64,000 nucleotides of DNA from Ferruginibacter albus (lineage in GTDB: Bacteria; Bacteroidota; Bacteroidia; Chitinophagales; Chitinophagaceae), in NCBI RefSeq assembly GCF_020042285.1, contig NZ_CP083388.1:2506001-2570000 (forward strand). Direction: 5' to 3'. The notes beneath the pieces were generated by a model. The model was not told where the DNA came from. It worked only from the letters and a program-made list of their open reading frames with translations, and did no database searches. Shown one piece after another: positions 1 to 64,000 of the stretch. Position 1 is the first letter of the stretch, and every line of letters starts with the position of its first letter. The position numbers were made by a program, and so were the translations under genes.

Positions 1-71
1 CATTTGCGGCATATGCAAACATTTAAGCCACAAATGTTTAAACAATAACATTTTACTTACCAAACAGTTAT

Positions 72-79
72 TATTTTTG
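72..79 (+). promoter_or_regulatory. -7 promoter box for the glutaminyl cyclase gene
   Basis: TATTTTTG matches the Bacteroidota -7 consensus TAnnTTTG and lies 24 bases before the ATG at 104. The possible TTG start at 77 lies inside this box, which argues against it. No clear -33 box is visible. Confidence 0.5.
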
Positions 80-103
80 TCCAACATATTGAAATTCACA
101 GGA

Positions 104-931
104 ATGAATAAATATCTATTTTTAATAGGTTTAATTGCCTTAACTGCTTGCCATAACAATTCGTCAAATTCTGATGAATCTGCTCAAAATCAGCAAATTA
201 CGACTGTCAATAATATCCCTGTTCCTCCGGATATTAATCTAAATATTGTAAATGTATACCCGCACGATACCAGTTGTTTTACCGAAGGATTACAGGTGTA
301 CAACGGAAAGATGTATGAAGGAGCTGGAGACAATGAGAATTCTGCCCTGCAGATCTCTGATATAAAAACAGGCAAAGTGCTGCAACAGCATAAAATGGGC
401 GCTGCCGATGTATTTGGAGAAGGCATTAATGTATTTAAAGGAAAGATATTTCAACTTACCTGGACCAGCCATTTTGTAAATGTGTACGATGTAAATGACA
501 TTACTAAAACCATTAAAACGTTTACCTGGCCGTATGAAGGTTGGGGAATGACAAACAATGGCACCGATCTGATCATCAGTGATGGATCCGCCAATCTCTA
601 TTTTGTAAATGCCGATGATTTTAAAATTAAAAGCACCATACAGGTAAATGATAACTTAGGACCCGTAGTTAAGTTAAATGAGTTGGAATATATTAATGGA
701 TATATCTACGCTAATGTTTGGCTTACTGATAATATTGTAAAAATTGATCCTGCTAACGGGCATGTTGTTGGTAAAATTAATTTAACCAGCTTGTTGGATA
801 AATATGCTCCGGGACAAACGATCCCTGACAGAACGGATGTGCTAAATGGAATTGCGTATGACAGTACTTCTAAAAAAGTATATGTTACCGGTAAACGTTG
901 GCCAAAGTTGTTTGAAGCTACGTTAAATTAA
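104..931 (+). CDS. Glutaminyl-peptide cyclotransferase, lipoprotein
   Basis: Glutamine cyclotransferase family (five-bladed beta-propeller), which converts N-terminal glutamine of peptides to pyroglutamate. The 275-residue product begins with a short hydrophobic segment ending in LTAC, so Cys16 is a likely lipidation site and the enzyme should sit in the periplasm or on the cell surface. The family pattern is clear from about residue 45 onward: FTEGL near the start, then FGEGI, and a late GIAYD segment, each at a propeller blade. I chose ATG 104 because it puts the lipobox at the right distance. An upstream in-frame TTG at 77 falls in the promoter box. It converges on the HU-like gene with a gap of about 30 bases. 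Confidence 0.88.
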   Translation: MNKYLFLIGLIALTACHNNSSNSDESAQNQQITTVNNIPVPPDINLNIVNVYPHDTSCFTEGLQVYNGKMYEGAGDNENSALQISDIKTGKVLQQHKMGAADVFGEGINVFKGKIFQLTWTSHFVNVYDVNDITKTIKTFTWPYEGWGMTNNGTDLIISDGSANLYFVNADDFKIKSTIQVNDNLGPVVKLNELEYINGYIYANVWLTDNIVKIDPANGHVVGKINLTSLLDKYAPGQTIPDRTDVLNGIAYDSTSKKVYVTGKRWPKLFEATLN

Positions 932-961
932 AATTCACCCTAGTAAAAACTTTACAACACC

Positions 962-1573
962 TTATTGTGTAACAGAATCGTAAGTTCCGACAGGGCTTTT
1001 GCTTGGTATACTAATTATATTCCCACTTGTTGATCCATTTTGAGAAATGTTAAATAACAATGCTCCTAACCCGATCACTCCAATTATTACTGCCGCAATC
1101 CACCAACGCTCCTTTTTGGGCAAAGGATTATCATTAATCAATAATGTGCTGTCGTGTTGTACAACAGTTTCAGGAAGGACATCTCTTTGTACTACAGATT
1201 TTGTTTCGGTATATGCAGCAGGTTGGTGTGATATAGTTTCTACTCTTACCGGTTGGTTAAAAATCTCTGCAACTTTTACACCCACAAAATTTATTTCTCC
1301 ATTATTGCTTTTAGAGAATGTGCCAACACCTTCCAACGTTATATTGTTCTCTGTATCCAACAACATTTTTAAGTGCTGGCTTTCGGCGCTTAGTTCATTG
1401 AACACAGCAACTTTTTCATCATAGGGAGTAAATTCAATAACTTCAACCGGTGCTTTTATTTGATGTGTAAAGAAATCGGTATTGGCAGGAGTACGTACGA
1501 TCTTTAGTTCACCAATACCAGGTAAAAAACAGTTTTTATTTCTAAAAAGATATGAAGCAATTGAATGTTGCAT
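962..1573 (-). CDS. HU-CCDC81-like membrane-anchored protein
   Basis: The first 120 or so residues resemble the paired prokaryotic CCDC81-type HU domains of Bacteroidota: a short N-terminal helix, then FLPGIGELKI, and a second copy around LEGVGTFSK. A linker is followed by a single transmembrane helix at about 157-174 and a short polar tail. Relatives often carry a C-terminal SPOR domain that binds denuded peptidoglycan; none is visible here. ATG 1573 was preferred to a TTG at 1627 because the family starts just before the first HU helix. It is the last gene of a leftward group with the barrel and TPR genes, so a role at the cell envelope is likely, but that is inference. Confidence 0.65.
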   Translation of the reverse strand: MQHSIASYLFRNKNCFLPGIGELKIVRTPANTDFFTHQIKAPVEVIEFTPYDEKVAVFNELSAESQHLKMLLDTENNITLEGVGTFSKSNNGEINFVGVKVAEIFNQPVRVETISHQPAAYTETKSVVQRDVLPETVVQHDSTLLINDNPLPKKERWWIAAVIIGVIGLGALLFNISQNGSTSGNIISIPSKSPVGTYDSVTQ

Positions 1574-1625
1574 GGCGCTGACAAGGTGGCAAAGATAAGC
1601 GGGATAACTGATAATGGATACTTGC

Positions 1626-1661
1626 AAAATTGATAATTAAAAAATAAAGAAATTATCAATT
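1626..1661. repeat. AT-rich inverted repeat
   Basis: AATTGATAATT (1628-1638) and AATTATCAATT (1651-1661) are perfect 11-base inverted copies in the gap between the barrel gene and the HU-like gene. It could fold in either transcript. Similar AATTGATAATT-type segments recur near 40925 and 57045. Confidence 0.5.
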
Positions 1662-1681
1662 TCCCATTCACTAATTATCTA

Positions 1682-3313
1682 TTAAAAACTATACTTCGCC
1701 CCTATCAAAAAATTCAAGCCATACACAGGATAATTATGCCAGCGTTCATATTTATTATTGAGCAGATTATTGATATCGAGCCATCCACTCCACTGTTTAG
1801 TAATAGAATATTCTACTCCTGCACCCAGATCAGCTCCGCCGCTAAGTGATTTGTTTATATTACCGGGCAATAAGTAAGGAGCGCCGCCAAAAGCATAGAG
1901 GTCTGCTTTTAACAGTATTTTTTTATCCGCCCACCAACGTACGGAAGATTCCACTTCAATGGGCGATTGATGCCAGGCTTTAGTATTGTCAGTTAAACCG
2001 GTAAAGCCATTAATGGTTAAGCCTCCATTAAACGTAAACCGCTCTTTATTGATATAACTAAAGTCAACGTGTATGCGAAGATTATCTGCTTTACTTTCAT
2101 TACGGATGTAAAAACTATTACCAATTATGGAATCGTTTACAAACAACGGAAGATTATGGTAAGTAACTAATCCTATCTTGGCATTAAAATTAAAGTGATT
2201 ACCTACCGTTGCTTTAATGCCTCCATAAAATTCCGTTTCTCTTGTGTTAGTTTGCGATAATGGTGTTTGCAAATAAGGATTAACGCCTGATAAATATTGA
2301 TAGGTATTCTTAATGATTTCCCCTACCCAACCTGCCTGTACCAAGAATATTTTATCCTTTACCGGAAATTCAACATTAATATCAGGTAATACATTCAATT
2401 GCGAGTTATCCCATGTTGGAGTAACGCCGGCTTGCACCGTAAACTTCTGTGCATCGTACACTACAGCAGGTGCTAATTGAAATACATTATTATGAATGGA
2501 TACATTAGCCGGTAAATTCTTGGTGTCGTATGTAGTGGCGTCTGCGTTCAATGCCACTTTAACAGTAAACTTATCATTAATGGTTTTATCAACCGGTGCT
2601 TTAACAACTACCGTATTTTCTGTTACCTTATCTGCATTGCTGACAAAGCTAAATTGTATGTTAGGATTATAATTGATACCTGCAGCATTTACATCTTTAT
2701 TGCGCAAGCCTGCATTTAAAATAAGCGTACTGTAACGTTGTTTAACCTCGTCTTTGCTAAAAGTATCTATTGAATGATCATATCCATATAAATAATAATT
2801 GCTTTGGTTGATAGCTGCTTTACCATAAAACTCATTATTGGCAGTAAAATAGCTGCCTGCTGCTTTTACATTGAATTGGGAATAATCCTGGTTGGCAATA
2901 TTTCCCTTTGATGAAATATAATCAGCGTAAATATTTACTAATGATGTTTTACCATCTCCTAAACTAAACCCTGCTCTTGCATACGGAGTTGAATAATTAC
3001 CGAATCCTACTTTAATAAAATTGCGGGTACCTAATTCCATTATCGTATCTGTCTGCAATGCCAAAGGTTTTAATGGTAAAGGCTGATAAGTATAAAATAA
3101 GTTTTGAGCTGGGATATTATATTGCAATCTTACTTTAGAAGTATCGGCACTTAAGTTAGATGCCTGGAAATTTATTTTCACCGCATTACGCAATACAGGT
3201 TTATACGATGACGTGATCTCTATCACCTGCTTGCGTGTTGTATCCTGTGCAACTGCATTGATCGTACTAACTGTACACAGTACACTAAATAAATATAAGG
3301 TTAGTCTTTTCAT
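1682..3313 (-). CDS. Outer-membrane beta-barrel protein, TonB-receptor-like
   Basis: A 543-residue protein with a signal peptide (cleavage near NAVAQ, about residue 23), a short periplasmic segment and a long run of alternating amphipathic strands ending in an aromatic residue (GAKYSF), as expected of an outer-membrane barrel. The C-terminal half resembles the barrel of Bacteroidota TonB-dependent receptors, but there is no obvious plug domain, so transport by TonB cannot be claimed. Its ATG overlaps the TAA stop of the upstream TPR gene (TAATG, one shared base), which implies translational coupling. The two products probably work together at the outer membrane. Confidence 0.7.
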   Translation of the reverse strand: MKRLTLYLFSVLCTVSTINAVAQDTTRKQVIEITSSYKPVLRNAVKINFQASNLSADTSKVRLQYNIPAQNLFYTYQPLPLKPLALQTDTIMELGTRNFIKVGFGNYSTPYARAGFSLGDGKTSLVNIYADYISSKGNIANQDYSQFNVKAAGSYFTANNEFYGKAAINQSNYYLYGYDHSIDTFSKDEVKQRYSTLILNAGLRNKDVNAAGINYNPNIQFSFVSNADKVTENTVVVKAPVDKTINDKFTVKVALNADATTYDTKNLPANVSIHNNVFQLAPAVVYDAQKFTVQAGVTPTWDNSQLNVLPDINVEFPVKDKIFLVQAGWVGEIIKNTYQYLSGVNPYLQTPLSQTNTRETEFYGGIKATVGNHFNFNAKIGLVTYHNLPLFVNDSIIGNSFYIRNESKADNLRIHVDFSYINKERFTFNGGLTINGFTGLTDNTKAWHQSPIEVESSVRWWADKKILLKADLYAFGGAPYLLPGNINKSLSGGADLGAGVEYSITKQWSGWLDINNLLNNKYERWHNYPVYGLNFLIGAKYSF

Positions 3314-6300
3314 TAATTATCTAGTTTTGAACCGGACTTTTCTTCTGCAACTGCTTTGTCGTACTTCTGTTGCGCTTCCTGTTTTATTTCTGCAATAGTT
3401 GAATTTTGTGCTACACTTTGGTACGTTGCCTTTGCATTGAAATAATCTTTCTTCTGCATGAACACATCACCTATTAAGATATAAGCTTTGGTTAACCAAT
3501 AATCATAAGATGGCGTTTCTTTAATAACCGTCTGCGCTGATTTTTCAGCAGCATTATAATTGCCCAAACTGAACTGACAATTTGCTAATTCATACCTTGC
3601 TTCTGCTCCCCAGGCGGATTTATTTATTGCTGCGCAGGATTTGAACGATGCCATTGCCCCATTACAGTCGTTTGCGGACTGTTGAGATTTACCCAATACT
3701 AAAAACGCCACCGATTTATCATCTGTGCTAATTCCTTTTTTGGTTAATAACTCTTTTGCTGCATCATTTGCCTGTGTATAATCTTTCAATTGATAATAAC
3801 AACGAACTACTCCTCTCAAGGCTTCCAGTTTATTATCTTCATTTACCGCATTTGCTCTTAACAGGTCAAAATCCTTTTTAGCATTCTTATAATCCGTTAA
3901 TTCAAAATAATTAATACGGGCTGCAGATAAGGTTGCCTTTTCGAAATACTTGCTGATACCTTGTGCACTTACAACCTCGTAATTTTTCAAAGCATTTTGC
4001 CAATCTTTATTTTGATTATAACATTCTGCTGAAAAATAATTTGCATCTAATACATAAGAACCGTTTGGATATTTGTTTAGATAATTATTGAACCCGGCAA
4101 TAGAACCCTTACAATCTCCATTACTGTATTTTAATTCAGCCGCCGCATAGGTCAAAGAGTCCGCTTCTGACACAGAAATACTTTTGCCCATACTATTTAC
4201 CAGCGTAACATATTCATCGGGTTTTCCTTCCTCTACATAAATGCTTTTAATATTGTCCAGCGCTTCATCGGCTTCGGTTGATTGCGGATATTGCTGTAGT
4301 AATGTTTTGTAATTAGTTAATGCTGAATTATTATCATTCAGGTTATAATAGCACAATCCTAATTTCAAATAAGCCGCTGGCTTATATCCGGTGTTATTGG
4401 TTGTAAGCAAATTATTCAAAGCAGGAATGGCGCTTTTAAAATCCTCGTTTGCCATATAAGTGTTTGCTATTTCCAGGTCTGCATCCGGCACCAAACTGCT
4501 TTGTGAATATTGACGCGTAAGGTTATTCAATATTTTTATTTTATCAGGAGAACTTTTTATTCCGGCTATCATTGCTTTCTGGAATAAAGCATAATCGCTT
4601 TGAGGCAATGCATTGTCCACAACATAACTATACATGGTATTGGCTGTAGAAAAATCTTTTATCATGTAATAGCAATCAGCGGTGCGTACATATGCATCTT
4701 GCTGTAATGTGGTAGAAGTGATCAATGGCTTGCCCAATGGCTCAAAATAAGTTAACGCCTGGCGATAATTTTCTTTCTTAAGCCAGCTATAACCTATATT
4801 ATATTTTGCAGCGGTTGGCGTTGCTTCTCCTTGTGAAGGAACATTACTTTGTAAATACAACCCCGAAAAGCGAATGGCATCATCATATTTTCCGGTACGA
4901 TAATCAATTTCTCCTTTCCAGAAATTCGCATACGGAGTAACGTTAGAGGCAGGCAATGCTACCAACTCATTAAACAGATCGTCTGCTGCATTTATTTGCT
5001 GATCGTTCAAATATTCTACCGCTCTTCCATATAAAATGCGTGGATACACTTTTTGCATAGAAGCGGTTGGCTTGGTAAAGGAACGATATAATGTGAGCGC
5101 ATCATTAAAGTTGTTGGTATTTGCCAGCAATGCCACCAGCAGTTCTTTTGCTTCTGTTACATAGTCAGAATTAGGATAATCATTCAAAAATTTCTTCGTT
5201 TCATTTAGCGCAATATCCTGGTAGCCTAATTCATAAGAAAGTTTGGCATAATTAAATCGGGATATCTCCTGTTGTGCTTTATTACTGCTGTTCAATGCAC
5301 AATATTGAAATGCATTCCTTGCATTTTCCTTTTGATTTGTTTTTAAATAGCAATCACCCAACAAATACATAGAGCTTTGTCCTAATGAATCTTTTTCATT
5401 GCTCAATTGTTTAAACCCATCAATTGCTTTATTCAACTGTCCATCTTTATAATAGCAATAACTTATTTCATATAGATTTTCCTTGCTTACTTTATTACTA
5501 TTGTTCACATAATATTCCAAGTAGGGCAATGCTGTTTTAAAATCTCCTTTTTCAAAATATATCTGCCCCAACAATTGTTTCATTTCCTTATCGTAATACA
5601 AGCCGCCTTTTTGCAAAGCAGCTTCACCGTATTGTCTTGCTTTTTCTTTATCCCCTTGCAAATAATATATTTCAGCTACATAATAAGGAACTATGCCTTT
5701 ATATTCATTTTCATTTTCTACTACCTGGAAAGCCTGTAAAGCTTCACTGTATTGATGTTTGTAAAAACAAATAAACCCATAATAATAATTAGCCGCCTTG
5801 TAATATTTATTATCAGGTAATTGATGAATTTCATTGAACAGCGGAAAAGCTTCATCAAAGCGTTTTAGATTAAAATAGCAATAGGCTTTTTCAAATTTTG
5901 CATCTGCAATTTCATCATTGGTCAGGTTATCTAATCCTGCCCGTTCATAATTAAATAATGCGTCCGTAAAATTTTCCTTTGCAAAATAATAATGTGCCAA
6001 ATGAAAGCTCATTAATTGGTTACGAGGATCATTGTTTGTCCAATCAATGTAATGCTTTGCATCTTCAGCAGCGATCGGCAGTTGCAATTTCAATCCGCAT
6101 ACAATGTAGTAGTAATCGAAGTCTTCATTTAAATAAAGATGATTGCTTTTTTGGTTATCAAGATATTGTTGTTTGATCTCTTTAAACAACGGATAAGCCA
6201 ACGCATATTGCTGTTGGATAAATAATTCCTTTGCTTCTTTGAATGCTTTTTGCGGATCGGTCACAGGAAAGGTTGCCTGTGAAAAAGCCGTACTGAAGAC

Positions 6301-6342
6301 AATGGCAAAAAATATAAATAGAGAACTGAACTTTTTTATCAT
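3313..6342 (-). CDS. Large periplasmic tetratricopeptide-repeat protein
   Basis: About 1009 residues. A signal peptide (MIKKFSSLF... cleaved near AFSQ) is followed by TPR-type helical repeats over almost the full length, recognisable by recurring A-L-x-Y/F and Y-x-L-G-x-C-Y patterns. ATG 6342 was preferred to 6396 because it directly opens the signal peptide. TPR arrays are scaffolds for protein contacts; no catalytic motif is visible. The gene is coupled (TAATG) to the outer-membrane barrel gene, so the product may be a periplasmic partner of that barrel. The arrangement recalls the TPR-plus-barrel pairs common in Bacteroidota, whose function is not settled. Confidence 0.75.
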   Translation of the reverse strand: MIKKFSSLFIFFAIVFSTAFSQATFPVTDPQKAFKEAKELFIQQQYALAYPLFKEIKQQYLDNQKSNHLYLNEDFDYYYIVCGLKLQLPIAAEDAKHYIDWTNNDPRNQLMSFHLAHYYFAKENFTDALFNYERAGLDNLTNDEIADAKFEKAYCYFNLKRFDEAFPLFNEIHQLPDNKYYKAANYYYGFICFYKHQYSEALQAFQVVENENEYKGIVPYYVAEIYYLQGDKEKARQYGEAALQKGGLYYDKEMKQLLGQIYFEKGDFKTALPYLEYYVNNSNKVSKENLYEISYCYYKDGQLNKAIDGFKQLSNEKDSLGQSSMYLLGDCYLKTNQKENARNAFQYCALNSSNKAQQEISRFNYAKLSYELGYQDIALNETKKFLNDYPNSDYVTEAKELLVALLANTNNFNDALTLYRSFTKPTASMQKVYPRILYGRAVEYLNDQQINAADDLFNELVALPASNVTPYANFWKGEIDYRTGKYDDAIRFSGLYLQSNVPSQGEATPTAAKYNIGYSWLKKENYRQALTYFEPLGKPLITSTTLQQDAYVRTADCYYMIKDFSTANTMYSYVVDNALPQSDYALFQKAMIAGIKSSPDKIKILNNLTRQYSQSSLVPDADLEIANTYMANEDFKSAIPALNNLLTTNNTGYKPAAYLKLGLCYYNLNDNNSALTNYKTLLQQYPQSTEADEALDNIKSIYVEEGKPDEYVTLVNSMGKSISVSEADSLTYAAAELKYSNGDCKGSIAGFNNYLNKYPNGSYVLDANYFSAECYNQNKDWQNALKNYEVVSAQGISKYFEKATLSAARINYFELTDYKNAKKDFDLLRANAVNEDNKLEALRGVVRCYYQLKDYTQANDAAKELLTKKGISTDDKSVAFLVLGKSQQSANDCNGAMASFKSCAAINKSAWGAEARYELANCQFSLGNYNAAEKSAQTVIKETPSYDYWLTKAYILIGDVFMQKKDYFNAKATYQSVAQNSTIAEIKQEAQQKYDKAVAEEKSGSKLDN

Positions 6343-6498
6343 GTTCGTGTTAAGCCGGTTATTGATAAGTGTAAAAGTAAATATTAGTGCATACACTCAA
6401 ACATTGTTCCAATTGAATTGTGAATAAGTGGATAATTGTTATTAAAGAAACACAAATTAATTTTATACCTCTGTTAAAAAATCGACAAATTACTTTTT

Positions 6499-6909
6499 AT
6501 GAAGAAATTACTTTCTATTAATTATTCTGATGGGGCTTTTAATGTTGCTATGTTATTTTTAAGAGTTACCGTTAGTGTTTTAATGATGAGTCACGGGTAT
6601 CAAAAATTAGTTGGATTTGGTGACATAAAAGATCATTTCATTTCCTTCTTAGGATTGGGCGCAACGCTTTCTTTGATCCTTTGCATTTTTGCAGAATTCT
6701 TTTGTTCCATATTATTAATATTAGGATTGTTTACGCGGCTTGCTGCTATTCCTTTAATAATAAACATGTGTGTAATAGTGTTTAAAGTAAATCATGCCGA
6801 TTTTTTTGGCAAAGGTGTAGACGGACCTTGCCTTTACCTGATCTGCTATGTTGTGTTGCTGTTAATTGGCCCTGGTAAAGCTAGTGTAGATAATATGATC
6901 GGAAAATAA
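6499..6909 (+). CDS. DoxX family membrane protein
   Basis: A 136-residue protein with four predicted membrane helices and the DoxX hallmarks: LRVTVSVLMMSHGYQKL in helix 1, a loop naming FISFLGLG, and helix 2 beginning EFFCSILLILGLFTR. DoxX proteins are small inner-membrane proteins linked in some bacteria to thiol stress and quinone chemistry; the substrate is not known here. It is transcribed away from the TPR operon and followed by a clear intrinsic terminator. Confidence 0.85.
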   Translation: MKKLLSINYSDGAFNVAMLFLRVTVSVLMMSHGYQKLVGFGDIKDHFISFLGLGATLSLILCIFAEFFCSILLILGLFTRLAAIPLIINMCVIVFKVNHADFFGKGVDGPCLYLICYVVLLLIGPGKASVDNMIGK

Positions 6910-6929
6910 ACAGATCCAATTTATAAGTT

Positions 6930-6963
6930 AAAGCAGATATTTAAAAATGTCTGCTTTTTTATT
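6930..6963 (+). terminator. Intrinsic terminator after the DoxX gene
   Basis: AAAGCAGA (6930-6937) pairs with TCTGCTTT (6950-6957) and is followed by a T-rich tail. The stem may also serve the convergent gene ending at 6959. Confidence 0.7.
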
Positions 6964-7900
6964 TTATATATACAATCTTTCCAACTTCACCACCACCCCA
7001 CTCCACTGCACTAAAGCCAGATCGTTTAAATGAAGCTAATTCCTGTTCCGGCATGCTTATTTTTTCTTTTAAAGATTTATACTCCATGTATACGGTAAAT
7101 ACTGTTGTTGGCTGAGGGGTTATTACAAGTTTTGTAGAATTATCTATATTATCATTGATCCAGAAGTGAATAAAATTATATTTATTTTTTTCAAGATAAG
7201 GCAGCCAATAAATTAAAAAATCATTTATCTCCTTTTGGTTTAAACCGATCATAGAAAGCTTTTCATATAAAAAATCTCTACTATTCTCTCCACCAACTAC
7301 AAATCCGTTTTTATACTGAAAGTGGTTGGAAGGAAACGCATAAGATCCTTCCCAAAATAAATATTCATATTTACGGTTGCCAGGAGAATCTATCAAGCTT
7401 CCATCCGGCAAAGCAGTGAATTGCCATCCTTTTGCATAGTCGGGATAGGTTGTTTGCAGTCTACCTTTAAAATCCAACTTAACAGAAACGGTGCAGCTTT
7501 TCTCCGGATAAAGATAAATAGCAGGTTTTGCTACGGTAACAATTTCTGTCTTTGGGGAAAGGTATAAGATCGTGTCACTTACTACGCTATTAAGATTAAT
7601 ATATTGTTCATCAATTGCATCATTTTCTTTAAAGTATAAGTATTGAAATAAGGCACGCAAACTATCTATGTTGCGCAACGGCAACTCTCCATTTTTAGCT
7701 GATCTTCCTATATATACCTTTCTTCTGCTTATAGTATCTGTTGTACAATACACTTTAATCTTTGATGCCGCAATGGTATTTTCTTTATTAGTTAACCCAT
7801 TACAGATCTTTAGCTGTATAGTAATTTGATTTTGCGAAAACAATGAAGAATAAGCTACAAGTAATGGCATTAAGAAAAATCTCTTATACATTTTATTCAT
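6959..7900 (-). CDS. Secreted protein of unknown function with a KPAIYLYPE motif
   Basis: I do not recognise a named family with a known function. The 313-residue product has a signal peptide (cleavage near SLFSQ). A conserved-looking module starts at about residue 125 with KPAIYLYPEK, then KLDFKGRL, TYPDYAKGW, PDGSLID and YEYLFWEG. I recall this motif set from exported proteins of several phyla, where it is uncharacterised. The N-terminal 110 residues look lineage-specific. It lies 42 bases after the putative anti-sigma gene on the same strand, so it may belong to the sigma-factor operon or its regulon. Confidence 0.6.
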   Translation of the reverse strand: MNKMYKRFFLMPLLVAYSSLFSQNQITIQLKICNGLTNKENTIAASKIKVYCTTDTISRRKVYIGRSAKNGELPLRNIDSLRALFQYLYFKENDAIDEQYINLNSVVSDTILYLSPKTEIVTVAKPAIYLYPEKSCTVSVKLDFKGRLQTTYPDYAKGWQFTALPDGSLIDSPGNRKYEYLFWEGSYAFPSNHFQYKNGFVVGGENSRDFLYEKLSMIGLNQKEINDFLIYWLPYLEKNKYNFIHFWINDNIDNSTKLVITPQPTTVFTVYMEYKSLKEKISMPEQELASFKRSGFSAVEWGGGEVGKIVYIK

Positions 7901-7942
7901 TTAACTATCCAATGCTATTCCTTTATAAATTACATAAAGGAT

Positions 7943-8305
7943 TCAATACCCCAGGTATTTTCTTACTACAACAAAACAAATTAACAACAACAATAAAATA
8001 ATGGCTATAGCAAGATAAACCCAAGGCTGATCCTTCCAGCGGCGTTTGTCTTTACGCTTCTTCTTTTTGGCGAGTTGTTTTTGTAGATTATCATGCAATT
8101 CATTTACATACGACTGAACATTCTTTTTTGCGTCAAAACTTTGCAAGCCTTCTACTGCATCGTTCACAAAAGGATCATCTGCCATCGATCTTTCAACGTC
8201 ATGCTGCTGCTCACTGCTTAATTGGTTTTGCAGGTATTGCATCAACTGTTGATTATCGATGTCTTTATTGCTGTTAGATAATATGTCTTTTAGATCCTCA
8301 CTCAT
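7943..8305 (-). CDS. Putative anti-sigma factor, single-pass membrane protein
   Basis: A 120-residue protein. The N-terminal 60 residues hold a typical Bacteroidota anti-sigma-like segment (QLMQYLQNQLSSEQQHDVE, then DDPFVNDAVEGLQ). This is followed by a very basic linker (KKKKRKDKRRWK) and one transmembrane helix at about 95-114, so the N-terminus is cytoplasmic. The start overlaps the end of the ECF sigma gene by 8 bases. By known logic of such pairs it should hold the sigma factor at the membrane, but no direct motif proves binding. Confidence 0.7.
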   Translation of the reverse strand: MSEDLKDILSNSNKDIDNQQLMQYLQNQLSSEQQHDVERSMADDPFVNDAVEGLQSFDAKKNVQSYVNELHDNLQKQLAKKKKRKDKRRWKDQPWVYLAIAIILLLLLICFVVVRKYLGY

Positions 8306-8864
8306 TTTTTTGTAATTGCTGCAGCATTATTTTCAAGTTTCGTTTGCCGTTTTGTATGTAGCTTTTTACCTGCAATAAACTATATCCTGTTATACCTGTT
8401 ATTTCCTGGTAACTTTTCTTTTGAAGATAGAACAAAGTTACGCATTCCCGCTGCTCTGCATTAAGTTGTTCCAAGGCAGACTCCATATTGTTAAGCGTAG
8501 TATCCTTTTCCAGAACAGCATTTTTTATTTCCTCATCAGGAGCATTTAACAGGTTTTCTTTTATTTCTTTGAACTGTTTGTCTTTATTCCTCAATTGCAT
8601 CAGGCAATAATTCTTTGCCACCATGTACAGCCAGCTTTTGAAATAGTCCACTTTGTATTTATGTAATTCGGAGATCACCTTTAGAAAGATCTGCTGTACC
8701 GCATCTTTCGCTTCTTCTTCATTTTTTAAATATTTCATGCACACCCCCAGCAGTAACAATGTATAGCGCTGCAATAAAATACCCAACCACTCATTATTTT
8801 TATCAGTGTAAAATAATTGAAGCAGTTGGTTATCGTCAATATGTTTATACTTATCGGAGCTCAA
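8298..8864 (-). CDS. ECF-type RNA polymerase sigma factor
   Basis: A 188-residue sigma-70 family protein. Region 2 spans about residues 25-90 (CMKYLKNEEEAKDAVQQIF, then FKSWLYMVAKNY) and region 4 about 125-180 (LNAEQRECVTLFYLQ, then SYQEITGITGYSLLQVKSYI). The start is TTG at 8864. No earlier ATG exists and the next one lies inside region 2. Upstream, TAAGTTTA at 8893-8900 on this strand resembles a -7 box. The downstream overlapping gene is a putative anti-sigma factor, so this is a regulated stress or envelope response system. Confidence 0.85.
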   Translation of the reverse strand: MSSDKYKHIDDNQLLQLFYTDKNNEWLGILLQRYTLLLLGVCMKYLKNEEEAKDAVQQIFLKVISELHKYKVDYFKSWLYMVAKNYCLMQLRNKDKQFKEIKENLLNAPDEEIKNAVLEKDTTLNNMESALEQLNAEQRECVTLFYLQKKSYQEITGITGYSLLQVKSYIQNGKRNLKIMLQQLQKNE

Positions 8865-8944
8865 AACGAACGTTTTCTATTGTGTAGATGTAAACTTAGT
8901 CGAAATTCCATAATTTAGTTTCACACAACGAAACTTATTGAAAC

Positions 8945-9358
8945 ATGTTTACCAGCGAAACAACCATTCGTATACATTATGCACTTACCGATCAAATGGG
9001 GATGGTGTATTATGGAAATTATGCCCAGTTTTATGAAATAGGCAGAGTAGAAGCTTTCAGGCAATTGGGCTATTCCTATAAAGACATTGAAGCATTTGGC
9101 ATTATTATGCCTGTAACAGATTTTCATTGCCGCTATCTTCGTCCTGCAAAGTATGATGATATTATAACGGTAAAGACCACTCTAAAAGAATTACCACATC
9201 GACATAAGATCCTTTTTTATTCAGAAATATATAATGAACAAAAAGAATTATTAAGTACTGCCGAAATTACCTTGTACATACTGGAAAAAACTTTTATGAA
9301 ACGCACCGAATTACCCGAAGCATTAAAGGAAACGTTGTTGCCTTATTTTTCAAATTAA
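8945..9358 (+). CDS. Acyl-CoA thioesterase, hotdog fold (YbgC/FadM-like)
   Basis: A 137-residue 4HBT-family protein. The catalytic Asp16 lies in ALTDQMGMVYYGNY, the classical hotdog motif, and the strand pattern KYDDIITVKT plus ILFYSEIYNE follows as expected. The family hydrolyses acyl-CoA or aryl-CoA thioesters; the acyl chain cannot be told from sequence. Length is normal. It is divergent from the ECF sigma gene. Confidence 0.88.
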   Translation: MFTSETTIRIHYALTDQMGMVYYGNYAQFYEIGRVEAFRQLGYSYKDIEAFGIIMPVTDFHCRYLRPAKYDDIITVKTTLKELPHRHKILFYSEIYNEQKELLSTAEITLYILEKTFMKRTELPEALKETLLPYFSN

Positions 9359-9451
9359 TTGCAGAATGTCGTAATAGCACTATCAATTGTCGCTTTTTGC
9401 ATCTCTACTATTTTTTCTGTAGATTACATTTGCAGTACTAAAACTTTAAAC

Positions 9452-9826
9452 ATGAAAAAGATAAAGATCTGGTATTGGGTATTTACCATTTTATTTGCAG
9501 GCTTAATGTTTTTTTCAGCCATTCCTGATGTTATGGTTTCAAAAGACGCCATTAATATTGTGACAGATATGTTAGGTTACCCGAAATATTTTATTGCATT
9601 TATTGGAGTAGCAAAAGTGTTAGGTGTCATTGCTATTTTGATCCCGGGTTTTCCACGCATTAAAGAATGGGCTTATGCAGGATTATTTTTCGATTTGATC
9701 GGCGCTACTTATTCCGGTTTGGCAAAAGGAGGTTTTCAATTGCCGATGTTGGGTATGCTGGTGTTTTTTATACCGGGAATATTATCGTATGTTTTTTATC
9801 ATAAAAAAATAAGTACTGTTGATTAA
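9452..9826 (+). CDS. DoxX-like membrane protein
   Basis: About 124 residues with four membrane segments. The pattern MKKIKIWYWVFTILFAGLMFFSAIPD at the start is the DoxX-like (DoxX_2) family N-terminus, followed by GYPKYFIAFIGVAKVLG and a GLFFDLIGA helix. ATG 9452 is chosen because it begins exactly at the family start. The upstream in-frame TTG at 9359 directly follows the thioesterase stop and adds a non-family hydrophobic stretch. Function is unknown. Confidence 0.8.
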   Translation: MKKIKIWYWVFTILFAGLMFFSAIPDVMVSKDAINIVTDMLGYPKYFIAFIGVAKVLGVIAILIPGFPRIKEWAYAGLFFDLIGATYSGLAKGGFQLPMLGMLVFFIPGILSYVFYHKKISTVD

Positions 9827-9832
9827 ATTAAT

Positions 9833-9869
9833 AAGTAAAAAGGTCGGTATTAATACCGACCTTTTACTT
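9833..9869. terminator. Bidirectional intrinsic terminator
   Basis: A near-perfect palindrome centred at 9851: GGTCGGTATT followed by AATACCGACC, flanked by A and T tracts on both sides. It separates two convergent genes and can stop transcription from either. Confidence 0.85.
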
Positions 9870-9887
9870 ATATAAAATGATACATCC

Positions 9888-10340
9888 TTATTGTACTACA
9901 AATGTGATCGGTTGTCTGCGATAAGCATTTACAACACGTCCATTTTGCCTGGCAGCAATCCATTTGGGGCCCATTTTAATTACACGAATTGCTTCAGCCT
10001 CCATTCCATAACCTTTATTTGTTTCTGCTTCAACATCTGAAATACTGCCATCTTTTGAAACTATAAACCTTATAATAACAGTATAAGTACCATTCGGTGC
10101 TTTATTGGCTATTGGAACATAGGCATCCAGGTTTTTCATTAAAAAGTCGCGCCAACCTGCAAGCCCTCCCGGAAAAGATGCTTCCTTTTCTACTCTTGCA
10201 AATACAACATTTTCCTGTGCGGTATTCGCTTTTTTCCCCGACATAACAGGACTTGTAGAATCAACTTTTGCCGTGATTTGTGCTGAACTAAAATTCATCA
10301 AGCCAAATAAAATAATAGCAGTTAAAAATATTTTTTGCAT
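9888..10340 (-). CDS. Secreted TonB C-terminal domain protein
   Basis: A 150-residue protein with an N-terminal signal peptide (cleavage near FSSAQ) and a TonB C-terminal domain at about 75-150 (YTVIIRFIVSKDGSISDVE, then a C-terminal PITFVV strand). The usual cytoplasmic anchor and long Pro-rich linker of a true TonB are missing, so it is unlikely to energise receptors by itself. Short stand-alone proteins of this kind are frequent in Bacteroidota and their role is unclear. It is a single gene, closed by the shared terminator. Confidence 0.75.
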   Translation of the reverse strand: MQKIFLTAIILFGLMNFSSAQITAKVDSTSPVMSGKKANTAQENVVFARVEKEASFPGGLAGWRDFLMKNLDAYVPIANKAPNGTYTVIIRFIVSKDGSISDVEAETNKGYGMEAEAIRVIKMGPKWIAARQNGRVVNAYRRQPITFVVQ

Positions 10341-10479
10341 ATAAGGTATTTGTCAACAAGATACAAATTGTAATGAATCGGCAAATTATCTGTTGCAAAC
10401 GATTGCGCTTAAAAAATTCCATTTAACGTGAGTTCTGTGCTGTTTATAGTATTTTAGCTTTACTCACCGCTAATTCTAT

Positions 10480-12726
10480 ATGAAAAAGATACTTTCTTTT
10501 TGTGCTATTTATTTATTTGCTCTTTCAACCTTTGCACAATCAACTATACCTGTTGATACCAACTGGAATCAATTATCCAATGTATTAACAAGAATAAAAG
10601 CACCAACATTTCCTAACGTAGCTATTAATATTGTAAATCTTGGCGCACCCACTAATGGCACTACCATCGCAACTTCTTACATCCAAAAAGCAATTGATTC
10701 CTGTACTAAAATCGGAGGAGGAAGAGTTGTTATTCCTGCCGGAACATTTTTAACGGGAGCGCTTACACTAAAAAACAATGTCAATCTCTATATTTCAAAA
10801 AATGCTACCTTAAAATTCAGTACTAATACTAATAATTATTTGCCGGTGGTATTAACCCGTTTTGAAAGTGTGGAGTGTTATAACTTCTCTCCATTTATTT
10901 ATTCTTATGGTGCAAGCAACATTGCAGTAACCGGTTCGGGCACTTTAGATGGACAAGCGTCTAACAGCAATTGGTGGGCATGGAAAACTTCTGCCCAGGC
11001 AACTACTGATAATAACTTATTGAATCAACAAGGGCAGGATGGCGTTCCTGTAGAACAACGGGTATATGGCAGTGGTCATCAGCTGCGCCCGGCATTCATC
11101 CAGTTTTATAATAGCAAAAATATTTTGATAGATAGTGTTACTATTATTAATTCTCCCATGTGGGAAGTAAATCCTGTGTTAAGCGAAAATGTAACTGTCT
11201 CTAACATTACTATCAATTCTCACGGACCTAATAATGATGGCTGCGATCCTGAATGTTGCAAAGACGTATTAATATATAATTGTTCTTTCAGTACAGGCGA
11301 TGACTGTATTGCTGTTAAATCAGGCAGAAACAATGATGGCAGAAGAGTAAATGTTCCTTGTCAATATGTAGTGATACAAAAATGCACCATGGCTGATGGG
11401 CATGGCGCTGTAACATTGGGCAGCGAATGCTCCGGTGGCATCAATAATGTATTTGCGGAAGATTGCAATATGAGTAGTACGAACCTGGGTACTATTCTTC
11501 GTTTTAAAACCAACTCTTTACGTGGCGGTATTATTGAAAATATTTTTATGCGTAATTGTACTGTTGGGCAAATCACTACCGGAGATATTTTAGATGTGGA
11601 CATGAATTACCAGGAAGGTGATGTAGGAACATTCACTCCCGTTATCCGCAACATAGAATTAAATAACGTCACTTGTGCTAAGAGCGCTTCGGTATGGAAT
11701 GTAGATGCTTATGCCCGTTCCCCATTAACGGACATAAAAATTATTAATTGCAATTTTAGTAACGCCTTTACAACGGGCACATTAACCAACGTAAGCAGGC
11801 TACAGGTGTACAATAGTTTTATCAACAATAAAATTCCATTGATACCAACCAATGCTACCGGTTTTACAGAAGCTGAAACCTATAGCAATAAATCCTCCTG
11901 GGGATGGAGCAATGTATTAACAGGATATAGCGGAAACGCATACATGGAATTTGCAGACAGCAGCAATTATATTGAATGGACCACTACACGAACATCAGAT
12001 GAAATCGACACATTGAATATTCGATATGCCAATACAGATACTGTTACCAAGCCTTGTACTGTTTTGGTGAATGGTACCAATGCGGGACAATTCACCTTTT
12101 CTTCTACACAATCCAATTGGGCAAACGAAAAGAAAAATATCTTTTTATATAAAGGAACCAATACGATTCGGTTGGTTGCTTTCAACAATAAACCCGGCGC
12201 TTATATTGATCGGTTTAGTACAATGGTACGTCCTGCAATGATAACACTTAGCGATACGTTTGCTTTATGTCCTAATGATGACCTGCAATTAAATTCGGGC
12301 ATGCATGGCAACAGAAGTTGGCAGTGGCAGATCAATACGGATACCGGCTTTGCAAATATTTATGATAATGCTTTATATACCGGCACTACAAACGATACAT
12401 TACATCTAACCAACTTACCTGATTCTTTATATGGCAATCAATATCGTTGCGTGATCACTGCACCGGGTTCGCAAAACCTTAGTCACACGTTTGTTATAAA
12501 ATTTGCTGTTAACTGGACAGGTGCTGTCAGCACTTTATGGGAAGATCCTGCTAATTGGGCATGCGGTATAATCCCTGACACTAATACTGATGTGATCATA
12601 AAAGCTCCTGTACTTAATTATCCTGTTGTAAACGATCCTTCTTTTGCAAGAAGCGTAAGTGTTTATTCATCAGCAACATTAATTATTCATGATAATTCGT
12701 TATTAAATATTGGGAGAAAACAATAA
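10480..12726 (+). CDS. Secreted GH28 polygalacturonase-like glycosidase with C-terminal modules
   Basis: A 748-residue protein with a signal peptide (cleavage near STFAQ). The GH28 beta-helix spans about 50-440 and holds the family catalytic set: NNDGCD at about 251 (the usual NTD is NxD here), GDDCIAVKSG with D274-D275, GHG at 307-309 and R341-F-K in place of RIK. Residues about 457-583 look like a CBM6/35-type carbohydrate-binding module (AEAETY near its start, then GTNTIRL and YIDRF). The last 150 residues look Ig-like. It should cut pectin or a related uronic-acid polymer outside the cell. There is no nearby SusCD pair. The fused modules suggest polymer binding. Confidence 0.85.
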   Translation: MKKILSFCAIYLFALSTFAQSTIPVDTNWNQLSNVLTRIKAPTFPNVAINIVNLGAPTNGTTIATSYIQKAIDSCTKIGGGRVVIPAGTFLTGALTLKNNVNLYISKNATLKFSTNTNNYLPVVLTRFESVECYNFSPFIYSYGASNIAVTGSGTLDGQASNSNWWAWKTSAQATTDNNLLNQQGQDGVPVEQRVYGSGHQLRPAFIQFYNSKNILIDSVTIINSPMWEVNPVLSENVTVSNITINSHGPNNDGCDPECCKDVLIYNCSFSTGDDCIAVKSGRNNDGRRVNVPCQYVVIQKCTMADGHGAVTLGSECSGGINNVFAEDCNMSSTNLGTILRFKTNSLRGGIIENIFMRNCTVGQITTGDILDVDMNYQEGDVGTFTPVIRNIELNNVTCAKSASVWNVDAYARSPLTDIKIINCNFSNAFTTGTLTNVSRLQVYNSFINNKIPLIPTNATGFTEAETYSNKSSWGWSNVLTGYSGNAYMEFADSSNYIEWTTTRTSDEIDTLNIRYANTDTVTKPCTVLVNGTNAGQFTFSSTQSNWANEKKNIFLYKGTNTIRLVAFNNKPGAYIDRFSTMVRPAMITLSDTFALCPNDDLQLNSGMHGNRSWQWQINTDTGFANIYDNALYTGTTNDTLHLTNLPDSLYGNQYRCVITAPGSQNLSHTFVIKFAVNWTGAVSTLWEDPANWACGIIPDTNTDVIIKAPVLNYPVVNDPSFARSVSVYSSATLIIHDNSLLNIGRKQ

Positions 12727-12738
12727 AACAGGGCGAAT

Positions 12739-13023
12739 TCATAAATAGCAAAGTGGGAAAATCATATCGAAATCGTCGAAATTATTCTTCAGGATCGCAT
12801 CCGGAAAGGTGATTTTGCCGAATTTATCTTTACGTATGGCACATTTATGCACCAAGTAGGCGAATTTATCATTGAAGACAGGATTACTAAGTATAAATTC
12901 AGCAAACTGCTCTTTCCGGCAGGCCATGCATTTATTCTGACACTCATTTTTATTGATTTTCCTCCTTGCCGATGGTTTTGTAGATATTAAAATCTCAAAA
13001 TTTCGGCAACGTTTGCATTTCAC
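12739..13023 (-). CDS. Possible small CxxC protein, hypothetical
   Basis: A 94-codon open frame with a CxxC pair at residues 3-6 and another at 32-35 (plus Cys28), a spacing that could bind zinc. No family is recognised. Its 5' end lies directly beside the TATATTTG box of the rightward pyrophosphatase gene, and TCTAAATTTTG upstream on its own strand is only a loose promoter match. It may be a real divergent gene or chance. The rest of the 332-base gap between the GH28 and pyrophosphatase genes holds nothing else I can support. Confidence 0.3.
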   Translation of the reverse strand: MKCKRCRNFEILISTKPSARRKINKNECQNKCMACRKEQFAEFILSNPVFNDKFAYLVHKCAIRKDKFGKITFPDAILKNNFDDFDMIFPLCYL

Positions 13024-13024
13024 C

Positions 13025-13032
13025 TATATTTG
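13025..13032 (+). promoter_or_regulatory. -7 promoter box for hppA
   Basis: TATATTTG fits TAnnTTTG exactly and lies 26 bases before the ATG at 13059. A convincing -33 box is not seen. Confidence 0.6.
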
Positions 13033-13058
13033 CGACCAAAATTTAGACGAACATTTAT

Positions 13059-15245
13059 ATGAACCAATTGATTTACGCTATCCCCGCCGTAGGACTTATT
13101 GGCTTGCTTTACACATTTATTAAGTTCTCGTGGGTATCGAAACAAGACGCCGGAACTGACCGGATGAAAGAAATCAGTAACTATATAGCCGAAGGTGCTA
13201 TGGCTTTTCTTAAAGCAGAATACAAGATCCTTACCTATTTCGTAATTATCGCCGCTTTATTATTAGGTGTTATGGGCAGTACCAATGCCAACAGTCATTG
13301 GAGCATTTCGCTTGCCTTTGTGTTGGGAGCGGTTTTCAGCGCTACTGCCGGTTATATCGGTATGCGCATTGCTACCAAAGCTAACGTACGCACTGCAGAA
13401 GCTGCACGTACCAGCCTAAGTAAAGCCTTAAAGGTGTCCTTTACCGGGGGCAGTGTAATGGGCTTAGGCGTTGCCGGTTTGGCGGTTTTGGGCTTAGGCG
13501 GATTGTTCATTATTTTAAAAGCAATTTTTGCTCCTGATGCTCCTGTTGGCAGCATTGAAATGGAGCGTACAATAGAAATATTAACAGGCTTTAGCTTAGG
13601 TGCTGAAAGCATTGCTTTGTTTGCCCGTGTAGGCGGCGGTATTTATACCAAAGCTGCTGATGTGGGTGCCGATCTGGTTGGTAAAGTAGAAGCCGGCATT
13701 CCGGAAGATGATCCACGCAACCCGGCTACTATTGCCGATAATGTGGGTGATAATGTGGGGGATGTTGCCGGTATGGGCGCTGACTTATTCGGAAGCTATG
13801 TGGCAACTGTTTTGGCAACAATGGTATTAGGTAGAGAAACCGTTAGCGCAGGTGATAAATTTGGTGGACTGGCTCCTATTCTTTTACCAATGCTGATAGC
13901 TGCTATGGGTATTTTATTTTCTATTGTCGGAACTTTCTTTGTAAAAATCTCTGATAAAGCAGGCCTTAGCACAGAAGCTGTTCAAAAAGCATTGAACATG
14001 GGTAACTGGGGCTCGATCGTATTAACTGCAATCGCTTCTTACTTCTTGGTATATTTTGTTTTACCGGATCATCTTTCTTTAAGAGGATATGATTTTACAC
14101 CGAGTGGTGTATTTGGAGCGATCCTAGTTGGATTGGGTGTAGGTACCTTAATGAGCATTATTACCGAGTACTTTACGGCAATGGGTAAACGCCCTGTATT
14201 AAGCATTGTTCGTCAGTCAGGCACCGGTCATGCTACCAATATTATTGGCGGATTAGCAGTAGGTATGGAAAGTACTTTATTGCCTATCCTGGTATTGGCT
14301 GCAGGTATTTATGGCTCTTATCATTGCGCAGGATTATATGGTGTGGCTATTGCTGCTGCAGGCATGATGGCTACTACTGCTATGCAATTAGCAATTGATG
14401 CTTTTGGTCCGATCGCTGATAATGCCGGTGGGATTGCCGAAATGAGTGAACTACCAAAAGAAGTGCGTGAAAAAACAGACATATTGGATGCAGTGGGTAA
14501 TACTACTGCCGCAACCGGTAAAGGTTTTGCGATCGCTTCTGCTGCTTTAACAGCATTGGCTTTATTTGCTGCATTTGTGGGCATTGCAGGTATTGATGGT
14601 ATTGATATTTATCATGCGGATGTATTAGCCGGTTTATTTGTCGGCGGTATGATCCCTTTTATATTTTCATCTTTAGCCATTAAAGCAGTTGGTCAGGCTG
14701 CTATGGCAATGGTGGAGGAAGTGCGTCGCCAGTTCCGTACTATTCCGGGTATTATGGAAGGAACGGGAAAGCCGGAATACGATAAATGCGTGGCTATTTC
14801 AACAGATGCTTCTATTAAAAAAATGTTATTGCCGGGCGCTATTGCTATTTTATCTCCTTTAGTGATTGGTTTTATTTTTGGACCGGAAGTATTGGGTGGT
14901 TTCCTGGCAGGCGCTACCGTTAGTGGTGTGTTAATGGGAATGTTCCAGAACAATGCCGGCGGTGCATGGGATAATGCTAAGAAATCTTTTGAAAAAGGTG
15001 TTGAAATAAATGGTGAAACACATTACAAAAAGTCAGAACCACACAAGGCTTCTGTAACAGGTGATACCGTGGGCGATCCTTTTAAAGATACCAGCGGACC
15101 ATCCATGAATATCTTAATTAAACTGATGAGTATAGTATCATTGGTGATCGCTCCTACGTTAGCTAAAATTCATCATAACAAGATAGAAGAAAACCGTAAA
15201 GCTAAAATTGAAACACTTATGCGGGTGGGAAGGGATAACAAGTAA
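13059..15245 (+). CDS. hppA: Membrane-bound ion-pumping pyrophosphatase
   Basis: A 728-residue integral membrane protein with about 16 helices that couples pyrophosphate hydrolysis to export of H+ or Na+. The pyrophosphate-binding motif [11 protein letters not shown] is at 201-211, followed by [22 protein letters not shown] second acidic cluster lies late in the protein ([11 protein letters not shown] and [12 protein letters not shown]). [10 protein letters not shown] at 480-489 carries Ala where K+-independent enzymes have Lys, so this should be a K+-dependent type. Whether it pumps H+ or Na+ is not decided by what I can see. A terminator follows. A soluble pyrophosphatase is also present at 36723. 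Confidence 0.95.
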
Positions 15246-15336
15246 AAATTTTGAAAGAAAGTAGTTTTTCTTTTACTTTTTTGCAACTATTTTCGTGCTC
15301 TATTCAAAAACGTCTAATCAGAACCATTATAACCAT

Positions 15337-15366
15337 GACCTTGATGTATCTACATCGAGGTCTTTT
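15337..15366 (+). terminator. Intrinsic terminator after hppA
   Basis: GACCTTGATGTA (15337-15348) pairs with TACATCGAGGTC (15351-15362), with one wobble pair, followed by TTTTATTTT. Confidence 0.8.
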
Positions 15367-15402
15367 ATTTTAGGGTTAGCATTTTTTTAACTGGTCTCCT
15401 TT

Positions 15403-15410
15403 TATATTTG
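15403..15410 (+). promoter_or_regulatory. -7 promoter box for the GH8 gene
   Basis: TATATTTG, an exact TAnnTTTG match between the hppA terminator and the TTG start at 15432. It supports that start. Confidence 0.55.
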
Positions 15411-15431
15411 AGTTAAAGAATAACAGCTATC

Positions 15432-16643
15432 TTGAAAGTAAAATTCCTACTCATATCATTTTTTATATCCTGTATCATTACTGCTCAACCACTACACCCA
15501 TTCCCTCAACATTCTACATATTTTGATGGAGTAATTGTTCCTGATCATATTTCACAAAAAGAACTGGATGATTCTGTTACTTCATTTTATGATCAGTGGA
15601 AAGAAAAATATTTAAAACAGAGCGCATGTTCCAATAGCTATTATATCTGGGCAGAGAATAGTGCTAAGAACTACGCAAGCGTTTCTGAAGGACAAGGCTA
15701 TGGAATGATGATAATGGTATTGATGGCAGGATATGATACAGCAGCACGATCAATATTTGATGGATTGTTCAGGTATTACAAAGAACACCCCAGCAAAAGA
15801 AATCAATATTTAATGTCGTGGGCACAAATCAATAACTGTAAAGAATTTGAGGAAAGCGCTGCAACAGATGGAGATATTGATATTGCTTATTCCCTTTTGT
15901 TGGCAAATGCGCAATGGACAAGCAATAGCGGTATAAATTACTTCCAGGAAGCAAAAAATATCGTTAATGCAATTGAAATGCAGGACATCAATAAAACATC
16001 TTTTACCATTTTAGAAAGCAATTCTATTGAAGAAGATAGTAGGGATTATTTTGATATGCGTTCTTCTGATTTTATTCCGTCTGAGATAAGATCATTTTCT
16101 GTTACCGATAGCAATACATGGGCAAAAGTGTTGAACAATAATTATACGTTGTTTAATTTTCTGCAAAATGAATACAGTGATGGAACTGGACTGGTACCAG
16201 ATTTCATTCAGAGCATAAACATCAAACCCAAACCTGCCAGAAGACTTTATTTAGAAAGTATTTACGATGGCATGTATTATTACAATGCCTGCCGGGTGCC
16301 CTGGCGTATTGCTACTGATTATATTGTGAATGGAGATGTTCGTGCAAAAAAATTTATAGCTCCTATCAACAAATGGATACAGGAAACTACACAAGGCAAT
16401 CCTGATAATATTTCTGCCGGCTATTCTTTACAGGGCGATGATATCAAAACAAAAAACTTTGAAGCTCTAAGCTTTATTACTTCGTTTGCTGTTGCAGCTA
16501 TGATCGATAATAAAAATCAACAATGGCTAAACAGCTTATGGGATTATACCATTCATTTTAAATTGAATGATTTTGATTATTATGATAATACTATAAAGAT
16601 GATCAACCTGGTTATTTTATCTCATAATTACTGGGCTCCTTAA
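15432..16643 (+). CDS. Secreted GH8 glycosidase (endoglucanase, xylanase or chitosanase type)
   Basis: A 403-residue protein with a signal peptide (cleavage near IITAQ). The GH8 fold is shown by SEGQGYGM with the probable acid Glu86, and by the signature ATDGDIDIAY at 145-154. The family cuts beta-1,4 glucans, xylans or chitosan by inversion; the substrate cannot be assigned. The start is TTG at 15432; no ATG lies between it and the catalytic motif, and the signal peptide begins directly there. It is not next to cellulose synthase genes, so a role in polymer breakdown is more likely than cellulose export. Confidence 0.87.
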   Translation: MKVKFLLISFFISCIITAQPLHPFPQHSTYFDGVIVPDHISQKELDDSVTSFYDQWKEKYLKQSACSNSYYIWAENSAKNYASVSEGQGYGMMIMVLMAGYDTAARSIFDGLFRYYKEHPSKRNQYLMSWAQINNCKEFEESAATDGDIDIAYSLLLANAQWTSNSGINYFQEAKNIVNAIEMQDINKTSFTILESNSIEEDSRDYFDMRSSDFIPSEIRSFSVTDSNTWAKVLNNNYTLFNFLQNEYSDGTGLVPDFIQSINIKPKPARRLYLESIYDGMYYYNACRVPWRIATDYIVNGDVRAKKFIAPINKWIQETTQGNPDNISAGYSLQGDDIKTKNFEALSFITSFAVAAMIDNKNQQWLNSLWDYTIHFKLNDFDYYDNTIKMINLVILSHNYWAP

Positions 16644-16670
16644 GGCAGTTTCACTAACTTACTGGCACAA

Positions 16671-17231
16671 ATGAACATTCTTTTTATTTTCACTTATCTA
16701 ACCTGGCTACTCTCAGAGATCTATTTAAACAGGTTTTTGCGTTCTAATAATACCGATAAACAAAATGCAGATAAAAATTCTTTATTGTTGATATGGATAG
16801 TAATTATTGTAACAATCATTACTGCTTTATTTATTACAAATTCTATTTACTGTCCTATATCTTCTCATACTGCGATTCGTTTTATCGGTCTCTGCATAAT
16901 TATAATTGGTGTACTCTTGCGCCTTTATATTGTTGCCTCGTTGGGAAATTTTTTCACAGTTACTGTTACCATCCGGCAAGATCATCAACTAAAAAAAGAC
17001 GGATTTTATAAATACCTCAGGCATCCTTCCTATGCCGCTTCTCTCCTTTCCTTTATTGGTTATGGCGTTACACTCAACAACTGGATGTCCTTATTAGTCA
17101 TAGTATTCGCCATTTTAAGCGTATTTATTATTCGAATCAGAATAGAGGAAAGAGTATTGATCGGGCATTTTGGCTCAGCATATCTTGATTATAAGAAAAC
17201 AACAAAGGCAATCATTCCATTCATTTATTAA
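16671..17231 (+). CDS. ICMT/PEMT-family membrane methyltransferase-like protein
   Basis: A 186-residue protein with about five membrane helices. The C-terminal half has the isoprenylcysteine carboxyl methyltransferase pattern: KYLRHPSYAASL, then NWMSL, RIEERVLIGHFGSAY and a final IPFIY. These residues form the S-adenosylmethionine site in the family. Bacterial members have poorly known substrates. It follows the GH8 gene after 27 bases, so they could share a transcript. Confidence 0.75.
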   Translation: MNILFIFTYLTWLLSEIYLNRFLRSNNTDKQNADKNSLLLIWIVIIVTIITALFITNSIYCPISSHTAIRFIGLCIIIIGVLLRLYIVASLGNFFTVTVTIRQDHQLKKDGFYKYLRHPSYAASLLSFIGYGVTLNNWMSLLVIVFAILSVFIIRIRIEERVLIGHFGSAYLDYKKTTKAIIPFIY

Positions 17232-17281
17232 CGTTTCGGTATAGATGTTGTATTTAACGTAATACATCATATTACTATACC

Positions 17282-17818
17282 ATGAAAAAGAAATATTTAA
17301 TAGCAGGGGGTGTAATAGCTTTTATAACCGCTGCACTATTTTTAAAATACAGGCGTTCTATTCCTAAAGGTGCTTCTCCTGTAAAAGATTTTGACAAAGA
17401 AAAATATCTAGGCAAGTGGTTCGAAATTGCCCGCCTGGATTATCATTATGAACATAACCTGAACCACACCACAGCAGAATATTTTGTAAATAAAGATGGC
17501 AGCATTAAAGTGGTAAATACCGGGTACGATTACACTAAAAATGAAACCAAGACCGCTACAGGCAAAGCTGTATTTGCGGGGTCTGACAAAGAAGGCAAAT
17601 TAAAGGTTTCGTTCTTCGGCCCATTTTATGCAGGTTACAATGTTATTGCCATTGATGAAGATTACAAATACGCATTGGTTGCCGGAAGAAATTTAGATTA
17701 CCTGTGGTTGCTTTCCCGGGAAAGAACAATGCCGGAAGATGTAAAGAATGAATACTTGTCTATAGCAGCGTCCATTGGTTATAAAACAAATGATCTAACC
17801 TGGGTTAATCAATATTAA
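17282..17818 (+). CDS. blc: Bacterial lipocalin (Blc-like)
   Basis: A 178-residue protein with an N-terminal hydrophobic anchor (about 4-22) and a lipocalin domain from residue 36. The hallmark GKWFEIARLD is at 44-53, and the second lipocalin motif is in DEDYKYALVAGR. The third, near LSRERTMPE, is also present. Blc-type lipocalins bind lipids or lysophospholipids at the envelope. The usual lipobox Cys is absent, so it is probably held by the hydrophobic N-terminus. Length is normal. Confidence 0.88.
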   Translation: MKKKYLIAGGVIAFITAALFLKYRRSIPKGASPVKDFDKEKYLGKWFEIARLDYHYEHNLNHTTAEYFVNKDGSIKVVNTGYDYTKNETKTATGKAVFAGSDKEGKLKVSFFGPFYAGYNVIAIDEDYKYALVAGRNLDYLWLLSRERTMPEDVKNEYLSIAASIGYKTNDLTWVNQY

Positions 17819-17855
17819 ATTATATAGAAGTAGCGTAAATTAGTGTGTTGATATA

Positions 17856-18392
17856 ATGATGACACACAAGAAAAATATTTTTATAATAATAGGCAGCGCA
17901 AGTAAACATTCTTCCGGTGAAAAATTGATTGATAATTTTATTTCGCTAACCAAAGACGTTTTTGACGTTATTGTTTTTAATGATCTAAGATCGTTGCCTC
18001 ATTTTGACCCAGAACTTTCTATTGATGAGCCACCTCAAACAATTAAAGCATTCAGAGCATCAGTTGATAAAGCAGATGGGATCATTATTGCAACACCTGA
18101 ATATATTTTCAGTATCCCCAGCGGGTTAAAGAATGCTATTGAATGGTGTGTATCTACTACCCTTTTCACCGATAAGCCAACAGGTTTAATAACGGCATCA
18201 GCTCAAGGAAAAAAAGGCCATGAAGAGTTGCAGTTGGTCATGAAAACAGTAATGGCAAAGTTTACAAATGAAACTACCTTATTGATCCAAGGTGTGAAAG
18301 GGAAAATAAATAATGACGGCAAGATCATTGACGAACAAACCTTATCTGCCTTCCTTACATTTATTGAAGCTTATAAAAAGCTGCTGACTTAA
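17856..18392 (+). CDS. NAD(P)H-dependent FMN reductase (flavodoxin-like)
   Basis: A 178-residue member of the NADPH-dependent FMN reductase family. The flavin phosphate loop is GSASKHSSGEKL near residues 13-24, and the second flavin motif is TPEYIFSIPSGLKNAIEW, both characteristic. It should reduce flavin or quinone/azo-type substrates in the cytoplasm. The start can be either of two tandem ATGs. It converges with the DUF3616 gene with only four bases between the stops. Confidence 0.88.
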   Translation: MMTHKKNIFIIIGSASKHSSGEKLIDNFISLTKDVFDVIVFNDLRSLPHFDPELSIDEPPQTIKAFRASVDKADGIIIATPEYIFSIPSGLKNAIEWCVSTTLFTDKPTGLITASAQGKKGHEELQLVMKTVMAKFTNETTLLIQGVKGKINNDGKIIDEQTLSAFLTFIEAYKKLLT

Positions 18393-18396
18393 TTAT

Positions 18397-19812
18397 TTAT
18401 CGGGCTATATCTACGATATTACTATGAAATTTTTTAAACCCGTTATCCAGCCATTTAGCATGCACCCCATCATTGTAATATTCATCCGTGCCGTTGTCAC
18501 TTATCAACTGAACCTTGCCTGTAAAGATTCCGTTATTGTAAACCGGGATAATAGCTTCCGATTTTAAATTCTTAACATCAATATTAATTAAAACCGGTGC
18601 GTCTGTTGCTGATCCTGTCCAACTATATAATGCTTCATTTAATTCTTCATCGCTGTTACCGGCAACAATTATGTATTTATTACCCAAGCGAATCATATCC
18701 CGAATCCCTCTGCCACCCAAGTCCAATTCAATTGGTGCTCCTATCGAAATATTTTCTTTTGGATGTCCTTCATTGAACCATGTTTCAAAATTTTGTATTG
18801 GTGCAATTAATGCTTTAGCCCGTTTTGATACAGGGACCATCGGTGCACGAAAACCAATGTACAATGTAGTACTATCAGGAGCAAATACCATTCCTTCTGC
18901 ATTAAAGCCATCGGTACTTTTTGGAGTATTTCCGTATCCGGCAGCTTTGGAAAGCTTGTAGCCATTATCATCTCCCCACTTTAAAATATCTCTACGCAAT
19001 TGCATGTAATATCCTTTAAAAGAGAATTTTACATTATTCCCTGTACCATCTATATCCGTTGCAAAAATGCAGCTGCGGTTAGGTTCTTCCTTAAAATTCT
19101 TTCCGCCATTACTCATCGAACCTGTCCAGTAAAAACGTTTAGGTTTTTTTAAGCTTGAAGCAACAGCTTCACAATCCACTTCCTTAGCGCCATCAGGCAA
19201 TTGCATTTCACTGCCATAATTATATGCAGTTAATGGAAGTCCGGATTGATATCGATGATAAATAAATAAAAGATTGTGCTCATCATCTGCCACCAGCATA
19301 TAATTACTATCTAATGCAATTGCTGCAGAAGCATCTGCCATAGCTGTATGCCAATATGTATCTTTTGAATCCGAAGCAGATGCTGCAAAATTTATCACCA
19401 GCGTTGTGCTTTTTTTATTCTGTGTAAGCGTTAGCGTTATATTACTATAGCCAACGCCTGCAGGGTTCATTTTGATAATTGCATGCCCGTCTTCTTTTGT
19501 AATAGTGATTTTATCATCTCCGATAACAGATATATTATCGCTATTGGAGGTAAGCATATAATCTGTTTTTGCAAGAGGCATATTATTTTCCTTTACATCT
19601 ACCACAATTCCCTGGTCAGAAGCCGGGTCTGTTGGATCACCAATGACGCTACTGATGTATGGCGGATTTAACAAAGGAGTTGTAGCTGTATGATCAAAGG
19701 TCAACTCCAATCCGCCATCCTGCTTATATTGAAAAGCAAATAAAAAAATGCCTGCGAAACAAAATACTATTATCTGTATTCTTTTTACAAGCATTGCAAT
19801 ATTATTATTCAT
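18397..19812 (-). CDS. Exported DUF3616-like protein
   Basis: A 471-residue protein with an N-terminal signal or anchor (hydrophobic 8-27). Residues about 30-150 look like an Ig or cadherin-like strand domain, and residues 160-471 like a beta-propeller with DUF3616 features: DGFNAEGMVFAPD, then LYIGFRAPMVP and GGRGIRDM. DUF3616 is structurally related to esterase-like phytase domains, but no activity is proven. It is the last gene of a leftward operon after a phosphate-type porin, 8 bases downstream, so use of a phosphorylated compound is a reasonable inference. Confidence 0.65.
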   Translation of the reverse strand: MNNNIAMLVKRIQIIVFCFAGIFLFAFQYKQDGGLELTFDHTATTPLLNPPYISSVIGDPTDPASDQGIVVDVKENNMPLAKTDYMLTSNSDNISVIGDDKITITKEDGHAIIKMNPAGVGYSNITLTLTQNKKSTTLVINFAASASDSKDTYWHTAMADASAAIALDSNYMLVADDEHNLLFIYHRYQSGLPLTAYNYGSEMQLPDGAKEVDCEAVASSLKKPKRFYWTGSMSNGGKNFKEEPNRSCIFATDIDGTGNNVKFSFKGYYMQLRRDILKWGDDNGYKLSKAAGYGNTPKSTDGFNAEGMVFAPDSTTLYIGFRAPMVPVSKRAKALIAPIQNFETWFNEGHPKENISIGAPIELDLGGRGIRDMIRLGNKYIIVAGNSDEELNEALYSWTGSATDAPVLINIDVKNLKSEAIIPVYNNGIFTGKVQLISDNGTDEYYNDGVHAKWLDNGFKKFHSNIVDIAR

Positions 19813-19820
19813 CTAAAAAA

Positions 19821-21092
19821 TTAATCTATTACTAATTGCCAACCTATTCTAAATTCATTGTGCCATTTATTGGTGTTAATAGATTCTCCACCATATTTGA
19901 GGTTAGATTGAGGTTGAAGATTCTGGTCAAAAGAGGCTTTGAGCATTGAATTATAGCCCTTCAGCATATACGAAACGCCGCAAGCCCAATGGTTACTTAC
20001 GCCATCTACCAAATCATTGGCATTCATTTGATCATAACGGGCTGATAAAATCAGTTTAGCAGGCTTTACATAATAGTTGCCTTGTACATACCAGCCACCT
20101 GCATTAAAGTTGCCGCCGGTAAAGCTTTTTGGCAATCCATTTAAGTGTGCATCCGCCGAGTCGTGTGGCGTTGCGTGCAACAAAATAGTTTCTGCCTGTA
20201 AAGAGAAGTTACGATATTCAAACGATGCGTCTACGCCCCAGATCATTTTTTGCCCGTTAATAACTTTTAATTCCATTGCTGAAGCGCTGCTGTTTAACAT
20301 AGCGCCTGTTTCGCCCGGTAAAAAAGTAGCACCTGAAGGTAAAATACGATTGGAGTAACGAATATTGGCACCTACTGAAATATTGGGTGTAGTCAATCCT
20401 TGTACATCAATCATCTCTTCATTATGATTTTCAGGATATGACGCTTCTACTCTTCCTATGAATTCAAAGCCGCCGCTTGGATCGTTGGTGCCACCTAATA
20501 TTGTTTCTCCAACACCTGAGTAAACACCAATAGCACTTCTTAAACGTCCGCTCCAGTCAGAACGGCTCAATTTAATTCCTACATCACGGCGAGACATAAA
20601 ATCTCCTTTTGTTATTTGTGGACGTTCCCAATATGGCGACTCGAAATGTTCAACTAAAGAGTTTAATGAAAAAGGAACTTTAGAATACCCAAACTTAATG
20701 TTGAATAATTTCTTTAGTCCTTTATAAGTAATATTGGCATCTAACAACGGACCTCCATCAGGTTGATAAGCAGTTCCCCATTGCGCAAAATCCAGTTGTA
20801 CATTATATTCGTAGTCTTTTCCTACTTGCCCTTTAACATCCAGGCGGGCATCTTTTAGCTTGAACAGATTTTTTGTAAGATCAGGCGTTGCACCGGCAGG
20901 ATATTGTCTTAGATCGATATAAGAAGAAAAAATAGTACCAATCTGAATGGTGTTATTTCCACTGTTTATTTTAAAAGGTTGAATACCGTTGATATTATAA
21001 TCGGTATACCCCATTTGCTGTTGTGCAGATAACTTACTAAAAGAAAGAACAAGTATTAGTAAGGATGCTATTTTAGCAGTTGTTAGTTTCAT
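19821..21092 (-). CDS. Outer-membrane porin, OprO/OprP-like
   Basis: A 423-residue protein with a signal peptide (cleavage near KLSAQ) and a porin barrel of the phosphate-selective OprO/OprP family: KLKDARLDVKGQVGKDYEYN at the start of the barrel, then FNIKFGYSKVPFSLNSL and SRRDVGIKLS. It forms a channel in the outer membrane for small anions; phosphate or pyrophosphate selectivity is a family trait and is not proven here. It lies between an Ig-like lipoprotein gene (34 bases upstream) and the DUF3616 gene. Confidence 0.8.
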   Translation of the reverse strand: MKLTTAKIASLLILVLSFSKLSAQQQMGYTDYNINGIQPFKINSGNNTIQIGTIFSSYIDLRQYPAGATPDLTKNLFKLKDARLDVKGQVGKDYEYNVQLDFAQWGTAYQPDGGPLLDANITYKGLKKLFNIKFGYSKVPFSLNSLVEHFESPYWERPQITKGDFMSRRDVGIKLSRSDWSGRLRSAIGVYSGVGETILGGTNDPSGGFEFIGRVEASYPENHNEEMIDVQGLTTPNISVGANIRYSNRILPSGATFLPGETGAMLNSSASAMELKVINGQKMIWGVDASFEYRNFSLQAETILLHATPHDSADAHLNGLPKSFTGGNFNAGGWYVQGNYYVKPAKLILSARYDQMNANDLVDGVSNHWACGVSYMLKGYNSMLKASFDQNLQPQSNLKYGGESINTNKWHNEFRIGWQLVID

Positions 21093-21125
21093 TTTTATGA
21101 TTGATGAGCTTGGTAAATAAATTTA

Positions 21126-22868
21126 TTATTGATTATATCCTTGTACAGTTAAGTTATCAAAACGGTCGTTACCTGATGTATTGGTATTACCATTTGAAAA
21201 AGTGATCTTGATCTTAAAGTTTGGATTATTATTCGCAGCAGGAATAGAAGAGAAATCAAATGTATGCAACTCATATGCAGGATCTATTGCACCGATCGTA
21301 TATGTTGAATTAGCAAGATTAGCCGAAGTATAAGTTGTTCCGTCTGTTGTATAGGAAATAGTATTGACCAATGCAGCATTAGCCGCACTGCTGGCTTCAA
21401 CTGCATAGCTTACTGTAATAGTTTTATAACCTGTTGTTGGTGCGGTAATAATCAGATCATTGACAGGATTTCTTACACGAAGTGATTTACCATCTACATC
21501 ACTGTTTTGAGCATTAAGACCTCCCGCTGTGCTTGATTGTGAATCATAATATCCTGTAGTGCTTGATACTGTAGCAAAATCCATAGACAAAGTACCTCCA
21601 CCAACAGTTGAGGTTGGAACTAGCAAATTGGTCGTAGGATTATCATTATTAAAGTTCCAGTAATGTAATAATGTTAAAACAGAGGCATTACTAACGGTTA
21701 TGGTTAGTATCTGTGTTCCCGTACCGCTTCCATTAATAGCTTTTAATGTTACCGGGTATGTACCTGCAGTGGTAGGAGTACCACTGATAACACCGGTAGA
21801 AGTATTAATAGTTAACCCTGCCGGTAAACCTGTTGCATCATAACTTGTAGGATTATTAGATGCAGTAATAGCATAACTAAAAGATGAACCAACGGTACCG
21901 CTTGCAGTGGTAGTGCCAGAGATAACAGGAGTATTCCCTACAGGTTGATCACTAACACCAATGGTCAATGTTTGAGTTCCTGTACCGCTTGCATTAGTAG
22001 CTTTTACTGTAACATTAAAAGAACCTGCAACAGTAGGCGATCCGCTGATAACACCTGTTGAAGCATTTACCGTTAACCCAGAAGGTAAACCTACCGCAGC
22101 AAATGTTGTTGGATTATTAGAAGCAGTAATGGTATAATTAAAAGGACTGCCAACAGTAGCGCTTGCCGTAGCACCACTTGAAATAACCGGCGCATTTCCT
22201 GAAGGAGTAGAACTATTGAGGTCGTCTCCTGTAACTGTTAAATTATCAAAACGATCATTACCTGATGCACCTGTATTACCATTTGAGAAGGTAATTTTTA
22301 TTTTAAATTTTGAATTATTGTTCGCTGCAGTAATGCCAGAAAAATCAAATGTGACCAACTGGTAATCCGGATCCAATGCGGTTATTGTATAAGTAGCATT
22401 ATCAAGATTAGCTGAAGAATAATTTGTTCCGTCTGTTGTATAAGAAACTGTATTTGTCAGTGCTGCGCTGCCGCTGCTGGCTTCTATTGCATAAGCGATC
22501 TTGATATTTTTATATCCTGTTGTAGGGGCAGTAATAACTATATAGCTGCTTGGGTTTCTTACACGAAGCGACTTGCCATCCACGTCATTGTTTTGGGCGT
22601 TTATTCCTCCCGCTGTACTGGATTGTGAATCGAATAAAACAGTTGTACGTGATACTGCAGGAGAATCAATGTATATAGCACCTCCGCCAATTGTGTAATT
22701 GGGGATCAGCATTTCGGCGGTGGTATTATCATTATTAAAATTCCAATAATGTAACACAGTTCCTGTTGCACCACCTGATGGAGGTGGAGTATTAGTAGAA
22801 GGAAGCCTGTCTTTTACGCATGAGGTAAATGCCAAAATAGTAATGGCAAAAGCAAGTAAATTTTTCAT
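21126..22868 (-). CDS. Ig-repeat lipoprotein with duplicated end domains
   Basis: A 580-residue lipoprotein (FTSC lipobox, Cys16). Its plan is mirror-like: a domain at about 38-215 starting LHYWNFNNDN and ending NDRFDNLTVTG, then two putative-Ig repeats at about 225-310 and 311-395 (each with NNPT, GLPxGLTxN and GVISGxPT), then a second copy of the first domain at about 400-580 ending NDRFDNLTVQG. The end domains show the same DVDGKSLRVRNP stretch, so they arose by internal duplication. It probably faces the outside and binds a ligand. It is the first gene of an operon with a phosphate-type porin. Confidence 0.72.
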   Translation of the reverse strand: MKNLLAFAITILAFTSCVKDRLPSTNTPPPSGGATGTVLHYWNFNNDNTTAEMLIPNYTIGGGAIYIDSPAVSRTTVLFDSQSSTAGGINAQNNDVDGKSLRVRNPSSYIVITAPTTGYKNIKIAYAIEASSGSAALTNTVSYTTDGTNYSSANLDNATYTITALDPDYQLVTFDFSGITAANNNSKFKIKITFSNGNTGASGNDRFDNLTVTGDDLNSSTPSGNAPVISSGATASATVGSPFNYTITASNNPTTFAAVGLPSGLTVNASTGVISGSPTVAGSFNVTVKATNASGTGTQTLTIGVSDQPVGNTPVISGTTTASGTVGSSFSYAITASNNPTSYDATGLPAGLTINTSTGVISGTPTTAGTYPVTLKAINGSGTGTQILTITVSNASVLTLLHYWNFNNDNPTTNLLVPTSTVGGGTLSMDFATVSSTTGYYDSQSSTAGGLNAQNSDVDGKSLRVRNPVNDLIITAPTTGYKTITVSYAVEASSAANAALVNTISYTTDGTTYTSANLANSTYTIGAIDPAYELHTFDFSSIPAANNNPNFKIKITFSNGNTNTSGNDRFDNLTVQGYNQ

Positions 22869-23051
22869 GTAGCTGTTTTAATTGGCGGCGAAGGTATTTT
22901 TGTGCTGTTAAGAAAAGGTTACGTAATTGTAAACAAACTATTACTGTAAGCCTGCAAACGTTGCCAGTTGGTGATTGGATTGTTAACGTGGAAAAGACGT
23001 GTAAATAAAAGGAAAATTCGGGTGTCGATTTATAACAAGCAAGTTATAGTC

Positions 23052-23092
23052 AAAAAAAAATCCCGGGTGTTTCTAAAAGAAACATACCGGGA
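23052..23092 (-). terminator. Strong leftward intrinsic terminator
   Basis: The stem (arms around 23060-23075 and 23078-23092, TTTCT facing AGAAA and CCCGG facing CCGGG) is followed on the minus strand by nine T. It is the first terminator after proS. Confidence 0.8.
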
Positions 23093-23163
23093 TAAAATTT
23101 TCATTGTGTAGTGATTACCGCTACTAAACTAAAGCTAAGCTTCAGCTTTTAATATCACTACAA
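23052..23163 (-). ncRNA. Possible structured small RNA or long proS 3' UTR
   Basis: Reading leftward, GTAGTGAT (ends at 23163) pairs with ATCACTAC further on; inside it AAAGCT and AGCTTT form a second hairpin. Then comes the terminator stem ATCCCGG...CCGGGAT (23060-23092) with a run of nine T. This is a compact folded RNA ending in an intrinsic terminator. I could not find a good promoter just upstream on this strand, so it may instead be the 3' end of the proS mRNA, whose stop is about 150 bases before it. Confidence 0.35.
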
Positions 23164-23314
23164 GTATATAATTGATTATTATCAATATAATAATTTACTC
23201 AACTTCGGAAAATACGTATGGCAAAACGTATTTTTACGATATAAACAGTATTTTTACGGCGCAGCCTAAATGATTTATTGTAGGATTACCAGCTTACCTC
23301 TTAACCACACTATC

Positions 23315-24793
23315 TTAATAAGCCCGGGCAAACAACACTCGTTGTTTACTGGGCTTTCCACTTAATATACACGACCCTTCTTCTTCAGGGTTATTTAAAG
23401 GGATACAGCGAATGGTAGCTTTAGTGAGATCTTTTATTTTTTCTTCTGTTTCCGGCGTGCCATCCCAATGAGCTGAAATAAAACCACCTTTATCATCTAA
23501 TAGTTGTACAAACTCATCCATATTTTCAGCCTTGGTTATATGCTTTTCCCGGTAACTTCTGGCTTTATCATAAATAGCTGTTTGAATAGTATCTAACAAT
23601 TGAATGATATTTTCGCCCAACCCATCTATACTCATACTCATTTTTTCTTTAGTATCACGACGGGCTACTTCTACTACATTATTGGCAATATCCCTCGCAC
23701 CAATTGCAATACGAACAGGAACTCCCTTCATTTCATATTCAGCAAACTTCCAACCGGGACGTGCATTATCATTATCATCATACTTCACTGAAACACCTGC
23801 GGCTTTTAATGTTCTCACCAGGTCGTTTACTTTTTCATCGATCTGCTTTTTTTGTTCTTCACCTTTAAAAATTGGAACGATCACCACCTGTATTGGTGCT
23901 AACTTGGGAGGCAATATCAAACCGTCATCATCACTATGCGCCATTACCAAGGCACCAATTAAACGTGTACTAACACCCCAACTCGTAGCCCATACATAAT
24001 CCAATTGATTATTCTTATCAGAGAATTTCACATCGAAAGCTTTTGCAAAATTTTGCCCAAGGAAATGTGATGTACCTGCCTGTAATGCTTTCCCATCCTG
24101 CATCAAAGCCTCAATACAATAGGTATCAACAGCACCGGCAAATCGTTCGTTAGCTGTTTTAACTCCTTTAATTACAGGAACAGCCATATAGCGTTCTGCA
24201 AAATCAGCATATACATCTAACATCTGCACGGTTTCGTCTACAGCTTCCTGTGAGGTAGCATGTGCAGTGTGTCCTTCCTGCCACAGAAATTCGGCAGTGC
24301 GCAAAAACAAGCGTGTGCGCATTTCCCAACGGACTACATTAGCCCATTGGTTTACCAAGATCGGAAGGTCACGATAAGATTGAATCCAACCTTTATATGT
24401 ATTCCAGATAATTGCCTCACTGGTAGGACGAATTATTAATTCTTCTTCCAGTTTTGCTTCAGGATCAACCATTAGCTTGCCTTTATTTTCCGGATCTGTT
24501 TTTAAACGATAATGTGTAACGATGGCACATTCTTTTGCAAACCCTTCTGCATTTTTTTCTTCTGCTTCAAATAAACTTTTAGGAACAAACAAAGGGAAGT
24601 AAGCGTTTTGATGACCGGTTTCCTTGAACATTTTATCCAGCACATCCCGCATATTTTCCCAAAGTGCATATCCGTAGGGTTTGATAACCATGCAGCCTCT
24701 AACTGCACTATAGTCTGCCAAACCTCCTTTTATAATAAGATCGTTATACCATTGCGAATAATCCTGTTCTCTGCTTGTAATTTCTTTGCTCAT
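23315..24793 (-). CDS. proS: Prolyl-tRNA synthetase, archaeal/eukaryotic-like type
   Basis: A 492-residue class II synthetase that charges tRNA-Pro. Class II motif 2 is visible in [23 protein letters not shown] followed by [24 protein letters not shown], and motif 3 in [13 protein letters not shown]. The anticodon-binding domain follows at about 305-400. The C-terminal zinc-domain-like tail ends in RAY. It lacks the long editing insertion of the bacterial type, which places it in the shorter ProS type 3 class common in Bacteroidota. Confidence 0.96.
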
Positions 24794-25060
24794 TTTTTAT
24801 TTTTTATTACGCTGTTTTAATTGATTATCGTTGAGAACAATTGAACAGTGGCCGTTAAACTATACGCTTAAATAAAAGTTTAATAGCAGTAATGCCGATG
24901 AACGAAATGTGACACAACGATGCTTATTTAAGAAACAAATGCCTGTATCAAAAAAAAATATAAAGATTTAACACTTTAAAGCACCTAAAAACTTCCTAAA
25001 TAACATCTAAATAACCGGCGCAAAAATAGTAACTTTAATAGGTAATTAAACAGGTTAGTA

Positions 25061-25756
25061 ATGAAGAAGATTTTTTTATATACAATGATCATTGCAGCTT
25101 TTGTAAGTAGTTGCTCTACTGTCTATAAAAGCGGGCAAACAGTGGATGATGTTTATTATTCACCTATGACAGGTGGCGGTTATGTTGCAGCAAAGCCGGC
25201 ACAACAATACCAGGAGCCTTATAGAGACCCGGAAATCGTAATGAGTATACGGGACCCGAGATGGAGGGATATGTATGATGATTACGCCTATTCATCCTAT
25301 TACTCTCCTTATTACTACGGGTATACTTCTGATTATTATTACAACCCCTATTATTGTCCTTTTCCCGTTTACAGTTATGGTTACGTAAGTCCTTACAATT
25401 ACGGATATGGTTTTCCATATGGCGGCTACAATTACAATATTGTTTCCTATCAGCCTATAAACACTACGCCCAGGAAGACCAACCTGGATGCTTATAAAAG
25501 CGGTTATAATAATGATAACAGTACTATAAACAGGTATCAACCGGCTCCGCAAAAAAATTACAACAACTCTAATTATCAATACAGAACTACAGCACCATCT
25601 GATAATTACCAGGCCCCTACTTATAATAATACCGAGTATAATAATAGCAATATTAACCGCAACTATACGCCTTCTCCTTCCTACAATAGCGGAGGTTCAT
25701 CATCTGGCGGCGGAAGCGGCGGCGGTGTGTCCCGGCCAAGCAACGGCAGACAATAA
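25061..25756 (+). CDS. Tyr/Asn-rich lipoprotein
   Basis: A 231-residue lipoprotein (VSSC lipobox, Cys18). The body is low-complexity and rich in Tyr, Asn, Pro and Ser, with runs such as YYSPYYYGY and NNSNYQY, ending in a Gly/Ser tract (SSSGGGSGGGVSRPS). No fold is recognisable. It lies 24 bases before a FadL-like barrel gene on the same strand and is probably co-transcribed. A surface partner for that channel is possible but unproven. Confidence 0.65.
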   Translation: MKKIFLYTMIIAAFVSSCSTVYKSGQTVDDVYYSPMTGGGYVAAKPAQQYQEPYRDPEIVMSIRDPRWRDMYDDYAYSSYYSPYYYGYTSDYYYNPYYCPFPVYSYGYVSPYNYGYGFPYGGYNYNIVSYQPINTTPRKTNLDAYKSGYNNDNSTINRYQPAPQKNYNNSNYQYRTTAPSDNYQAPTYNNTEYNNSNINRNYTPSPSYNSGGSSSGGGSGGGVSRPSNGRQ

Positions 25757-25780
25757 TTAAACTCATAAGAAAGATCATAC

Positions 25781-27337
25781 ATGAATCATAAGAAAAAATA
25801 CTTACTCTCTGCCTTACTGTTTATTACTATTGGAGCTTATTCACAAATACCTGAAGATGCATTGCGTTATTCTTTTTACCCGCAAAATGCATCGGCACGT
25901 ATAATGGCAGTAGGTGGCGCAATGGGTTCTTTAGGAGGGGATATCAGTGCCAACTATGTAAACCCTGCCGGGTTAGGCATGTACAGAACATCGGAATTGG
26001 TTTTTACTCCGGGGTATTTTTTAAACAACAATTCAATCGATTTCAGAGGAACAAGTACACAAAACAATAAGAACAGTCTGGGTTTAGGTCCAACCGGTTT
26101 TGTATTTGGGTTTGATGATCAGGGGAAACCAAATACTAGTCATGCTTTCAGCATCGCAATATCACAAACTGCTAATTTTAATAATACTTTGCGTTATTCA
26201 GGCTATAACAATTACAGTTCCTATGCGGAACAATGGGCTGAAGAATTTTCAAAAAGCAATCTTTCGATCAACGATGCGATAAACAATCCCGGTTTTGCAT
26301 TTGGAACAGCGCCTGCTTTATATACTTACCTGGTAGATACGATCACCGTAAATGATACCGTGCGCATAAAAGCGTTGCCTGAATTTACGTTGGCGCAGGG
26401 CAATGCATTGTATCAACAAAACACAGTAGAAACAAAAGGCGGCATTTATGAGCTTGCCATCAGCTTTGCGACCAATAAGAATGATAAGTTTTTATTTGGG
26501 GGCAGCCTGGGAATACCGATACTGAATTACGACAACACCACTACTTTTTCAGAAACAGATACTTCCTCTAATCACAATAACTATTTTAATCATTTTACAT
26601 ATACAGATGCTTACAGTGTTTCAGGTGTAGGTTTTAATGTAAAGCTTGGCGCTATTTATAAGCCTAAAGAATATATTCGACTTGGATTAGCGTTACACAC
26701 TCCAACTTATTTTACTTCCTTACAGGAATCGAGAAGAACTTCCCTGGCAACTTATAAAGAAGGATATGCCAACAATAATGATTCTGTAAGTTCTGATCTT
26801 TTTACATCTGGACAGCCCGGGTTGAATAAATACAACCTGCTAACGCCTTTCAAACTTATTGCAAGTGGAAGTTACGTATTCAGGGAAACGGCGGACATCA
26901 CCAAACAAAAGGCATTTATTACTGCAGATATTGAATATGTGGATTATAACATCGCCTCTTTTTCTACAGATAATGAAGCCGCCTTACAGGATGAGCTGGA
27001 TTATTTTCACCAGTTGAACAGCGTGATAAGAAACCAATATAAAGGCACTTTTAATTTCCGTGCAGGAGGTGAGTTAAAGTTTAATACGATCATGGGCAGA
27101 TTGGGATTTGCTTATTATGGCAATCCTTATAAAGATGCTGCACTAAAAGCTACCAGAACGTTATTGAGTGGTGGAATTGGTTACAGGAATAATGGCTTTT
27201 TTATTGATCTTACATATGTTTATTCTATCAACAAGGATGTGAACTTTCCATACAGATTGGAAGATAAAGCCAATACATTTTCTACCGTTGATACGAAGAG
27301 AGGAAATATTGTAGCAACGTTAGGAATTAAGTTATAA
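25781..27337 (+). CDS. FadL/OmpP1-like outer-membrane channel
   Basis: A 518-residue protein with a signal peptide (cleavage near GAYSQ). The N-terminal hatch has the family pattern ARIMAVGGAMGSLGGDIS followed by NPAGLGMYR, as in the OmpP1/FadL group often labelled hemin receptor in Bacteroidota. The rest is a barrel with repeated aromatic-ended strands. The family moves hydrophobic molecules across the outer membrane; the substrate is unknown. Its 3' end overlaps the convergent miaA gene by 11 bases. Confidence 0.82.
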   Translation: MNHKKKYLLSALLFITIGAYSQIPEDALRYSFYPQNASARIMAVGGAMGSLGGDISANYVNPAGLGMYRTSELVFTPGYFLNNNSIDFRGTSTQNNKNSLGLGPTGFVFGFDDQGKPNTSHAFSIAISQTANFNNTLRYSGYNNYSSYAEQWAEEFSKSNLSINDAINNPGFAFGTAPALYTYLVDTITVNDTVRIKALPEFTLAQGNALYQQNTVETKGGIYELAISFATNKNDKFLFGGSLGIPILNYDNTTTFSETDTSSNHNNYFNHFTYTDAYSVSGVGFNVKLGAIYKPKEYIRLGLALHTPTYFTSLQESRRTSLATYKEGYANNNDSVSSDLFTSGQPGLNKYNLLTPFKLIASGSYVFRETADITKQKAFITADIEYVDYNIASFSTDNEAALQDELDYFHQLNSVIRNQYKGTFNFRAGGELKFNTIMGRLGFAYYGNPYKDAALKATRTLLSGGIGYRNNGFFIDLTYVYSINKDVNFPYRLEDKANTFSTVDTKRGNIVATLGIKL

Positions 27338-28223
27338 CTGCTTGCTGAATTGCGTTAAAATCAGGGGCATTCCATTTTACTTCTTCATCTTTTTTAAACC
27401 AGGTCATTTGCCGTTTGGCATAATGCCGGGTATTCAGCTTTATGTTGTCTATTGCTTTTTCTAATGAAAGCTTGTTATCAAAATATTCAAATAACTCTTT
27501 GTATCCTACCGTCTGCAATGCGTTGATGTGGCGATAAGGCAATAAAGCCTTCACCTCTTCCACCAATCCATCATTTATCATTATGTCTACACGCTGATTG
27601 ATCCTTTCATACAATTCTTCTTTCTGTAATTGCAATCCTATCTTTATAATATTAAAATCTCTTTGTTTTTTATTTTTTGCTTGAAAGTCAAGTATGGATC
27701 TTCCTGTTGATAATTTAACTTCCAATGCACGCATTAATCGTTGAGGATTTTTTATTTCACCTTTTGAGTAATAATGCGGATCATTGTCTTCCGCCTGTTT
27801 TTGTAACCATGCTAAGCCTTTGGTTTCATAATCAGTTATGATCTTATTTCTTATTTCAGGATCAATAGAAGGCATTGCATCCATGCCTTCACAAAAAGCT
27901 TTTATATACAATCCGGTTCCCCCAACCATAACAGCATGATCATTATTTTCAAAGATCGTGCGCACTTCCTGTAAAGCGTATTTTTCAAATACAGCAGCGT
28001 TCATTTCATCGTTAATTGAATGAGAATTGATGAAATAATGTTTTACTGATTGAAGTTCTTCTGTTGAAGGTTTTGCCACACCAATATTCAATTCTTTGTA
28101 ACATTGGCGACTATCGGCAGAAATGATTTGTGTGGAAAGGAACTGGGCCAGTTGTACAGCAATAGCCGTTTTGCCAACAGCCGTAGGACCAACTATTATA
28201 ATGCAGGTTTTATTCTTCATCAA
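27327..28223 (-). CDS. miaA: tRNA dimethylallyltransferase
   Basis: A 298-residue enzyme that adds an isopentenyl group to A37 of tRNAs reading UNN codons. The P-loop GPTAVGKT is at about 12-19, followed by SADSRQCYKELNIG and the family motif GGTGLYIKA. It also has NPQRLMRALE and a late TRHYAKRQMTWFKK motif. Length is normal. The start is one of two adjacent ATGs. Confidence 0.96.
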   Translation of the reverse strand: MMKNKTCIIIVGPTAVGKTAIAVQLAQFLSTQIISADSRQCYKELNIGVAKPSTEELQSVKHYFINSHSINDEMNAAVFEKYALQEVRTIFENNDHAVMVGGTGLYIKAFCEGMDAMPSIDPEIRNKIITDYETKGLAWLQKQAEDNDPHYYSKGEIKNPQRLMRALEVKLSTGRSILDFQAKNKKQRDFNIIKIGLQLQKEELYERINQRVDIMINDGLVEEVKALLPYRHINALQTVGYKELFEYFDNKLSLEKAIDNIKLNTRHYAKRQMTWFKKDEEVKWNAPDFNAIQQAVIT

Positions 28224-28272
28224 TTTGTGTGCATGTGAAGTACACTTTCAAATTGTTATCAATAAAATTCAA

Positions 28273-28848
28273 TTAAAATCCATCGTTGCTTTCATCTGCA
28301 GCAGATTCTTCTTCACCAAAGGCGGATTCATCTTCCTCTCCTTCTTCTCCAAAGCCATCTTTTAATGCATCCGGTTGCAGATCGTATTTTTCTTCTACTT
28401 CAGCCAGGCGACTATCCACCAAACCTTTGGTTCCGTATTGCGAAGGAGCAATACCTTCTGTACGAATACAGCTTGGATAGGTCAGCTTTTTATTCTCTTC
28501 TTTATCAACGTTAATTAATTCAACCAGGAATGTCCAGAGCTTATTAAAATCGTACACATAAATAAAGCGTTGATTAGGATCTTTAACTTCTGTACCGATC
28601 ACTGTTTCGGACATAATTAAAGGCTCTACTTTATACACATGGTCATCGTATTTTTCTGCTGAAATCTCTCTGCCACGTTGCCAATTATCGTTACTGCGAT
28701 AGAAAGTTGCCTTGTGTTTACTATCGAATTCATATGCTTTTAAAATAGCTGAATGCAGGTCTGCAAATGTTTGTGTATGACGAATAGCAATATCTCTGTA
28801 AATACTGTCATCATCTTCCCAATATGTTCTGAATCGTAAGATAGCCAT
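28273..28848 (-). CDS. pRiA4b ORF-3-like protein
   Basis: A 191-residue protein. The first 130 residues match the plasmid pRiA4b ORF-3 family: an N-terminal strand (MAILRFRTYWEDDDS), the helix TFADLHSAILKAYEFDSKH, then KATFYRSNDNW and YVYDFNKLWTFLVEL. The last 35 residues are very acidic and contain a DES tail. The family is uncharacterised and sits on plasmids, IS-linked loci and chromosomes alike; there is no sign of mobility here. A TAATTTTG box at 28882-28889 on this strand may be its promoter. Confidence 0.75.
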   Translation of the reverse strand: MAILRFRTYWEDDDSIYRDIAIRHTQTFADLHSAILKAYEFDSKHKATFYRSNDNWQRGREISAEKYDDHVYKVEPLIMSETVIGTEVKDPNQRFIYVYDFNKLWTFLVELINVDKEENKKLTYPSCIRTEGIAPSQYGTKGLVDSRLAEVEEKYDLQPDALKDGFGEEGEEDESAFGEEESAADESNDGF

Positions 28849-28899
28849 GTAGTAAAATTACAAATATCAGATTATAAATAACAAAATTAAAATTTGAAA

Positions 28900-30318
28900 T
28901 TATTCATTAACAACCACTCCTATTTCCTTTGCTTTTTTAAGCATAAATGCATACGCTGCATCATAATCATTGGGTATAATCCCATCCAAAATAGCTTCAC
29001 GAATTGCATTTTTAATATCACCAACCTGTCGCCCCGGCGAAAGATCAAATCTTTGCATGATAAGCTCTCCTGTTATCGGTGGTTGCCAGTTGCGAATATT
29101 ATCTTTTTCTTCTACCTCTTTGCAACGTTCCCGCACATGTTCAAAATTATCTAAGTAACGTTTTACTTTTTGTTTGTTTTTAGAAGTAATGTCCGCTTCA
29201 CACAAGGTCATCAATGCCTCAAAGTCTTCCCCGGCATCAAACAATAATCTTCGAATAGCGGAATCCGTTATATTTTCTTTGGTTAAGCCGATAGGGCGCA
29301 AGTGCATTTCTACCATTTTACGAACGAACTTCATTTTTTCGTTTTGCGGCAGCTTCAATTTGGAAAATATTTTCGGCACCATTCGGCCACCCACTACTTC
29401 ATGTCCATGGAATGTCCAGCCATGCCCTTCTTCAAATTTCTTGGTAGCAGGCTTTGCTATATCATGTAATACAGCTGCCCAGCGCAACCACAGATCATTC
29501 GTATTTTGAGAGATATTGTCTATTACCTGTAATGTGTGATAGAAATTATCTTTATGCCCCTTGCCATCAATATATTCTGCTCCCGCCAACTCCACCATTT
29601 GCGGAAAAATAATTTTCAATAAGCCGCTTTTATACAACAGATCAAAACCAACAGATGGCTTATTGCTTAATAATATCTTATTCAATTCATCAGCAATACG
29701 CTCTCCGCTTACAATTTTTATCCGTTCTGCATTTTGCTTGATTGCTTCAAACGTTTTTTCATTAATAGTAAAATGAAGTTGCGATGCAAATCGAATAGCC
29801 CGCATCATACGCAAAGGATCATCACTGAATGTTCGGGAAGGCTCCAGCGGTGTTTCTATATTTTTTAGTTCGATATCTTTTATACCATTGAAAGGGTCGA
29901 GCAGTTTTCCAAAATCATTTTTATTTAAGCTGATAGCAAGCGCATTGATCGTAAAATCGCGGCGATTTTGATCATCTTCTAATGTGCCGGTTTCAACTTG
30001 TGGTTTTCGGCTGTCATAATTATAACTTTCTTTGCGAGCTCCAACAAACTCAATTTCTATGCTATCTGTTTTTATTTGTGCGGTGCCAAAATTTTTAAAA
30101 TAATGCACTTCGGGTTTGGGGCGAAATTCCTTTGCTACTTCATGTGCCAATGCAATAGCATCGCCAATGCAAACTACATCCATATCCTTCGTCTGTCTGC
30201 CAAGTATCTTATCTCTTACAAAACCGCCGATCAAATAGCAAGGCAGCTCCAGTTTTTGAGCTGAGCTTGCAATTTTGTTTAAAATAGATATTTCTTTATC
30301 GGAACATTTAATATACAT
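28900..30318 (-). CDS. cca: CCA-adding enzyme / poly(A) polymerase-type nucleotidyltransferase with HD domain
   Basis: About 472 residues. The class II nucleotidyltransferase core is shown by GGFVRDKILGRQTKDMDVV (GG plus D-x-D) and RRDFTINALA, then the RNA-binding helices. An HD domain follows at about 255-380 (HDIAKPATKKF). It should add or repair the 3' CCA of tRNAs. ATG 30318 is chosen over 30381: a TATTTTTG promoter box lies just upstream of 30318 and the extra residues are hydrophobic and not family-like. Confidence 0.9.
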   Translation of the reverse strand: MYIKCSDKEISILNKIASSAQKLELPCYLIGGFVRDKILGRQTKDMDVVCIGDAIALAHEVAKEFRPKPEVHYFKNFGTAQIKTDSIEIEFVGARKESYNYDSRKPQVETGTLEDDQNRRDFTINALAISLNKNDFGKLLDPFNGIKDIELKNIETPLEPSRTFSDDPLRMMRAIRFASQLHFTINEKTFEAIKQNAERIKIVSGERIADELNKILLSNKPSVGFDLLYKSGLLKIIFPQMVELAGAEYIDGKGHKDNFYHTLQVIDNISQNTNDLWLRWAAVLHDIAKPATKKFEEGHGWTFHGHEVVGGRMVPKIFSKLKLPQNEKMKFVRKMVEMHLRPIGLTKENITDSAIRRLLFDAGEDFEALMTLCEADITSKNKQKVKRYLDNFEHVRERCKEVEEKDNIRNWQPPITGELIMQRFDLSPGRQVGDIKNAIREAILDGIIPNDYDAAYAFMLKKAKEIGVVVNE

Positions 30319-30323
30319 CAATG

Positions 30324-30331
30324 CAAAAATA
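30324..30331 (-). promoter_or_regulatory. -7 box giving a leaderless cca mRNA
   Basis: On the minus strand TATTTTTG is followed by CATTG and then the ATG at 30318. The transcript is therefore expected to start at or next to the start codon. Confidence 0.5.
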
Positions 30332-30500
30332 AGAAGATAGAACGCTGATTTTATGATATCAGGATAATCGCTGTAAATCACAGAAACAATGCTTGCGTAA
30401 TCATATCAGACCTGCAATTGGGTATTTGGAATTTATAATTCAAACATGGCATCAATATTGACCATATACACCCTCGCTAAAAACTACGCAATTAACTGCG

Positions 30501-30508
30501 TACTTTTG
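30501..30508 (+). promoter_or_regulatory. -7 promoter box for lon
   Basis: TACTTTTG fits TAnnTTTG and lies 26 bases before the lon ATG. Confidence 0.55.
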
Positions 30509-30534
30509 CCAACTTGACTTATATATAAAAAATT

Positions 30535-32934
30535 ATGGATAAACAATTTTACGTGCAGGGTACTGAGGAAGAAATGGAGTTTCTTCCCATGATACCTCTG
30601 AATGAAGACGATGCAGAAAATATCGATGAACAGACGATCTCGAGCGAATTACCCTTATTACCTTTAAGAAATACGGTGCTTTTTCCGGGTGTGGTTTTGC
30701 CTATTACTGTAGGCAGAGATAAAAGTATAAAAGCAGTAAATGATGCTTATAAGGCTGACAAATTGATAGGGGTTATAGCGCAAAAAGACAGTACTGTGGA
30801 AGAACCTACTGTCAGCGATCTGCAGGAAATCGGTACTATCGCCAAAATTGCCAAGCTTATAAAAATGCCCGATGGCGGTACTACTATCATTATCCAGGGA
30901 AGAAAACGTTTTAAGGTAGAAGAAATAACAACTGATGATCCTTATTTTAAAGCCAAGACAAAACTTTTAACAGAAGAGTTGATTAAAGATGATAAGGATT
31001 TTAATGCCATGGTGGGTAGCATTAAAGACCTGGCTGCTCAGATCATCAACCTCTCCCCTAACCTTCCGAATGAAGCTGCTATTATCTTAAAGAATATTGA
31101 GAACCCTTCTTTTTTAATTCACTTTGTAAGCAGCAATTTAAGCAGCGAAATAAAAGACAAACAACGCCTGCTGGAAATAAACGATGTAAAAGCACGAGCG
31201 GAATTGCTGATGAACCTGATGCAAACCGAATTGCAATACACCGAATTAAAAAATAAAGTAACCAATAAAACCCGGGCTGAATTAGATAAGCAACAACGTG
31301 AATATTTTCTGCAACAGCAAATGAAAGCTATCAAAGAAGAGTTGGGAGGCGATAATGTAGCTGAATTAAAAGAAATGCAGAAAAAAGCGGAAGCAAAAAA
31401 ATGGACACCAGCTGCAAAAGAAATGTTTGCTAAAGGAATTGAGAAGCTCGAAAGAATGCATCCCAGCACGCCCGATTATTCTGTTGTTTATAATCATTTG
31501 GATCTAATGTTGGATCTACCATGGGCAGAATACACCGCTGATCAATACGATCTAAAGCGTGCTAAGAAGATATTGGATCACGATCATTACGGAATGAACA
31601 AAATAAAAGAACGGATATTGGAATATCTCGCTGTATTAAAATTAAAAGGTGATATGAAAAGCCCGATACTTTGTTTTGTAGGCCCTCCCGGTATTGGTAA
31701 AACAAGCCTTGGTAAAAGTATTGCCAATGCCATTGAAAGAAAATATGTAAGAGTAAGTTTAGGCGGCTTGCATGATGAAAGCGAGATACGTGGTCATCGT
31801 AAAACCTATATTGGCGCCATGCCAGGAAGAATTGTTCAATCTATCCGTAAAATAAAATCCAGTAATCCTGTAATGATATTGGATGAAATAGATAAGATCG
31901 GCGCTGATCATCGTGGTGATCCGTCTTCTGCCTTGTTAGAAGTATTAGATCCTGAACAAAACAATAATTTCTACGATAATTATTTAGAGCTGGAGTATGA
32001 TCTAAGTAAAGTATTATTTATTGCAACCGCTAACAATCTTGCTAATATTCAACCGGCATTAAGAGATCGGTTAGAGATCATTGATCTAAGTGGTTATGCA
32101 GTGGAAGAAAAAATTGAGATCGCCAAGCAACATCTTATTCCAAAACAGCAGGATGCGCATGGCTTAAAAGATGTGCGTATTAAAATAAGTGACGCTGTTT
32201 TAGAAAAAACTATTGAAGATTATACAAGAGAAAGTGGCGTGCGTGATTTGGATAGACAATTAGCTTCCATCATGCGCAATCTTGCTAAACAATACGCCAT
32301 TAAAGGAAAAATAAAACCAACGCTCTCCAAAGAGGATGTTGAAAAAATATTAGGCAAGCCCCGTTTTAGCAATGAAATTTATAAAACAGCCAACATGCCC
32401 GGCGTTGCTGTTGGTTTAGCCTGGACTTACGTAGGCGGAGATATTCTATTTATCGAAACGCAATTAAGCGATGGTAAAGGAGAATTAAAATTAACAGGCA
32501 ACCTTGGCAACGTAATGAAGGAGAGCGCCACTACTGCTTATACCTGGCTGCAGGCAAACGCTAAAAAGCTATCCATCGATACTGAAGATTTTAATAAAAA
32601 GAATGTTCACATACATATTCCGGAAGGTGCTGTTCCTAAAGATGGTCCAAGCGCCGGCATTACTATGATGACCGCATTGGCAAGCGCTTTTACAGGCAGA
32701 AAAATAAAACCTTACTTAGCCATGACGGGTGAAATTACCTTACGCGGGCAAGTATTACCAGTTGGTGGCATTAAGGAAAAAGTACTGGCTGCCAAGCGTG
32801 CAGGCTTAAAAGAAATTATTATGTGCTGGCAGAATGAAAAAGATGTACATGAAATAAACAGCGAGTTCATTAAAGGCATTAAATTCTATTATGTAAAGAC
32901 CATGCAGCAGGTTTTAGACATAGCCTTAACATAA
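30535..32934 (+). CDS. lon: ATP-dependent protease Lon
   Basis: A 799-residue cytoplasmic protease that degrades misfolded and regulatory proteins. The substrate-binding LON domain occupies about residues 35-240, followed by a coiled linker. Walker A (GPPGIGKT) lies at 383-390 and the AAA+ module follows with the Walker B motif ILDEIDKIG. The proteolytic dyad is Ser706 in [10 protein letters not shown] and Lys749 in [12 protein letters not shown]. Length and order are normal for bacterial Lon. A terminator follows about 90 bases downstream. Confidence 0.97.
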
Positions 32935-33025
32935 ATTTTTATTTGACCAAACAACCAATTAGTTGTAAATTTCGTTATATAAGAATCAACAGATCTTCTA
33001 TGTTGGTTGTTTTAAGGGTTAAAAG

Positions 33026-33056
33026 AATCTCCCGGTTGTTCCGGGAGATTTTTTAT
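33026..33056 (+). terminator. Intrinsic terminator after lon
   Basis: AATCTCCCGG (33026-33035) pairs with CCGGGAGATT (33041-33050) around a five-base loop, then TTTT. Confidence 0.9.
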
Positions 33057-33089
33057 TCCACCTAGCTGCTGTTTATGTGAATAAGTTAG

Positions 33090-33123
33090 TTGATCTACTT
33101 TCAACTGTAATTCATTAAATTTG
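33090..33123 (+). promoter_or_regulatory. Promoter for phoH
   Basis: TAAATTTG at 33116-33123 fits the -7 box. TTG at 33090-33092 lies 23 bases before it, a little further than the usual -33 spacing. Confidence 0.45.
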
Positions 33124-33181
33124 AAATAGATGGCAGTAAGTAACCAATAACCCATTTCCTCACATTTAAACCCAGCGCACT

Positions 33182-34162
33182 TTGACAGAAGCTATCATTA
33201 ACCTCGAAACCGTTAATCCCATAGAATTCTTTGGTGTAAACAACGGTAAACTGGACATTCTTAAAAAGAAATTTCCATTATTAAAGATCTTAAGTCGCGG
33301 CACACAGGTAAAGCTTAGCGGCTCTCCCGAACAAATCGTAGATGCAAAAGAAAAGATCGAGCTTATTGTGCAATACATTGAACGTAACGGGCACATGAGT
33401 GAGAATTATTTTGAGCAAATACTTGGCGGCGATGATCAACAGGTGGTTGACAATTTTGTTGACCGTAATCCGAACGAAGTATTGGTATTTGGTCCTAATG
33501 GTAAAACAGTAAGAGCACGTACCGCCAATCAAAAGAAAATGGTAGCAGCTGTAGACAAAAACGATATTGTTTTTGCTATTGGTCCTGCCGGTACCGGTAA
33601 AACCTATACAGCCGTTGCATTAGCTGTAAGAGCATTAAAAAATAAAACAGTTAAAAAGATCATTCTTACCCGCCCTGCGGTAGAAGCGGGTGAAAGCCTT
33701 GGTTTTTTACCCGGCGACTTAAAAGAAAAGATCGACCCGTATTTACGCCCGTTATACGATGCATTGGATGACATGATACCTGCAGATAAATTAGGCTATT
33801 ACATGACCACGAGAACAATTGAAGTGGCTCCTTTAGCTTACATGCGTGGACGTACATTGGATAATGCTTTTATTATTTTGGATGAAGCACAGAATACAAA
33901 CGATGGACAATTAAAAATGTTCCTCACCCGTATTGGTGCGAATGCAAAAGCTATTATCACCGGCGATCCTACACAGGTTGACTTACCTAAAAATCAACGC
34001 AGCGGTATTGAAAAAGCCTTGCGTATTTTAAAAAATGTAGACGGCATTTCTCATATCGAGCTGGATGAAGAAGACGTAGTACGTCATAAATTGGTTAAAG
34101 CGATTATTAAAGCGTACGATAAAGAAAAAGAGCGGGAAGATAATATTCAGCCTCATCGTTGA
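33182..34162 (+). CDS. phoH: PhoH family ATPase
   Basis: A 326-residue protein with an N-terminal KH-like region (about 1-80) and a PhoH ATPase domain. Walker A is GPAGTGKT at 134-141, Walker B is FIILDEAQNT, and the motif ITGDPTQVDLP follows. Members in other bacteria take part in RNA processing together with YbeY-type RNases. The start is TTG at 33182; no suitable ATG exists upstream of the conserved TEAIINLE start. A terminator directly follows. Confidence 0.93.
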   Translation: MTEAIINLETVNPIEFFGVNNGKLDILKKKFPLLKILSRGTQVKLSGSPEQIVDAKEKIELIVQYIERNGHMSENYFEQILGGDDQQVVDNFVDRNPNEVLVFGPNGKTVRARTANQKKMVAAVDKNDIVFAIGPAGTGKTYTAVALAVRALKNKTVKKIILTRPAVEAGESLGFLPGDLKEKIDPYLRPLYDALDDMIPADKLGYYMTTRTIEVAPLAYMRGRTLDNAFIILDEAQNTNDGQLKMFLTRIGANAKAIITGDPTQVDLPKNQRSGIEKALRILKNVDGISHIELDEEDVVRHKLVKAIIKAYDKEKEREDNIQPHR

Positions 34163-34183
34163 TAATAATTTGTAATTAATTTT

Positions 34184-34215
34184 AAAAGCAGCCTTACAAG
34201 CTGCTTTTTTATTTT
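34184..34215 (+). terminator. Intrinsic terminator after phoH
   Basis: AAAAGCAGC (34184-34192) pairs with GCTGCTTTT (34200-34208), followed by a T-rich tail. Confidence 0.85.
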
Positions 34216-34249
34216 TATGAGCCGAATAGTTGTTCTTTATTCAACTTCG

Positions 34250-34288
34250 TTGTGTCACTCACTTGTACTTTTTATTCTTTATTAAGCT
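34250..34288 (+). repeat. Dispersed TTGTGTCACTCACTT repeat, copy 1
   Basis: A 39-base element beginning TTGTGTCACTCACTT and ending TTATTAAGCT. A 40-base relative occurs at 46657-46696. It lies downstream of the phoH terminator and does not overlap a supported reading frame. Confidence 0.5.
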
Positions 34289-34337
34289 ATTAACCAGCAT
34301 TTATTTATTGCAAGTGATTTCTCTATATTTGATAAAA

Positions 34338-34922
34338 ATGCGATTAATGAAAATCACTTTTTTCCTTGTCTTAATTCTTATGTCTTCAAGCATAAAATCC
34401 CAGGTGATTTTGATAAAAAACCATGTATATGTAGAAGAAAAACAAGCCGATTCAATTAATATTAAGTTAGATAGCATTTTAATTTTAAGCGTTGGACCTT
34501 CTACCACAAGGATTGTTCTAAACGATTTAAATGATTATTTATCTAAAAAATTGAGTAAGAAAAAAATCTTCACCTCTTATGCTTATTTGGGAAGAAATAT
34601 TACGGATGCGAAAAAGGAATTTAAATTATTAAATACAGACGGATACAAAGCCATCTTACTTTTTTTACCTAAAGATTCTGCTTTTTTCGAAGTAACACAT
34701 TCTTATTCTAACAGAGATAGAGAACCGGTTGTTTGGACCAGAACCGAAAATTTATATTATGAGCAGGCATTTGATTTTAGGTTTTATAAAGCTGGGCAAA
34801 ATCCTGAAAAATTCTGGAATGCCCTTGTGGAAATTGATGGCGACCCAAGTGATAACTTTGCCACAAAGAAAATAGGCAATAAATTGATCTCTCTTTTTAC
34901 AAAACATAAATACATACAATAG
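34338..34922 (+). CDS. Exported protein of unknown function
   Basis: A 195-residue protein with a signal peptide (hydrophobic 5-18, cleavage near SIKSQ). No family recognised. It contains a mixed alpha/beta segment (SILILSVGPSTTRIVLNDL, then a YLSKKLSKKKI helix and YKAILLFLP). A TATATTTG box at 34324-34331 ends six bases before the ATG at 34338, so the mRNA is probably leaderless. An ATG three codons later (34347) is the alternative. A longer frame opening at 34230 is rejected because it would run through the repeat and promoter. Confidence 0.55.
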   Translation: MRLMKITFFLVLILMSSSIKSQVILIKNHVYVEEKQADSINIKLDSILILSVGPSTTRIVLNDLNDYLSKKLSKKKIFTSYAYLGRNITDAKKEFKLLNTDGYKAILLFLPKDSAFFEVTHSYSNRDREPVVWTRTENLYYEQAFDFRFYKAGQNPEKFWNALVEIDGDPSDNFATKKIGNKLISLFTKHKYIQ

Positions 34923-34941
34923 TATTATTCAAATTGTAATT

Positions 34942-35319
34942 ATGAACACCGTTAGCTATTTCGAAATTCAATCATCAAACCCGACAAGAGAAATTGAATT
35001 TTATACAACAGTCTTTGATTGGAAGTTTATTAAAGAAGAATTTGTGCCAATAGAATATTATCGCATTGAAACAAACGGCATGAACGGCGGTCTTTTAAAG
35101 CGACCTGCCCCACTACCACCAACTCAATGTGGCACCAACGCCTTTACCTGCTCTATAATGGTCAATAGCTTTGATAAAACGGCAGCAAAGATCATAGCGA
35201 ATGGCGGCAAAGTAGCCTTACCGAAATTTGCTATCCCTAAAAGATGCTGGCAGGGATATTTTTTAGACGCTGATAATAACGTGTTTGGGATCTTTGAAGT
35301 GAATGAAAATGCAGAATAA
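34942..35319 (+). CDS. VOC (glyoxalase/bleomycin resistance) family protein
   Basis: A 125-residue protein with the paired beta-alpha-beta-beta-beta pattern of the VOC superfamily: YFEIQSSNPTREIEFYTTVFDWKF at the N-terminus and GYFLDADNNVFGIFE at the C-terminus. Such proteins bind a metal and act on small molecules, but the substrate is not predictable. It follows the previous gene after 19 bases. Confidence 0.82.
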   Translation: MNTVSYFEIQSSNPTREIEFYTTVFDWKFIKEEFVPIEYYRIETNGMNGGLLKRPAPLPPTQCGTNAFTCSIMVNSFDKTAAKIIANGGKVALPKFAIPKRCWQGYFLDADNNVFGIFEVNENAE

Positions 35320-35365
35320 TTATACACTATAAAACTTATAAAAGACATTAAGCGAATAATAAAAT

Positions 35366-36214
35366 ATGCAAGTATTTAAAACCAAAGCTTTACTTATTCT
35401 CCTTTTGTTCGTTTTTCTTTTTTCTGCATGCAGGAAAAAGAAAAGGAGCGATAGAACAAAATTCTTTCCTGAAGCTGAATTAAAGCCTACAATTATTCCT
35501 AAAAAAGAAAATCTCTGGGTTTTTATTATGGCAGGTCAATCAAATATGGCAGGACGTGGTTTTGTTGAACCTCAAGACACACTGCCTGATAACAGGATCT
35601 TTACAATAAATAAAAATGGCGATTTGATCATTGCCAAGGAACCACTTCATTTTTATGAGCCATCTCAAACAGGATTAGACTGCGGCTTATCTTTCGGAAA
35701 AGAGTTGAAAAAACACATTTCCGATAGTATTTCAATATTGCTTATTCCAACAGCAGTAGGCAGAAGTTCAATCACACAATGGATCAACGATTCAACGTTC
35801 AGGAATGTTACGCTGTTGTCAAACTTTAAACAAAAAGTAAAGATTGCTCAAAATTATGGACTCATCAAAGGTATTCTTTGGGATCAAGGAGAAACAGATG
35901 CTGAATCATTAAGTGATATTGATTTATATAAAGACAGGCTTAAGACACTGTTTATTAAATTCAGAAATGAAATTGGTAATAACTCTACTCCTGTACTTAT
36001 TGGTCAATTAGGATCTTTTTCAACCAACATCACCAACTATCAAAAACTTAATGAGCAGATCGATAAATATGTATCTTCAGATAGTAATGCATCGATCATC
36101 ACTACAAAAGACTTAATAGATAGAGGGGATAAAATTCATTTTAATTCCTCATCGCAAAGAATATTGGGGCAAAGATTTGCCGATAAGTTTATGGATAAAT
36201 ATATTGGGCGTTAA
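35366..36214 (+). CDS. SASA-domain carbohydrate esterase lipoprotein
   Basis: A 282-residue lipoprotein (FSAC lipobox, Cys22). The domain resembles sialate O-acetylesterase / CE6: GQSNMAGRG with nucleophile Ser59, then GILWDQGETDA, and a final DKIHFNS where the His is the likely catalytic base. It should remove acetyl groups from a polysaccharide or glycan at the envelope. Length is typical. Confidence 0.82.
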   Translation: MQVFKTKALLILLLFVFLFSACRKKKRSDRTKFFPEAELKPTIIPKKENLWVFIMAGQSNMAGRGFVEPQDTLPDNRIFTINKNGDLIIAKEPLHFYEPSQTGLDCGLSFGKELKKHISDSISILLIPTAVGRSSITQWINDSTFRNVTLLSNFKQKVKIAQNYGLIKGILWDQGETDAESLSDIDLYKDRLKTLFIKFRNEIGNNSTPVLIGQLGSFSTNITNYQKLNEQIDKYVSSDSNASIITTKDLIDRGDKIHFNSSSQRILGQRFADKFMDKYIGR

Positions 36215-36300
36215 ATTAGTAGAATGTATTTGTGTTAATGCATTGATAACATTACAAGTATAACGCAATATTGAGTAATTTAGCAATCCAAATAACTACA

Positions 36301-36696
36301 GTGAAAAAATATATAATACCATTCTTTGCTGCATTGTTCATTCTTTCGTGCAGCAGCAAAAAAGAAAGACCCACTACCGCATTAGACACGGGACGTGCTT
36401 TTATAAGAGCAACTTTAGACGGCGATTTTGATGAAGCAAAAACTTTATTGTATTCTGCTGATACAGGCAATGTACAATTGTTTGATCTATACAAAATGCA
36501 ATACGAGCGTTCATCGGGTGCTGATAAAAACAGTTACAAGAGTGCAGATATTATCGTAAATACATATAATGATCTGAACGATTCTACTGCCATTATTAAC
36601 TACGCTAACTCATACAAAAAAACTCCGCTTGAGATCAAAGTAATAAAAAAGAGTGGTTTGTGGCAAGTGGATTTTAAACACACGATCGGCGAATAA
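36301..36696 (+). CDS. DUF4878-like lipoprotein
   Basis: A 131-residue lipoprotein (LSCS, lipobox Cys17). The mature part looks like the DUF4878 / lumazine-binding-like cystatin fold: ALDTGRAFIRATLDGDFDEAK, then a C-terminal strand pair around LEIKVIKKSGLWQVDF. The start is GTG at 36301, which places the signal peptide correctly; a TTG ten codons earlier (36271) is less likely. Function unknown. Confidence 0.68.
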   Translation: MKKYIIPFFAALFILSCSSKKERPTTALDTGRAFIRATLDGDFDEAKTLLYSADTGNVQLFDLYKMQYERSSGADKNSYKSADIIVNTYNDLNDSTAIINYANSYKKTPLEIKVIKKSGLWQVDFKHTIGE

Positions 36697-36722
36697 TTTT
36701 ATAACAAAAACAAAATTTAGAA

Positions 36723-37265
36723 ATGTACGTTCTTCATCCATGGCACGGCGCATCTTACGGTAAAAAAGTGCCTGAAGTTGTAAATGGTTTAATTGAAATT
36801 CCGCAAGGTTCCCGGGCGAAATACGAAATTGATAAAACAACCGGCTTATTAAAATTAGACCGTGTGGTGTATTCTTCTTTCCACTATCCTATTAATTATG
36901 GATTTATTCCGCAAACTTTGGGTTTGGATGGAGATCCATTGGACATTTTGGTCATGTGCTCTGAAAGTATTCAGCCCTTATGTATGGTAGAAGCCACAGT
37001 TATTGGAAACATGCAGATGATCGATAATGGCGAAGAAGATGATAAAATAATTGCGGTAGCCACCAAAGATCCAACTGTAAATCATATCACAGATATCGAT
37101 GAGTTACCGAAGCACTTCATTGCCGTTTTGAAAAATTATTTTGAGCAATACAAAGTGCTGGAAAATAAAGTAGTGGAGATTGATGATTTTCAAAATAAGC
37201 AATATGCCTATAATATTATTGAAGATGCGATCAAACTGTATCAAAAAACTTTTCCGGCTAAATAA
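36723..37265 (+). CDS. ppa: Soluble inorganic pyrophosphatase, family I
   Basis: A 180-residue cytoplasmic enzyme that hydrolyses pyrophosphate to two phosphates. The metal-binding motif [10 protein letters not shown] is present, together with [13 protein letters not shown] and the later EEDDKIIAV. Length fits family I. Its stop shares one base with the ATG of the next gene (TAATG), so the two are probably translated together. Confidence 0.95.
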
Positions 37266-37705
37266 TGGCTGTTAAAAAAGTAAATATGGATATACAAACT
37301 GTACTGACAATAATTCTTGTTGGCTTAGCTGCGGGAATGTTAAGCGGCTTTGTAGGTGTGGGAGGAGGATTGATCATTGTGCCTGCATTAGTTTTATTCT
37401 TAGGCTTTTCTCAACACAATGCGCAGGGAACATCCCTGGGGCTACTTTTATTACCTGCCGGCATTTTAGCTGTACTGCAATATTACCGGCATGGCGATAT
37501 TGACTTTAAGGTTGTTGGCTTATTAGCAATAGGTTTTGTAGCTGGTGGTTATTATGGAAGTAAGCTGGCATTGAGCCTTCCCCAGGATACGATAAAAAAA
37601 ATATTTGCCGTGTTCATGATCCTGGTAGCTATTAAAATGTTATTCATCGATAAAAAGATATCAGAAAAGGCAAATCAAAAAAATGAACAACAACTGAAAA
37701 AATAA
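37265..37705 (+). CDS. Short TauE/SafE-like permease
   Basis: A 146-residue membrane protein with the TSUP signature near the N-terminus (GLAAGMLSGFVGVGGGLIIVPALVLFLGFS) and four membrane helices. Full TauE/SafE proteins have about eight, so this is a half-size member that would have to dimerise. The substrate (sulfite, sulfonate or other anion) is unknown. It overlaps ppa by one base and is followed after 8 bases by a channel homologue. Confidence 0.8.
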   Translation: MAVKKVNMDIQTVLTIILVGLAAGMLSGFVGVGGGLIIVPALVLFLGFSQHNAQGTSLGLLLLPAGILAVLQYYRHGDIDFKVVGLLAIGFVAGGYYGSKLALSLPQDTIKKIFAVFMILVAIKMLFIDKKISEKANQKNEQQLKK

Positions 37706-37713
37706 ATTGCGTT

Positions 37714-38676
37714 ATGAAAAATCGATTGGCAATATTGGTCGTTTTATTTGTTGCATTGCTTTCGCAATCAGTAGCAGCTGAAAATACAATCGATACAGTT
37801 TATACGGGGATTTATGTTACCAGCATTCATGACATAGATTTTAAACAACAGGAATATGCAATGGATCTGTGGTTGTGGCTACAGTATAAAAACAAAGATT
37901 TTGATTTTGAAAAAAACCTGGAGATACCACAAGCAAAAAGCTTTACCAAATCTTATTCTACAACTGACACCTCCGGCGGGCAGGTATTTCTTTTAATGAA
38001 GATACAGTGTGTGATGAAAGACTCATGGAAGATCAATAACTTTCCTTTTGATCAGCAAAACCTTCGTTTTTTTATCGAAAATGCAGAGTTTGACTCAAGG
38101 CAACTTGTATTTGCTGCCGATACTGCCGGACAGCATTTTGATCCTAAGTTTACACTAAAAGACTGGGATATTGACAGCTTTAAAATAAACATTGGCACAA
38201 AAGCTTATGAAACTGATTTTGGTGATGCTACCTTATCAACTCCTCATTCGGAATATAGTAGCTTTAAAGTCAAGATCGAATTAAAACGTGATGCGATGGG
38301 ATTATTCTGGAAAATATTTCTAGGCATGTACGTAGCATTCCTCATCTCTTACATCTGCTTTTATATTCATGCTGATCATATCGACTCCCGTTTTGGACTA
38401 AGCGTAGGTGCCTTATTTGCAGTTATTGGTAATAAATATATTATTGATTCATCTCTACCAGATACTACTACATTTACACTGGTGGATACTTTACATGGCT
38501 TGACCTTGTTCTTTATTTTTGCTACAGTTACCTGCTCCGTATTTTCATTACAAATGGCAAAGAAGAATAAGATCAAAGAGGCAAATCGATTTGATAAGGT
38601 AATGGCAATCGTATTTCTAGTCACTTATATTGCGCTGAATGCTTACTTTATTTACAATGCGCATTTGTCAGCATAA
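37714..38676 (+). CDS. Prokaryotic pentameric ligand-gated ion channel homologue
   Basis: A 320-residue protein with a signal peptide (about 1-22). The extracytoplasmic beta domain (23-195) has V-x-S-I-H-D-I-D and EYAMDLWLWLQY, followed by CVMKDSW...NFPFDQQNL at about 98-116, the equivalent of the Cys-loop; one Cys remains and the second is Leu. Four helices follow at about 197-219, 226-246, 256-280 and 297-317. The second ends in SSLPDTTTFT, as in GLIC/ELIC relatives. It should form a gated channel in the inner membrane. The ligand and ion are unknown. Confidence 0.8.
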   Translation: MKNRLAILVVLFVALLSQSVAAENTIDTVYTGIYVTSIHDIDFKQQEYAMDLWLWLQYKNKDFDFEKNLEIPQAKSFTKSYSTTDTSGGQVFLLMKIQCVMKDSWKINNFPFDQQNLRFFIENAEFDSRQLVFAADTAGQHFDPKFTLKDWDIDSFKINIGTKAYETDFGDATLSTPHSEYSSFKVKIELKRDAMGLFWKIFLGMYVAFLISYICFYIHADHIDSRFGLSVGALFAVIGNKYIIDSSLPDTTTFTLVDTLHGLTLFFIFATVTCSVFSLQMAKKNKIKEANRFDKVMAIVFLVTYIALNAYFIYNAHLSA

Positions 38677-38679
38677 TAA

Positions 38680-39273
38680 TTATTGAGCATCGTCAATAAA
38701 GCCCCAATCTGTTTGTAAGCTTTTTAATCTTTCAGGAGACAATTGTAGCTCATTATAATGTCCTGCATTTTGCTTTTGTCGAAAAGCTTCATAAACAGTA
38801 ACAGCGCATGCCACAGAAATATTCAACGATTTTATTATACCAACCTGAGGAATGATAAAATTACCATCGCACATAGCTAATAATTCATCGCTTACTCCAC
38901 TATGTTCATTACCAAATATTAAGGCAACAGGTTCCGTCAAATTCAATTCATGTAAAGAAACAGCGTCACTGCTTAAATGCGTTGCATAAATTTTTTTATA
39001 GTTTTTACGCAATTGTACAAAGCATTCATTGGCATCCGTAAACTGGTGAATGGTTAACCATTTGGCTGCACTGGAAGAACTTTTTGCTCCCCATTTTTTA
39101 TGCGGTGGTATTTTATTGTTGAGTATATAAATATCCTGTATTCCTACTGCATCACAGGTACGCATAACCGCAGAAATATTATGCGGATCGAAAACATTTT
39201 CCAGCACAACGGTTAAACCGGGTTGGCGCTTGTTTAATACTGAGGTAAGGCGATCGTTACGTTCAGGAGTCAT
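38680..39273 (-). CDS. trmH: tRNA (guanosine-2'-O-)-methyltransferase, TrmH-like
   Basis: A 197-residue SPOUT methyltransferase. It starts close to TrmH of E. coli (TPERNDRLTSVLNKRQPGLTVVLENV), followed by PHNISAVMRTCDAVG, and later FGNEHSGVS and SLNISVACAVTVYEAFRQ, the knotted SAM-binding region. It should methylate G18 of tRNAs. Its ATG overlaps the hisIE stop (TAATG), so it is translated as the last gene of the his operon. Confidence 0.9.
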   Translation of the reverse strand: MTPERNDRLTSVLNKRQPGLTVVLENVFDPHNISAVMRTCDAVGIQDIYILNNKIPPHKKWGAKSSSSAAKWLTIHQFTDANECFVQLRKNYKKIYATHLSSDAVSLHELNLTEPVALIFGNEHSGVSDELLAMCDGNFIIPQVGIIKSLNISVACAVTVYEAFRQKQNAGHYNELQLSPERLKSLQTDWGFIDDAQ

Positions 39274-39866
39274 TATTTATGGCGTTCTTTTAATATAGCA
39301 ATAATATCTTCCAGCTTAAATCCTTTTGCCTGCAACAATATTAAATAATGAAACAATAAGTCTGCTGCCTCATTCTTAAATAATTCATCGTTATTATCCT
39401 TTGCTTCAATTACTAACTCTACTGCTTCTTCTCCTACTTTTTGCGCCAACTTATTAATTCCTTTTGCAAATAATGATGCAGTGTATGATTTTTCTGTCGG
39501 ATTATTTTTTCTATCGCTGATAATATTTTCTAATTGAGATAAGAAATCATTGGAAACATTTTTTTCATCCCAGCAGGTATCAGCGCCGGTATGACAAACA
39601 GGTCCAACAGGTTCAGCTTTTATTAATAAGGTATCATTATCACAATCCACTTTAATGTCTTTCAACAATAAAAAATTCCCACTCTCTTCACCTTTTGTCC
39701 ACAAACGGTTTTTACTGCGACTAAAGAAAGTTACCTTGTTCAATTCTTTGGTCTTTGTCAAAGCTTCTTCATTCATGAAGCCCAGCATTAATACTTTATT
39801 AGTAACGGCATCCTGCACAATTGCAGGAACCAAACCATCGGTATATTTTGCAAAATCTATTTTCAT
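39273..39866 (-). CDS. hisI: Bifunctional phosphoribosyl-AMP cyclohydrolase / phosphoribosyl-ATP pyrophosphatase
   Basis: A 197-residue HisIE fusion that catalyses steps 2 and 3 of histidine synthesis. The cyclohydrolase is N-terminal (VTFFSRSKNRLWTKGEESGN, then DCDNDTLL and CHTGADTCW for the metal site) and the pyrophosphatase C-terminal (EKSYTASLFAKGINKLAQKVGEEAVE). Length and order are as in other HisIE proteins. It is preceded by a small membrane ORF with a 33-base gap and is coupled to trmH. Confidence 0.96.
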   Translation of the reverse strand: MKIDFAKYTDGLVPAIVQDAVTNKVLMLGFMNEEALTKTKELNKVTFFSRSKNRLWTKGEESGNFLLLKDIKVDCDNDTLLIKAEPVGPVCHTGADTCWDEKNVSNDFLSQLENIISDRKNNPTEKSYTASLFAKGINKLAQKVGEEAVELVIEAKDNNDELFKNEAADLLFHYLILLQAKGFKLEDIIAILKERHK

Positions 39867-39899
39867 TATTATAATTATTTTGTAACGATCATTTGTACT

Positions 39900-40091
39900 C
39901 TATTCATCCTTAGTTGTGTCACTCATTTCATCTATTTGATCATTATTCGTCTTATTTTTTAATAGTTGAATCAACTCTTCCTGTTTATTTAGCATTTGCT
40001 CATGCCGGTTTTCTCTACGAGCTCTGCTTTTATCATTAACAGATTTAAAAATATAAATAGCAATTGCAAGCCCCAATAAAATTAAAATCAT
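39900..40091 (-). CDS. Small membrane protein in the his operon
   Basis: A 63-residue protein: one membrane helix at about 2-15 and a long charged, coiled tail ([21 protein letters not shown]). It is not a known histidine enzyme. Its ATG overlaps the hisF stop codon (ATGA), which strongly suggests that it is translated as part of the operon. Its 3' end carries a GTTGTGTCACTCAT stretch resembling the dispersed repeats, so part of its coding sequence may have been recruited from a repeat. Function unknown. Confidence 0.65.
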
Positions 40092-40846
40092 ACCCGAACA
40101 TTTACATCATTTACCGATAAATATTCTTTCAATTCAGGAATACCAATTTCTTTATAATGAAAGATGCTTGCTGCTAAAGCCGCATCAGCATTGGCATTTT
40201 CAAACACTTCTTTAAAATGCTCCATTTTCCCGGCTCCTCCGCTTGCTATTACCGGAACAGAAAGCATATTCGATAAGATACCTGTTATATCCAATGCAAA
40301 GCCACCTTTTGTTCCATCATTATTCATTGATGTAAGCAATATTTCTCCTGCGCCTAATTCAACTGCTTGCTTTGCCCAGTCAATAGCTTTGGTTTCTGTT
40401 TTTGTTCTTCCACCATTTAAGTAAACATACCATTCGCCGTCCTCTTCTTTTTTTGTATCAATTGCCAAAACCACACATTGACTACCAAATGCTTTGCTCA
40501 GATCGTTTATTAACTGTGGATTTTTATAGGCTGATGTATTTACTGAAACCTTGTCTGCTCCATTTTTCAATAACACTGAAACGTCTTCTACTGTTGATAT
40601 TCCACCACCCACTGTAAACGGAATATTTATGGCAGCAGCTACCCGTTTAACTAATTCAACTAACGTTTTACGTTTTTCAACAGTAGCAGTAATATCTAAA
40701 AACACTAATTCATCTGCACCTTGCTGCGAGTATAGCATTGCCAGTTCAACAGGATCTCCTGCATCACGAATATCAACAAAGTTTACACCCTTAACGGTTC
40801 TTCCTTCTTTAATATCCAAACATGGTATGATTCTCTTTGTTAACAC
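40088..40846 (-). CDS. hisF: Imidazole glycerol phosphate synthase, cyclase subunit
   Basis: A 252-residue TIM barrel that makes IGP and AICAR from PRFAR with ammonia from HisH. The catalytic Asp in [17 protein letters not shown] and the second Asp in [14 protein letters not shown], plus [14 protein letters not shown], are all present. It lies downstream of hisA, after an 82-base gap holding an AT-rich inverted repeat, and is coupled to the small ORF. Confidence 0.97.
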
Positions 40847-40928
40847 CTTTGTTTAATTAATAATTAAGAATTTTTTCAAGCCGTTGAGCTGTTACAATTA
40901 TGGACAAACTTTCCACCTTAAACAATTA

Positions 40929-41645
40929 TCAATTTTTAATTGTTAATTGTTCCAACGTAATTCTCCCTTCATAAATAGCTTTCCCGATAATCGCTCCGCT
41001 ACAACCAATTTCTTTTAATTGAATAACGTCTTCCATTTTACTAACTCCACCACTTGCGATCAAACTCACTTCAGGATGTTGTTCCATTATTTTTTCATAA
41101 AGCTCAATCGATGGACCTTGCAATACGCCATCTTTAGAAATATCCGTACAAAAAATATTGTTTACTCCTAACGCGATCATCTTCCCGATAAAACTGAAAA
41201 TATCAATCCCTCCATCTTCCAACCAACCGCTGATCTTTATTTTTTCATCCAATACATCGGCACCAATTAAAAATTTATCCGCACCAAACTCCAGCAACCA
41301 CTCTTCCAATACTTGTGGTTGCTTTACTGCTAAGCTACCAATTGTAACGATCGCCGCTCCTGCATTAATAATATTTCCTACATCAGTAATGGTCTTTACA
41401 CCTCCGCCAAAATCGATGATCAATTTTGTTTGTTTAACAATTGCTTCCAGCACGTTTAGGTTTACGATCTTTCCGGCTTTTGCTCCATCTAAGTCCACTA
41501 CATGCAGTCGCTTTATTCCTGCATCTTCAAATTGTTTTGCTACTTCAACAGGATTATCATTATACACTTTCTGTTGTGCGTAATCGCCTTTTGTAAGACG
41601 AACACATTTACCATTGATTATATCTATTGCCGGAATGATTTCCAT
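40929..41645 (-). CDS. hisA: ProFAR isomerase
   Basis: A 238-residue TIM barrel catalysing isomerisation of ProFAR to PRFAR. The catalytic Asp near the start (PAIDIINGKCVRLTKGDY) and the second in FCTDISKDGVLQGPS are both present. Homologous to HisF, with the usual length. It follows hisH after a hairpin-bearing gap of 57 bases. Confidence 0.97.
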   Translation of the reverse strand: MEIIPAIDIINGKCVRLTKGDYAQQKVYNDNPVEVAKQFEDAGIKRLHVVDLDGAKAGKIVNLNVLEAIVKQTKLIIDFGGGVKTITDVGNIINAGAAIVTIGSLAVKQPQVLEEWLLEFGADKFLIGADVLDEKIKISGWLEDGGIDIFSFIGKMIALGVNNIFCTDISKDGVLQGPSIELYEKIMEQHPEVSLIASGGVSKMEDVIQLKEIGCSGAIIGKAIYEGRITLEQLTIKN

Positions 41646-41658
41646 TATTTATTTTTTT

Positions 41659-41703
41659 GCCGGGAAGGCGGGAAGATGAAAAACGACTTACCGTCTTTCC
41701 GGC
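41659..41703. repeat. REP-like hairpin between hisH and hisA
   Basis: GCCGGGAAGGCGG (41659-41671) pairs with CCGTCTTTCCGGC (41691-41703) with two wobble pairs. The hairpin touches the hisH stop. On the transcript strand it is followed by A rather than T, so it is not a terminator. It may protect the mRNA or be a mobile repeat. Confidence 0.5.
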
Positions 41704-42290
41704 TATTTAATATTTATAAAATTCTTTAAAATTGTTTCGCCAATCGTTCCTGATTTTTCAGGATGGAATTGTACCGCATAGAAATTATCTTTCTGCAATG
41801 CAGAACTGTAGGGCAAAACATAATTAGTTGTCGCTACAGTTTCCTTACACAGTGCTGCATAATAGCTATGAACAAAATAAACATACGCATCATTGGGCAA
41901 GTTTGCAAACAATGGCGATTTGTAATCATAGATATTATTCCATCCGATCTGTGGCACTTTAACGTCCTTTGAAGGAAACAATTTTACGACAGTGTCAAAT
42001 ATTCCTAAACATCTCGTATCTCCTTCTTCGGAATGATTGCATAATAATTGTAATCCGAGGCAAATACCCAACACCGGCTGCTTTAACGAAACAATGAGTC
42101 TATCTAACTCACGCTCTTTTAAATATTGCATAGCCGCATTCGCATGTCCAACACCGGGAAAGATAACTTTATCTGCTTTTATTATTTCATCAGCATTGTC
42201 TGTCACAATTGCGTTTACACCTAACCGTTGCAAAGCGTATAACACGCTTTGCACATTGCCTGCATTGTATTTTATAATTGCGATACTCAC
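41703..42290 (-). CDS. hisH: Imidazole glycerol phosphate synthase, glutaminase subunit
   Basis: A 195-residue class I glutamine amidotransferase that feeds ammonia to HisF. The nucleophile Cys77 lies in GICLGLQLL, the oxyanion loop around PGVGHA, and the His/Glu of the triad in VQFHPEKSG near 175. It overlaps hisB by four bases (ATGA). Confidence 0.97.
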
Positions 42291-43432
42291 AGCACTCCTT
42301 TTGTTGAGGGTAATGAATTATTATTAATATCTCTTTTAACTGCCATTTTAATTGCCTTTGCAAACGCTTTGAAAATAGCTTCTATTTTATGATGCTCATT
42401 ATCACCTTCGGCTTTGATATTGAGATTTGCTTTTGCTGCATCACTGAATGATTTAAAGAAATGGAAGAACATCTCTGTCGGCATTTCTCCAATCTTTTCT
42501 CTTTTAAATTCAGCTTCCCAAACGATCCAGTTTCTTCCACCGAAATCAATAGCAACTTGTGCCAAGCAATCATCCATTGGCAATAAAAAGCCATATCGTT
42601 CTATGCCTTTCTTATTACCTAATGCTTTTAAAAATGCTTCGCCTAAAGCAATCCCTATGTCTTCTATCGTGTGGTGTTCATCAATATGCAGATCTCCTTT
42701 ACATTCAACATTCAAATCAATACTTCCATGACGGGCAATTTGATCCAGCATGTGATCAAAAAATGCTAACCCCGTTTTTATATCAGCTTTTCCTGTTCCA
42801 TCTAAATTTAGCTCAATATCGATCTTTGTTTCATTGGTATTTCTTGTATGCTTTACTATTCGCGGGGGTAATTTTAAAAATTCATAGATATCCTTCCAGT
42901 TGGGTGTTTCCAACGCTACAGTATCTTTTCGAAGTGTTTCTATAGCATCTTTAATTTCTTTTGCTCCCAATGAAACATCATTACTTAACCAAATGGCTTT
43001 ACAACCTAAATTCTTTGCCAATTGAACATCGGTTATTCTATCGCCAATAACAAAAGAATTCGCAAGATCGTATTCAGGATTGTTGATGAATTTAGTTAAC
43101 ATTGCTGTACCCGGCTTACGCGTAGGTGCATTATCTTTTGCAAAAGTTCTATCAATAAATACATCATCAAACTGTATCCCTTCGTTTGATAAGCTATTGA
43201 GAATAAAATTTTGAACCGGCAAAAAGGTTTCTTCCGGAAAAGATGCAGTTCCTAATCCATCCTGGTTGCTTACCATCACCAGCTTAAAATCCAGTTCTAC
43301 AGCTATTCTTGATAAATAACTGAATACACCCGGATAAAAAACAAGTTTATCAAATGAATCTATTTGATAAGTTGGCGGTGCTTCTTTTATTAAAACACCA
43401 TCTCTGTCTATAAACAATATCTTCTTACTCAT
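42287..43432 (-). CDS. hisB: Bifunctional histidinol-phosphatase / imidazoleglycerol-phosphate dehydratase
   Basis: A 381-residue fusion catalysing steps 7 and 9. The N-terminal HAD phosphatase has FIDRDGVLI (Asp8, Asp10) and [17 protein letters not shown]. The C-terminal dehydratase has the twin histidine motifs [12 protein letters not shown] and [14 protein letters not shown] and the conserved GFLLPMDD. The zinc site between them looks intact. It overlaps hisC by 8 bases. Confidence 0.97.
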
Positions 43433-44474
43433 ATTTATTCAATAAGTTTAGTAATTGTTTGTTTTCTTCCGGCGTGCCGATGGTGATGCGCAAACAATTT
43501 TCACACATTATTTCTTTACTTCTGTTACGAACGATAACACCATTGCCTGCCAGGTAATCATATAACTTATCGGCATCATCTACTTTCATTAAAAAGAAAT
43601 TAGCATCGCTTGGATAAATAGTTTGTACAAAAGAGAAGTTTAATAATTCTTTTGCAAGATCTTCTCTCTCTGCTACAACTTCTTTGATCCAATCGTTCAC
43701 CACTCCAGTATTTACTAAAGCATCCAATGCCAGCATCTGCGAAGCTTTGTTCACATTATACGGCGGCTTTACTTTATTAAACACATCTATTATATCCAAC
43801 GATGCGTAAGCAAGTCCCAATCGTAAAGCCGCTAATCCCCAGGCTTTCGATAAAGTTTGCATTACAATTAAATTAGAGTATTCTGTCAGCTCCTGTATAA
43901 AAGATTTTTGCGACGAATAGTTAATGTATGCTTCATCAATGATAATGATACCCGGAAAATTATTTAACAGTAGTTCTACATCACTTCTATTCATATTATT
44001 TCCTGTGGGATTATTAGGAGAACACACAAAAAGAAGTTTTGTATTTTCATCTACTGCATTTAAAATACCTTCTACATCTAACTGAAAATTGGGCAATAGA
44101 TTTACTTTTTTAATGGCTACATCATTAATATTAGCGCTTACTTCATACATTCCATATGTAGGCGGACAAACGATCACATTATCCTTTGCAGGGTTGCAAA
44201 AAATACGATATGCAAGGTCAATTACTTCATCACTCCCGTTACCAATAAAAATATTTTCAGCAGGAACACCCTTTATCTTAGCCAACTGAAATTTCAACTG
44301 CCATTGCAATGGATCAGGATAACGATTAAATGCATCTACTAGCGGTGAGCCGTAAGCATTTTCATTCGCATCCAAAAAAACAGAAGCCTCACCGGTAAAC
44401 TCGTGTCTTGCCGATGAATAAGGCTTCAGCTTTTTTATATTATCTCTTATTAAATTTTCCAATTCAAATTTCAT
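43425..44474 (-). CDS. hisC: Histidinol-phosphate aminotransferase
   Basis: A 349-residue PLP enzyme of fold type I. The start of the core is [12 protein letters not shown], the PLP lysine lies in [12 protein letters not shown] near 210, and the C-terminal segment [13 protein letters not shown] binds the phosphate. It overlaps hisB and follows hisD by a single base. Confidence 0.97.
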
Positions 44475-44475
44475 C

Positions 44476-45759
44476 TTACAAATTTTTTAACCTGATACTT
44501 ACTGCGTTCTTATGAGCATCTAATCCTTCTGCAGCAGCCATTGCTTCTACAGCGCTTCCGATATTTTTAATTCCTTCTTTATTTAATTGTTGAAAGGTTA
44601 TCTTCTTTACAAAACTATCTAACGATACGCCGCTGTATGCCTTTGCATAGCCATTAGTCGGCAATGTGTGATTGGTGCCAGATGCATAATCCCCCACACT
44701 CTCAGGAGAATAATGTCCCAAGAAAACACTTCCTGCATTTACCACGAGTTCTGATAATTTCTTAGCATTATCACTGGCAATTATTAAATGCTCTGCTGCA
44801 TATTCATTCAAAAGATCAAAAGCTGTATCCGCATTTTCCATCACAACAAAACGACTATTTGCCAACGATTTTTCTGCAATCTCTTTTCGGGATAATAACG
44901 ATAACTGTATTTTGATCTCTTTTTTTACTTTATCAATTATTGTTTGTGAATTAGCCACCAACAAAACCTGGCTATCTACACCATGTTCTGCCTGGCTTAA
45001 CAGATCGGCCGCCACAAAAGCTGCTTCAGAAGTTTCATCAGCATATACTGCTACTTCACTTGGGCCCGCCGGCATGTCGATCGCAATACCATCTTTATTT
45101 ATTAATTGCTTAGCGCAGGTTACATATTGATTACCCGGGCCAAAAATTTTGTATACCTGCGATACAGTTTTCGTTCCGTAAGCCATTGCCGCAATTGCCT
45201 GCACGCCACCGACCTTATAAATATTTTTTAATCCTATCAATTGCGCTACATATAATATTACAGGATTTACTTTGCCTTTTTTATCTGAAGGAGTACAAAC
45301 TACGATCTCGCTACAACCCGCTATAGTAGCAGGTATTCCTAGCATCAACAATGTAGAAAATAAAGGCGCTGTGCCTCCCGGAATATACAATCCAACTTTT
45401 TGAATAGCAACCGGTTTACGCCAACATAAAACATGCTTAGTAGTTTGAATTTGCCTTACTGCCTCCTTTTGACTTTCGTGAAAAACCGTAATATTCTTCT
45501 TGGCTAATTCGATTGCTTCTTTTAATTCGTCACTAACTAAACCAATTGCTTCATTAATTTCTGCTTCAGTTACTTTTAAATCACTCAATTCAACGCCATC
45601 AAATTTTGTTGTGTACTTTTTTATTGCAGCATCGCCATGCTGCTTCACATCTTCCAATATAGCAGCAACAGTTGCTTCCAACGATTTATTATCGATCGTT
45701 GGTCGCTTTAAAATTTCGTTCCATTGCGCTTGAGATGGATTTATAAAAACATTATTCAT
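44476..45759 (-). CDS. hisD: Histidinol dehydrogenase
   Basis: A 427-residue zinc enzyme that oxidises histidinol to histidine with two NAD+. Recognisable parts are the N-terminal KYTTKFDG, the central FGPGNQYVTCAKQLI and DMPAGPSEVAVYAD, the glutamine of LLSQAEHGVDSQ, and the late LPTNGYAKAYSGVSLDSF. The ATG overlaps the hisG stop (TAATG). Confidence 0.97.
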   Translation of the reverse strand: MNNVFINPSQAQWNEILKRPTIDNKSLEATVAAILEDVKQHGDAAIKKYTTKFDGVELSDLKVTEAEINEAIGLVSDELKEAIELAKKNITVFHESQKEAVRQIQTTKHVLCWRKPVAIQKVGLYIPGGTAPLFSTLLMLGIPATIAGCSEIVVCTPSDKKGKVNPVILYVAQLIGLKNIYKVGGVQAIAAMAYGTKTVSQVYKIFGPGNQYVTCAKQLINKDGIAIDMPAGPSEVAVYADETSEAAFVAADLLSQAEHGVDSQVLLVANSQTIIDKVKKEIKIQLSLLSRKEIAEKSLANSRFVVMENADTAFDLLNEYAAEHLIIASDNAKKLSELVVNAGSVFLGHYSPESVGDYASGTNHTLPTNGYAKAYSGVSLDSFVKKITFQQLNKEGIKNIGSAVEAMAAAEGLDAHKNAVSIRLKNL

Positions 45760-46610
45760 TAGACTATCATTTTTTCAATCGGCATTACAATAATACCTTC
45801 CGCATCAAATTGTTTTAGTTTTTCAATTACTTCCCAAAAATCATTTTCATTCACTACGCTTTGCACACTGCTCCAGCCTTCTTCTGCCAAAGGCACTACA
45901 GTCGGGCTTTTCATGCCGGGCAACAACGAAAAAATATTTTTCAATTGTTTGTTCGGCGCGTTCAACATAATGTACTTATTATTCTTTGCCGTTTTAACAG
46001 AGTTAATACGTAACAATAATTTTTCCAGTATTGCTTTCTTTTCTGCAGATAAATTTTTATTAGCAGTTAATACGGCTTCTGATTTTAAAATAACTTCTAC
46101 TTCTTTCAACCCATTGGTGAAAAGAGTGCTGCCGCTACTAACTAAATCACAAATGGCATCTGCCAAACCAATGCTTGGCGCTATTTCTACAGATCCACTG
46201 ATCTCATGCACTTCCGCATTTACTTTATTATCGGCTAAATATTTTTGCAACAACACGGAATAACTTGTAGCGATCTTCAATCCATCCAGGTCTTTTACAG
46301 AATTATACTCAATAGATTTTGGAACAGCAATACTTAAGCGACACTTTCCAAATCCTAAGCGATAAACCAAATCAATATCCTTCGCTTTTTCAAGTAAAAC
46401 ATTTTCACCAACAATTCCTATATCTGCCACATTATCATAAACGTATTGCGGAATATCATCATCACGCAAAAAATAAACTTCTATAGGAAAATTAAAGGCA
46501 ACCGCTTTTAATTGTTTGTTGCCATTGTTCAACTCAATTCCACATTCTTTTAAAAGCTTGATGGAATCTTCGTACAGTCTTCCTGATTTTTGAATTGCAA
46601 TTTTCAGCAT
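45759..46610 (-). CDS. hisG: ATP phosphoribosyltransferase, long form
   Basis: A 283-residue long-form HisG that starts histidine synthesis from ATP and PRPP. It has the N-terminal IAIQKSGRLYEDSIKLL, the PRPP loop region DLVSSGSTLFTNGLKE, and a C-terminal regulatory domain (220-283) that binds histidine for feedback inhibition. No HisZ is needed with this type. It is the first structural gene; its expression should depend on the attenuator upstream. Confidence 0.97.
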   Translation of the reverse strand: MLKIAIQKSGRLYEDSIKLLKECGIELNNGNKQLKAVAFNFPIEVYFLRDDDIPQYVYDNVADIGIVGENVLLEKAKDIDLVYRLGFGKCRLSIAVPKSIEYNSVKDLDGLKIATSYSVLLQKYLADNKVNAEVHEISGSVEIAPSIGLADAICDLVSSGSTLFTNGLKEVEVILKSEAVLTANKNLSAEKKAILEKLLLRINSVKTAKNNKYIMLNAPNKQLKNIFSLLPGMKSPTVVPLAEEGWSSVQSVVNENDFWEVIEKLKQFDAEGIIVMPIEKMIV

Positions 46611-46656
46611 TTTATAATTATTATGTTATCGACTTTTATAATCCTGTTAAACATTC

Positions 46657-46696
46657 TTGTGTCACTCACTTATGCTTTTTCAGCCTTTATTCAGCT
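46657..46696 (+). repeat. Dispersed TTGTGTCACTCACTT repeat, copy 2
   Basis: A 40-base relative of 34250-34288: both start TTGTGTCACTCACTT and both contain CTTTTT, CTTTATT and AGCT blocks in order. It lies between hisG and the attenuator terminator and abuts the A-tract of the latter. Confidence 0.5.
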
Positions 46697-46730
46697 AAAA
46701 AACAAAGGGCTCACCTTAGTAAGCCCTTTG
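46697..46730 (-). terminator. Attenuator terminator of the his operon
   Basis: On the transcript strand CAAAGGGCTTAC (from 46730) pairs with GTGAGCCCTTTG (to 46703), 12 pairs with one wobble, around the loop TAAG, and is followed by six T (46702-46697). The left arm also contains GCTTAC, which can pair with GTAAGC at the end of the leader peptide ORF, giving the alternative antiterminator fold. Confidence 0.85.
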
Positions 46731-46762
46731 CAAGTTATGTTCAGCACATACAAATCAAAATA

Positions 46763-46779
46763 GCTTACCCGTTGGCAAG
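46763..46779 (-). promoter_or_regulatory. Pause and antiterminator segments of the his attenuator
   Basis: CTTGCC (46779-46774) can pair with GGTAAG (46769-46764), giving a pause hairpin around AACG. GGTAAGC (46769-46763) can instead pair with GCTTAC (46724-46719) of the terminator arm. A ribosome stalled on the His codons would cover CTTGCC and free the second segment; a ribosome at the leader stop codon would cover both, so the terminator forms. Confidence 0.75.
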
Positions 46780-46815
46780 TGTATGATGATGGTGTGTATG
46801 TGTATTTTGTATCAT
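46765..46815 (-). CDS. hisL: His operon leader peptide
   Basis: A 16-residue ORF encoding MIQNTHTHHHHTLANG and stopping at TAA. Five of six consecutive codons in HTHHHH are His codons (46800-46783), which is far above chance for a short ORF placed exactly before a histidine operon. It sits about 35 bases before the attenuator terminator and 155 bases before hisG. In enteric bacteria the equivalent peptide senses charged tRNA-His through ribosome stalling. The peptide itself probably has no other role. It is transcribed from a promoter a few bases upstream, so the mRNA is nearly leaderless. Confidence 0.85.
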   Translation of the reverse strand: MIQNTHTHHHHTLANG

Positions 46816-46823
46816 TTGCGATG

Positions 46824-46855
46824 CAAAGAAAATACGAAGATTTTATTTTTCCAAA
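46824..46855 (-). promoter_or_regulatory. Promoter of the his operon
   Basis: On the minus strand TTTG (46855-46852 region) is followed after about 20 bases by TTTCTTTG (46831-46824), one mismatch from TAnnTTTG. The leader ATG begins eight bases further on. Confidence 0.5.
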
Positions 46856-46877
46856 TAAAATTTAATGCTCCTGTCCA

Positions 46878-47894
46878 TTAAAGTGAAATATCCTGAAGAC
46901 CTAAGCCTGGTAAGGAATTGTATAAAATACTGCCATTATCAAAATTTATACCTTCTCCCATATTTTCTGACAATAGTAAAGTTCCATCCATATCAACATA
47001 ATCTAATAAAGGTGCTAATTGTGCAATAGCTGCAGTCCCAACAGCCGTTTCATTCATACAGCCGACCATTACTTTTAAACCTAATTCTCGTGCTTTTGTG
47101 ATCATTCTTCGTGCAGGTGTTATGCCGCTACATTTTGTAAGCTTAATATTAATACCATGAAAATGATTTACACATTTCTCCACATCAGCTTCTATAACAC
47201 AAGATTCATCTGCAATAACCGGCAATGCAGACTCTTTGAATAAAATCTTCATCCCTTGCCAATCATCTTTTGCCAAGGGTTGTTCTACAAACTCAACTCC
47301 CAACGCTTTTAATTGAGGTATTTTATTCAATGCCTGTTCCAATGTCCATGCTGCATTGGCATCAACCCTAAAAATCGCATTAGTGTGTTTTCTTAATTCA
47401 GCTACTGTTTCAATATCATTTTCAAAACCTACTTTTATTTTATAGATCGGCCAAGGTTTTTCTTTTATCTTTTCAACCATCTTTTCTATTGTATCAATGC
47501 CAATCGTATAATCTGTAAGTGGTGCTTTTGAGATATCTAAATTCCACAACTCATGCAATTGCTTTCTTTTCAGTTTCCCATATAGATCCCATCCTGCCAT
47601 ATCCAACGCACACACCAAAAAATTATTAGCAGGATATAAATGATGCAGGTAATGCCAATAACGTTCAGGGTCAGTAAAGGAAAATTTTTCTACAAATTGT
47701 TTTTTTCGTTCCAGGTCTTCTATCATCTTTTCTACAGTGATATTATAATAGTTGATCGCCGGCGCTTCGCCATACCCCTTGACACCAAAGTGTTTCAGCG
47801 CTACTATTAAGGTAGGTTGATGAGTTTTAGTGCCTTTTGAGATAGTAAAAGGATATTTAAATGGAAGATTAAATTGTTGGTATGAAACTTTCAT
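46878..47894 (-). CDS. Dipeptide epimerase, enolase superfamily
   Basis: A 338-residue enolase-superfamily protein of the muconate-lactonising subgroup. The N-terminal capping domain is followed by a barrel with the catalytic Lys in YKIKVG, metal ligands in FRVDANAAW, VEFVEQPL and IADESC, and the second Lys in NIKLTKCSG. MNETAVGTAAIAQ near the C-terminus fits L-Ala-D/L-Glu epimerases, which recycle or convert murein-type dipeptides. Dipeptide specificity is inferred from overall similarity. Transcribed leftward, it ends just before the his promoter. Confidence 0.85.
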   Translation of the reverse strand: MKVSYQQFNLPFKYPFTISKGTKTHQPTLIVALKHFGVKGYGEAPAINYYNITVEKMIEDLERKKQFVEKFSFTDPERYWHYLHHLYPANNFLVCALDMAGWDLYGKLKRKQLHELWNLDISKAPLTDYTIGIDTIEKMVEKIKEKPWPIYKIKVGFENDIETVAELRKHTNAIFRVDANAAWTLEQALNKIPQLKALGVEFVEQPLAKDDWQGMKILFKESALPVIADESCVIEADVEKCVNHFHGINIKLTKCSGITPARRMITKARELGLKVMVGCMNETAVGTAAIAQLAPLLDYVDMDGTLLLSENMGEGINFDNGSILYNSLPGLGLQDISL

Positions 47895-47926
47895 ATACTA
47901 AAGGGATAAAATTAGTTCTTTCTTTT

Positions 47927-47963
47927 CACGCAAAAACGCAAAGTAAATAAGCCGCTAAGAAAG
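47927..47963 (+). repeat. CACGCAAA-type dispersed repeat, copy 1
   Basis: CACGCAAAAACGCAAAG followed by CCGCTAAGAAAG, in the gap before the AsmA-like gene. It resembles 61150-61195 and the CGCAAAGACGCAAAG-type intergenic repeats known from many Bacteroidota genomes. Confidence 0.45.
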
Positions 47964-48052
47964 TTTATTTTGCATGCCCATATTTACTGACGCAACCTGT
48001 AATCCTCGTGTTGTGTCTTTGATATGATTTCGTATCACATAAATTAATTATT

Positions 48053-50719
48053 ATGGCAAAGAAAATATTCAAATGGGTCGGTATTGTTCTATTGGTATTG
48101 ATCGGTACTGCATTTGCAGCTCCTTTCCTGTTTAAAGGAAAAATTATTGAGATCGTTAAAAAACAGATCAACGAAAACGTAAATGCAAAAGTTGATTTTA
48201 AAGATGTGGACATTTCGTTTTTCAGGCATTTCCCAAAAGTGGCTGTTGGCTTGGATGAATTAAGTGTTGTGGGCAATGATGTATTTGCAAAAGACACTTT
48301 ATTTGCTGCTCAACGAATTGATGCTGCTTTAAATATCATGAGCGTTATCAGCGGAAAAGACATGACCATTTATTCCATTGATGTTGAATCTCCAAGAGTA
48401 CATGCCATTGTTGATAAGAGCGGCGCAGTTAATTGGGATATTTCTAAGAAAGATACCACAAAAACGACAGACACGTCCAACTCAAAGCCTTTTAAAATGG
48501 CGTTACAACATTATGCTATCAAAAATGCTTACATCAGTTATGTGGATTCAGAATCAAATATGAGTACTGAAATTTTTGGATTGAATCATGAAGGCAAAGG
48601 AGATTTTACTTCCGATCTTTTTACACTACAAACAACCACCACTGCAGATGTCGTAAATTATTCTTATCATGGAATACCGTTTGTTTCCAATGCAAAAGCT
48701 ACTGCAGATGCGGATATACAAGTGGATAACAAAACAAATACTTATTCCTTCAAGACAGATAAGATTTCGTTCAACGATTTAAATCTTAGCAGTGAAGGAT
48801 ATGTAAAATCTTTGACTGATACAGGTTATGCAATGGACATAAAATTTAAAACGCCTACTACTTCTTTTAAACAATTATTATCCTTAATTCCATCTATTTA
48901 TAAAAATGATTTTGATAAAATAAAAACAGATGGCTCTGCTGTTTTTGATGGATATGTAAAAGGCACTTACAGCGCAACAAGCTTACCGGGATATTTTGTA
49001 GATATGCAGGTAAACAATGGATTTTTTCAATATCCTGATCTGCCGATGCCTGTGAAAAACATTACTGTAAAAGCACAATTAAGCAATCCTGACGGACAAA
49101 CAGATAATACCGTTGTGGATATTCAACAAGGGCATATTGAAATGGCAAATGATCCGTTTGATTTTCGATTATTACTGAAAAAGCCCATCAGCAATATGTT
49201 TGTAGATGCTGCAGCAAAAGGCAAGCTCGATCTATCAAAAGTAACTCAGTTTGTAAAATTGGAACAAGGCACAAAATTGAGCGGCTTGATCAATGCGGAT
49301 GTAAATGTAAAAGGAAACGTGAATGATATTGAACAACAGCATTACGACAAGTTTAGCGCCGGAGGATCTGTTAACATCAATAATCTGTTTTATGCTTCAA
49401 AAGATTATCCGCAAGGTGTAAGGGTTAATAACCTGCAAAGCAGCTTTACTCCTGCTAAGGTTGATATTGCCAACTTAAGTATGCAATTTTTAAAATCGAA
49501 TATTACGGGTAGCGGACAGATCAACAACCTGTTACCATACATGCTCAAAAGCAAACCATTAAATGCTGCGTTATCTGTAAGCGCTGACTATATTAATTTA
49601 AATGACTGGATGGGATTGGCTGCTGATACCAGTTCTGCTAAAACTGCTACTACTCCTGTTACGGTATTCCCCGTACCGGGAAACCTGGATATCTTGTTAG
49701 ATGCAAAAGCAGGTAAAGTTCATTATGACAACCTGGATATTCAAAACTTGTCAGGCAATGTAAAGATCAAAGATGAAACGGTAAGTATCAACAATGTAAA
49801 AGGCGATGCATTGGATGGAACAATTGGCATCACAGGTTCTTATTCAACCAAAGAAAGTAAAACAAAACCTGCTATTTCTTTCAGCTATAATGTTACAGAT
49901 GTTGATATTCAGAAAACGTTTTATGCATTTAATACAGTGCAAAAGCTAATGCCGATAGGAAAATTTTTGGCAGGTAAATTCAATTCACAGCTTGCGATCA
50001 ATGGAAGCTTAGGTGATAATATGATGCCTGATCTGTCTTCCTTAACAGGTAACGGCAACGTATTATTGTTACAAGGTGTACTAAGCAAGTTTGCCCCACT
50101 GGATAAAATTGCAAGCACACTAAATGTTCCATCGCTGCAACAGGTTTCTTTAAAAGATATTAAAACGTATTTTGAATTTGCCAATGGTAAAATATTAGTA
50201 AAGCCTTTTACTGTTAAAATTGGCGATGTAAGCATGGATATCGGCGGAACACAAGGTATTGACCAGTCTTTGGATTATATTATCAATATGAAGCTGCCAC
50301 GTACATTATTAGGTACGCAGGGAAATCAATTGATCAATAATTTAACAAGCCAATTGAATAACAAAGGAGTTCCCGTCAGTGTAGGCGAAACCGTTAATCT
50401 TGCATTAAACTTAGGGGGCTTTATGAATGCTCCTTCAGTAAAAACCAATTTAAAACAAGGTGCAGAAAGCATGGCGGATCAGCTAAAGCAACAAGCTACT
50501 GATTTTGCAAAGGCAAAAGTGGACAGTGTAAAAACATCTGTAAAGAACGCAGTGAAAGATACTGTTGCTTCTATAAAAAACCAGGCAATTAATTCAGCAA
50601 AAGATGAACTGGCTAAAAAAGTATTGGGAAAATCTGATACTACTAATACTTCCAAACCAACAGATATAAAAGAATCGGCAAAAGGTTTATTGAATAATAT
50701 TTTTAAGAAGAAGAATTAA
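48053..50719 (+). CDS. AsmA-family protein
   Basis: An 888-residue protein with an N-terminal membrane anchor (about 7-28) followed by an AsmA-like N-terminal domain (VDFKDVDISFFRHFPKVAVGL, then a long beta-rich body of repeating strands), a YhdP/TamB-like groove architecture. The C-terminal 100 residues are helical and charged (KQQATDFAKAKVDSVKTSVK). AsmA proteins take part in lipid transport to the outer membrane or in envelope assembly. The exact role here is not known. A terminator follows. Confidence 0.8.
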   Translation: MAKKIFKWVGIVLLVLIGTAFAAPFLFKGKIIEIVKKQINENVNAKVDFKDVDISFFRHFPKVAVGLDELSVVGNDVFAKDTLFAAQRIDAALNIMSVISGKDMTIYSIDVESPRVHAIVDKSGAVNWDISKKDTTKTTDTSNSKPFKMALQHYAIKNAYISYVDSESNMSTEIFGLNHEGKGDFTSDLFTLQTTTTADVVNYSYHGIPFVSNAKATADADIQVDNKTNTYSFKTDKISFNDLNLSSEGYVKSLTDTGYAMDIKFKTPTTSFKQLLSLIPSIYKNDFDKIKTDGSAVFDGYVKGTYSATSLPGYFVDMQVNNGFFQYPDLPMPVKNITVKAQLSNPDGQTDNTVVDIQQGHIEMANDPFDFRLLLKKPISNMFVDAAAKGKLDLSKVTQFVKLEQGTKLSGLINADVNVKGNVNDIEQQHYDKFSAGGSVNINNLFYASKDYPQGVRVNNLQSSFTPAKVDIANLSMQFLKSNITGSGQINNLLPYMLKSKPLNAALSVSADYINLNDWMGLAADTSSAKTATTPVTVFPVPGNLDILLDAKAGKVHYDNLDIQNLSGNVKIKDETVSINNVKGDALDGTIGITGSYSTKESKTKPAISFSYNVTDVDIQKTFYAFNTVQKLMPIGKFLAGKFNSQLAINGSLGDNMMPDLSSLTGNGNVLLLQGVLSKFAPLDKIASTLNVPSLQQVSLKDIKTYFEFANGKILVKPFTVKIGDVSMDIGGTQGIDQSLDYIINMKLPRTLLGTQGNQLINNLTSQLNNKGVPVSVGETVNLALNLGGFMNAPSVKTNLKQGAESMADQLKQQATDFAKAKVDSVKTSVKNAVKDTVASIKNQAINSAKDELAKKVLGKSDTTNTSKPTDIKESAKGLLNNIFKKKN

Positions 50720-50741
50720 ATCGGGCTAATCTCATAGATAT

Positions 50742-50776
50742 AAAAAGGTTATAGCAAATGCTATAACCTTTTTTAT
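50742..50776. terminator. Bidirectional intrinsic terminator
   Basis: AAAAAGGTTATAGC (50742-50755) pairs perfectly with GCTATAACCTTTTT (50760-50773) around AAAT. It separates the convergent AsmA-like and malQ genes. Confidence 0.9.
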
Positions 50777-50814
50777 AATTAAATATCTTATTCAATGGAC
50801 CCACTGATTAAGAG

Positions 50815-53511
50815 TCAATTGCCTCTTCCACTTGCTGCTACCAACCCTTTCAACTCCTCATTAAAATCCTTTTGCTGTAACAAATCTTCTAAAGTAAGAT
50901 GCATGCGATATCTCCAGTAATGCTCTGGATTTGCCGGATTATTAATTCTTTCATCATTCGGGTTTTCTCTTCTCAGCTTTTCACTGATACCCAAAAAATC
51001 CTGCAGCTGAAATACGCACCACATAGCAGGAGAATATAAATGTTGCTGTAATATTTCTTTACAAATAGAGGCATCGCAGAATTGAGGTGCTTTGCCATAA
51101 TGCCCTAAAATATTATTATAGAATAATTGCGTGGTGTTCTTGTCTTCTTCCCACCAGCCACGTACCGTACTCATATCATGCGTAGCAGGAGTAACCAGGC
51201 TCATATACGGAGCATTGTTTGGATGGAAGAATTGTGTCTTTGGGTCTTTGGGCATACGCTGAATTTCCAGGCTTAATAATCCCAATCGTTTCATTACATC
51301 CGGAACGCAATTTGGAACCATTCCCAAATCCTCGCCAAACACCAGCATATCTGTATTGCGCTTTAATGCCGGCAGCTTTTGCATCGCTTCCTTCATCCAC
51401 AAATTATCCTGGCGATAATAGAAATAATCAACGTATAATTTTTTCAATTCTTCTTTTGAATGCCAATCCAGTTGTTGAAATGAGGTCACACTGTCCATAT
51501 TGATACGGAAGTGAAACTGCTGCATATCAGAGCCTTCTTCTTCTATTAAAATGATATTGCTGATCACATCAAACAAACCATATTTAATAAAATGATGAAA
51601 CTCATCTTTTGGTTGGTCACAGAAATATCTCTCTACTTTACGTTGTGTATTAAAATGAGGTTTTAATTTATAAGAACCTCCGTTTCTATCCAGGAAATGT
51701 TCCCGTACATAATTGGCATGTACATTAAATATTTTGTCCAACGTAAAATCATCAATAAAAGGTTCGCAGTAACGGCTTGGGCTAAACGAAATCCCTCTTC
51801 CATACAATTCATCTACATGCACCGGGATAGCCGGAACAAAACGTCCTAAAATTCCTTCCACAGCATCTAAAGGAATTGCCCAAATACGAAAGAAACCGAG
51901 AATATGATCAATACGAAATGCATCAAAATAATTTCCCATCTGCTCAAAACGCTGGCGCCACCAGGCATAATCATCCTGTTGCATTTTTTTCCAGTTATAG
52001 GTAGGAAACCCCCAGTTCTGTCCTTTAATAGCAAAATCATCCGGTGGAGCACCTGCTTGCTTATCCATAGAATACAAGTCAGGATTAACCCACGCATCAG
52101 CGCTTTTGCGGGCAATGCCAATCGGCAGATCTCCTTTTACGATAATGCCATTTCTATGTGCATAAGCCGTAGCTTCTTTCAGCTGCAAATTCAAATGATA
52201 TTGTGTGAAATAATGCAGCGCAATTTCATCGTAATGCGGTTGCGAAATATCTACTAATTTCTCTATCGCATCTTCATCGTATTTAGCATGTGCTTGCCAT
52301 AAAGAGACATCCGCTGTTCCGTATTTATCACGCAGGTAACAAAAAGCTGCATATGGCACTAACCAATAACGATTCAGATCAAAGAATTGAAAATAGTTTT
52401 TATCGTTCTTAAAATCGTCTTTATGTAATTGGTATAATTCTTTAATGATCTCCAGCTTGATCTTCAGCACTGCTTCATAATCCACTACCGGCAAGGCATT
52501 CAGCTCTTCTTGCTTTTTCTTTAACGCTGTTAATGAAGGCAGATTTTCCTCACCTGCTACTTTTTTTAAATTAAGATATAAAGGATGTAATGCAAATGCA
52601 GAAATAGCAGCATACGGATAAGAATCTTTCCATGTATGCGTTGCCGTTGTGTCGTTAATTGGTAAGAGCTGGATCATCTTTAATCCGCAAGTCTTTGCCC
52701 AATCCACCAATAATTTTATATCTGTAAATTCTCCTGTACCAAAACTGTTCCTTGAACGTAAGCTAAACACCGGAACTGCCGTGCCGGCTCCTTTCCAAAC
52801 ATCCAGCGGCATCCGTACAAACCCATCATGAACCACCGTCAATCGGTTTTTACTGATATGATCTGTTAGCGAACGATTGTTGCCAGTTTCATACCGGACA
52901 AACTTTTTATCTTTTACATTATAAACTCCGTACTTATAGGTTACCGGAAAACTTTGTCCTGAAAAATCAATAGTCGTTTTCCACCAGTTTCCATCTTGAG
53001 ATAATAAAACAGGCGTTTTTGTATCCCAATCACACAAAGGCTCATTGCCGCCTACCATGCAAACCACTTCATCTTTTTGCAAAACAGCCGCCTTTACTTT
53101 AAACTCATGCGTATATTTTTTAGCCTGCTTTTGTTTTTCCGGTTGCGATTGAAAAAACACATTGGCAAAAGGCTTTGAATAAAAAACATTGTCGACAGCA
53201 CCGGCATCATTCCATGTATCGTACAAAACAATTTCATTTGCTTTGTATGCATTAATATCAATCACCCGATCACTCTCCCACTCTATTATTTGATTACCGT
53301 TATCTTCCCTGAAAATATATTTGTACCGAAACTCCCCTTCCTGCATATCCTTTTCGCTCAGTTCAATTCTTGCATGCCAGAAATTATGGTTTAGATAATT
53401 CATCGGCACAGCTTTTACAATATTTTCATTTCCCAAGGCATTGCTGTTGCCCAAAACAAAGAGGGACTCGCCCAATTTGGTATAAAAACGGATATGAAAA
53501 TGTATTATCAT
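50815..53511 (-). CDS. malQ: 4-alpha-glucanotransferase with two CBM20 modules (DPE2-like)
   Basis: An 898-residue GH77 enzyme. Two starch-binding CBM20-like domains come first (about 1-125 and 135-245; GESLFVLGNSNALGNE and EVVCMVGGNEPLCDW are their starts). The catalytic domain follows with AFRIDHILGF (nucleophile Asp), VFGEDLGMVP (acid Glu) and ATHDMSTVRGWW (third Asp). The two-CBM plan is that of DPE2/MalQ variants that act on maltose and branched glucans. It should move glucose units between alpha-glucans in the cytoplasm. Confidence 0.92.
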   Translation of the reverse strand: MIIHFHIRFYTKLGESLFVLGNSNALGNENIVKAVPMNYLNHNFWHARIELSEKDMQEGEFRYKYIFREDNGNQIIEWESDRVIDINAYKANEIVLYDTWNDAGAVDNVFYSKPFANVFFQSQPEKQKQAKKYTHEFKVKAAVLQKDEVVCMVGGNEPLCDWDTKTPVLLSQDGNWWKTTIDFSGQSFPVTYKYGVYNVKDKKFVRYETGNNRSLTDHISKNRLTVVHDGFVRMPLDVWKGAGTAVPVFSLRSRNSFGTGEFTDIKLLVDWAKTCGLKMIQLLPINDTTATHTWKDSYPYAAISAFALHPLYLNLKKVAGEENLPSLTALKKKQEELNALPVVDYEAVLKIKLEIIKELYQLHKDDFKNDKNYFQFFDLNRYWLVPYAAFCYLRDKYGTADVSLWQAHAKYDEDAIEKLVDISQPHYDEIALHYFTQYHLNLQLKEATAYAHRNGIIVKGDLPIGIARKSADAWVNPDLYSMDKQAGAPPDDFAIKGQNWGFPTYNWKKMQQDDYAWWRQRFEQMGNYFDAFRIDHILGFFRIWAIPLDAVEGILGRFVPAIPVHVDELYGRGISFSPSRYCEPFIDDFTLDKIFNVHANYVREHFLDRNGGSYKLKPHFNTQRKVERYFCDQPKDEFHHFIKYGLFDVISNIILIEEEGSDMQQFHFRINMDSVTSFQQLDWHSKEELKKLYVDYFYYRQDNLWMKEAMQKLPALKRNTDMLVFGEDLGMVPNCVPDVMKRLGLLSLEIQRMPKDPKTQFFHPNNAPYMSLVTPATHDMSTVRGWWEEDKNTTQLFYNNILGHYGKAPQFCDASICKEILQQHLYSPAMWCVFQLQDFLGISEKLRRENPNDERINNPANPEHYWRYRMHLTLEDLLQQKDFNEELKGLVAASGRGN

Positions 53512-53560
53512 TTGATTTCTCGAATTAAAATTTCAACAATAAAAATTATTTGTTTTGCCC

Positions 53561-53568
53561 TATTTTTG
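53561..53568 (+). promoter_or_regulatory. -7 promoter box for the small membrane protein
   Basis: TATTTTTG, an exact TAnnTTTG match, 14 bases before the ATG at 53583. Confidence 0.6.
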
Positions 53569-53582
53569 CGAAAACTTTTACA

Positions 53583-53741
53583 ATGGCAGAAACAACTAAA
53601 AAATCAACCGGTTTATATTGGGTTTTATTTTTTCTTTCAATTGCAGCTTTTTTTATTACTTACCATTTTGGCGGTGGCTATTGTTCAATGATACTCCCTT
53701 TCAACTGCACTTTCTTTGCTAAAGCAATGGATTTAATGTAA
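53583..53741 (+). CDS. Small membrane protein, 52 residues
   Basis: The product (starts MAETTKKSTGLYW) has one or two hydrophobic segments at about 11-27 and 33-45, with the sequence YHFGGGYCSMILPFNC between. No family recognised. It has a clear promoter, a suitable length of leader, and is divergent from malQ. Longer frames opening at 53494 and 53550 start before the promoter and are not supported. Confidence 0.55.
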   Translation: MAETTKKSTGLYWVLFFLSIAAFFITYHFGGGYCSMILPFNCTFFAKAMDLM

Positions 53742-54028
53742 TTTTTTGTAGTCTGCGTTTGTACTGCTATTAAGCACCGTTGTGTCATCTTGATTCCAAT
53801 TATCGGAATTCCCTTGTGCGGCATATCATTATTCAACTTAGCAAGCGAGCAGTTATCGTTTTAATAATCGTTGCAAGCTACAATTTTATTGTGTATTTTT
53901 TACACATTTAAAATAAAATATACCATTTCTTTCCCTTTTGTTATAAACTACAAGCCTCAAGCTGCAAGAAAAGAGCCTTAAAATGTATCTCTTCTCCCTT
54001 GCAGCTTGAGGCTCGCAATTTTTTAAGC
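53742..54028. other. 287-base intergenic region
   Basis: Holds a GTTGTGTCA core (53779-53787, in TTAAGCACCGTTGTGTCA) like other dispersed repeats and a long inverted repeat (53953-54013). No coding frame is convincing. Confidence 0.5.
53953..54013. repeat. REP-like inverted repeat
   Basis: AGCCTCAAGCTGCAAG (53953-53968) and CTTGCAGCTTGAGGCT (53998-54013) are perfect 16-base inverted copies around a 29-base loop, in which AAGAG and CTCTT can pair too. A T6 run follows on the plus strand, so it could also stop rightward transcription. Confidence 0.6.
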
Positions 54029-54790
54029 TTATTTAAGACTGTTGATAATAACTGTAAACTCAGCAGGGATCAGCGATGCGCCGCCTACCAAGCCGCCATC
54101 AACATCCGGCTGACCGAAAATCTCTTTTGCATTAGCCGCTTTTACACTGCCCCCGTATAAAATGGAAATAGTGTCTGCCACACCGTTACCGTATTTGGCA
54201 GCCAATACTTTACGTATGTGAGCATGCATTTCCTGCGCTTGTTCACTGGTAGCAGTTTTGCCGGTGCCAATTGCCCAAATAGGCTCATAAGCAATTACAA
54301 AACCGGTAATTTGTTCTGTAGTTAAATGAAACAAGCTTTCTTTTAATTGCTCTTCTACAAAACTGTTTTGCGTACCTGCTTCACGAATAGATAATGATTC
54401 GCCGCAGCAAAAGATCGGCTTCAATCCATATTCAAAACATATATCTACTTTTTGAGCCAGTTGAACATTGCTTTCATTAAAATATTCTCTGCGTTCACTA
54501 TGTCCTAATATCACGTAAGGAATAGCAATACTTTTCAGCATTTCTACACTTGTTTCGCCGGTATAAGCACCTGATTTTTTATCAGAGCAATTTTGTGCGG
54601 CTACAGATACATTTGCTTTGCCCGCAATCTTTGCATTAATGGCAGTTAAATATGGAAATGGGGTTCCAAAAACTACCTGGCGATTTTCGTTTAAAGAATA
54701 AGATGTTTTAAATAATTCATCGATCAGTTGCTCTCCCTGTTGAAGGGTCAAATTCATTTTCCAGTTAGCTGCTGCTATTTGTTTTCTCAT
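54029..54790 (-). CDS. tpiA: Triosephosphate isomerase
   Basis: A 253-residue TIM barrel that interconverts DHAP and glyceraldehyde 3-phosphate. Lys in AANWKMNL, His in ILGHSERREYF, and catalytic Glu in VIAYEPIWAIGTGKTA are all present, with the phosphate loop ILYGGSVKAANA. It overlaps the GlmU-like gene upstream by four bases (ATGA), so both are one operon. Confidence 0.97.
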   Translation of the reverse strand: MRKQIAAANWKMNLTLQQGEQLIDELFKTSYSLNENRQVVFGTPFPYLTAINAKIAGKANVSVAAQNCSDKKSGAYTGETSVEMLKSIAIPYVILGHSERREYFNESNVQLAQKVDICFEYGLKPIFCCGESLSIREAGTQNSFVEEQLKESLFHLTTEQITGFVIAYEPIWAIGTGKTATSEQAQEMHAHIRKVLAAKYGNGVADTISILYGGSVKAANAKEIFGQPDVDGGLVGGASLIPAEFTVIINSLK

Positions 54791-55743
54791 TTTGGTTGTT
54801 TATATATTTTTTCTAATAAAACTTTTTCTTCTTCCGTGATGCGCTTGCCTTTTAATTTCTTCCAATTGTCAATATCATTCATCGCTTTGGGCAATTCATA
54901 ACGTTCATTGCCCCAGGTAAAATCAGGAATAAATTTTGGTGGAAAGCCTTCGTTGAAAATATTACAGCAAACACCAACAACGGTGCCTGTGTTAAAGGAA
55001 GTATTAATAGCTGCACGACTGTAATCTCCCATTATCAATCCACATTTTAAACCGACAGATTCGTACGCCTGTATGGCGTGATTCCACAGCTTAACATCGC
55101 CTGCTGTATTTTTTATATTGGAGTTGGACGTTCCTGCTCCCAGGTTGCACCACTCTCCTAATACGCTATCGCCTAAATAACCGTCGTGCGCCTTATTACT
55201 ATAGCCGAAGATAATGGAATTTTTTATTTCGCCGCCTGCCATGCTATGAGGACCAATAGTTGTGGATGCATAAATTTTAGTCCCCATTTTTACAATGGCA
55301 TTTTCGCCGATTGAAACAGGTCCACGCAACACCGAACCTTCCATCACTTCTGCATTCTTACCAATATAAACCGGACCATTAGATGCATTAATGATACAAT
55401 GCTCCATCTTCACTGCCTCTTCTAAAAACACATTTTCCGGTGCAATTATTTTGTTGGTTGATGAAACTGGTTGAGAGGTTCTGTTCTTTGTCAATAATGC
55501 AAAATCCTGGCAGATAGCCCAATCATTCAAATGAATGATATCTGTTAGTTTTTCTATTGTTTTTGTTTCATTGGATGTAATGCCGGGAAGACGTAAAGAT
55601 GTTATTTCTTCATTGGCATTTAATAGTTGCCATTTTTCTTTAATGGTTAATATACCTATGCGAATATCCTCTGCCTTTCTTGTTTGAGTGAAAGGATAGA
55701 AATTATCGGAGATTTCCTTTGAAATGGAGAAACTAAGCGACAT
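54787..55743 (-). CDS. GlmU-like sugar nucleotidyltransferase (left-handed beta-helix)
   Basis: About 318 residues. It lacks the usual complete GlmU pyrophosphorylase core and has a compressed N-terminal part with LRLPGITSNETKTIEKLTDI, then a hexapeptide-repeat beta-helix from about 130 (IGKNAEVMEGSVLRGPVSIGENAIVKMG). This is the Bacteroidota putative sugar nucleotidyl transferase type. Its real reaction is not established. ATG 55743 is chosen because a promoter box ends just upstream; the earlier ORF start at 55809 would be untranscribed. Confidence 0.8.
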   Translation of the reverse strand: MSLSFSISKEISDNFYPFTQTRKAEDIRIGILTIKEKWQLLNANEEITSLRLPGITSNETKTIEKLTDIIHLNDWAICQDFALLTKNRTSQPVSSTNKIIAPENVFLEEAVKMEHCIINASNGPVYIGKNAEVMEGSVLRGPVSIGENAIVKMGTKIYASTTIGPHSMAGGEIKNSIIFGYSNKAHDGYLGDSVLGEWCNLGAGTSNSNIKNTAGDVKLWNHAIQAYESVGLKCGLIMGDYSRAAINTSFNTGTVVGVCCNIFNEGFPPKFIPDFTWGNERYELPKAMNDIDNWKKLKGKRITEEEKVLLEKIYKQPK

Positions 55744-55748
55744 GGCGG

Positions 55749-55756
55749 CAAAGATA
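55749..55756 (-). promoter_or_regulatory. -7 box giving a leaderless GlmU-like/tpiA mRNA
   Basis: On the minus strand TATCTTTG is followed by CCGCC and then the ATG at 55743. The expected start of transcription is at or within a base or two of the ATG. Confidence 0.55.
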
Positions 55757-55840
55757 AATATTGTTACTTGTAGGAAGACGTATAATGAAATAAAGTTGAG
55801 CAATGGCACAGCTTGATGAATACACCCTTTATCTTTTTAT

Positions 55841-56092
55841 ACCTACTTATTTTATAGGTTGACCTACTAAATCAGTACCACGACCTACTAAATTAGTAAG
55901 TGAACCTACTAAAATTGTAGGATGACCTACTCGTTAAGTAGCATTACCTACTTATTTGGTAGGTCAACTTACTGAAATGGTAGGTTCACCTACTAACTTA
56001 GTAAGTGAACCTATCGGAACTATAGGACGACCTACTCTATTAGTAGCATGAGCTACTTATTTAGTAGGTGCACTTATTGAAATAGTGAAAAG
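55841..56092. repeat. Array of twelve 21-bp near-palindromic tandem repeats
   Basis: Twelve consecutive units of exactly 21 bases, most beginning ACCTACT, e.g. ACCTACTTATTTGGTAGGT plus two bases in unit 6. In most units the two arms can pair (CCTAC with GTAGG). Unit 9 has CCTAT and ATAGG instead, a compensating change. It occupies most of the gap between the GlmU-like gene and rpmE2. No spacers or cas genes are present, so it is not CRISPR. No coding frame spans it. Confidence 0.8.
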
Positions 56093-56140
56093 AGTTATTG
56101 ATCCAGCAAATGAATCTTAATCTATAACCGATCATGCTAT

Positions 56141-56173
56141 AAAAAACAAAGCCCTTCGCAATGCGAAGGGCTT
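56141..56173 (-). terminator. Intrinsic terminator after rpmE2
   Basis: AAGCCCTTCGCA (56149-56160) pairs with TGCGAAGGGCTT (56162-56173). On the minus strand the stem is followed by TTTGTTTTTT. Confidence 0.9.
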
Positions 56174-56194
56174 AAATATTGTATAAGAAAGCAA

Positions 56195-56446
56195 TTAGCT
56201 TTTCTTTCCGTAACGTTTTTTGAATTTGTCGATACGTCCTGCAGTATCCACCAACACATTCTTACCGGTATAGAACGGGTGAGATGTGTTTGAAATTTCC
56301 AGTTTAATTACAGGGTATTCTTTACCATCTTCAAAAGTTACTGTTTCTTTAGAAGGAGCAGTAGAACGGCTCAAAAACTGGTAACCGTTACTCATATCTT
56401 TAAACACTACAAAACGGTAGCTTGATGGATGCAAATCTTTTTTCAT
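56195..56446 (-). CDS. rpmE2: 50S ribosomal protein L31, type B
   Basis: An 83-residue ribosomal protein of the large subunit. [22 protein letters not shown] and [25 protein letters not shown] are the type B pattern. It has no CxxC zinc motif, so it is the zinc-free form. A canonical promoter and a leader hairpin lie upstream. Confidence 0.95.
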
Positions 56447-56461
56447 GTTTTCTATTTTTGT

Positions 56462-56479
56462 GCATGGATTTTGCCATGC
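56462..56479 (-). promoter_or_regulatory. Hairpin in the rpmE2 5' leader
   Basis: GCATGG (56467-56462 region) and CCATGC (56474-56479) pair around a six-base loop in the 5' untranslated leader. It could be a ribosomal-protein autoregulation site; only the fold is visible. Confidence 0.35.
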
Positions 56480-56495
56480 GATTTTTTAAGAGGTG

Positions 56496-56525
56496 CAAAG
56501 GTAAGGGTAAAATGTCAATTTTCAA
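56496..56525 (-). promoter_or_regulatory. Canonical promoter of rpmE2
   Basis: On the minus strand TTG (56525-56523), then 19 bases, then TACCTTTG (56503-56496), which fits the Bacteroidota -33/-7 pair well. It is the clearest promoter in the window. Confidence 0.75.
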
Positions 56526-56542
56526 TTGAAAACGGTATTTAC

Positions 56543-57034
56543 TTAGCTTTTCATATTGATCGTCTGCAGGGCAATGCCTAGTCCCCAGCTTTTTGATGCC
56601 TGAATCACATCCTGCAAATCATCGATTTTTTTGGCTGTTACCCGTACAATATCGTCCATAATGGCTGCCTGTACCTTTAAGCCGCTGTCTTTTATATGCT
56701 TTACTATTTTCTTGGCATCTTCCTGCTTGATACCGTTGCGAACGATCACTTCTTTTTTAACTACTTTGCCGCTTTGAAACGGCTCTTTGCTTAGATCATA
56801 GATCTCTGCCGCCAATCCTTGCTTCATACTCCTGCTGATCATTACATCGGTGATCTGATTCAGCTTCATTTCACTGTCAGCTTCCAGATTTACTTTATAA
56901 TCTTTTTTATTAAGATCGATCACCACATGCGAATCTTTAAAATCGAAACGATTGGTAATTTCTTTTTTTACGGTGTTGATGGCGTTATCCAATGTTTGCA
57001 GATCAACTTTACTTGAAAAATCGAAAGAAGGCAT
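56543..57034 (-). CDS. yajQ: YajQ-family nucleotide-binding protein
   Basis: A 163-residue YajQ protein with two tandem ferredoxin-like domains. MPSFDFSSKVDLQTLDNAI opens the family, then EITNRFDFKDSH and the late VRVTAKKIDDLQDVIQ. Members in Xanthomonas bind cyclic-di-GMP; in others the role is less clear. A TACTTTTG box at 57078-57085 on this strand is the likely promoter. Confidence 0.95.
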   Translation of the reverse strand: MPSFDFSSKVDLQTLDNAINTVKKEITNRFDFKDSHVVIDLNKKDYKVNLEADSEMKLNQITDVMISRSMKQGLAAEIYDLSKEPFQSGKVVKKEVIVRNGIKQEDAKKIVKHIKDSGLKVQAAIMDDIVRVTAKKIDDLQDVIQASKSWGLGIALQTINMKS

Positions 57035-57077
57035 GGTTTAATTAATAATTGATAATTAAAAATCAGTAATTCAACTG

Positions 57078-57115
57078 CAAAAGTAAAAAACGCAATTCAT
57101 AAGAACTGCGTTTTT
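57078..57115 (-). promoter_or_regulatory. Terminator of the TonB receptor joined to the yajQ promoter
   Basis: On the minus strand the stem AAAAACGCAGTTC (57115-57103) with GAATTGCGTTTTT (57098-57086) ends in T, directly followed by the -7 box TACTTTTG (57085-57078). One transcript stops where the next begins. Confidence 0.6.
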
Positions 57116-57137
57116 ATTTTTATTGGTTCCATGGGAA

Positions 57138-59618
57138 TTAATCCACTTTTTTAACCCTGTTCTGCTCCTCATCAGCACCACCGGTTTTACGTTTTTGAAC
57201 ACCTTTTATCGGTTTACCAAAACGATATACAAAACCTAATGTTACCGATTGAAAATCGCCATATTGCCTGAATGTTGCATCCGTATTATGGAAATTAATA
57301 CCGCCATGTTCAACATACAACTTAAAAGGATCTTTTAAATTAAGCTTTATACTGGCTTTATCCTTTAATAATTTTTTCTGCACTCCCATATCTATTTGAC
57401 CTAAAGGATCTACTATAACCTGTGCGTCAATTCCTCTTGTTCTGTAAAAGCCTGATAATTCTGCGCTCCAACCTTTGCCAAAAGTGAACTGGTTATTTAC
57501 ATTGATCAAAAAAGTACCGGCACTTACATTCAAATAATCTCCGTCCACCGTTCCTTTAAAATTCACAAAATCTCCTTCAGTATATAAAATGCTTGTCCAC
57601 CATTTGGTAACCGGTATTTGAGCTGTTACAGAAAGCGATGCCTGGTCTGAACTGGCATAATTCCCCTGGCTTATCACACTTGAAAATTCATTCAACGTGC
57701 CCGGACGAAACACCTGCGTGAAAATATCGCTGGTATGCGAATAATTCAGTGTGGTAGTTAAAAACTGTTTGTAGGTATGTGACACCTCTACTACATTAGC
57801 ATAAGAAGGACGTAAAAACGGATTACCGATTGCATAGGTGTATTTATCCAGGAAGAATAAGAAAGGGTTCAGATCTTCATAATTAGGACGGTTGATACGG
57901 CGACCTATTGAAAAGGTGAACTGGTTCTTTTCGCTGGCATTATAGCCTGCATATAATGTAGGGAAAACATCTACATAACTTTTTTGAAAGCTGCTATCCA
58001 ATTCAGGATGTTGGGCATTGCCAAACTGGTGCCCGTTATAATTGGTATTCTCCATCCGAAGCCCTGCCTGGAAACTCCATTTTTTGATCTCTTTACTGAA
58101 GTTAATATAAGCCGCATTGATGTTCTCTTTATAAGTAAAACGGTTCGTTTTATCGTAATCTATCTCTTTTTGATCATTGATGATATTAAAATAAGAGGCA
58201 TTGTTATCTGTTTCTACGTAACTGGATTTTACCCCCGCTTCTAATTTTAAACCGCTTTTAAAAGGGTGTGTATAGTCTGCTTTAGCAGAATAAATATTGA
58301 TGTTAGATGGTAATTCGCCGGTGATCATGTCTGTATCTTTCGGTGTCCAGTCGGGTAAATAAGTGTAATTATTAAAATACTGGCTACGGTTTGAATGGTA
58401 ATTCAAATAATCAATATCAGCCGTTAATTCAGTACCGGTTGAGTCAAACTGGTGACGAAAATTAAGATTCACTGCACCGTTCTTCCATTTCATATCTTCA
58501 TTGCTTTCCGCTACTACAATTGAATCGGTGATTCCTGTACTTCCTTTCAGGTAATTGGTATTGATGGTAGGTGTTTGCTCCGGGGTAGTATAACCTGTCA
58601 GTACAATACCGAACGTGGTATTTTTAGATGCATAATAGTCCAATCCAACTTTCGCATTATAGTTCTGGTTCTTATGTTTTATGTAAGATGTCTGTTCAAA
58701 AATAGCGCTGGTGCTTCCATCAGGATTTTTGAAATGTCTTGTTATATATAAATCCTGGCTGGTAGTGCGGGCATTGGCACTAATGGTGGTAAACAAGTTG
58801 AATTTGTTTTTACGATAATTCAACAGCAAACTATTATTGGTTCTGGAATAAATACCCTGACCATAAGCTAAATTCAGGCTGCCGTTAAAACCGGCTGCTT
58901 TGGTCTTCTTTGTTTTTAAATTGATGATACCTGAATTACCGGCTGCATCATATTTGGCAGAGGGATTGGTCATTAATTCTATTTGATCAAGATTGGAAGA
59001 AGGCATGCTTTTTAAAAAGTTCGCTAGGTCCTGACCGCTCATATAAGAAGGCTTCCCATCGATCATTACAATTACCCCTTGCTTTCCCTTAAGGCTGATG
59101 TTACCGTCTTTGTCAACTGTAACACCCGGGCTTTTTTCCAGTACCTCCAAAACCGTAGAGCCGGTATTTGTAACCGAGGCATCTACATTTATAATAGTCC
59201 GGTCAGCTTTTCTTTCGATCAATGGCTTTTTTGAATTTACCACCACTTCCTTTAGGTCTTTATTAAGAGGGAGAAGTTGTAAAACACCTACATCTGAAAT
59301 TGGATTTTCATTAGAAATAGTAATAATATTACTGTAAGCAATATTATGCCCGATGGAAGTTGCTTTAACAAAGTAGCTTCCTTCCTGTACATTTTCGAAA
59401 ACAAAATTGCCGGCACTATCGGCTACCACAATTTTTATTAAAGAAGAATCTTTTTTTATTAAAGAAGAATCTTTGCTTTTAAGAAGAGAAACAGATGCAG
59501 CGTTGATTACTTTTTGATCGCCACCGTCTCTAATAATACCACTTATCTTTCCGGATGTCTGTGCTAAGCTTGTTAAGCCAAAACTCATAACAGTTAGCAG
59601 TTGTAATAAATATTTCAT
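57138..59618 (-). CDS. TonB-dependent outer-membrane receptor with carboxypeptidase-like N-domain
   Basis: An 826-residue protein with a signal peptide (cleavage near TSLAQ), a carboxypeptidase-regulatory-like beta-sandwich (about 25-105), a plug (about 115-220; VLEKSPGVTVDKDGNISLKG and VMIDGKPSYMSGQDLA), and a large barrel of the OMP_b-brl_3 type. It lacks a strong TonB box that I can recognise. Such receptors import siderophores, sugars or other substrates; the substrate is unknown. The beta-sandwich has an in-frame 21-bp duplication (KDSSLIKKDSSLIK). TAATTTTG at 59643-59650 may be its promoter box. Confidence 0.88.
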   Translation of the reverse strand: MKYLLQLLTVMSFGLTSLAQTSGKISGIIRDGGDQKVINAASVSLLKSKDSSLIKKDSSLIKIVVADSAGNFVFENVQEGSYFVKATSIGHNIAYSNIITISNENPISDVGVLQLLPLNKDLKEVVVNSKKPLIERKADRTIINVDASVTNTGSTVLEVLEKSPGVTVDKDGNISLKGKQGVIVMIDGKPSYMSGQDLANFLKSMPSSNLDQIELMTNPSAKYDAAGNSGIINLKTKKTKAAGFNGSLNLAYGQGIYSRTNNSLLLNYRKNKFNLFTTISANARTTSQDLYITRHFKNPDGSTSAIFEQTSYIKHKNQNYNAKVGLDYYASKNTTFGIVLTGYTTPEQTPTINTNYLKGSTGITDSIVVAESNEDMKWKNGAVNLNFRHQFDSTGTELTADIDYLNYHSNRSQYFNNYTYLPDWTPKDTDMITGELPSNINIYSAKADYTHPFKSGLKLEAGVKSSYVETDNNASYFNIINDQKEIDYDKTNRFTYKENINAAYINFSKEIKKWSFQAGLRMENTNYNGHQFGNAQHPELDSSFQKSYVDVFPTLYAGYNASEKNQFTFSIGRRINRPNYEDLNPFLFFLDKYTYAIGNPFLRPSYANVVEVSHTYKQFLTTTLNYSHTSDIFTQVFRPGTLNEFSSVISQGNYASSDQASLSVTAQIPVTKWWTSILYTEGDFVNFKGTVDGDYLNVSAGTFLINVNNQFTFGKGWSAELSGFYRTRGIDAQVIVDPLGQIDMGVQKKLLKDKASIKLNLKDPFKLYVEHGGINFHNTDATFRQYGDFQSVTLGFVYRFGKPIKGVQKRKTGGADEEQNRVKKVD

Positions 59619-59747
59619 GTTCGTTGTTTGAATAGTATGACACAAAATTAAGTACTATGCAATGCAAAGAACATTAGTTTACATAAACGGTAAAATAGAA
59701 AGGATAAATGGTGAGGGGTATTTAACTAATTGAAAAACAGGCAAATA

Positions 59748-61085
59748 TTAATCTAGTTGAGGGGTTTTATTTTTTATTTTTAAGTAGATAAACATTATTA
59801 TACCAATGATAATCAATGAAAAAGAAATTATTTCTGCTTGACTTACGTGAAATCCAAATTTTTGATAATGATAGTTTACTCTTATTTTTTCTACAACAAA
59901 TCTCTCTAATCCATTTACAATGAGATAAATAGAAAATAAAATACCAGGCGTACTTATACTTTTCCGAATTGCCCAAAGAAACAGAAACAGTAATACACAG
60001 GCAATTGTTTCATAAAAAGGCGTGGGGAATACAGGAGTCGGAAGCACCCTGCAATGCTCTTCTTCACAACCGTAGATCTTAATTCCGTCCTTGTTTACAT
60101 TATTAGGATAATTATAGGCAACCATCCAAACAGGCAAAAAAGAAGGCGCCTTAAAAGAACGATGAGGCACTTTATCTAAGTTCTCGTAAACACGATCGGT
60201 AACCCTTACAGGAATAGCAGCACCGGAATCCAATACACTTCCATTTAAAAAGTAAGTATTGTATTTAACTAATTGATTTTTAAATTCATTTTGCGTAGAA
60301 GGAACAGACTTATACGTAACCGGATCGGTGACATAAGCACTGTTGTAAATACCCCAGTCGCCATCACCGGCAACCTGGCAACCGATGCGACCAATACCAT
60401 AAGCTAATATCAAGGCAGGTGCAACAGCATCCATTAAATGAATAAGCGTAATTCCGTTTTTACGGGCATACCATATTATAGCAATCGCAGCTACTATTAA
60501 TCCGCCATAAAAGGTAAGTCCGGCTGGCGAGAAAATTATGCCGATAGGATCTTTTACAAATTCATCCCAGTTTTCCAATCCGTCAAACAACTTTGCTCCT
60601 AATATTCCGAATATTAATCCTAGAACAATAATATCCCCTATCCTGTCGTGTGGCCAAATACGAACAGTACGCTGTTGAGGCTCTTTTAATTTCTGCTTGT
60701 TCTTTTCATTCCATTTTAGAAAAGCCAAGACACCTCCAAGTGCCAGTCCGGCTAACAAATTCCCCTCTCTTGAAAAAATATATTCCTGCGCATTTACATC
60801 CTCTGGCTTATTAAAAAACAAGCCCACTATCTTATAGGCAAATAAAAATCCGCCAATAAAATTTAAGAATAAGTCCATTATAGAAGCTGGCTTTCCAACT
60901 ATAATCGATTCTTCCTTAGGCAATAACAAGCCTTGTTTCTCTTTTCTCTTTAGCTCAGAAGACAACACAAAAGCAGCAGCCATAAAAGCAATTGCCACCA
61001 TTAAGCCGAAAGTATTTAAAAAGCTAAGTCCTTTCCAGTTTACGCCAAACCAGTCTTTAAATACGTAGTATAAATTGGGATACAT
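59748..61085 (-). CDS. lgt: Prolipoprotein diacylglyceryl transferase, enlarged form
   Basis: A 445-residue polytopic enzyme that attaches diacylglycerol to the lipobox Cys of prolipoproteins. The conserved loop YGIGRIGCQVAGDGDWG is at about 229-245; the central Arg is present. It is about 150 residues longer than most Lgt proteins, with extra helices at the N-terminus and an insertion at about 250-350 that has Cys pairs (GCEEEHC). The many lipoprotein genes in this window are its natural substrates. Length is unusual but similar extended forms exist in Bacteroidota. Confidence 0.9.
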   Translation of the reverse strand: MYPNLYYVFKDWFGVNWKGLSFLNTFGLMVAIAFMAAAFVLSSELKRKEKQGLLLPKEESIIVGKPASIMDLFLNFIGGFLFAYKIVGLFFNKPEDVNAQEYIFSREGNLLAGLALGGVLAFLKWNEKNKQKLKEPQQRTVRIWPHDRIGDIIVLGLIFGILGAKLFDGLENWDEFVKDPIGIIFSPAGLTFYGGLIVAAIAIIWYARKNGITLIHLMDAVAPALILAYGIGRIGCQVAGDGDWGIYNSAYVTDPVTYKSVPSTQNEFKNQLVKYNTYFLNGSVLDSGAAIPVRVTDRVYENLDKVPHRSFKAPSFLPVWMVAYNYPNNVNKDGIKIYGCEEEHCRVLPTPVFPTPFYETIACVLLFLFLWAIRKSISTPGILFSIYLIVNGLERFVVEKIRVNYHYQKFGFHVSQAEIISFSLIIIGIIMFIYLKIKNKTPQLD

Positions 61086-61149
61086 TCTTAATTAGTAGAT
61101 TGAAAATGGAGGTTAGAAATTATTTGTGCTGCAAGTTATCGTAATTTTT

Positions 61150-61195
61150 CACGCAAAGAAGCAAAGAAAGAAAAGTCACAAAGGGTAACAAAGAA
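61150..61195 (+). repeat. CACGCAAA-type dispersed repeat, copy 2
   Basis: CACGCAAAGAAGCAAAGAAAG followed by GTCACAAAGGGTAACAAAG, in the gap after the lgt gene. Related to 47927-47963. Confidence 0.4.
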
Positions 61196-61197
61196 AT

Positions 61198-61227
61198 AAA
61201 AAATCCCGAAACTATAAAGCTTCGGGA
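61198..61227 (-). terminator. Intrinsic terminator after the bacilliredoxin gene
   Basis: TCCCGAA (61204-61210) pairs with TTCGGGA (61221-61227). On the minus strand the stem is followed by a run of six T. Confidence 0.8.
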
Positions 61228-61249
61228 CGGTACTATAAACCCAATATTA

Positions 61250-61666
61250 TTAATTACAATATTCGTCAAAAGCAGCCACCAGGTTTTGTGCGATCATGTG
61301 GGCGCTTCTTCCTTCAATATTGTGACGTTCGATAAAATGAACCAATTTACCATCTTTAAACAAGGCTATTGCAGGAGATGATGGAGGATAAGGCAATAAA
61401 TGCTCTCTTAATTTTTGAACAGCCGCCATATCAAAACCAGCAAAGCTGGTAGTTAAATGATCCGGCTTTTTAGCGCCATTACGAATTGCTAAAACAGCTC
61501 CCGGACGAGCAGTACCTGCGCTACAACCGCAAACGGAGTTAATAACAACCAAGGTAGTGCCTTTTTCTGCAAGCGCTTTATCTACATCGGCAGGAGTTAA
61601 TAATTCTGAAAAACCATTTTCAGTTAACTCTTCTTTCATCGGAATCACTATTTCTGCTGGATACAT
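61250..61666 (-). CDS. BrxA/BrxB family bacilliredoxin
   Basis: A 138-residue DUF1094-type protein with the CGC motif in NSVCGCSAGTARP. The family removes bacillithiol or a similar low-molecular thiol from proteins after oxidative stress. The motif and the C-terminal HMIAQNLVAAFDEYCN are intact. TAAATTTG at 61691-61698 is a good promoter box. Whether this organism makes bacillithiol cannot be told from the window. Confidence 0.92.
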   Translation of the reverse strand: MYPAEIVIPMKEELTENGFSELLTPADVDKALAEKGTTLVVINSVCGCSAGTARPGAVLAIRNGAKKPDHLTTSFAGFDMAAVQKLREHLLPYPPSSPAIALFKDGKLVHFIERHNIEGRSAHMIAQNLVAAFDEYCN

Positions 61667-61796
61667 ATTGCTTTAAAATTTTTTAGACTGCAAATTTATA
61701 ATCTTATCCATAACAAACATAGAAATAAGAGAATTGTTCAAAAAGATGACAAAAAGCAAACTTACAAGAGCATGTTTATTAACCTGGTAAGCAATT

Positions 61797-62034
61797 ACCT
61801 ACACTCATAACAAGCTTTACCTAATTCTCTATTAACCGAACCTATCTTTTAATTAAGTACTGCTTAATTCCCAAATAGGTAATACCTAGCAATTTTAATA
61901 GGTATGACCTAATGATTTTATAGCTACTACTTAATATTTCAATAGGATATACCTAATAAATAATTAGGTATATCCTATTTTTTTATTAGCTAAGCCCTAA
62001 TAATTTAAGAAGTAGTACCTAACAATTCAATAGC
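61797..62034. repeat. Array of about eleven 21-23 bp palindromic repeats
   Basis: Units of 21-23 bases, most beginning ACCTA and ending TAGG or TAGC, e.g. ACCTAATAAATAATTAGGT with perfect arms ACCTAAT and ATTAGGT. It resembles the 55841 array, with A:T in place of the C:G arm pair. The units are more diverged and their length drifts. No ORF spans it. Confidence 0.7.
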
Positions 62035-62124
62035 AAAAACGACATTTTTACCGATTTTAAGCTCATAAAAAGACTTTTTGTCTTAAAAAATTGACAAACA
62101 CAGACAATTCGTTTCACTTTTTAC

Positions 62125-62149
62125 AGATGGAATAGCATTTGTTCCATCT
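62125..62149 (+). promoter_or_regulatory. Inverted repeat upstream of the hsp20 gene
   Basis: AGATGGAA (62125-62132) and TTCCATCT (62142-62149) are perfect inverted copies around nine bases, about 43 bases before the ATG. It could be an operator or the core of a temperature-sensitive leader. It does not match CIRCE. Confidence 0.4.
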
Positions 62150-62191
62150 ACTACGTAAACAAAAATTCTAAAATTTAAAAGTATAATAGCT

Positions 62192-62623
62192 ATGACACTC
62201 GTGAAAGTAAACAACCCGCTTAGCAGAACATTTGATGGTTTTGTAAATGATTTCTTTAATGACTTACCCGGCAGACAATTACATAATGGACATTTTGGTT
62301 TCCCCCCGGTGAACATTACTGAAAAAGAAAACGCTTATAATTTGGAAGTAGCAGCACCAGGTTGGCAAAAAGAAAACTTTAATGTGAAACTGGATGGTAA
62401 TTTGTTAACCATCAGCGCAGAAAAGAAAGAAGAAACTAAAGATGAAACTGCTAAAGTGATTCGTAAAGAATTTAAAAGCAAATCGTTCAAACGCAGCTTT
62501 ACTGTTGATGAAAACATTAATGCTGAAAACATAAGCGCTAAATATGAAAACGGTGTTTTACAGGTAGAGCTTCCTAAAAAAGAAGTAGTAAAACCAAGCG
62601 CTAAAGAAATTTCAATTCAATAA
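62192..62623 (+). CDS. Hsp20/alpha-crystallin family chaperone
   Basis: A 143-residue small heat-shock protein that holds unfolded proteins in the cytoplasm. The alpha-crystallin domain spans about 40-130 (ITEKENAYNLEVAAPGW at its start, GNLLTISAEKK, then SFKRSFTVDENINAENI and the GVLQVELPKKE strand). The IxI-type C-terminal motif ISIQ is present. A terminator-like stem follows. Confidence 0.92.
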   Translation: MTLVKVNNPLSRTFDGFVNDFFNDLPGRQLHNGHFGFPPVNITEKENAYNLEVAAPGWQKENFNVKLDGNLLTISAEKKEETKDETAKVIRKEFKSKSFKRSFTVDENINAENISAKYENGVLQVELPKKEVVKPSAKEISIQ

Positions 62624-62670
62624 GCAAGCAGTTTTTAAGTTTAAGCATACAGTTAGTTTTGGGAAAAATG

Positions 62671-62696
62671 AAGCCCCGCTTTTTTAAGCGGGGCTT
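62671..62696. terminator. Intrinsic terminator, probably bidirectional
   Basis: AAGCCCCGCTT (62671-62681) pairs with AAGCGGGGCTT (62686-62696) around TTTT. No clear T-tract follows on either strand, so it may act as a stable hairpin instead. Confidence 0.5.
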
Positions 62697-62717
62697 AGTA
62701 TTTGTATAATTTTAAAT

Positions 62718-62753
62718 GTTCAATATTCAATTCTCAACATTCAATGTTCAATT
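62718..62753. repeat. Short TTCAAT/TTCAAC tandem repeat
   Basis: A run of related hexamer-type units (GTTCAATATTCAATTC, then CATTCAATGTTCAATTTT) directly before the end of the arginine decarboxylase gene. Confidence 0.4.
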
Positions 62754-64000
62754 TTAATATCCCAATATCTTCAACATGCTCTGTGCTGTTTGTTCTTTTG
62801 CATACACCCAATCTACCAATTTGCCGTTTTTATCATGCCCAACAATTATGTGCTTGGGCGATGGTATCAAACAGTGTTTAATTCCACCATATCCACTGAT
62901 CTGGTCCTGGTAAGCACCGGTATGGAAGAATCCTAACACTAAAGGTTCACCATTTGTCAGCTTAGGAAGAAACACTTCATTGATATGTTCTTCAGAATCG
63001 TAGTAATCATGACTATCACAGGTAATACCGCCTAACGTTACCCGCTGGTATTCTTCATTCCATTTATTAATAGGAAGCAGTAAGAATTTTTCACCAATAC
63101 CCCAGGTATCAGGCAATGTAGTAATGAAAGAAGAATCGATCATGTACCAAATCTCACGGTCGTTTTGCATCTTCTGCCCTATCACGCTGTAAATATGCGC
63201 CATGCTTTCTCCAACCGTATAGCTACCAAATTCGGTAAAGATGTGCGGCATTGGAACATTACTTTTCTTGCACGCTACTTTAATGTTGCGTACAATCTCA
63301 TTGATCATGAATTGATAATTATAATCAAATCCCAATGAATGCTTAATAGGGAAACCGCCACCGATATTAATAGAATCCAATTCAGGACAGATCTTTTTCA
63401 GCTGGCAATAAAGGTTGATCACTTTATTCAATTCACTCCAATAATAAATATCATCCTTGATACCTTTATTTAAAAAGATGTGCAACATCTTTAATTGAAA
63501 CCGATCTTCATATCCTTCGATCTCATCTACATAAAATTCCAATACATCTTTTGCACGCATGCCTAACCGTGAGGTATAGAAAGGAAAGGTTGGCTCTTCT
63601 TCCGCTGCTACACGAATACCTAACTTGAAAGGAACTTTTACCGTTTTTTTATAATTACGTAATTCCTCTTTATTATCTAAAATGGGAATAACATTTTTAA
63701 AGCCTGTGTTCAACAACCGTGCAATGCGGCTGGTATAAGGCTTTTGCTTATAGCCATTACAAATGATGTACGTGTCTTTGCTTATTTTTTTCTTGGCGTA
63801 TAGCTTATTGATGATTTCAATATCATAAGCGTAAGAAGTTTCTAAATGTATATTATGCTTTAAGGCTTCTTCTACTACAAAAGAAAAATGCGAGCTCTTT
63901 GTACAGTAACAATAATTATATTCTCCTTCGTACTTGTGCTTTTTAATTGCAGCTTCAAACATCTTCTTCGCCTTATTGATCTGCATTCCTATTTTAGGCA
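62754..64000 (-). CDS. speA: Arginine decarboxylase, N-terminus cut by window edge
   Basis: The frame stays open through the right edge (the next residues upstream read PKIGM...), so the ATG at 63986 is internal and the true start lies outside. The visible part has a PLP barrel with the Lys in YCYCTKSSHF, the phosphate loop SINIGGGFPIKH, and the C-terminal GGITCDSHDYYD with the active-site Cys. It belongs to the Bacteroidota biosynthetic decarboxylase type that makes agmatine for polyamine synthesis. About 50 N-terminal residues are missing by comparison with the usual length. Confidence 0.88.
   Translation of the reverse strand, partial: PKIGMQINKAKKMFEAAIKKHKYEGEYNYCYCTKSSHFSFVVEEALKHNIHLETSYAYDIEIINKLYAKKKISKDTYIICNGYKQKPYTSRIARLLNTGFKNVIPILDNKEELRNYKKTVKVPFKLGIRVAAEEEPTFPFYTSRLGMRAKDVLEFYVDEIEGYEDRFQLKMLHIFLNKGIKDDIYYWSELNKVINLYCQLKKICPELDSINIGGGFPIKHSLGFDYNYQFMINEIVRNIKVACKKSNVPMPHIFTEFGSYTVGESMAHIYSVIGQKMQNDREIWYMIDSSFITTLPDTWGIGEKFLLLPINKWNEEYQRVTLGGITCDSHDYYDSEEHINEVFLPKLTNGEPLVLGFFHTGAYQDQISGYGGIKHCLIPSPKHIIVGHDKNGKLVDWVYAKEQTAQSMLKILGY

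Follow-up and report, generated by a model that had tools for sequence, protein, structure and literature searches.

Leader-peptide attenuation is a textbook mechanism. In the enteric his attenuator (hisL; RF00514), a short leader peptide with a run of histidines precedes mutually exclusive antiterminator and terminator structures ahead of hisG, which are formed by longer alternating helices. In the trp-type attenuator (trpL), four segments pair as 1:2, 2:3 and 3:4, with the leader stop codon near segment 2; in Sinorhizobium meliloti, the trpL leader peptide is translated from a leaderless mRNA. A comparative study by Vitreschak and others from 2004 reportedly predicted attenuation sites widely, and its abstract is said to mention some cases in Bacteroidetes/Chlorobi. 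Sharing both gene and phylum with the leader described below, a structured 5' element upstream of hisG was reported in F. psychrophilum in the main text of PMC9723704, where it is conserved in Flavobacteriaceae and without an Rfam match; the same main text presents strong indications that amino-acid operons are attenuated through leader peptides, and gives no hisG leader peptide or pairings. A further cis-regulatory RNA candidate of Bacteroidetes, the Bacteroid-trp motif (RF01692), appears in a list in PMC2864571, which also cites the study by Vitreschak and others.

We analysed a 64,000-nt stretch of Ferruginibacter albus DNA (the window), in which a short His-rich open reading frame and a set of alternative hairpins precede hisG. 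We regard this element, with a probability of roughly 0.92, as a ribosome-mediated transcription attenuator of the his operon that would sense the supply of His-tRNA. It resembles the enteric his attenuator in its short leader peptide with a His run and its exclusive antiterminator and terminator before hisG, and differs from it in being built of four segments, the second of which contains the stop codon, in probably starting (nearly) without a 5' leader, and in matching no Rfam model: cmscan gave no hit at E up to 1 (10 kb) or at E up to 10 (300 nt), RF00514 included. An earlier sequence-only reading had invoked the logic of the enteric his attenuator; attenuation as such is supported, and its form is a simple four-segment, trp-like one outside any Rfam family. 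From trpL proper it differs in sensing His rather than Trp and in controlling the his operon. RF01692, by its name a trp leader, is likewise a Bacteroidetes cis-regulatory RNA but belongs to another operon and was not matched here. That reading had further called such switches little documented in Bacteroidota, which is right, though they are not undocumented, given the F. psychrophilum reports (PMC9723704) and the listing of the Bacteroid-trp motif (PMC2864571). Since attenuation is classical and F. psychrophilum offers a precedent, the element represents a known mechanism and not a new kind. What the present sequence comparison adds is the four-segment anatomy, a conserved ribosome geometry, a phylum-wide spread with replaced segments, and a probable leaderless start; with no fitting Rfam model and little literature found, it supplies, for Bacteroidota, a concrete regulatory element of histidine biosynthesis that can be tested. 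The features of the locus are as follows.

46878-47894, minus strand: upstream gene, product resembling dipeptide epimerases/DgcA (from the window sequence)
46852-46855, minus strand: putative -33 element TTTG, 20 nt before the -7 box (sequence and inference)
46824-46831, minus strand: putative -7 box TTTCTTTG, 5 of 6 to TAnnTTTG, 8 nt before the hisL ATG (sequence)
46765-46815, minus strand: hisL leader ORF MIQNTHTHHHHTLANG with stop codon (sequence, relatives, phylum census)
46783-46800, minus strand: regulatory His codon run CAT ACA CAC CAT CAT CAT (sequence, CAT/CAC interchange in relatives)
46774-46779, minus strand: segment 1, CTTGCC, partner of segment 2 (paired in 91% of cells across 72 leaders)
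46763-46769, minus strand: segment 2, GGTAAGC, holding the leader stop TAA (conservation of the 2:3 core, spacing)
46719-46730, minus strand: segment 3, within the terminator 5' arm CAAAGGGCTTAC (pairing conservation, folding)
46703-46714, minus strand: segment 4, within the terminator 3' arm GTGAGCCCTTTG (12-bp stem, changes on both sides of 3:4 pairs)
46697-46702, minus strand: U run TTTTTT, predicted termination site (sequence, terminator in relatives)
45759-46610, minus strand: hisG, ATP phosphoribosyltransferase (NCBIfam TIGR00070 and TIGR03455)
39273-45759, minus strand: remaining operon hisD, hisC, hisB (bifunctional), hisH, hisA, hisF and hisIE (NCBIfam)

The hisL ORF (ATGATACAAAATACACATACACACCATCATCATACACTTGCCAACGGGTAA, 46815-46765 on the minus strand, coding MIQNTHTHHHHTLANG) comprises 16 codons before the stop, reading ATG ATA CAA AAT ACA CAT ACA CAC CAT CAT CAT ACA CTT GCC AAC GGG TAA. 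It is followed by GCAAAGGGCTTAC-TAAG-GTGAGCCCTTTG and then TTTTTT, the last base of which lies at 46697, such that the U run of the predicted terminator stands ~90 nt upstream of the hisG start. Downstream of the leader runs a complete co-directional hisGDCBHAF-IE operon, each gene of which was confirmed against NCBIfam. The DgcA-like gene upstream reads in the same direction as hisL and ends only ~60 nt before its ATG. The five His within six codons and the coordinates and pairings of 1:2, 2:3 and 3:4, with a 12-bp stem and six U, had all been given correctly in the sequence-only reading, to which we add that the 2:3 pairing is longer than it had stated (GGTAAGCT with AGGGCTTAC) and that one of the 1:2 pairs is a G-U. 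The His-run codon pattern by itself was uninformative in the source genome, where it occurred at 43 places.

A putative promoter and start site, together with the ribosome stalling, termination and response to histidine that we infer from the established mechanism, would act as follows. RNA polymerase would initiate only a few bases from the leader ATG, and hisL would be translated by a ribosome. When charged His-tRNA is scarce, the ribosome would stall in the His run, masking segment 1 and leaving segment 2 unpaired, upon which segment 2 could pair with segment 3 to form the antiterminator and the polymerase would continue into hisGDCBHAF-IE. When His-tRNA is plentiful, the ribosome would read on to the stop codon that segment 2 contains, hiding segments 1 and 2, so that 3:4 would pair and transcription would stop at the U run ahead of hisG. 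If no translation occurs, 1:2 is expected to form, and with it the terminator as well.

We computed the ORF, the conservation of its codons, the spacing, the alternative pairings with their conservation and covariation, and the operon context, and the leader anatomy so observed is far beyond chance. As relatives we took the best 80 matches to the HisG of the window (~67-88% identity, mostly Chitinophagaceae, with Ferruginibacter nearest), and a His-rich short ORF was found upstream of hisG in 78 of them, the exceptions being L038, where the contig ends inside the leader, and L085. The leader peptide usually follows the pattern M-x4-H-x-HHHH-x-LPxG, with conserved runs of 4-7 His, and the LPxG after the run is encoded by segment 1 (CTTACC) together with the first part of segment 2 (GGTARGC). 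Synonymous exchange of CAT and CAC is seen at the His positions, which argues for selection on the codon and not on the RNA alone. A terminator with a U run follows in 77 of 79 of the relatives' leaders, compared to 8% in shuffled sequence. The conservation by which the sequence-only reading had proposed to check its idea was found: relatives keep the His codons, the terminator, the antiterminator and the spacing, and most of the families sampled have the same elements in other sequences. In L085, ~200 nt upstream of hisG, the pairing segments are kept and one His codon is left, which speaks against the reading and makes this relative a natural test case of sensor loss.

The spacing in these leaders fits the dimensions of a ribosome, the front edge of which usually lies 12-14 nt from the A-site codon. 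Counted from the first base of the last His codon, segment 1 starts after 4-6 nt in 51 of 72 leaders and segment 2 after 15-17 nt in 49 of 72 (16 nt in the window). With this distance, stalling at the last His codons would let the ribosome hide segment 1 while segment 2 stays free. In 34 of 72 leaders, that of the window among them, translation ends at a stop codon 2 nt into segment 2, and in most others the stop comes some codons further on; given this position, a terminating ribosome would cover segment 2.

We quantified the pairings on an alignment of the 72 leaders that was built from sequence alone. The terminating structure (1:2 plus 3:4) had 93.8% of its cells paired, compared to 62% at best when the partner was slid, and changes on both sides occurred in 10 of its 18 pairs, including 7 of the 11 stem pairs of 3:4; RNAalifold recovered the 1:2 core and 3:4 unaided. 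For 2:3, 99.2% of cells were paired (42.5% at best when slid), rising to 100% in its six-pair core. Double changes in 2:3 were scarce inside Chitinophagaceae because segment 3, which must fit both 2 and 4, is nearly invariant there, and the covariation of 2:3 hence rests on the comparison between families. In folding, the alternatives came out as follows: the 124-nt leader folds with -38.8 kcal/mol (z = -4.9; none of 200 shuffles as good), the window RNA lacking segment 1 and ending before segment 4 adopts the 2:3 antiterminator (-16.9 kcal/mol, z = -4.1), and the RNA lacking segments 1 and 2 adopts the terminator (-25.1 kcal/mol). Once the window RNA is complete, 2:3 is less stable than 3:4, which counts against the reading and requires the antiterminator to win kinetically, like that of other attenuators. 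Part of Chitinophagaceae also shows an outer helix that joins the His codons to the sequence beyond segment 2; we do not claim it as a general feature, because its own pairing was overall no better than swapped pairing (own versus swapped, median fraction 0.39).

We then extended the search across the phylum. A covariance model built from the leader (R1) and scanned over Bacteroidota at E up to 0.01 matched in 70 of 395 genomes, and 12 of 13 plus-strand loci examined stand before hisG. As the segment sequences change, R1 serves poorly for a census beyond the family, and we used a census anchored on hisG instead, which found a HisG match in 171 of 198 genomes and analysed 90 upstream regions. 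Upstream of 73 of the 90 hisG genes lay a short ORF with 3 or more His among 8 residues, compared to 3.7% of shuffled regions and 4 of the 90 regions when reverse-complemented. Every sampled member of ten families with at least two members (f1, f2, f3, f4, f5, f8, f9, f17, f24 and f35) carried it, while in the same 90 regions it was absent in the families with the distant LPKGSL-type HisG and in f15 and f19. The letters of segments 2 and 3 differ by family, from GGTAAGC/GCTTACC in the window type to CTCAAGCG/CGTTTGAG in f5, GCCGGT/CCCGGC in f17, CAGGTAG/CTACCTG in f2 and GACGG/CCGTC in f4, and those of the other families sampled are unrelated to the window's. Nevertheless, in its fit to the segment 2 region, a leader's own segment 3 outdid 80% of other-family arms in 54 of 68 cases and 95% of them in 37 of 68; the protector hairpin 1:2 was scored in the Chitinophagaceae-type leaders. 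That the segments are replaced wholesale and yet usually retain their own 2:3 fit is the strongest argument for the attenuation mechanism. Overall, the census indicates that attenuation would be the usual mode of his operons in most families sampled.

Some His-rich leaders in the census look different. The f24 leaders (L190, L191, L194, L196, L230 and L232-L236) have many His codons upstream of hisG, for example VNRKNLHTTHLHHGVHHLHQGHHHA, frequently with a GTG start, and a hairpin terminator before hisG passed our test in 1 of 10 of them; they perhaps use a different, Rho-dependent mode. In f8, a second leader type (L154, L167, L172) ends in ..HHFHHSS*; a hairpin may span its stop codon, and these three showed no clear terminator before hisG.

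The putative promoter sits close to the leader. Of 76 Chitinophagaceae-type leaders, 48 have a perfect TAnnTTTG no more than 20 nt from their ATG, most often at a distance of 4-11 nt, compared to 9 of 199 control genes. The box of the window matches at 5 of 6 positions, and this imperfect match weighs against the reading. If the start site lies a few nucleotides past the -7 box, the leader mRNA would be (nearly) leaderless, and from this promoter position we consider the hisL mRNA probably so. It would then resemble S. meliloti trpL in translating its leader peptide from a leaderless mRNA, in another phylum and for another amino acid, and could offer a simple system for studying Shine-Dalgarno-independent coupling of ribosomes to RNA polymerase. 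Leaderless mRNAs are rare in the phylum, with 5.5% of mRNAs in F. psychrophilum (PMC9723704), and ~3.7% of mRNAs in B. thetaiotaomicron have a 5' UTR under 10 nt (PMC7366714). We tentatively suggest a wider picture, to which we give somewhat less than even odds: a phylum-wide His attenuator whose segments have been repeatedly replaced while the four-segment logic persisted, with leaders that are (nearly) leaderless, and with at least one family (f24) that lacks the terminator and takes an undescribed route.

Other explanations of the locus can be weighed against these data. As the DgcA-like gene is co-directional and ends just short of the leader ATG, the hairpin might be the terminator of that gene and the short ORF incidental. 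The gene is present at only 10 of the 72 loci, while ORF and terminator stay with hisG, so the leader element travels with hisG; moreover, the His codons and the 2:3 pairing are conserved. With the neighbour varying and the element remaining, we rejected this explanation, which is now extremely improbable. Structured RNA ahead of a biosynthetic gene could also point to a histidine-binding riboswitch or a T-box acting without leader translation, but the reading frame is conserved and the segment letters are replaced wholesale between families, unlike a binding pocket. The absence of an Rfam match and the synonymous variation at the His codons led us to reject it as well, and we leave it virtually no probability.

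Histidine could instead be sensed through the leader peptide, with control exerted on hisG translation or through Rho and not by an intrinsic terminator. The f24 leaders and some f8 leaders, His-rich and lacking a clear intrinsic terminator, speak for this, and suggest that other modes may exist in the phylum. For the window it is very unlikely, as it shares with nearly all close relatives a strong stem followed by a U run, and the terminator lies 91 nt ahead of hisG, leaving its start uncovered. That the His-rich peptide additionally acts in trans, for example by binding metal, would accord with the conservation of runs of 4-7 His and with the trans roles that have been assigned to the peptides of other attenuators (PMC7298713); the remainder of the peptide is dictated by segments 1 and 2 and differs from family to family as they do, and we consider such a second role highly unlikely. 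The ribosome-mediated attenuator remains our preferred reading of the locus.

A dispersed intergenic repeat was also seen at the his operon, with the core AGTGAGTGACACAA inside a looser conserved stretch of ~80 bp. The core occurs at 51 exact places genome-wide, compared to 0 for the reversed pattern, and in both orientations relative to genes. Copies in the window lie at 46657-46670, 39914-39927 and 34250-34263 (all minus strand), one of them between the his terminator and hisG and another directly before hisIE.

R1 matched a second place in the source genome (E = 1.8e-5; G000:C1:246225-246341, plus strand, or L112 1501-1617). The leader there is rich in Lys and Thr, (M)MNKKHTKTTKTFSQKEG, and is followed by GGAAGG / GCCTTCC / GGAAGGC and a U run. 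The next gene, at L112 1633-2622, we take from its sequence to be asd, aspartate-semialdehyde dehydrogenase. A literature search on a Lys/Thr attenuator before asd returned nothing relevant. A KHTK-type Lys/Thr-rich leader with a CCTTCC..GGAAGG-type hairpin precedes asd in ~17 of 30 Chitinophagaceae genomes, and the asd leader looks like a candidate Lys- or Lys/Thr-responsive attenuator of the same four-segment build.
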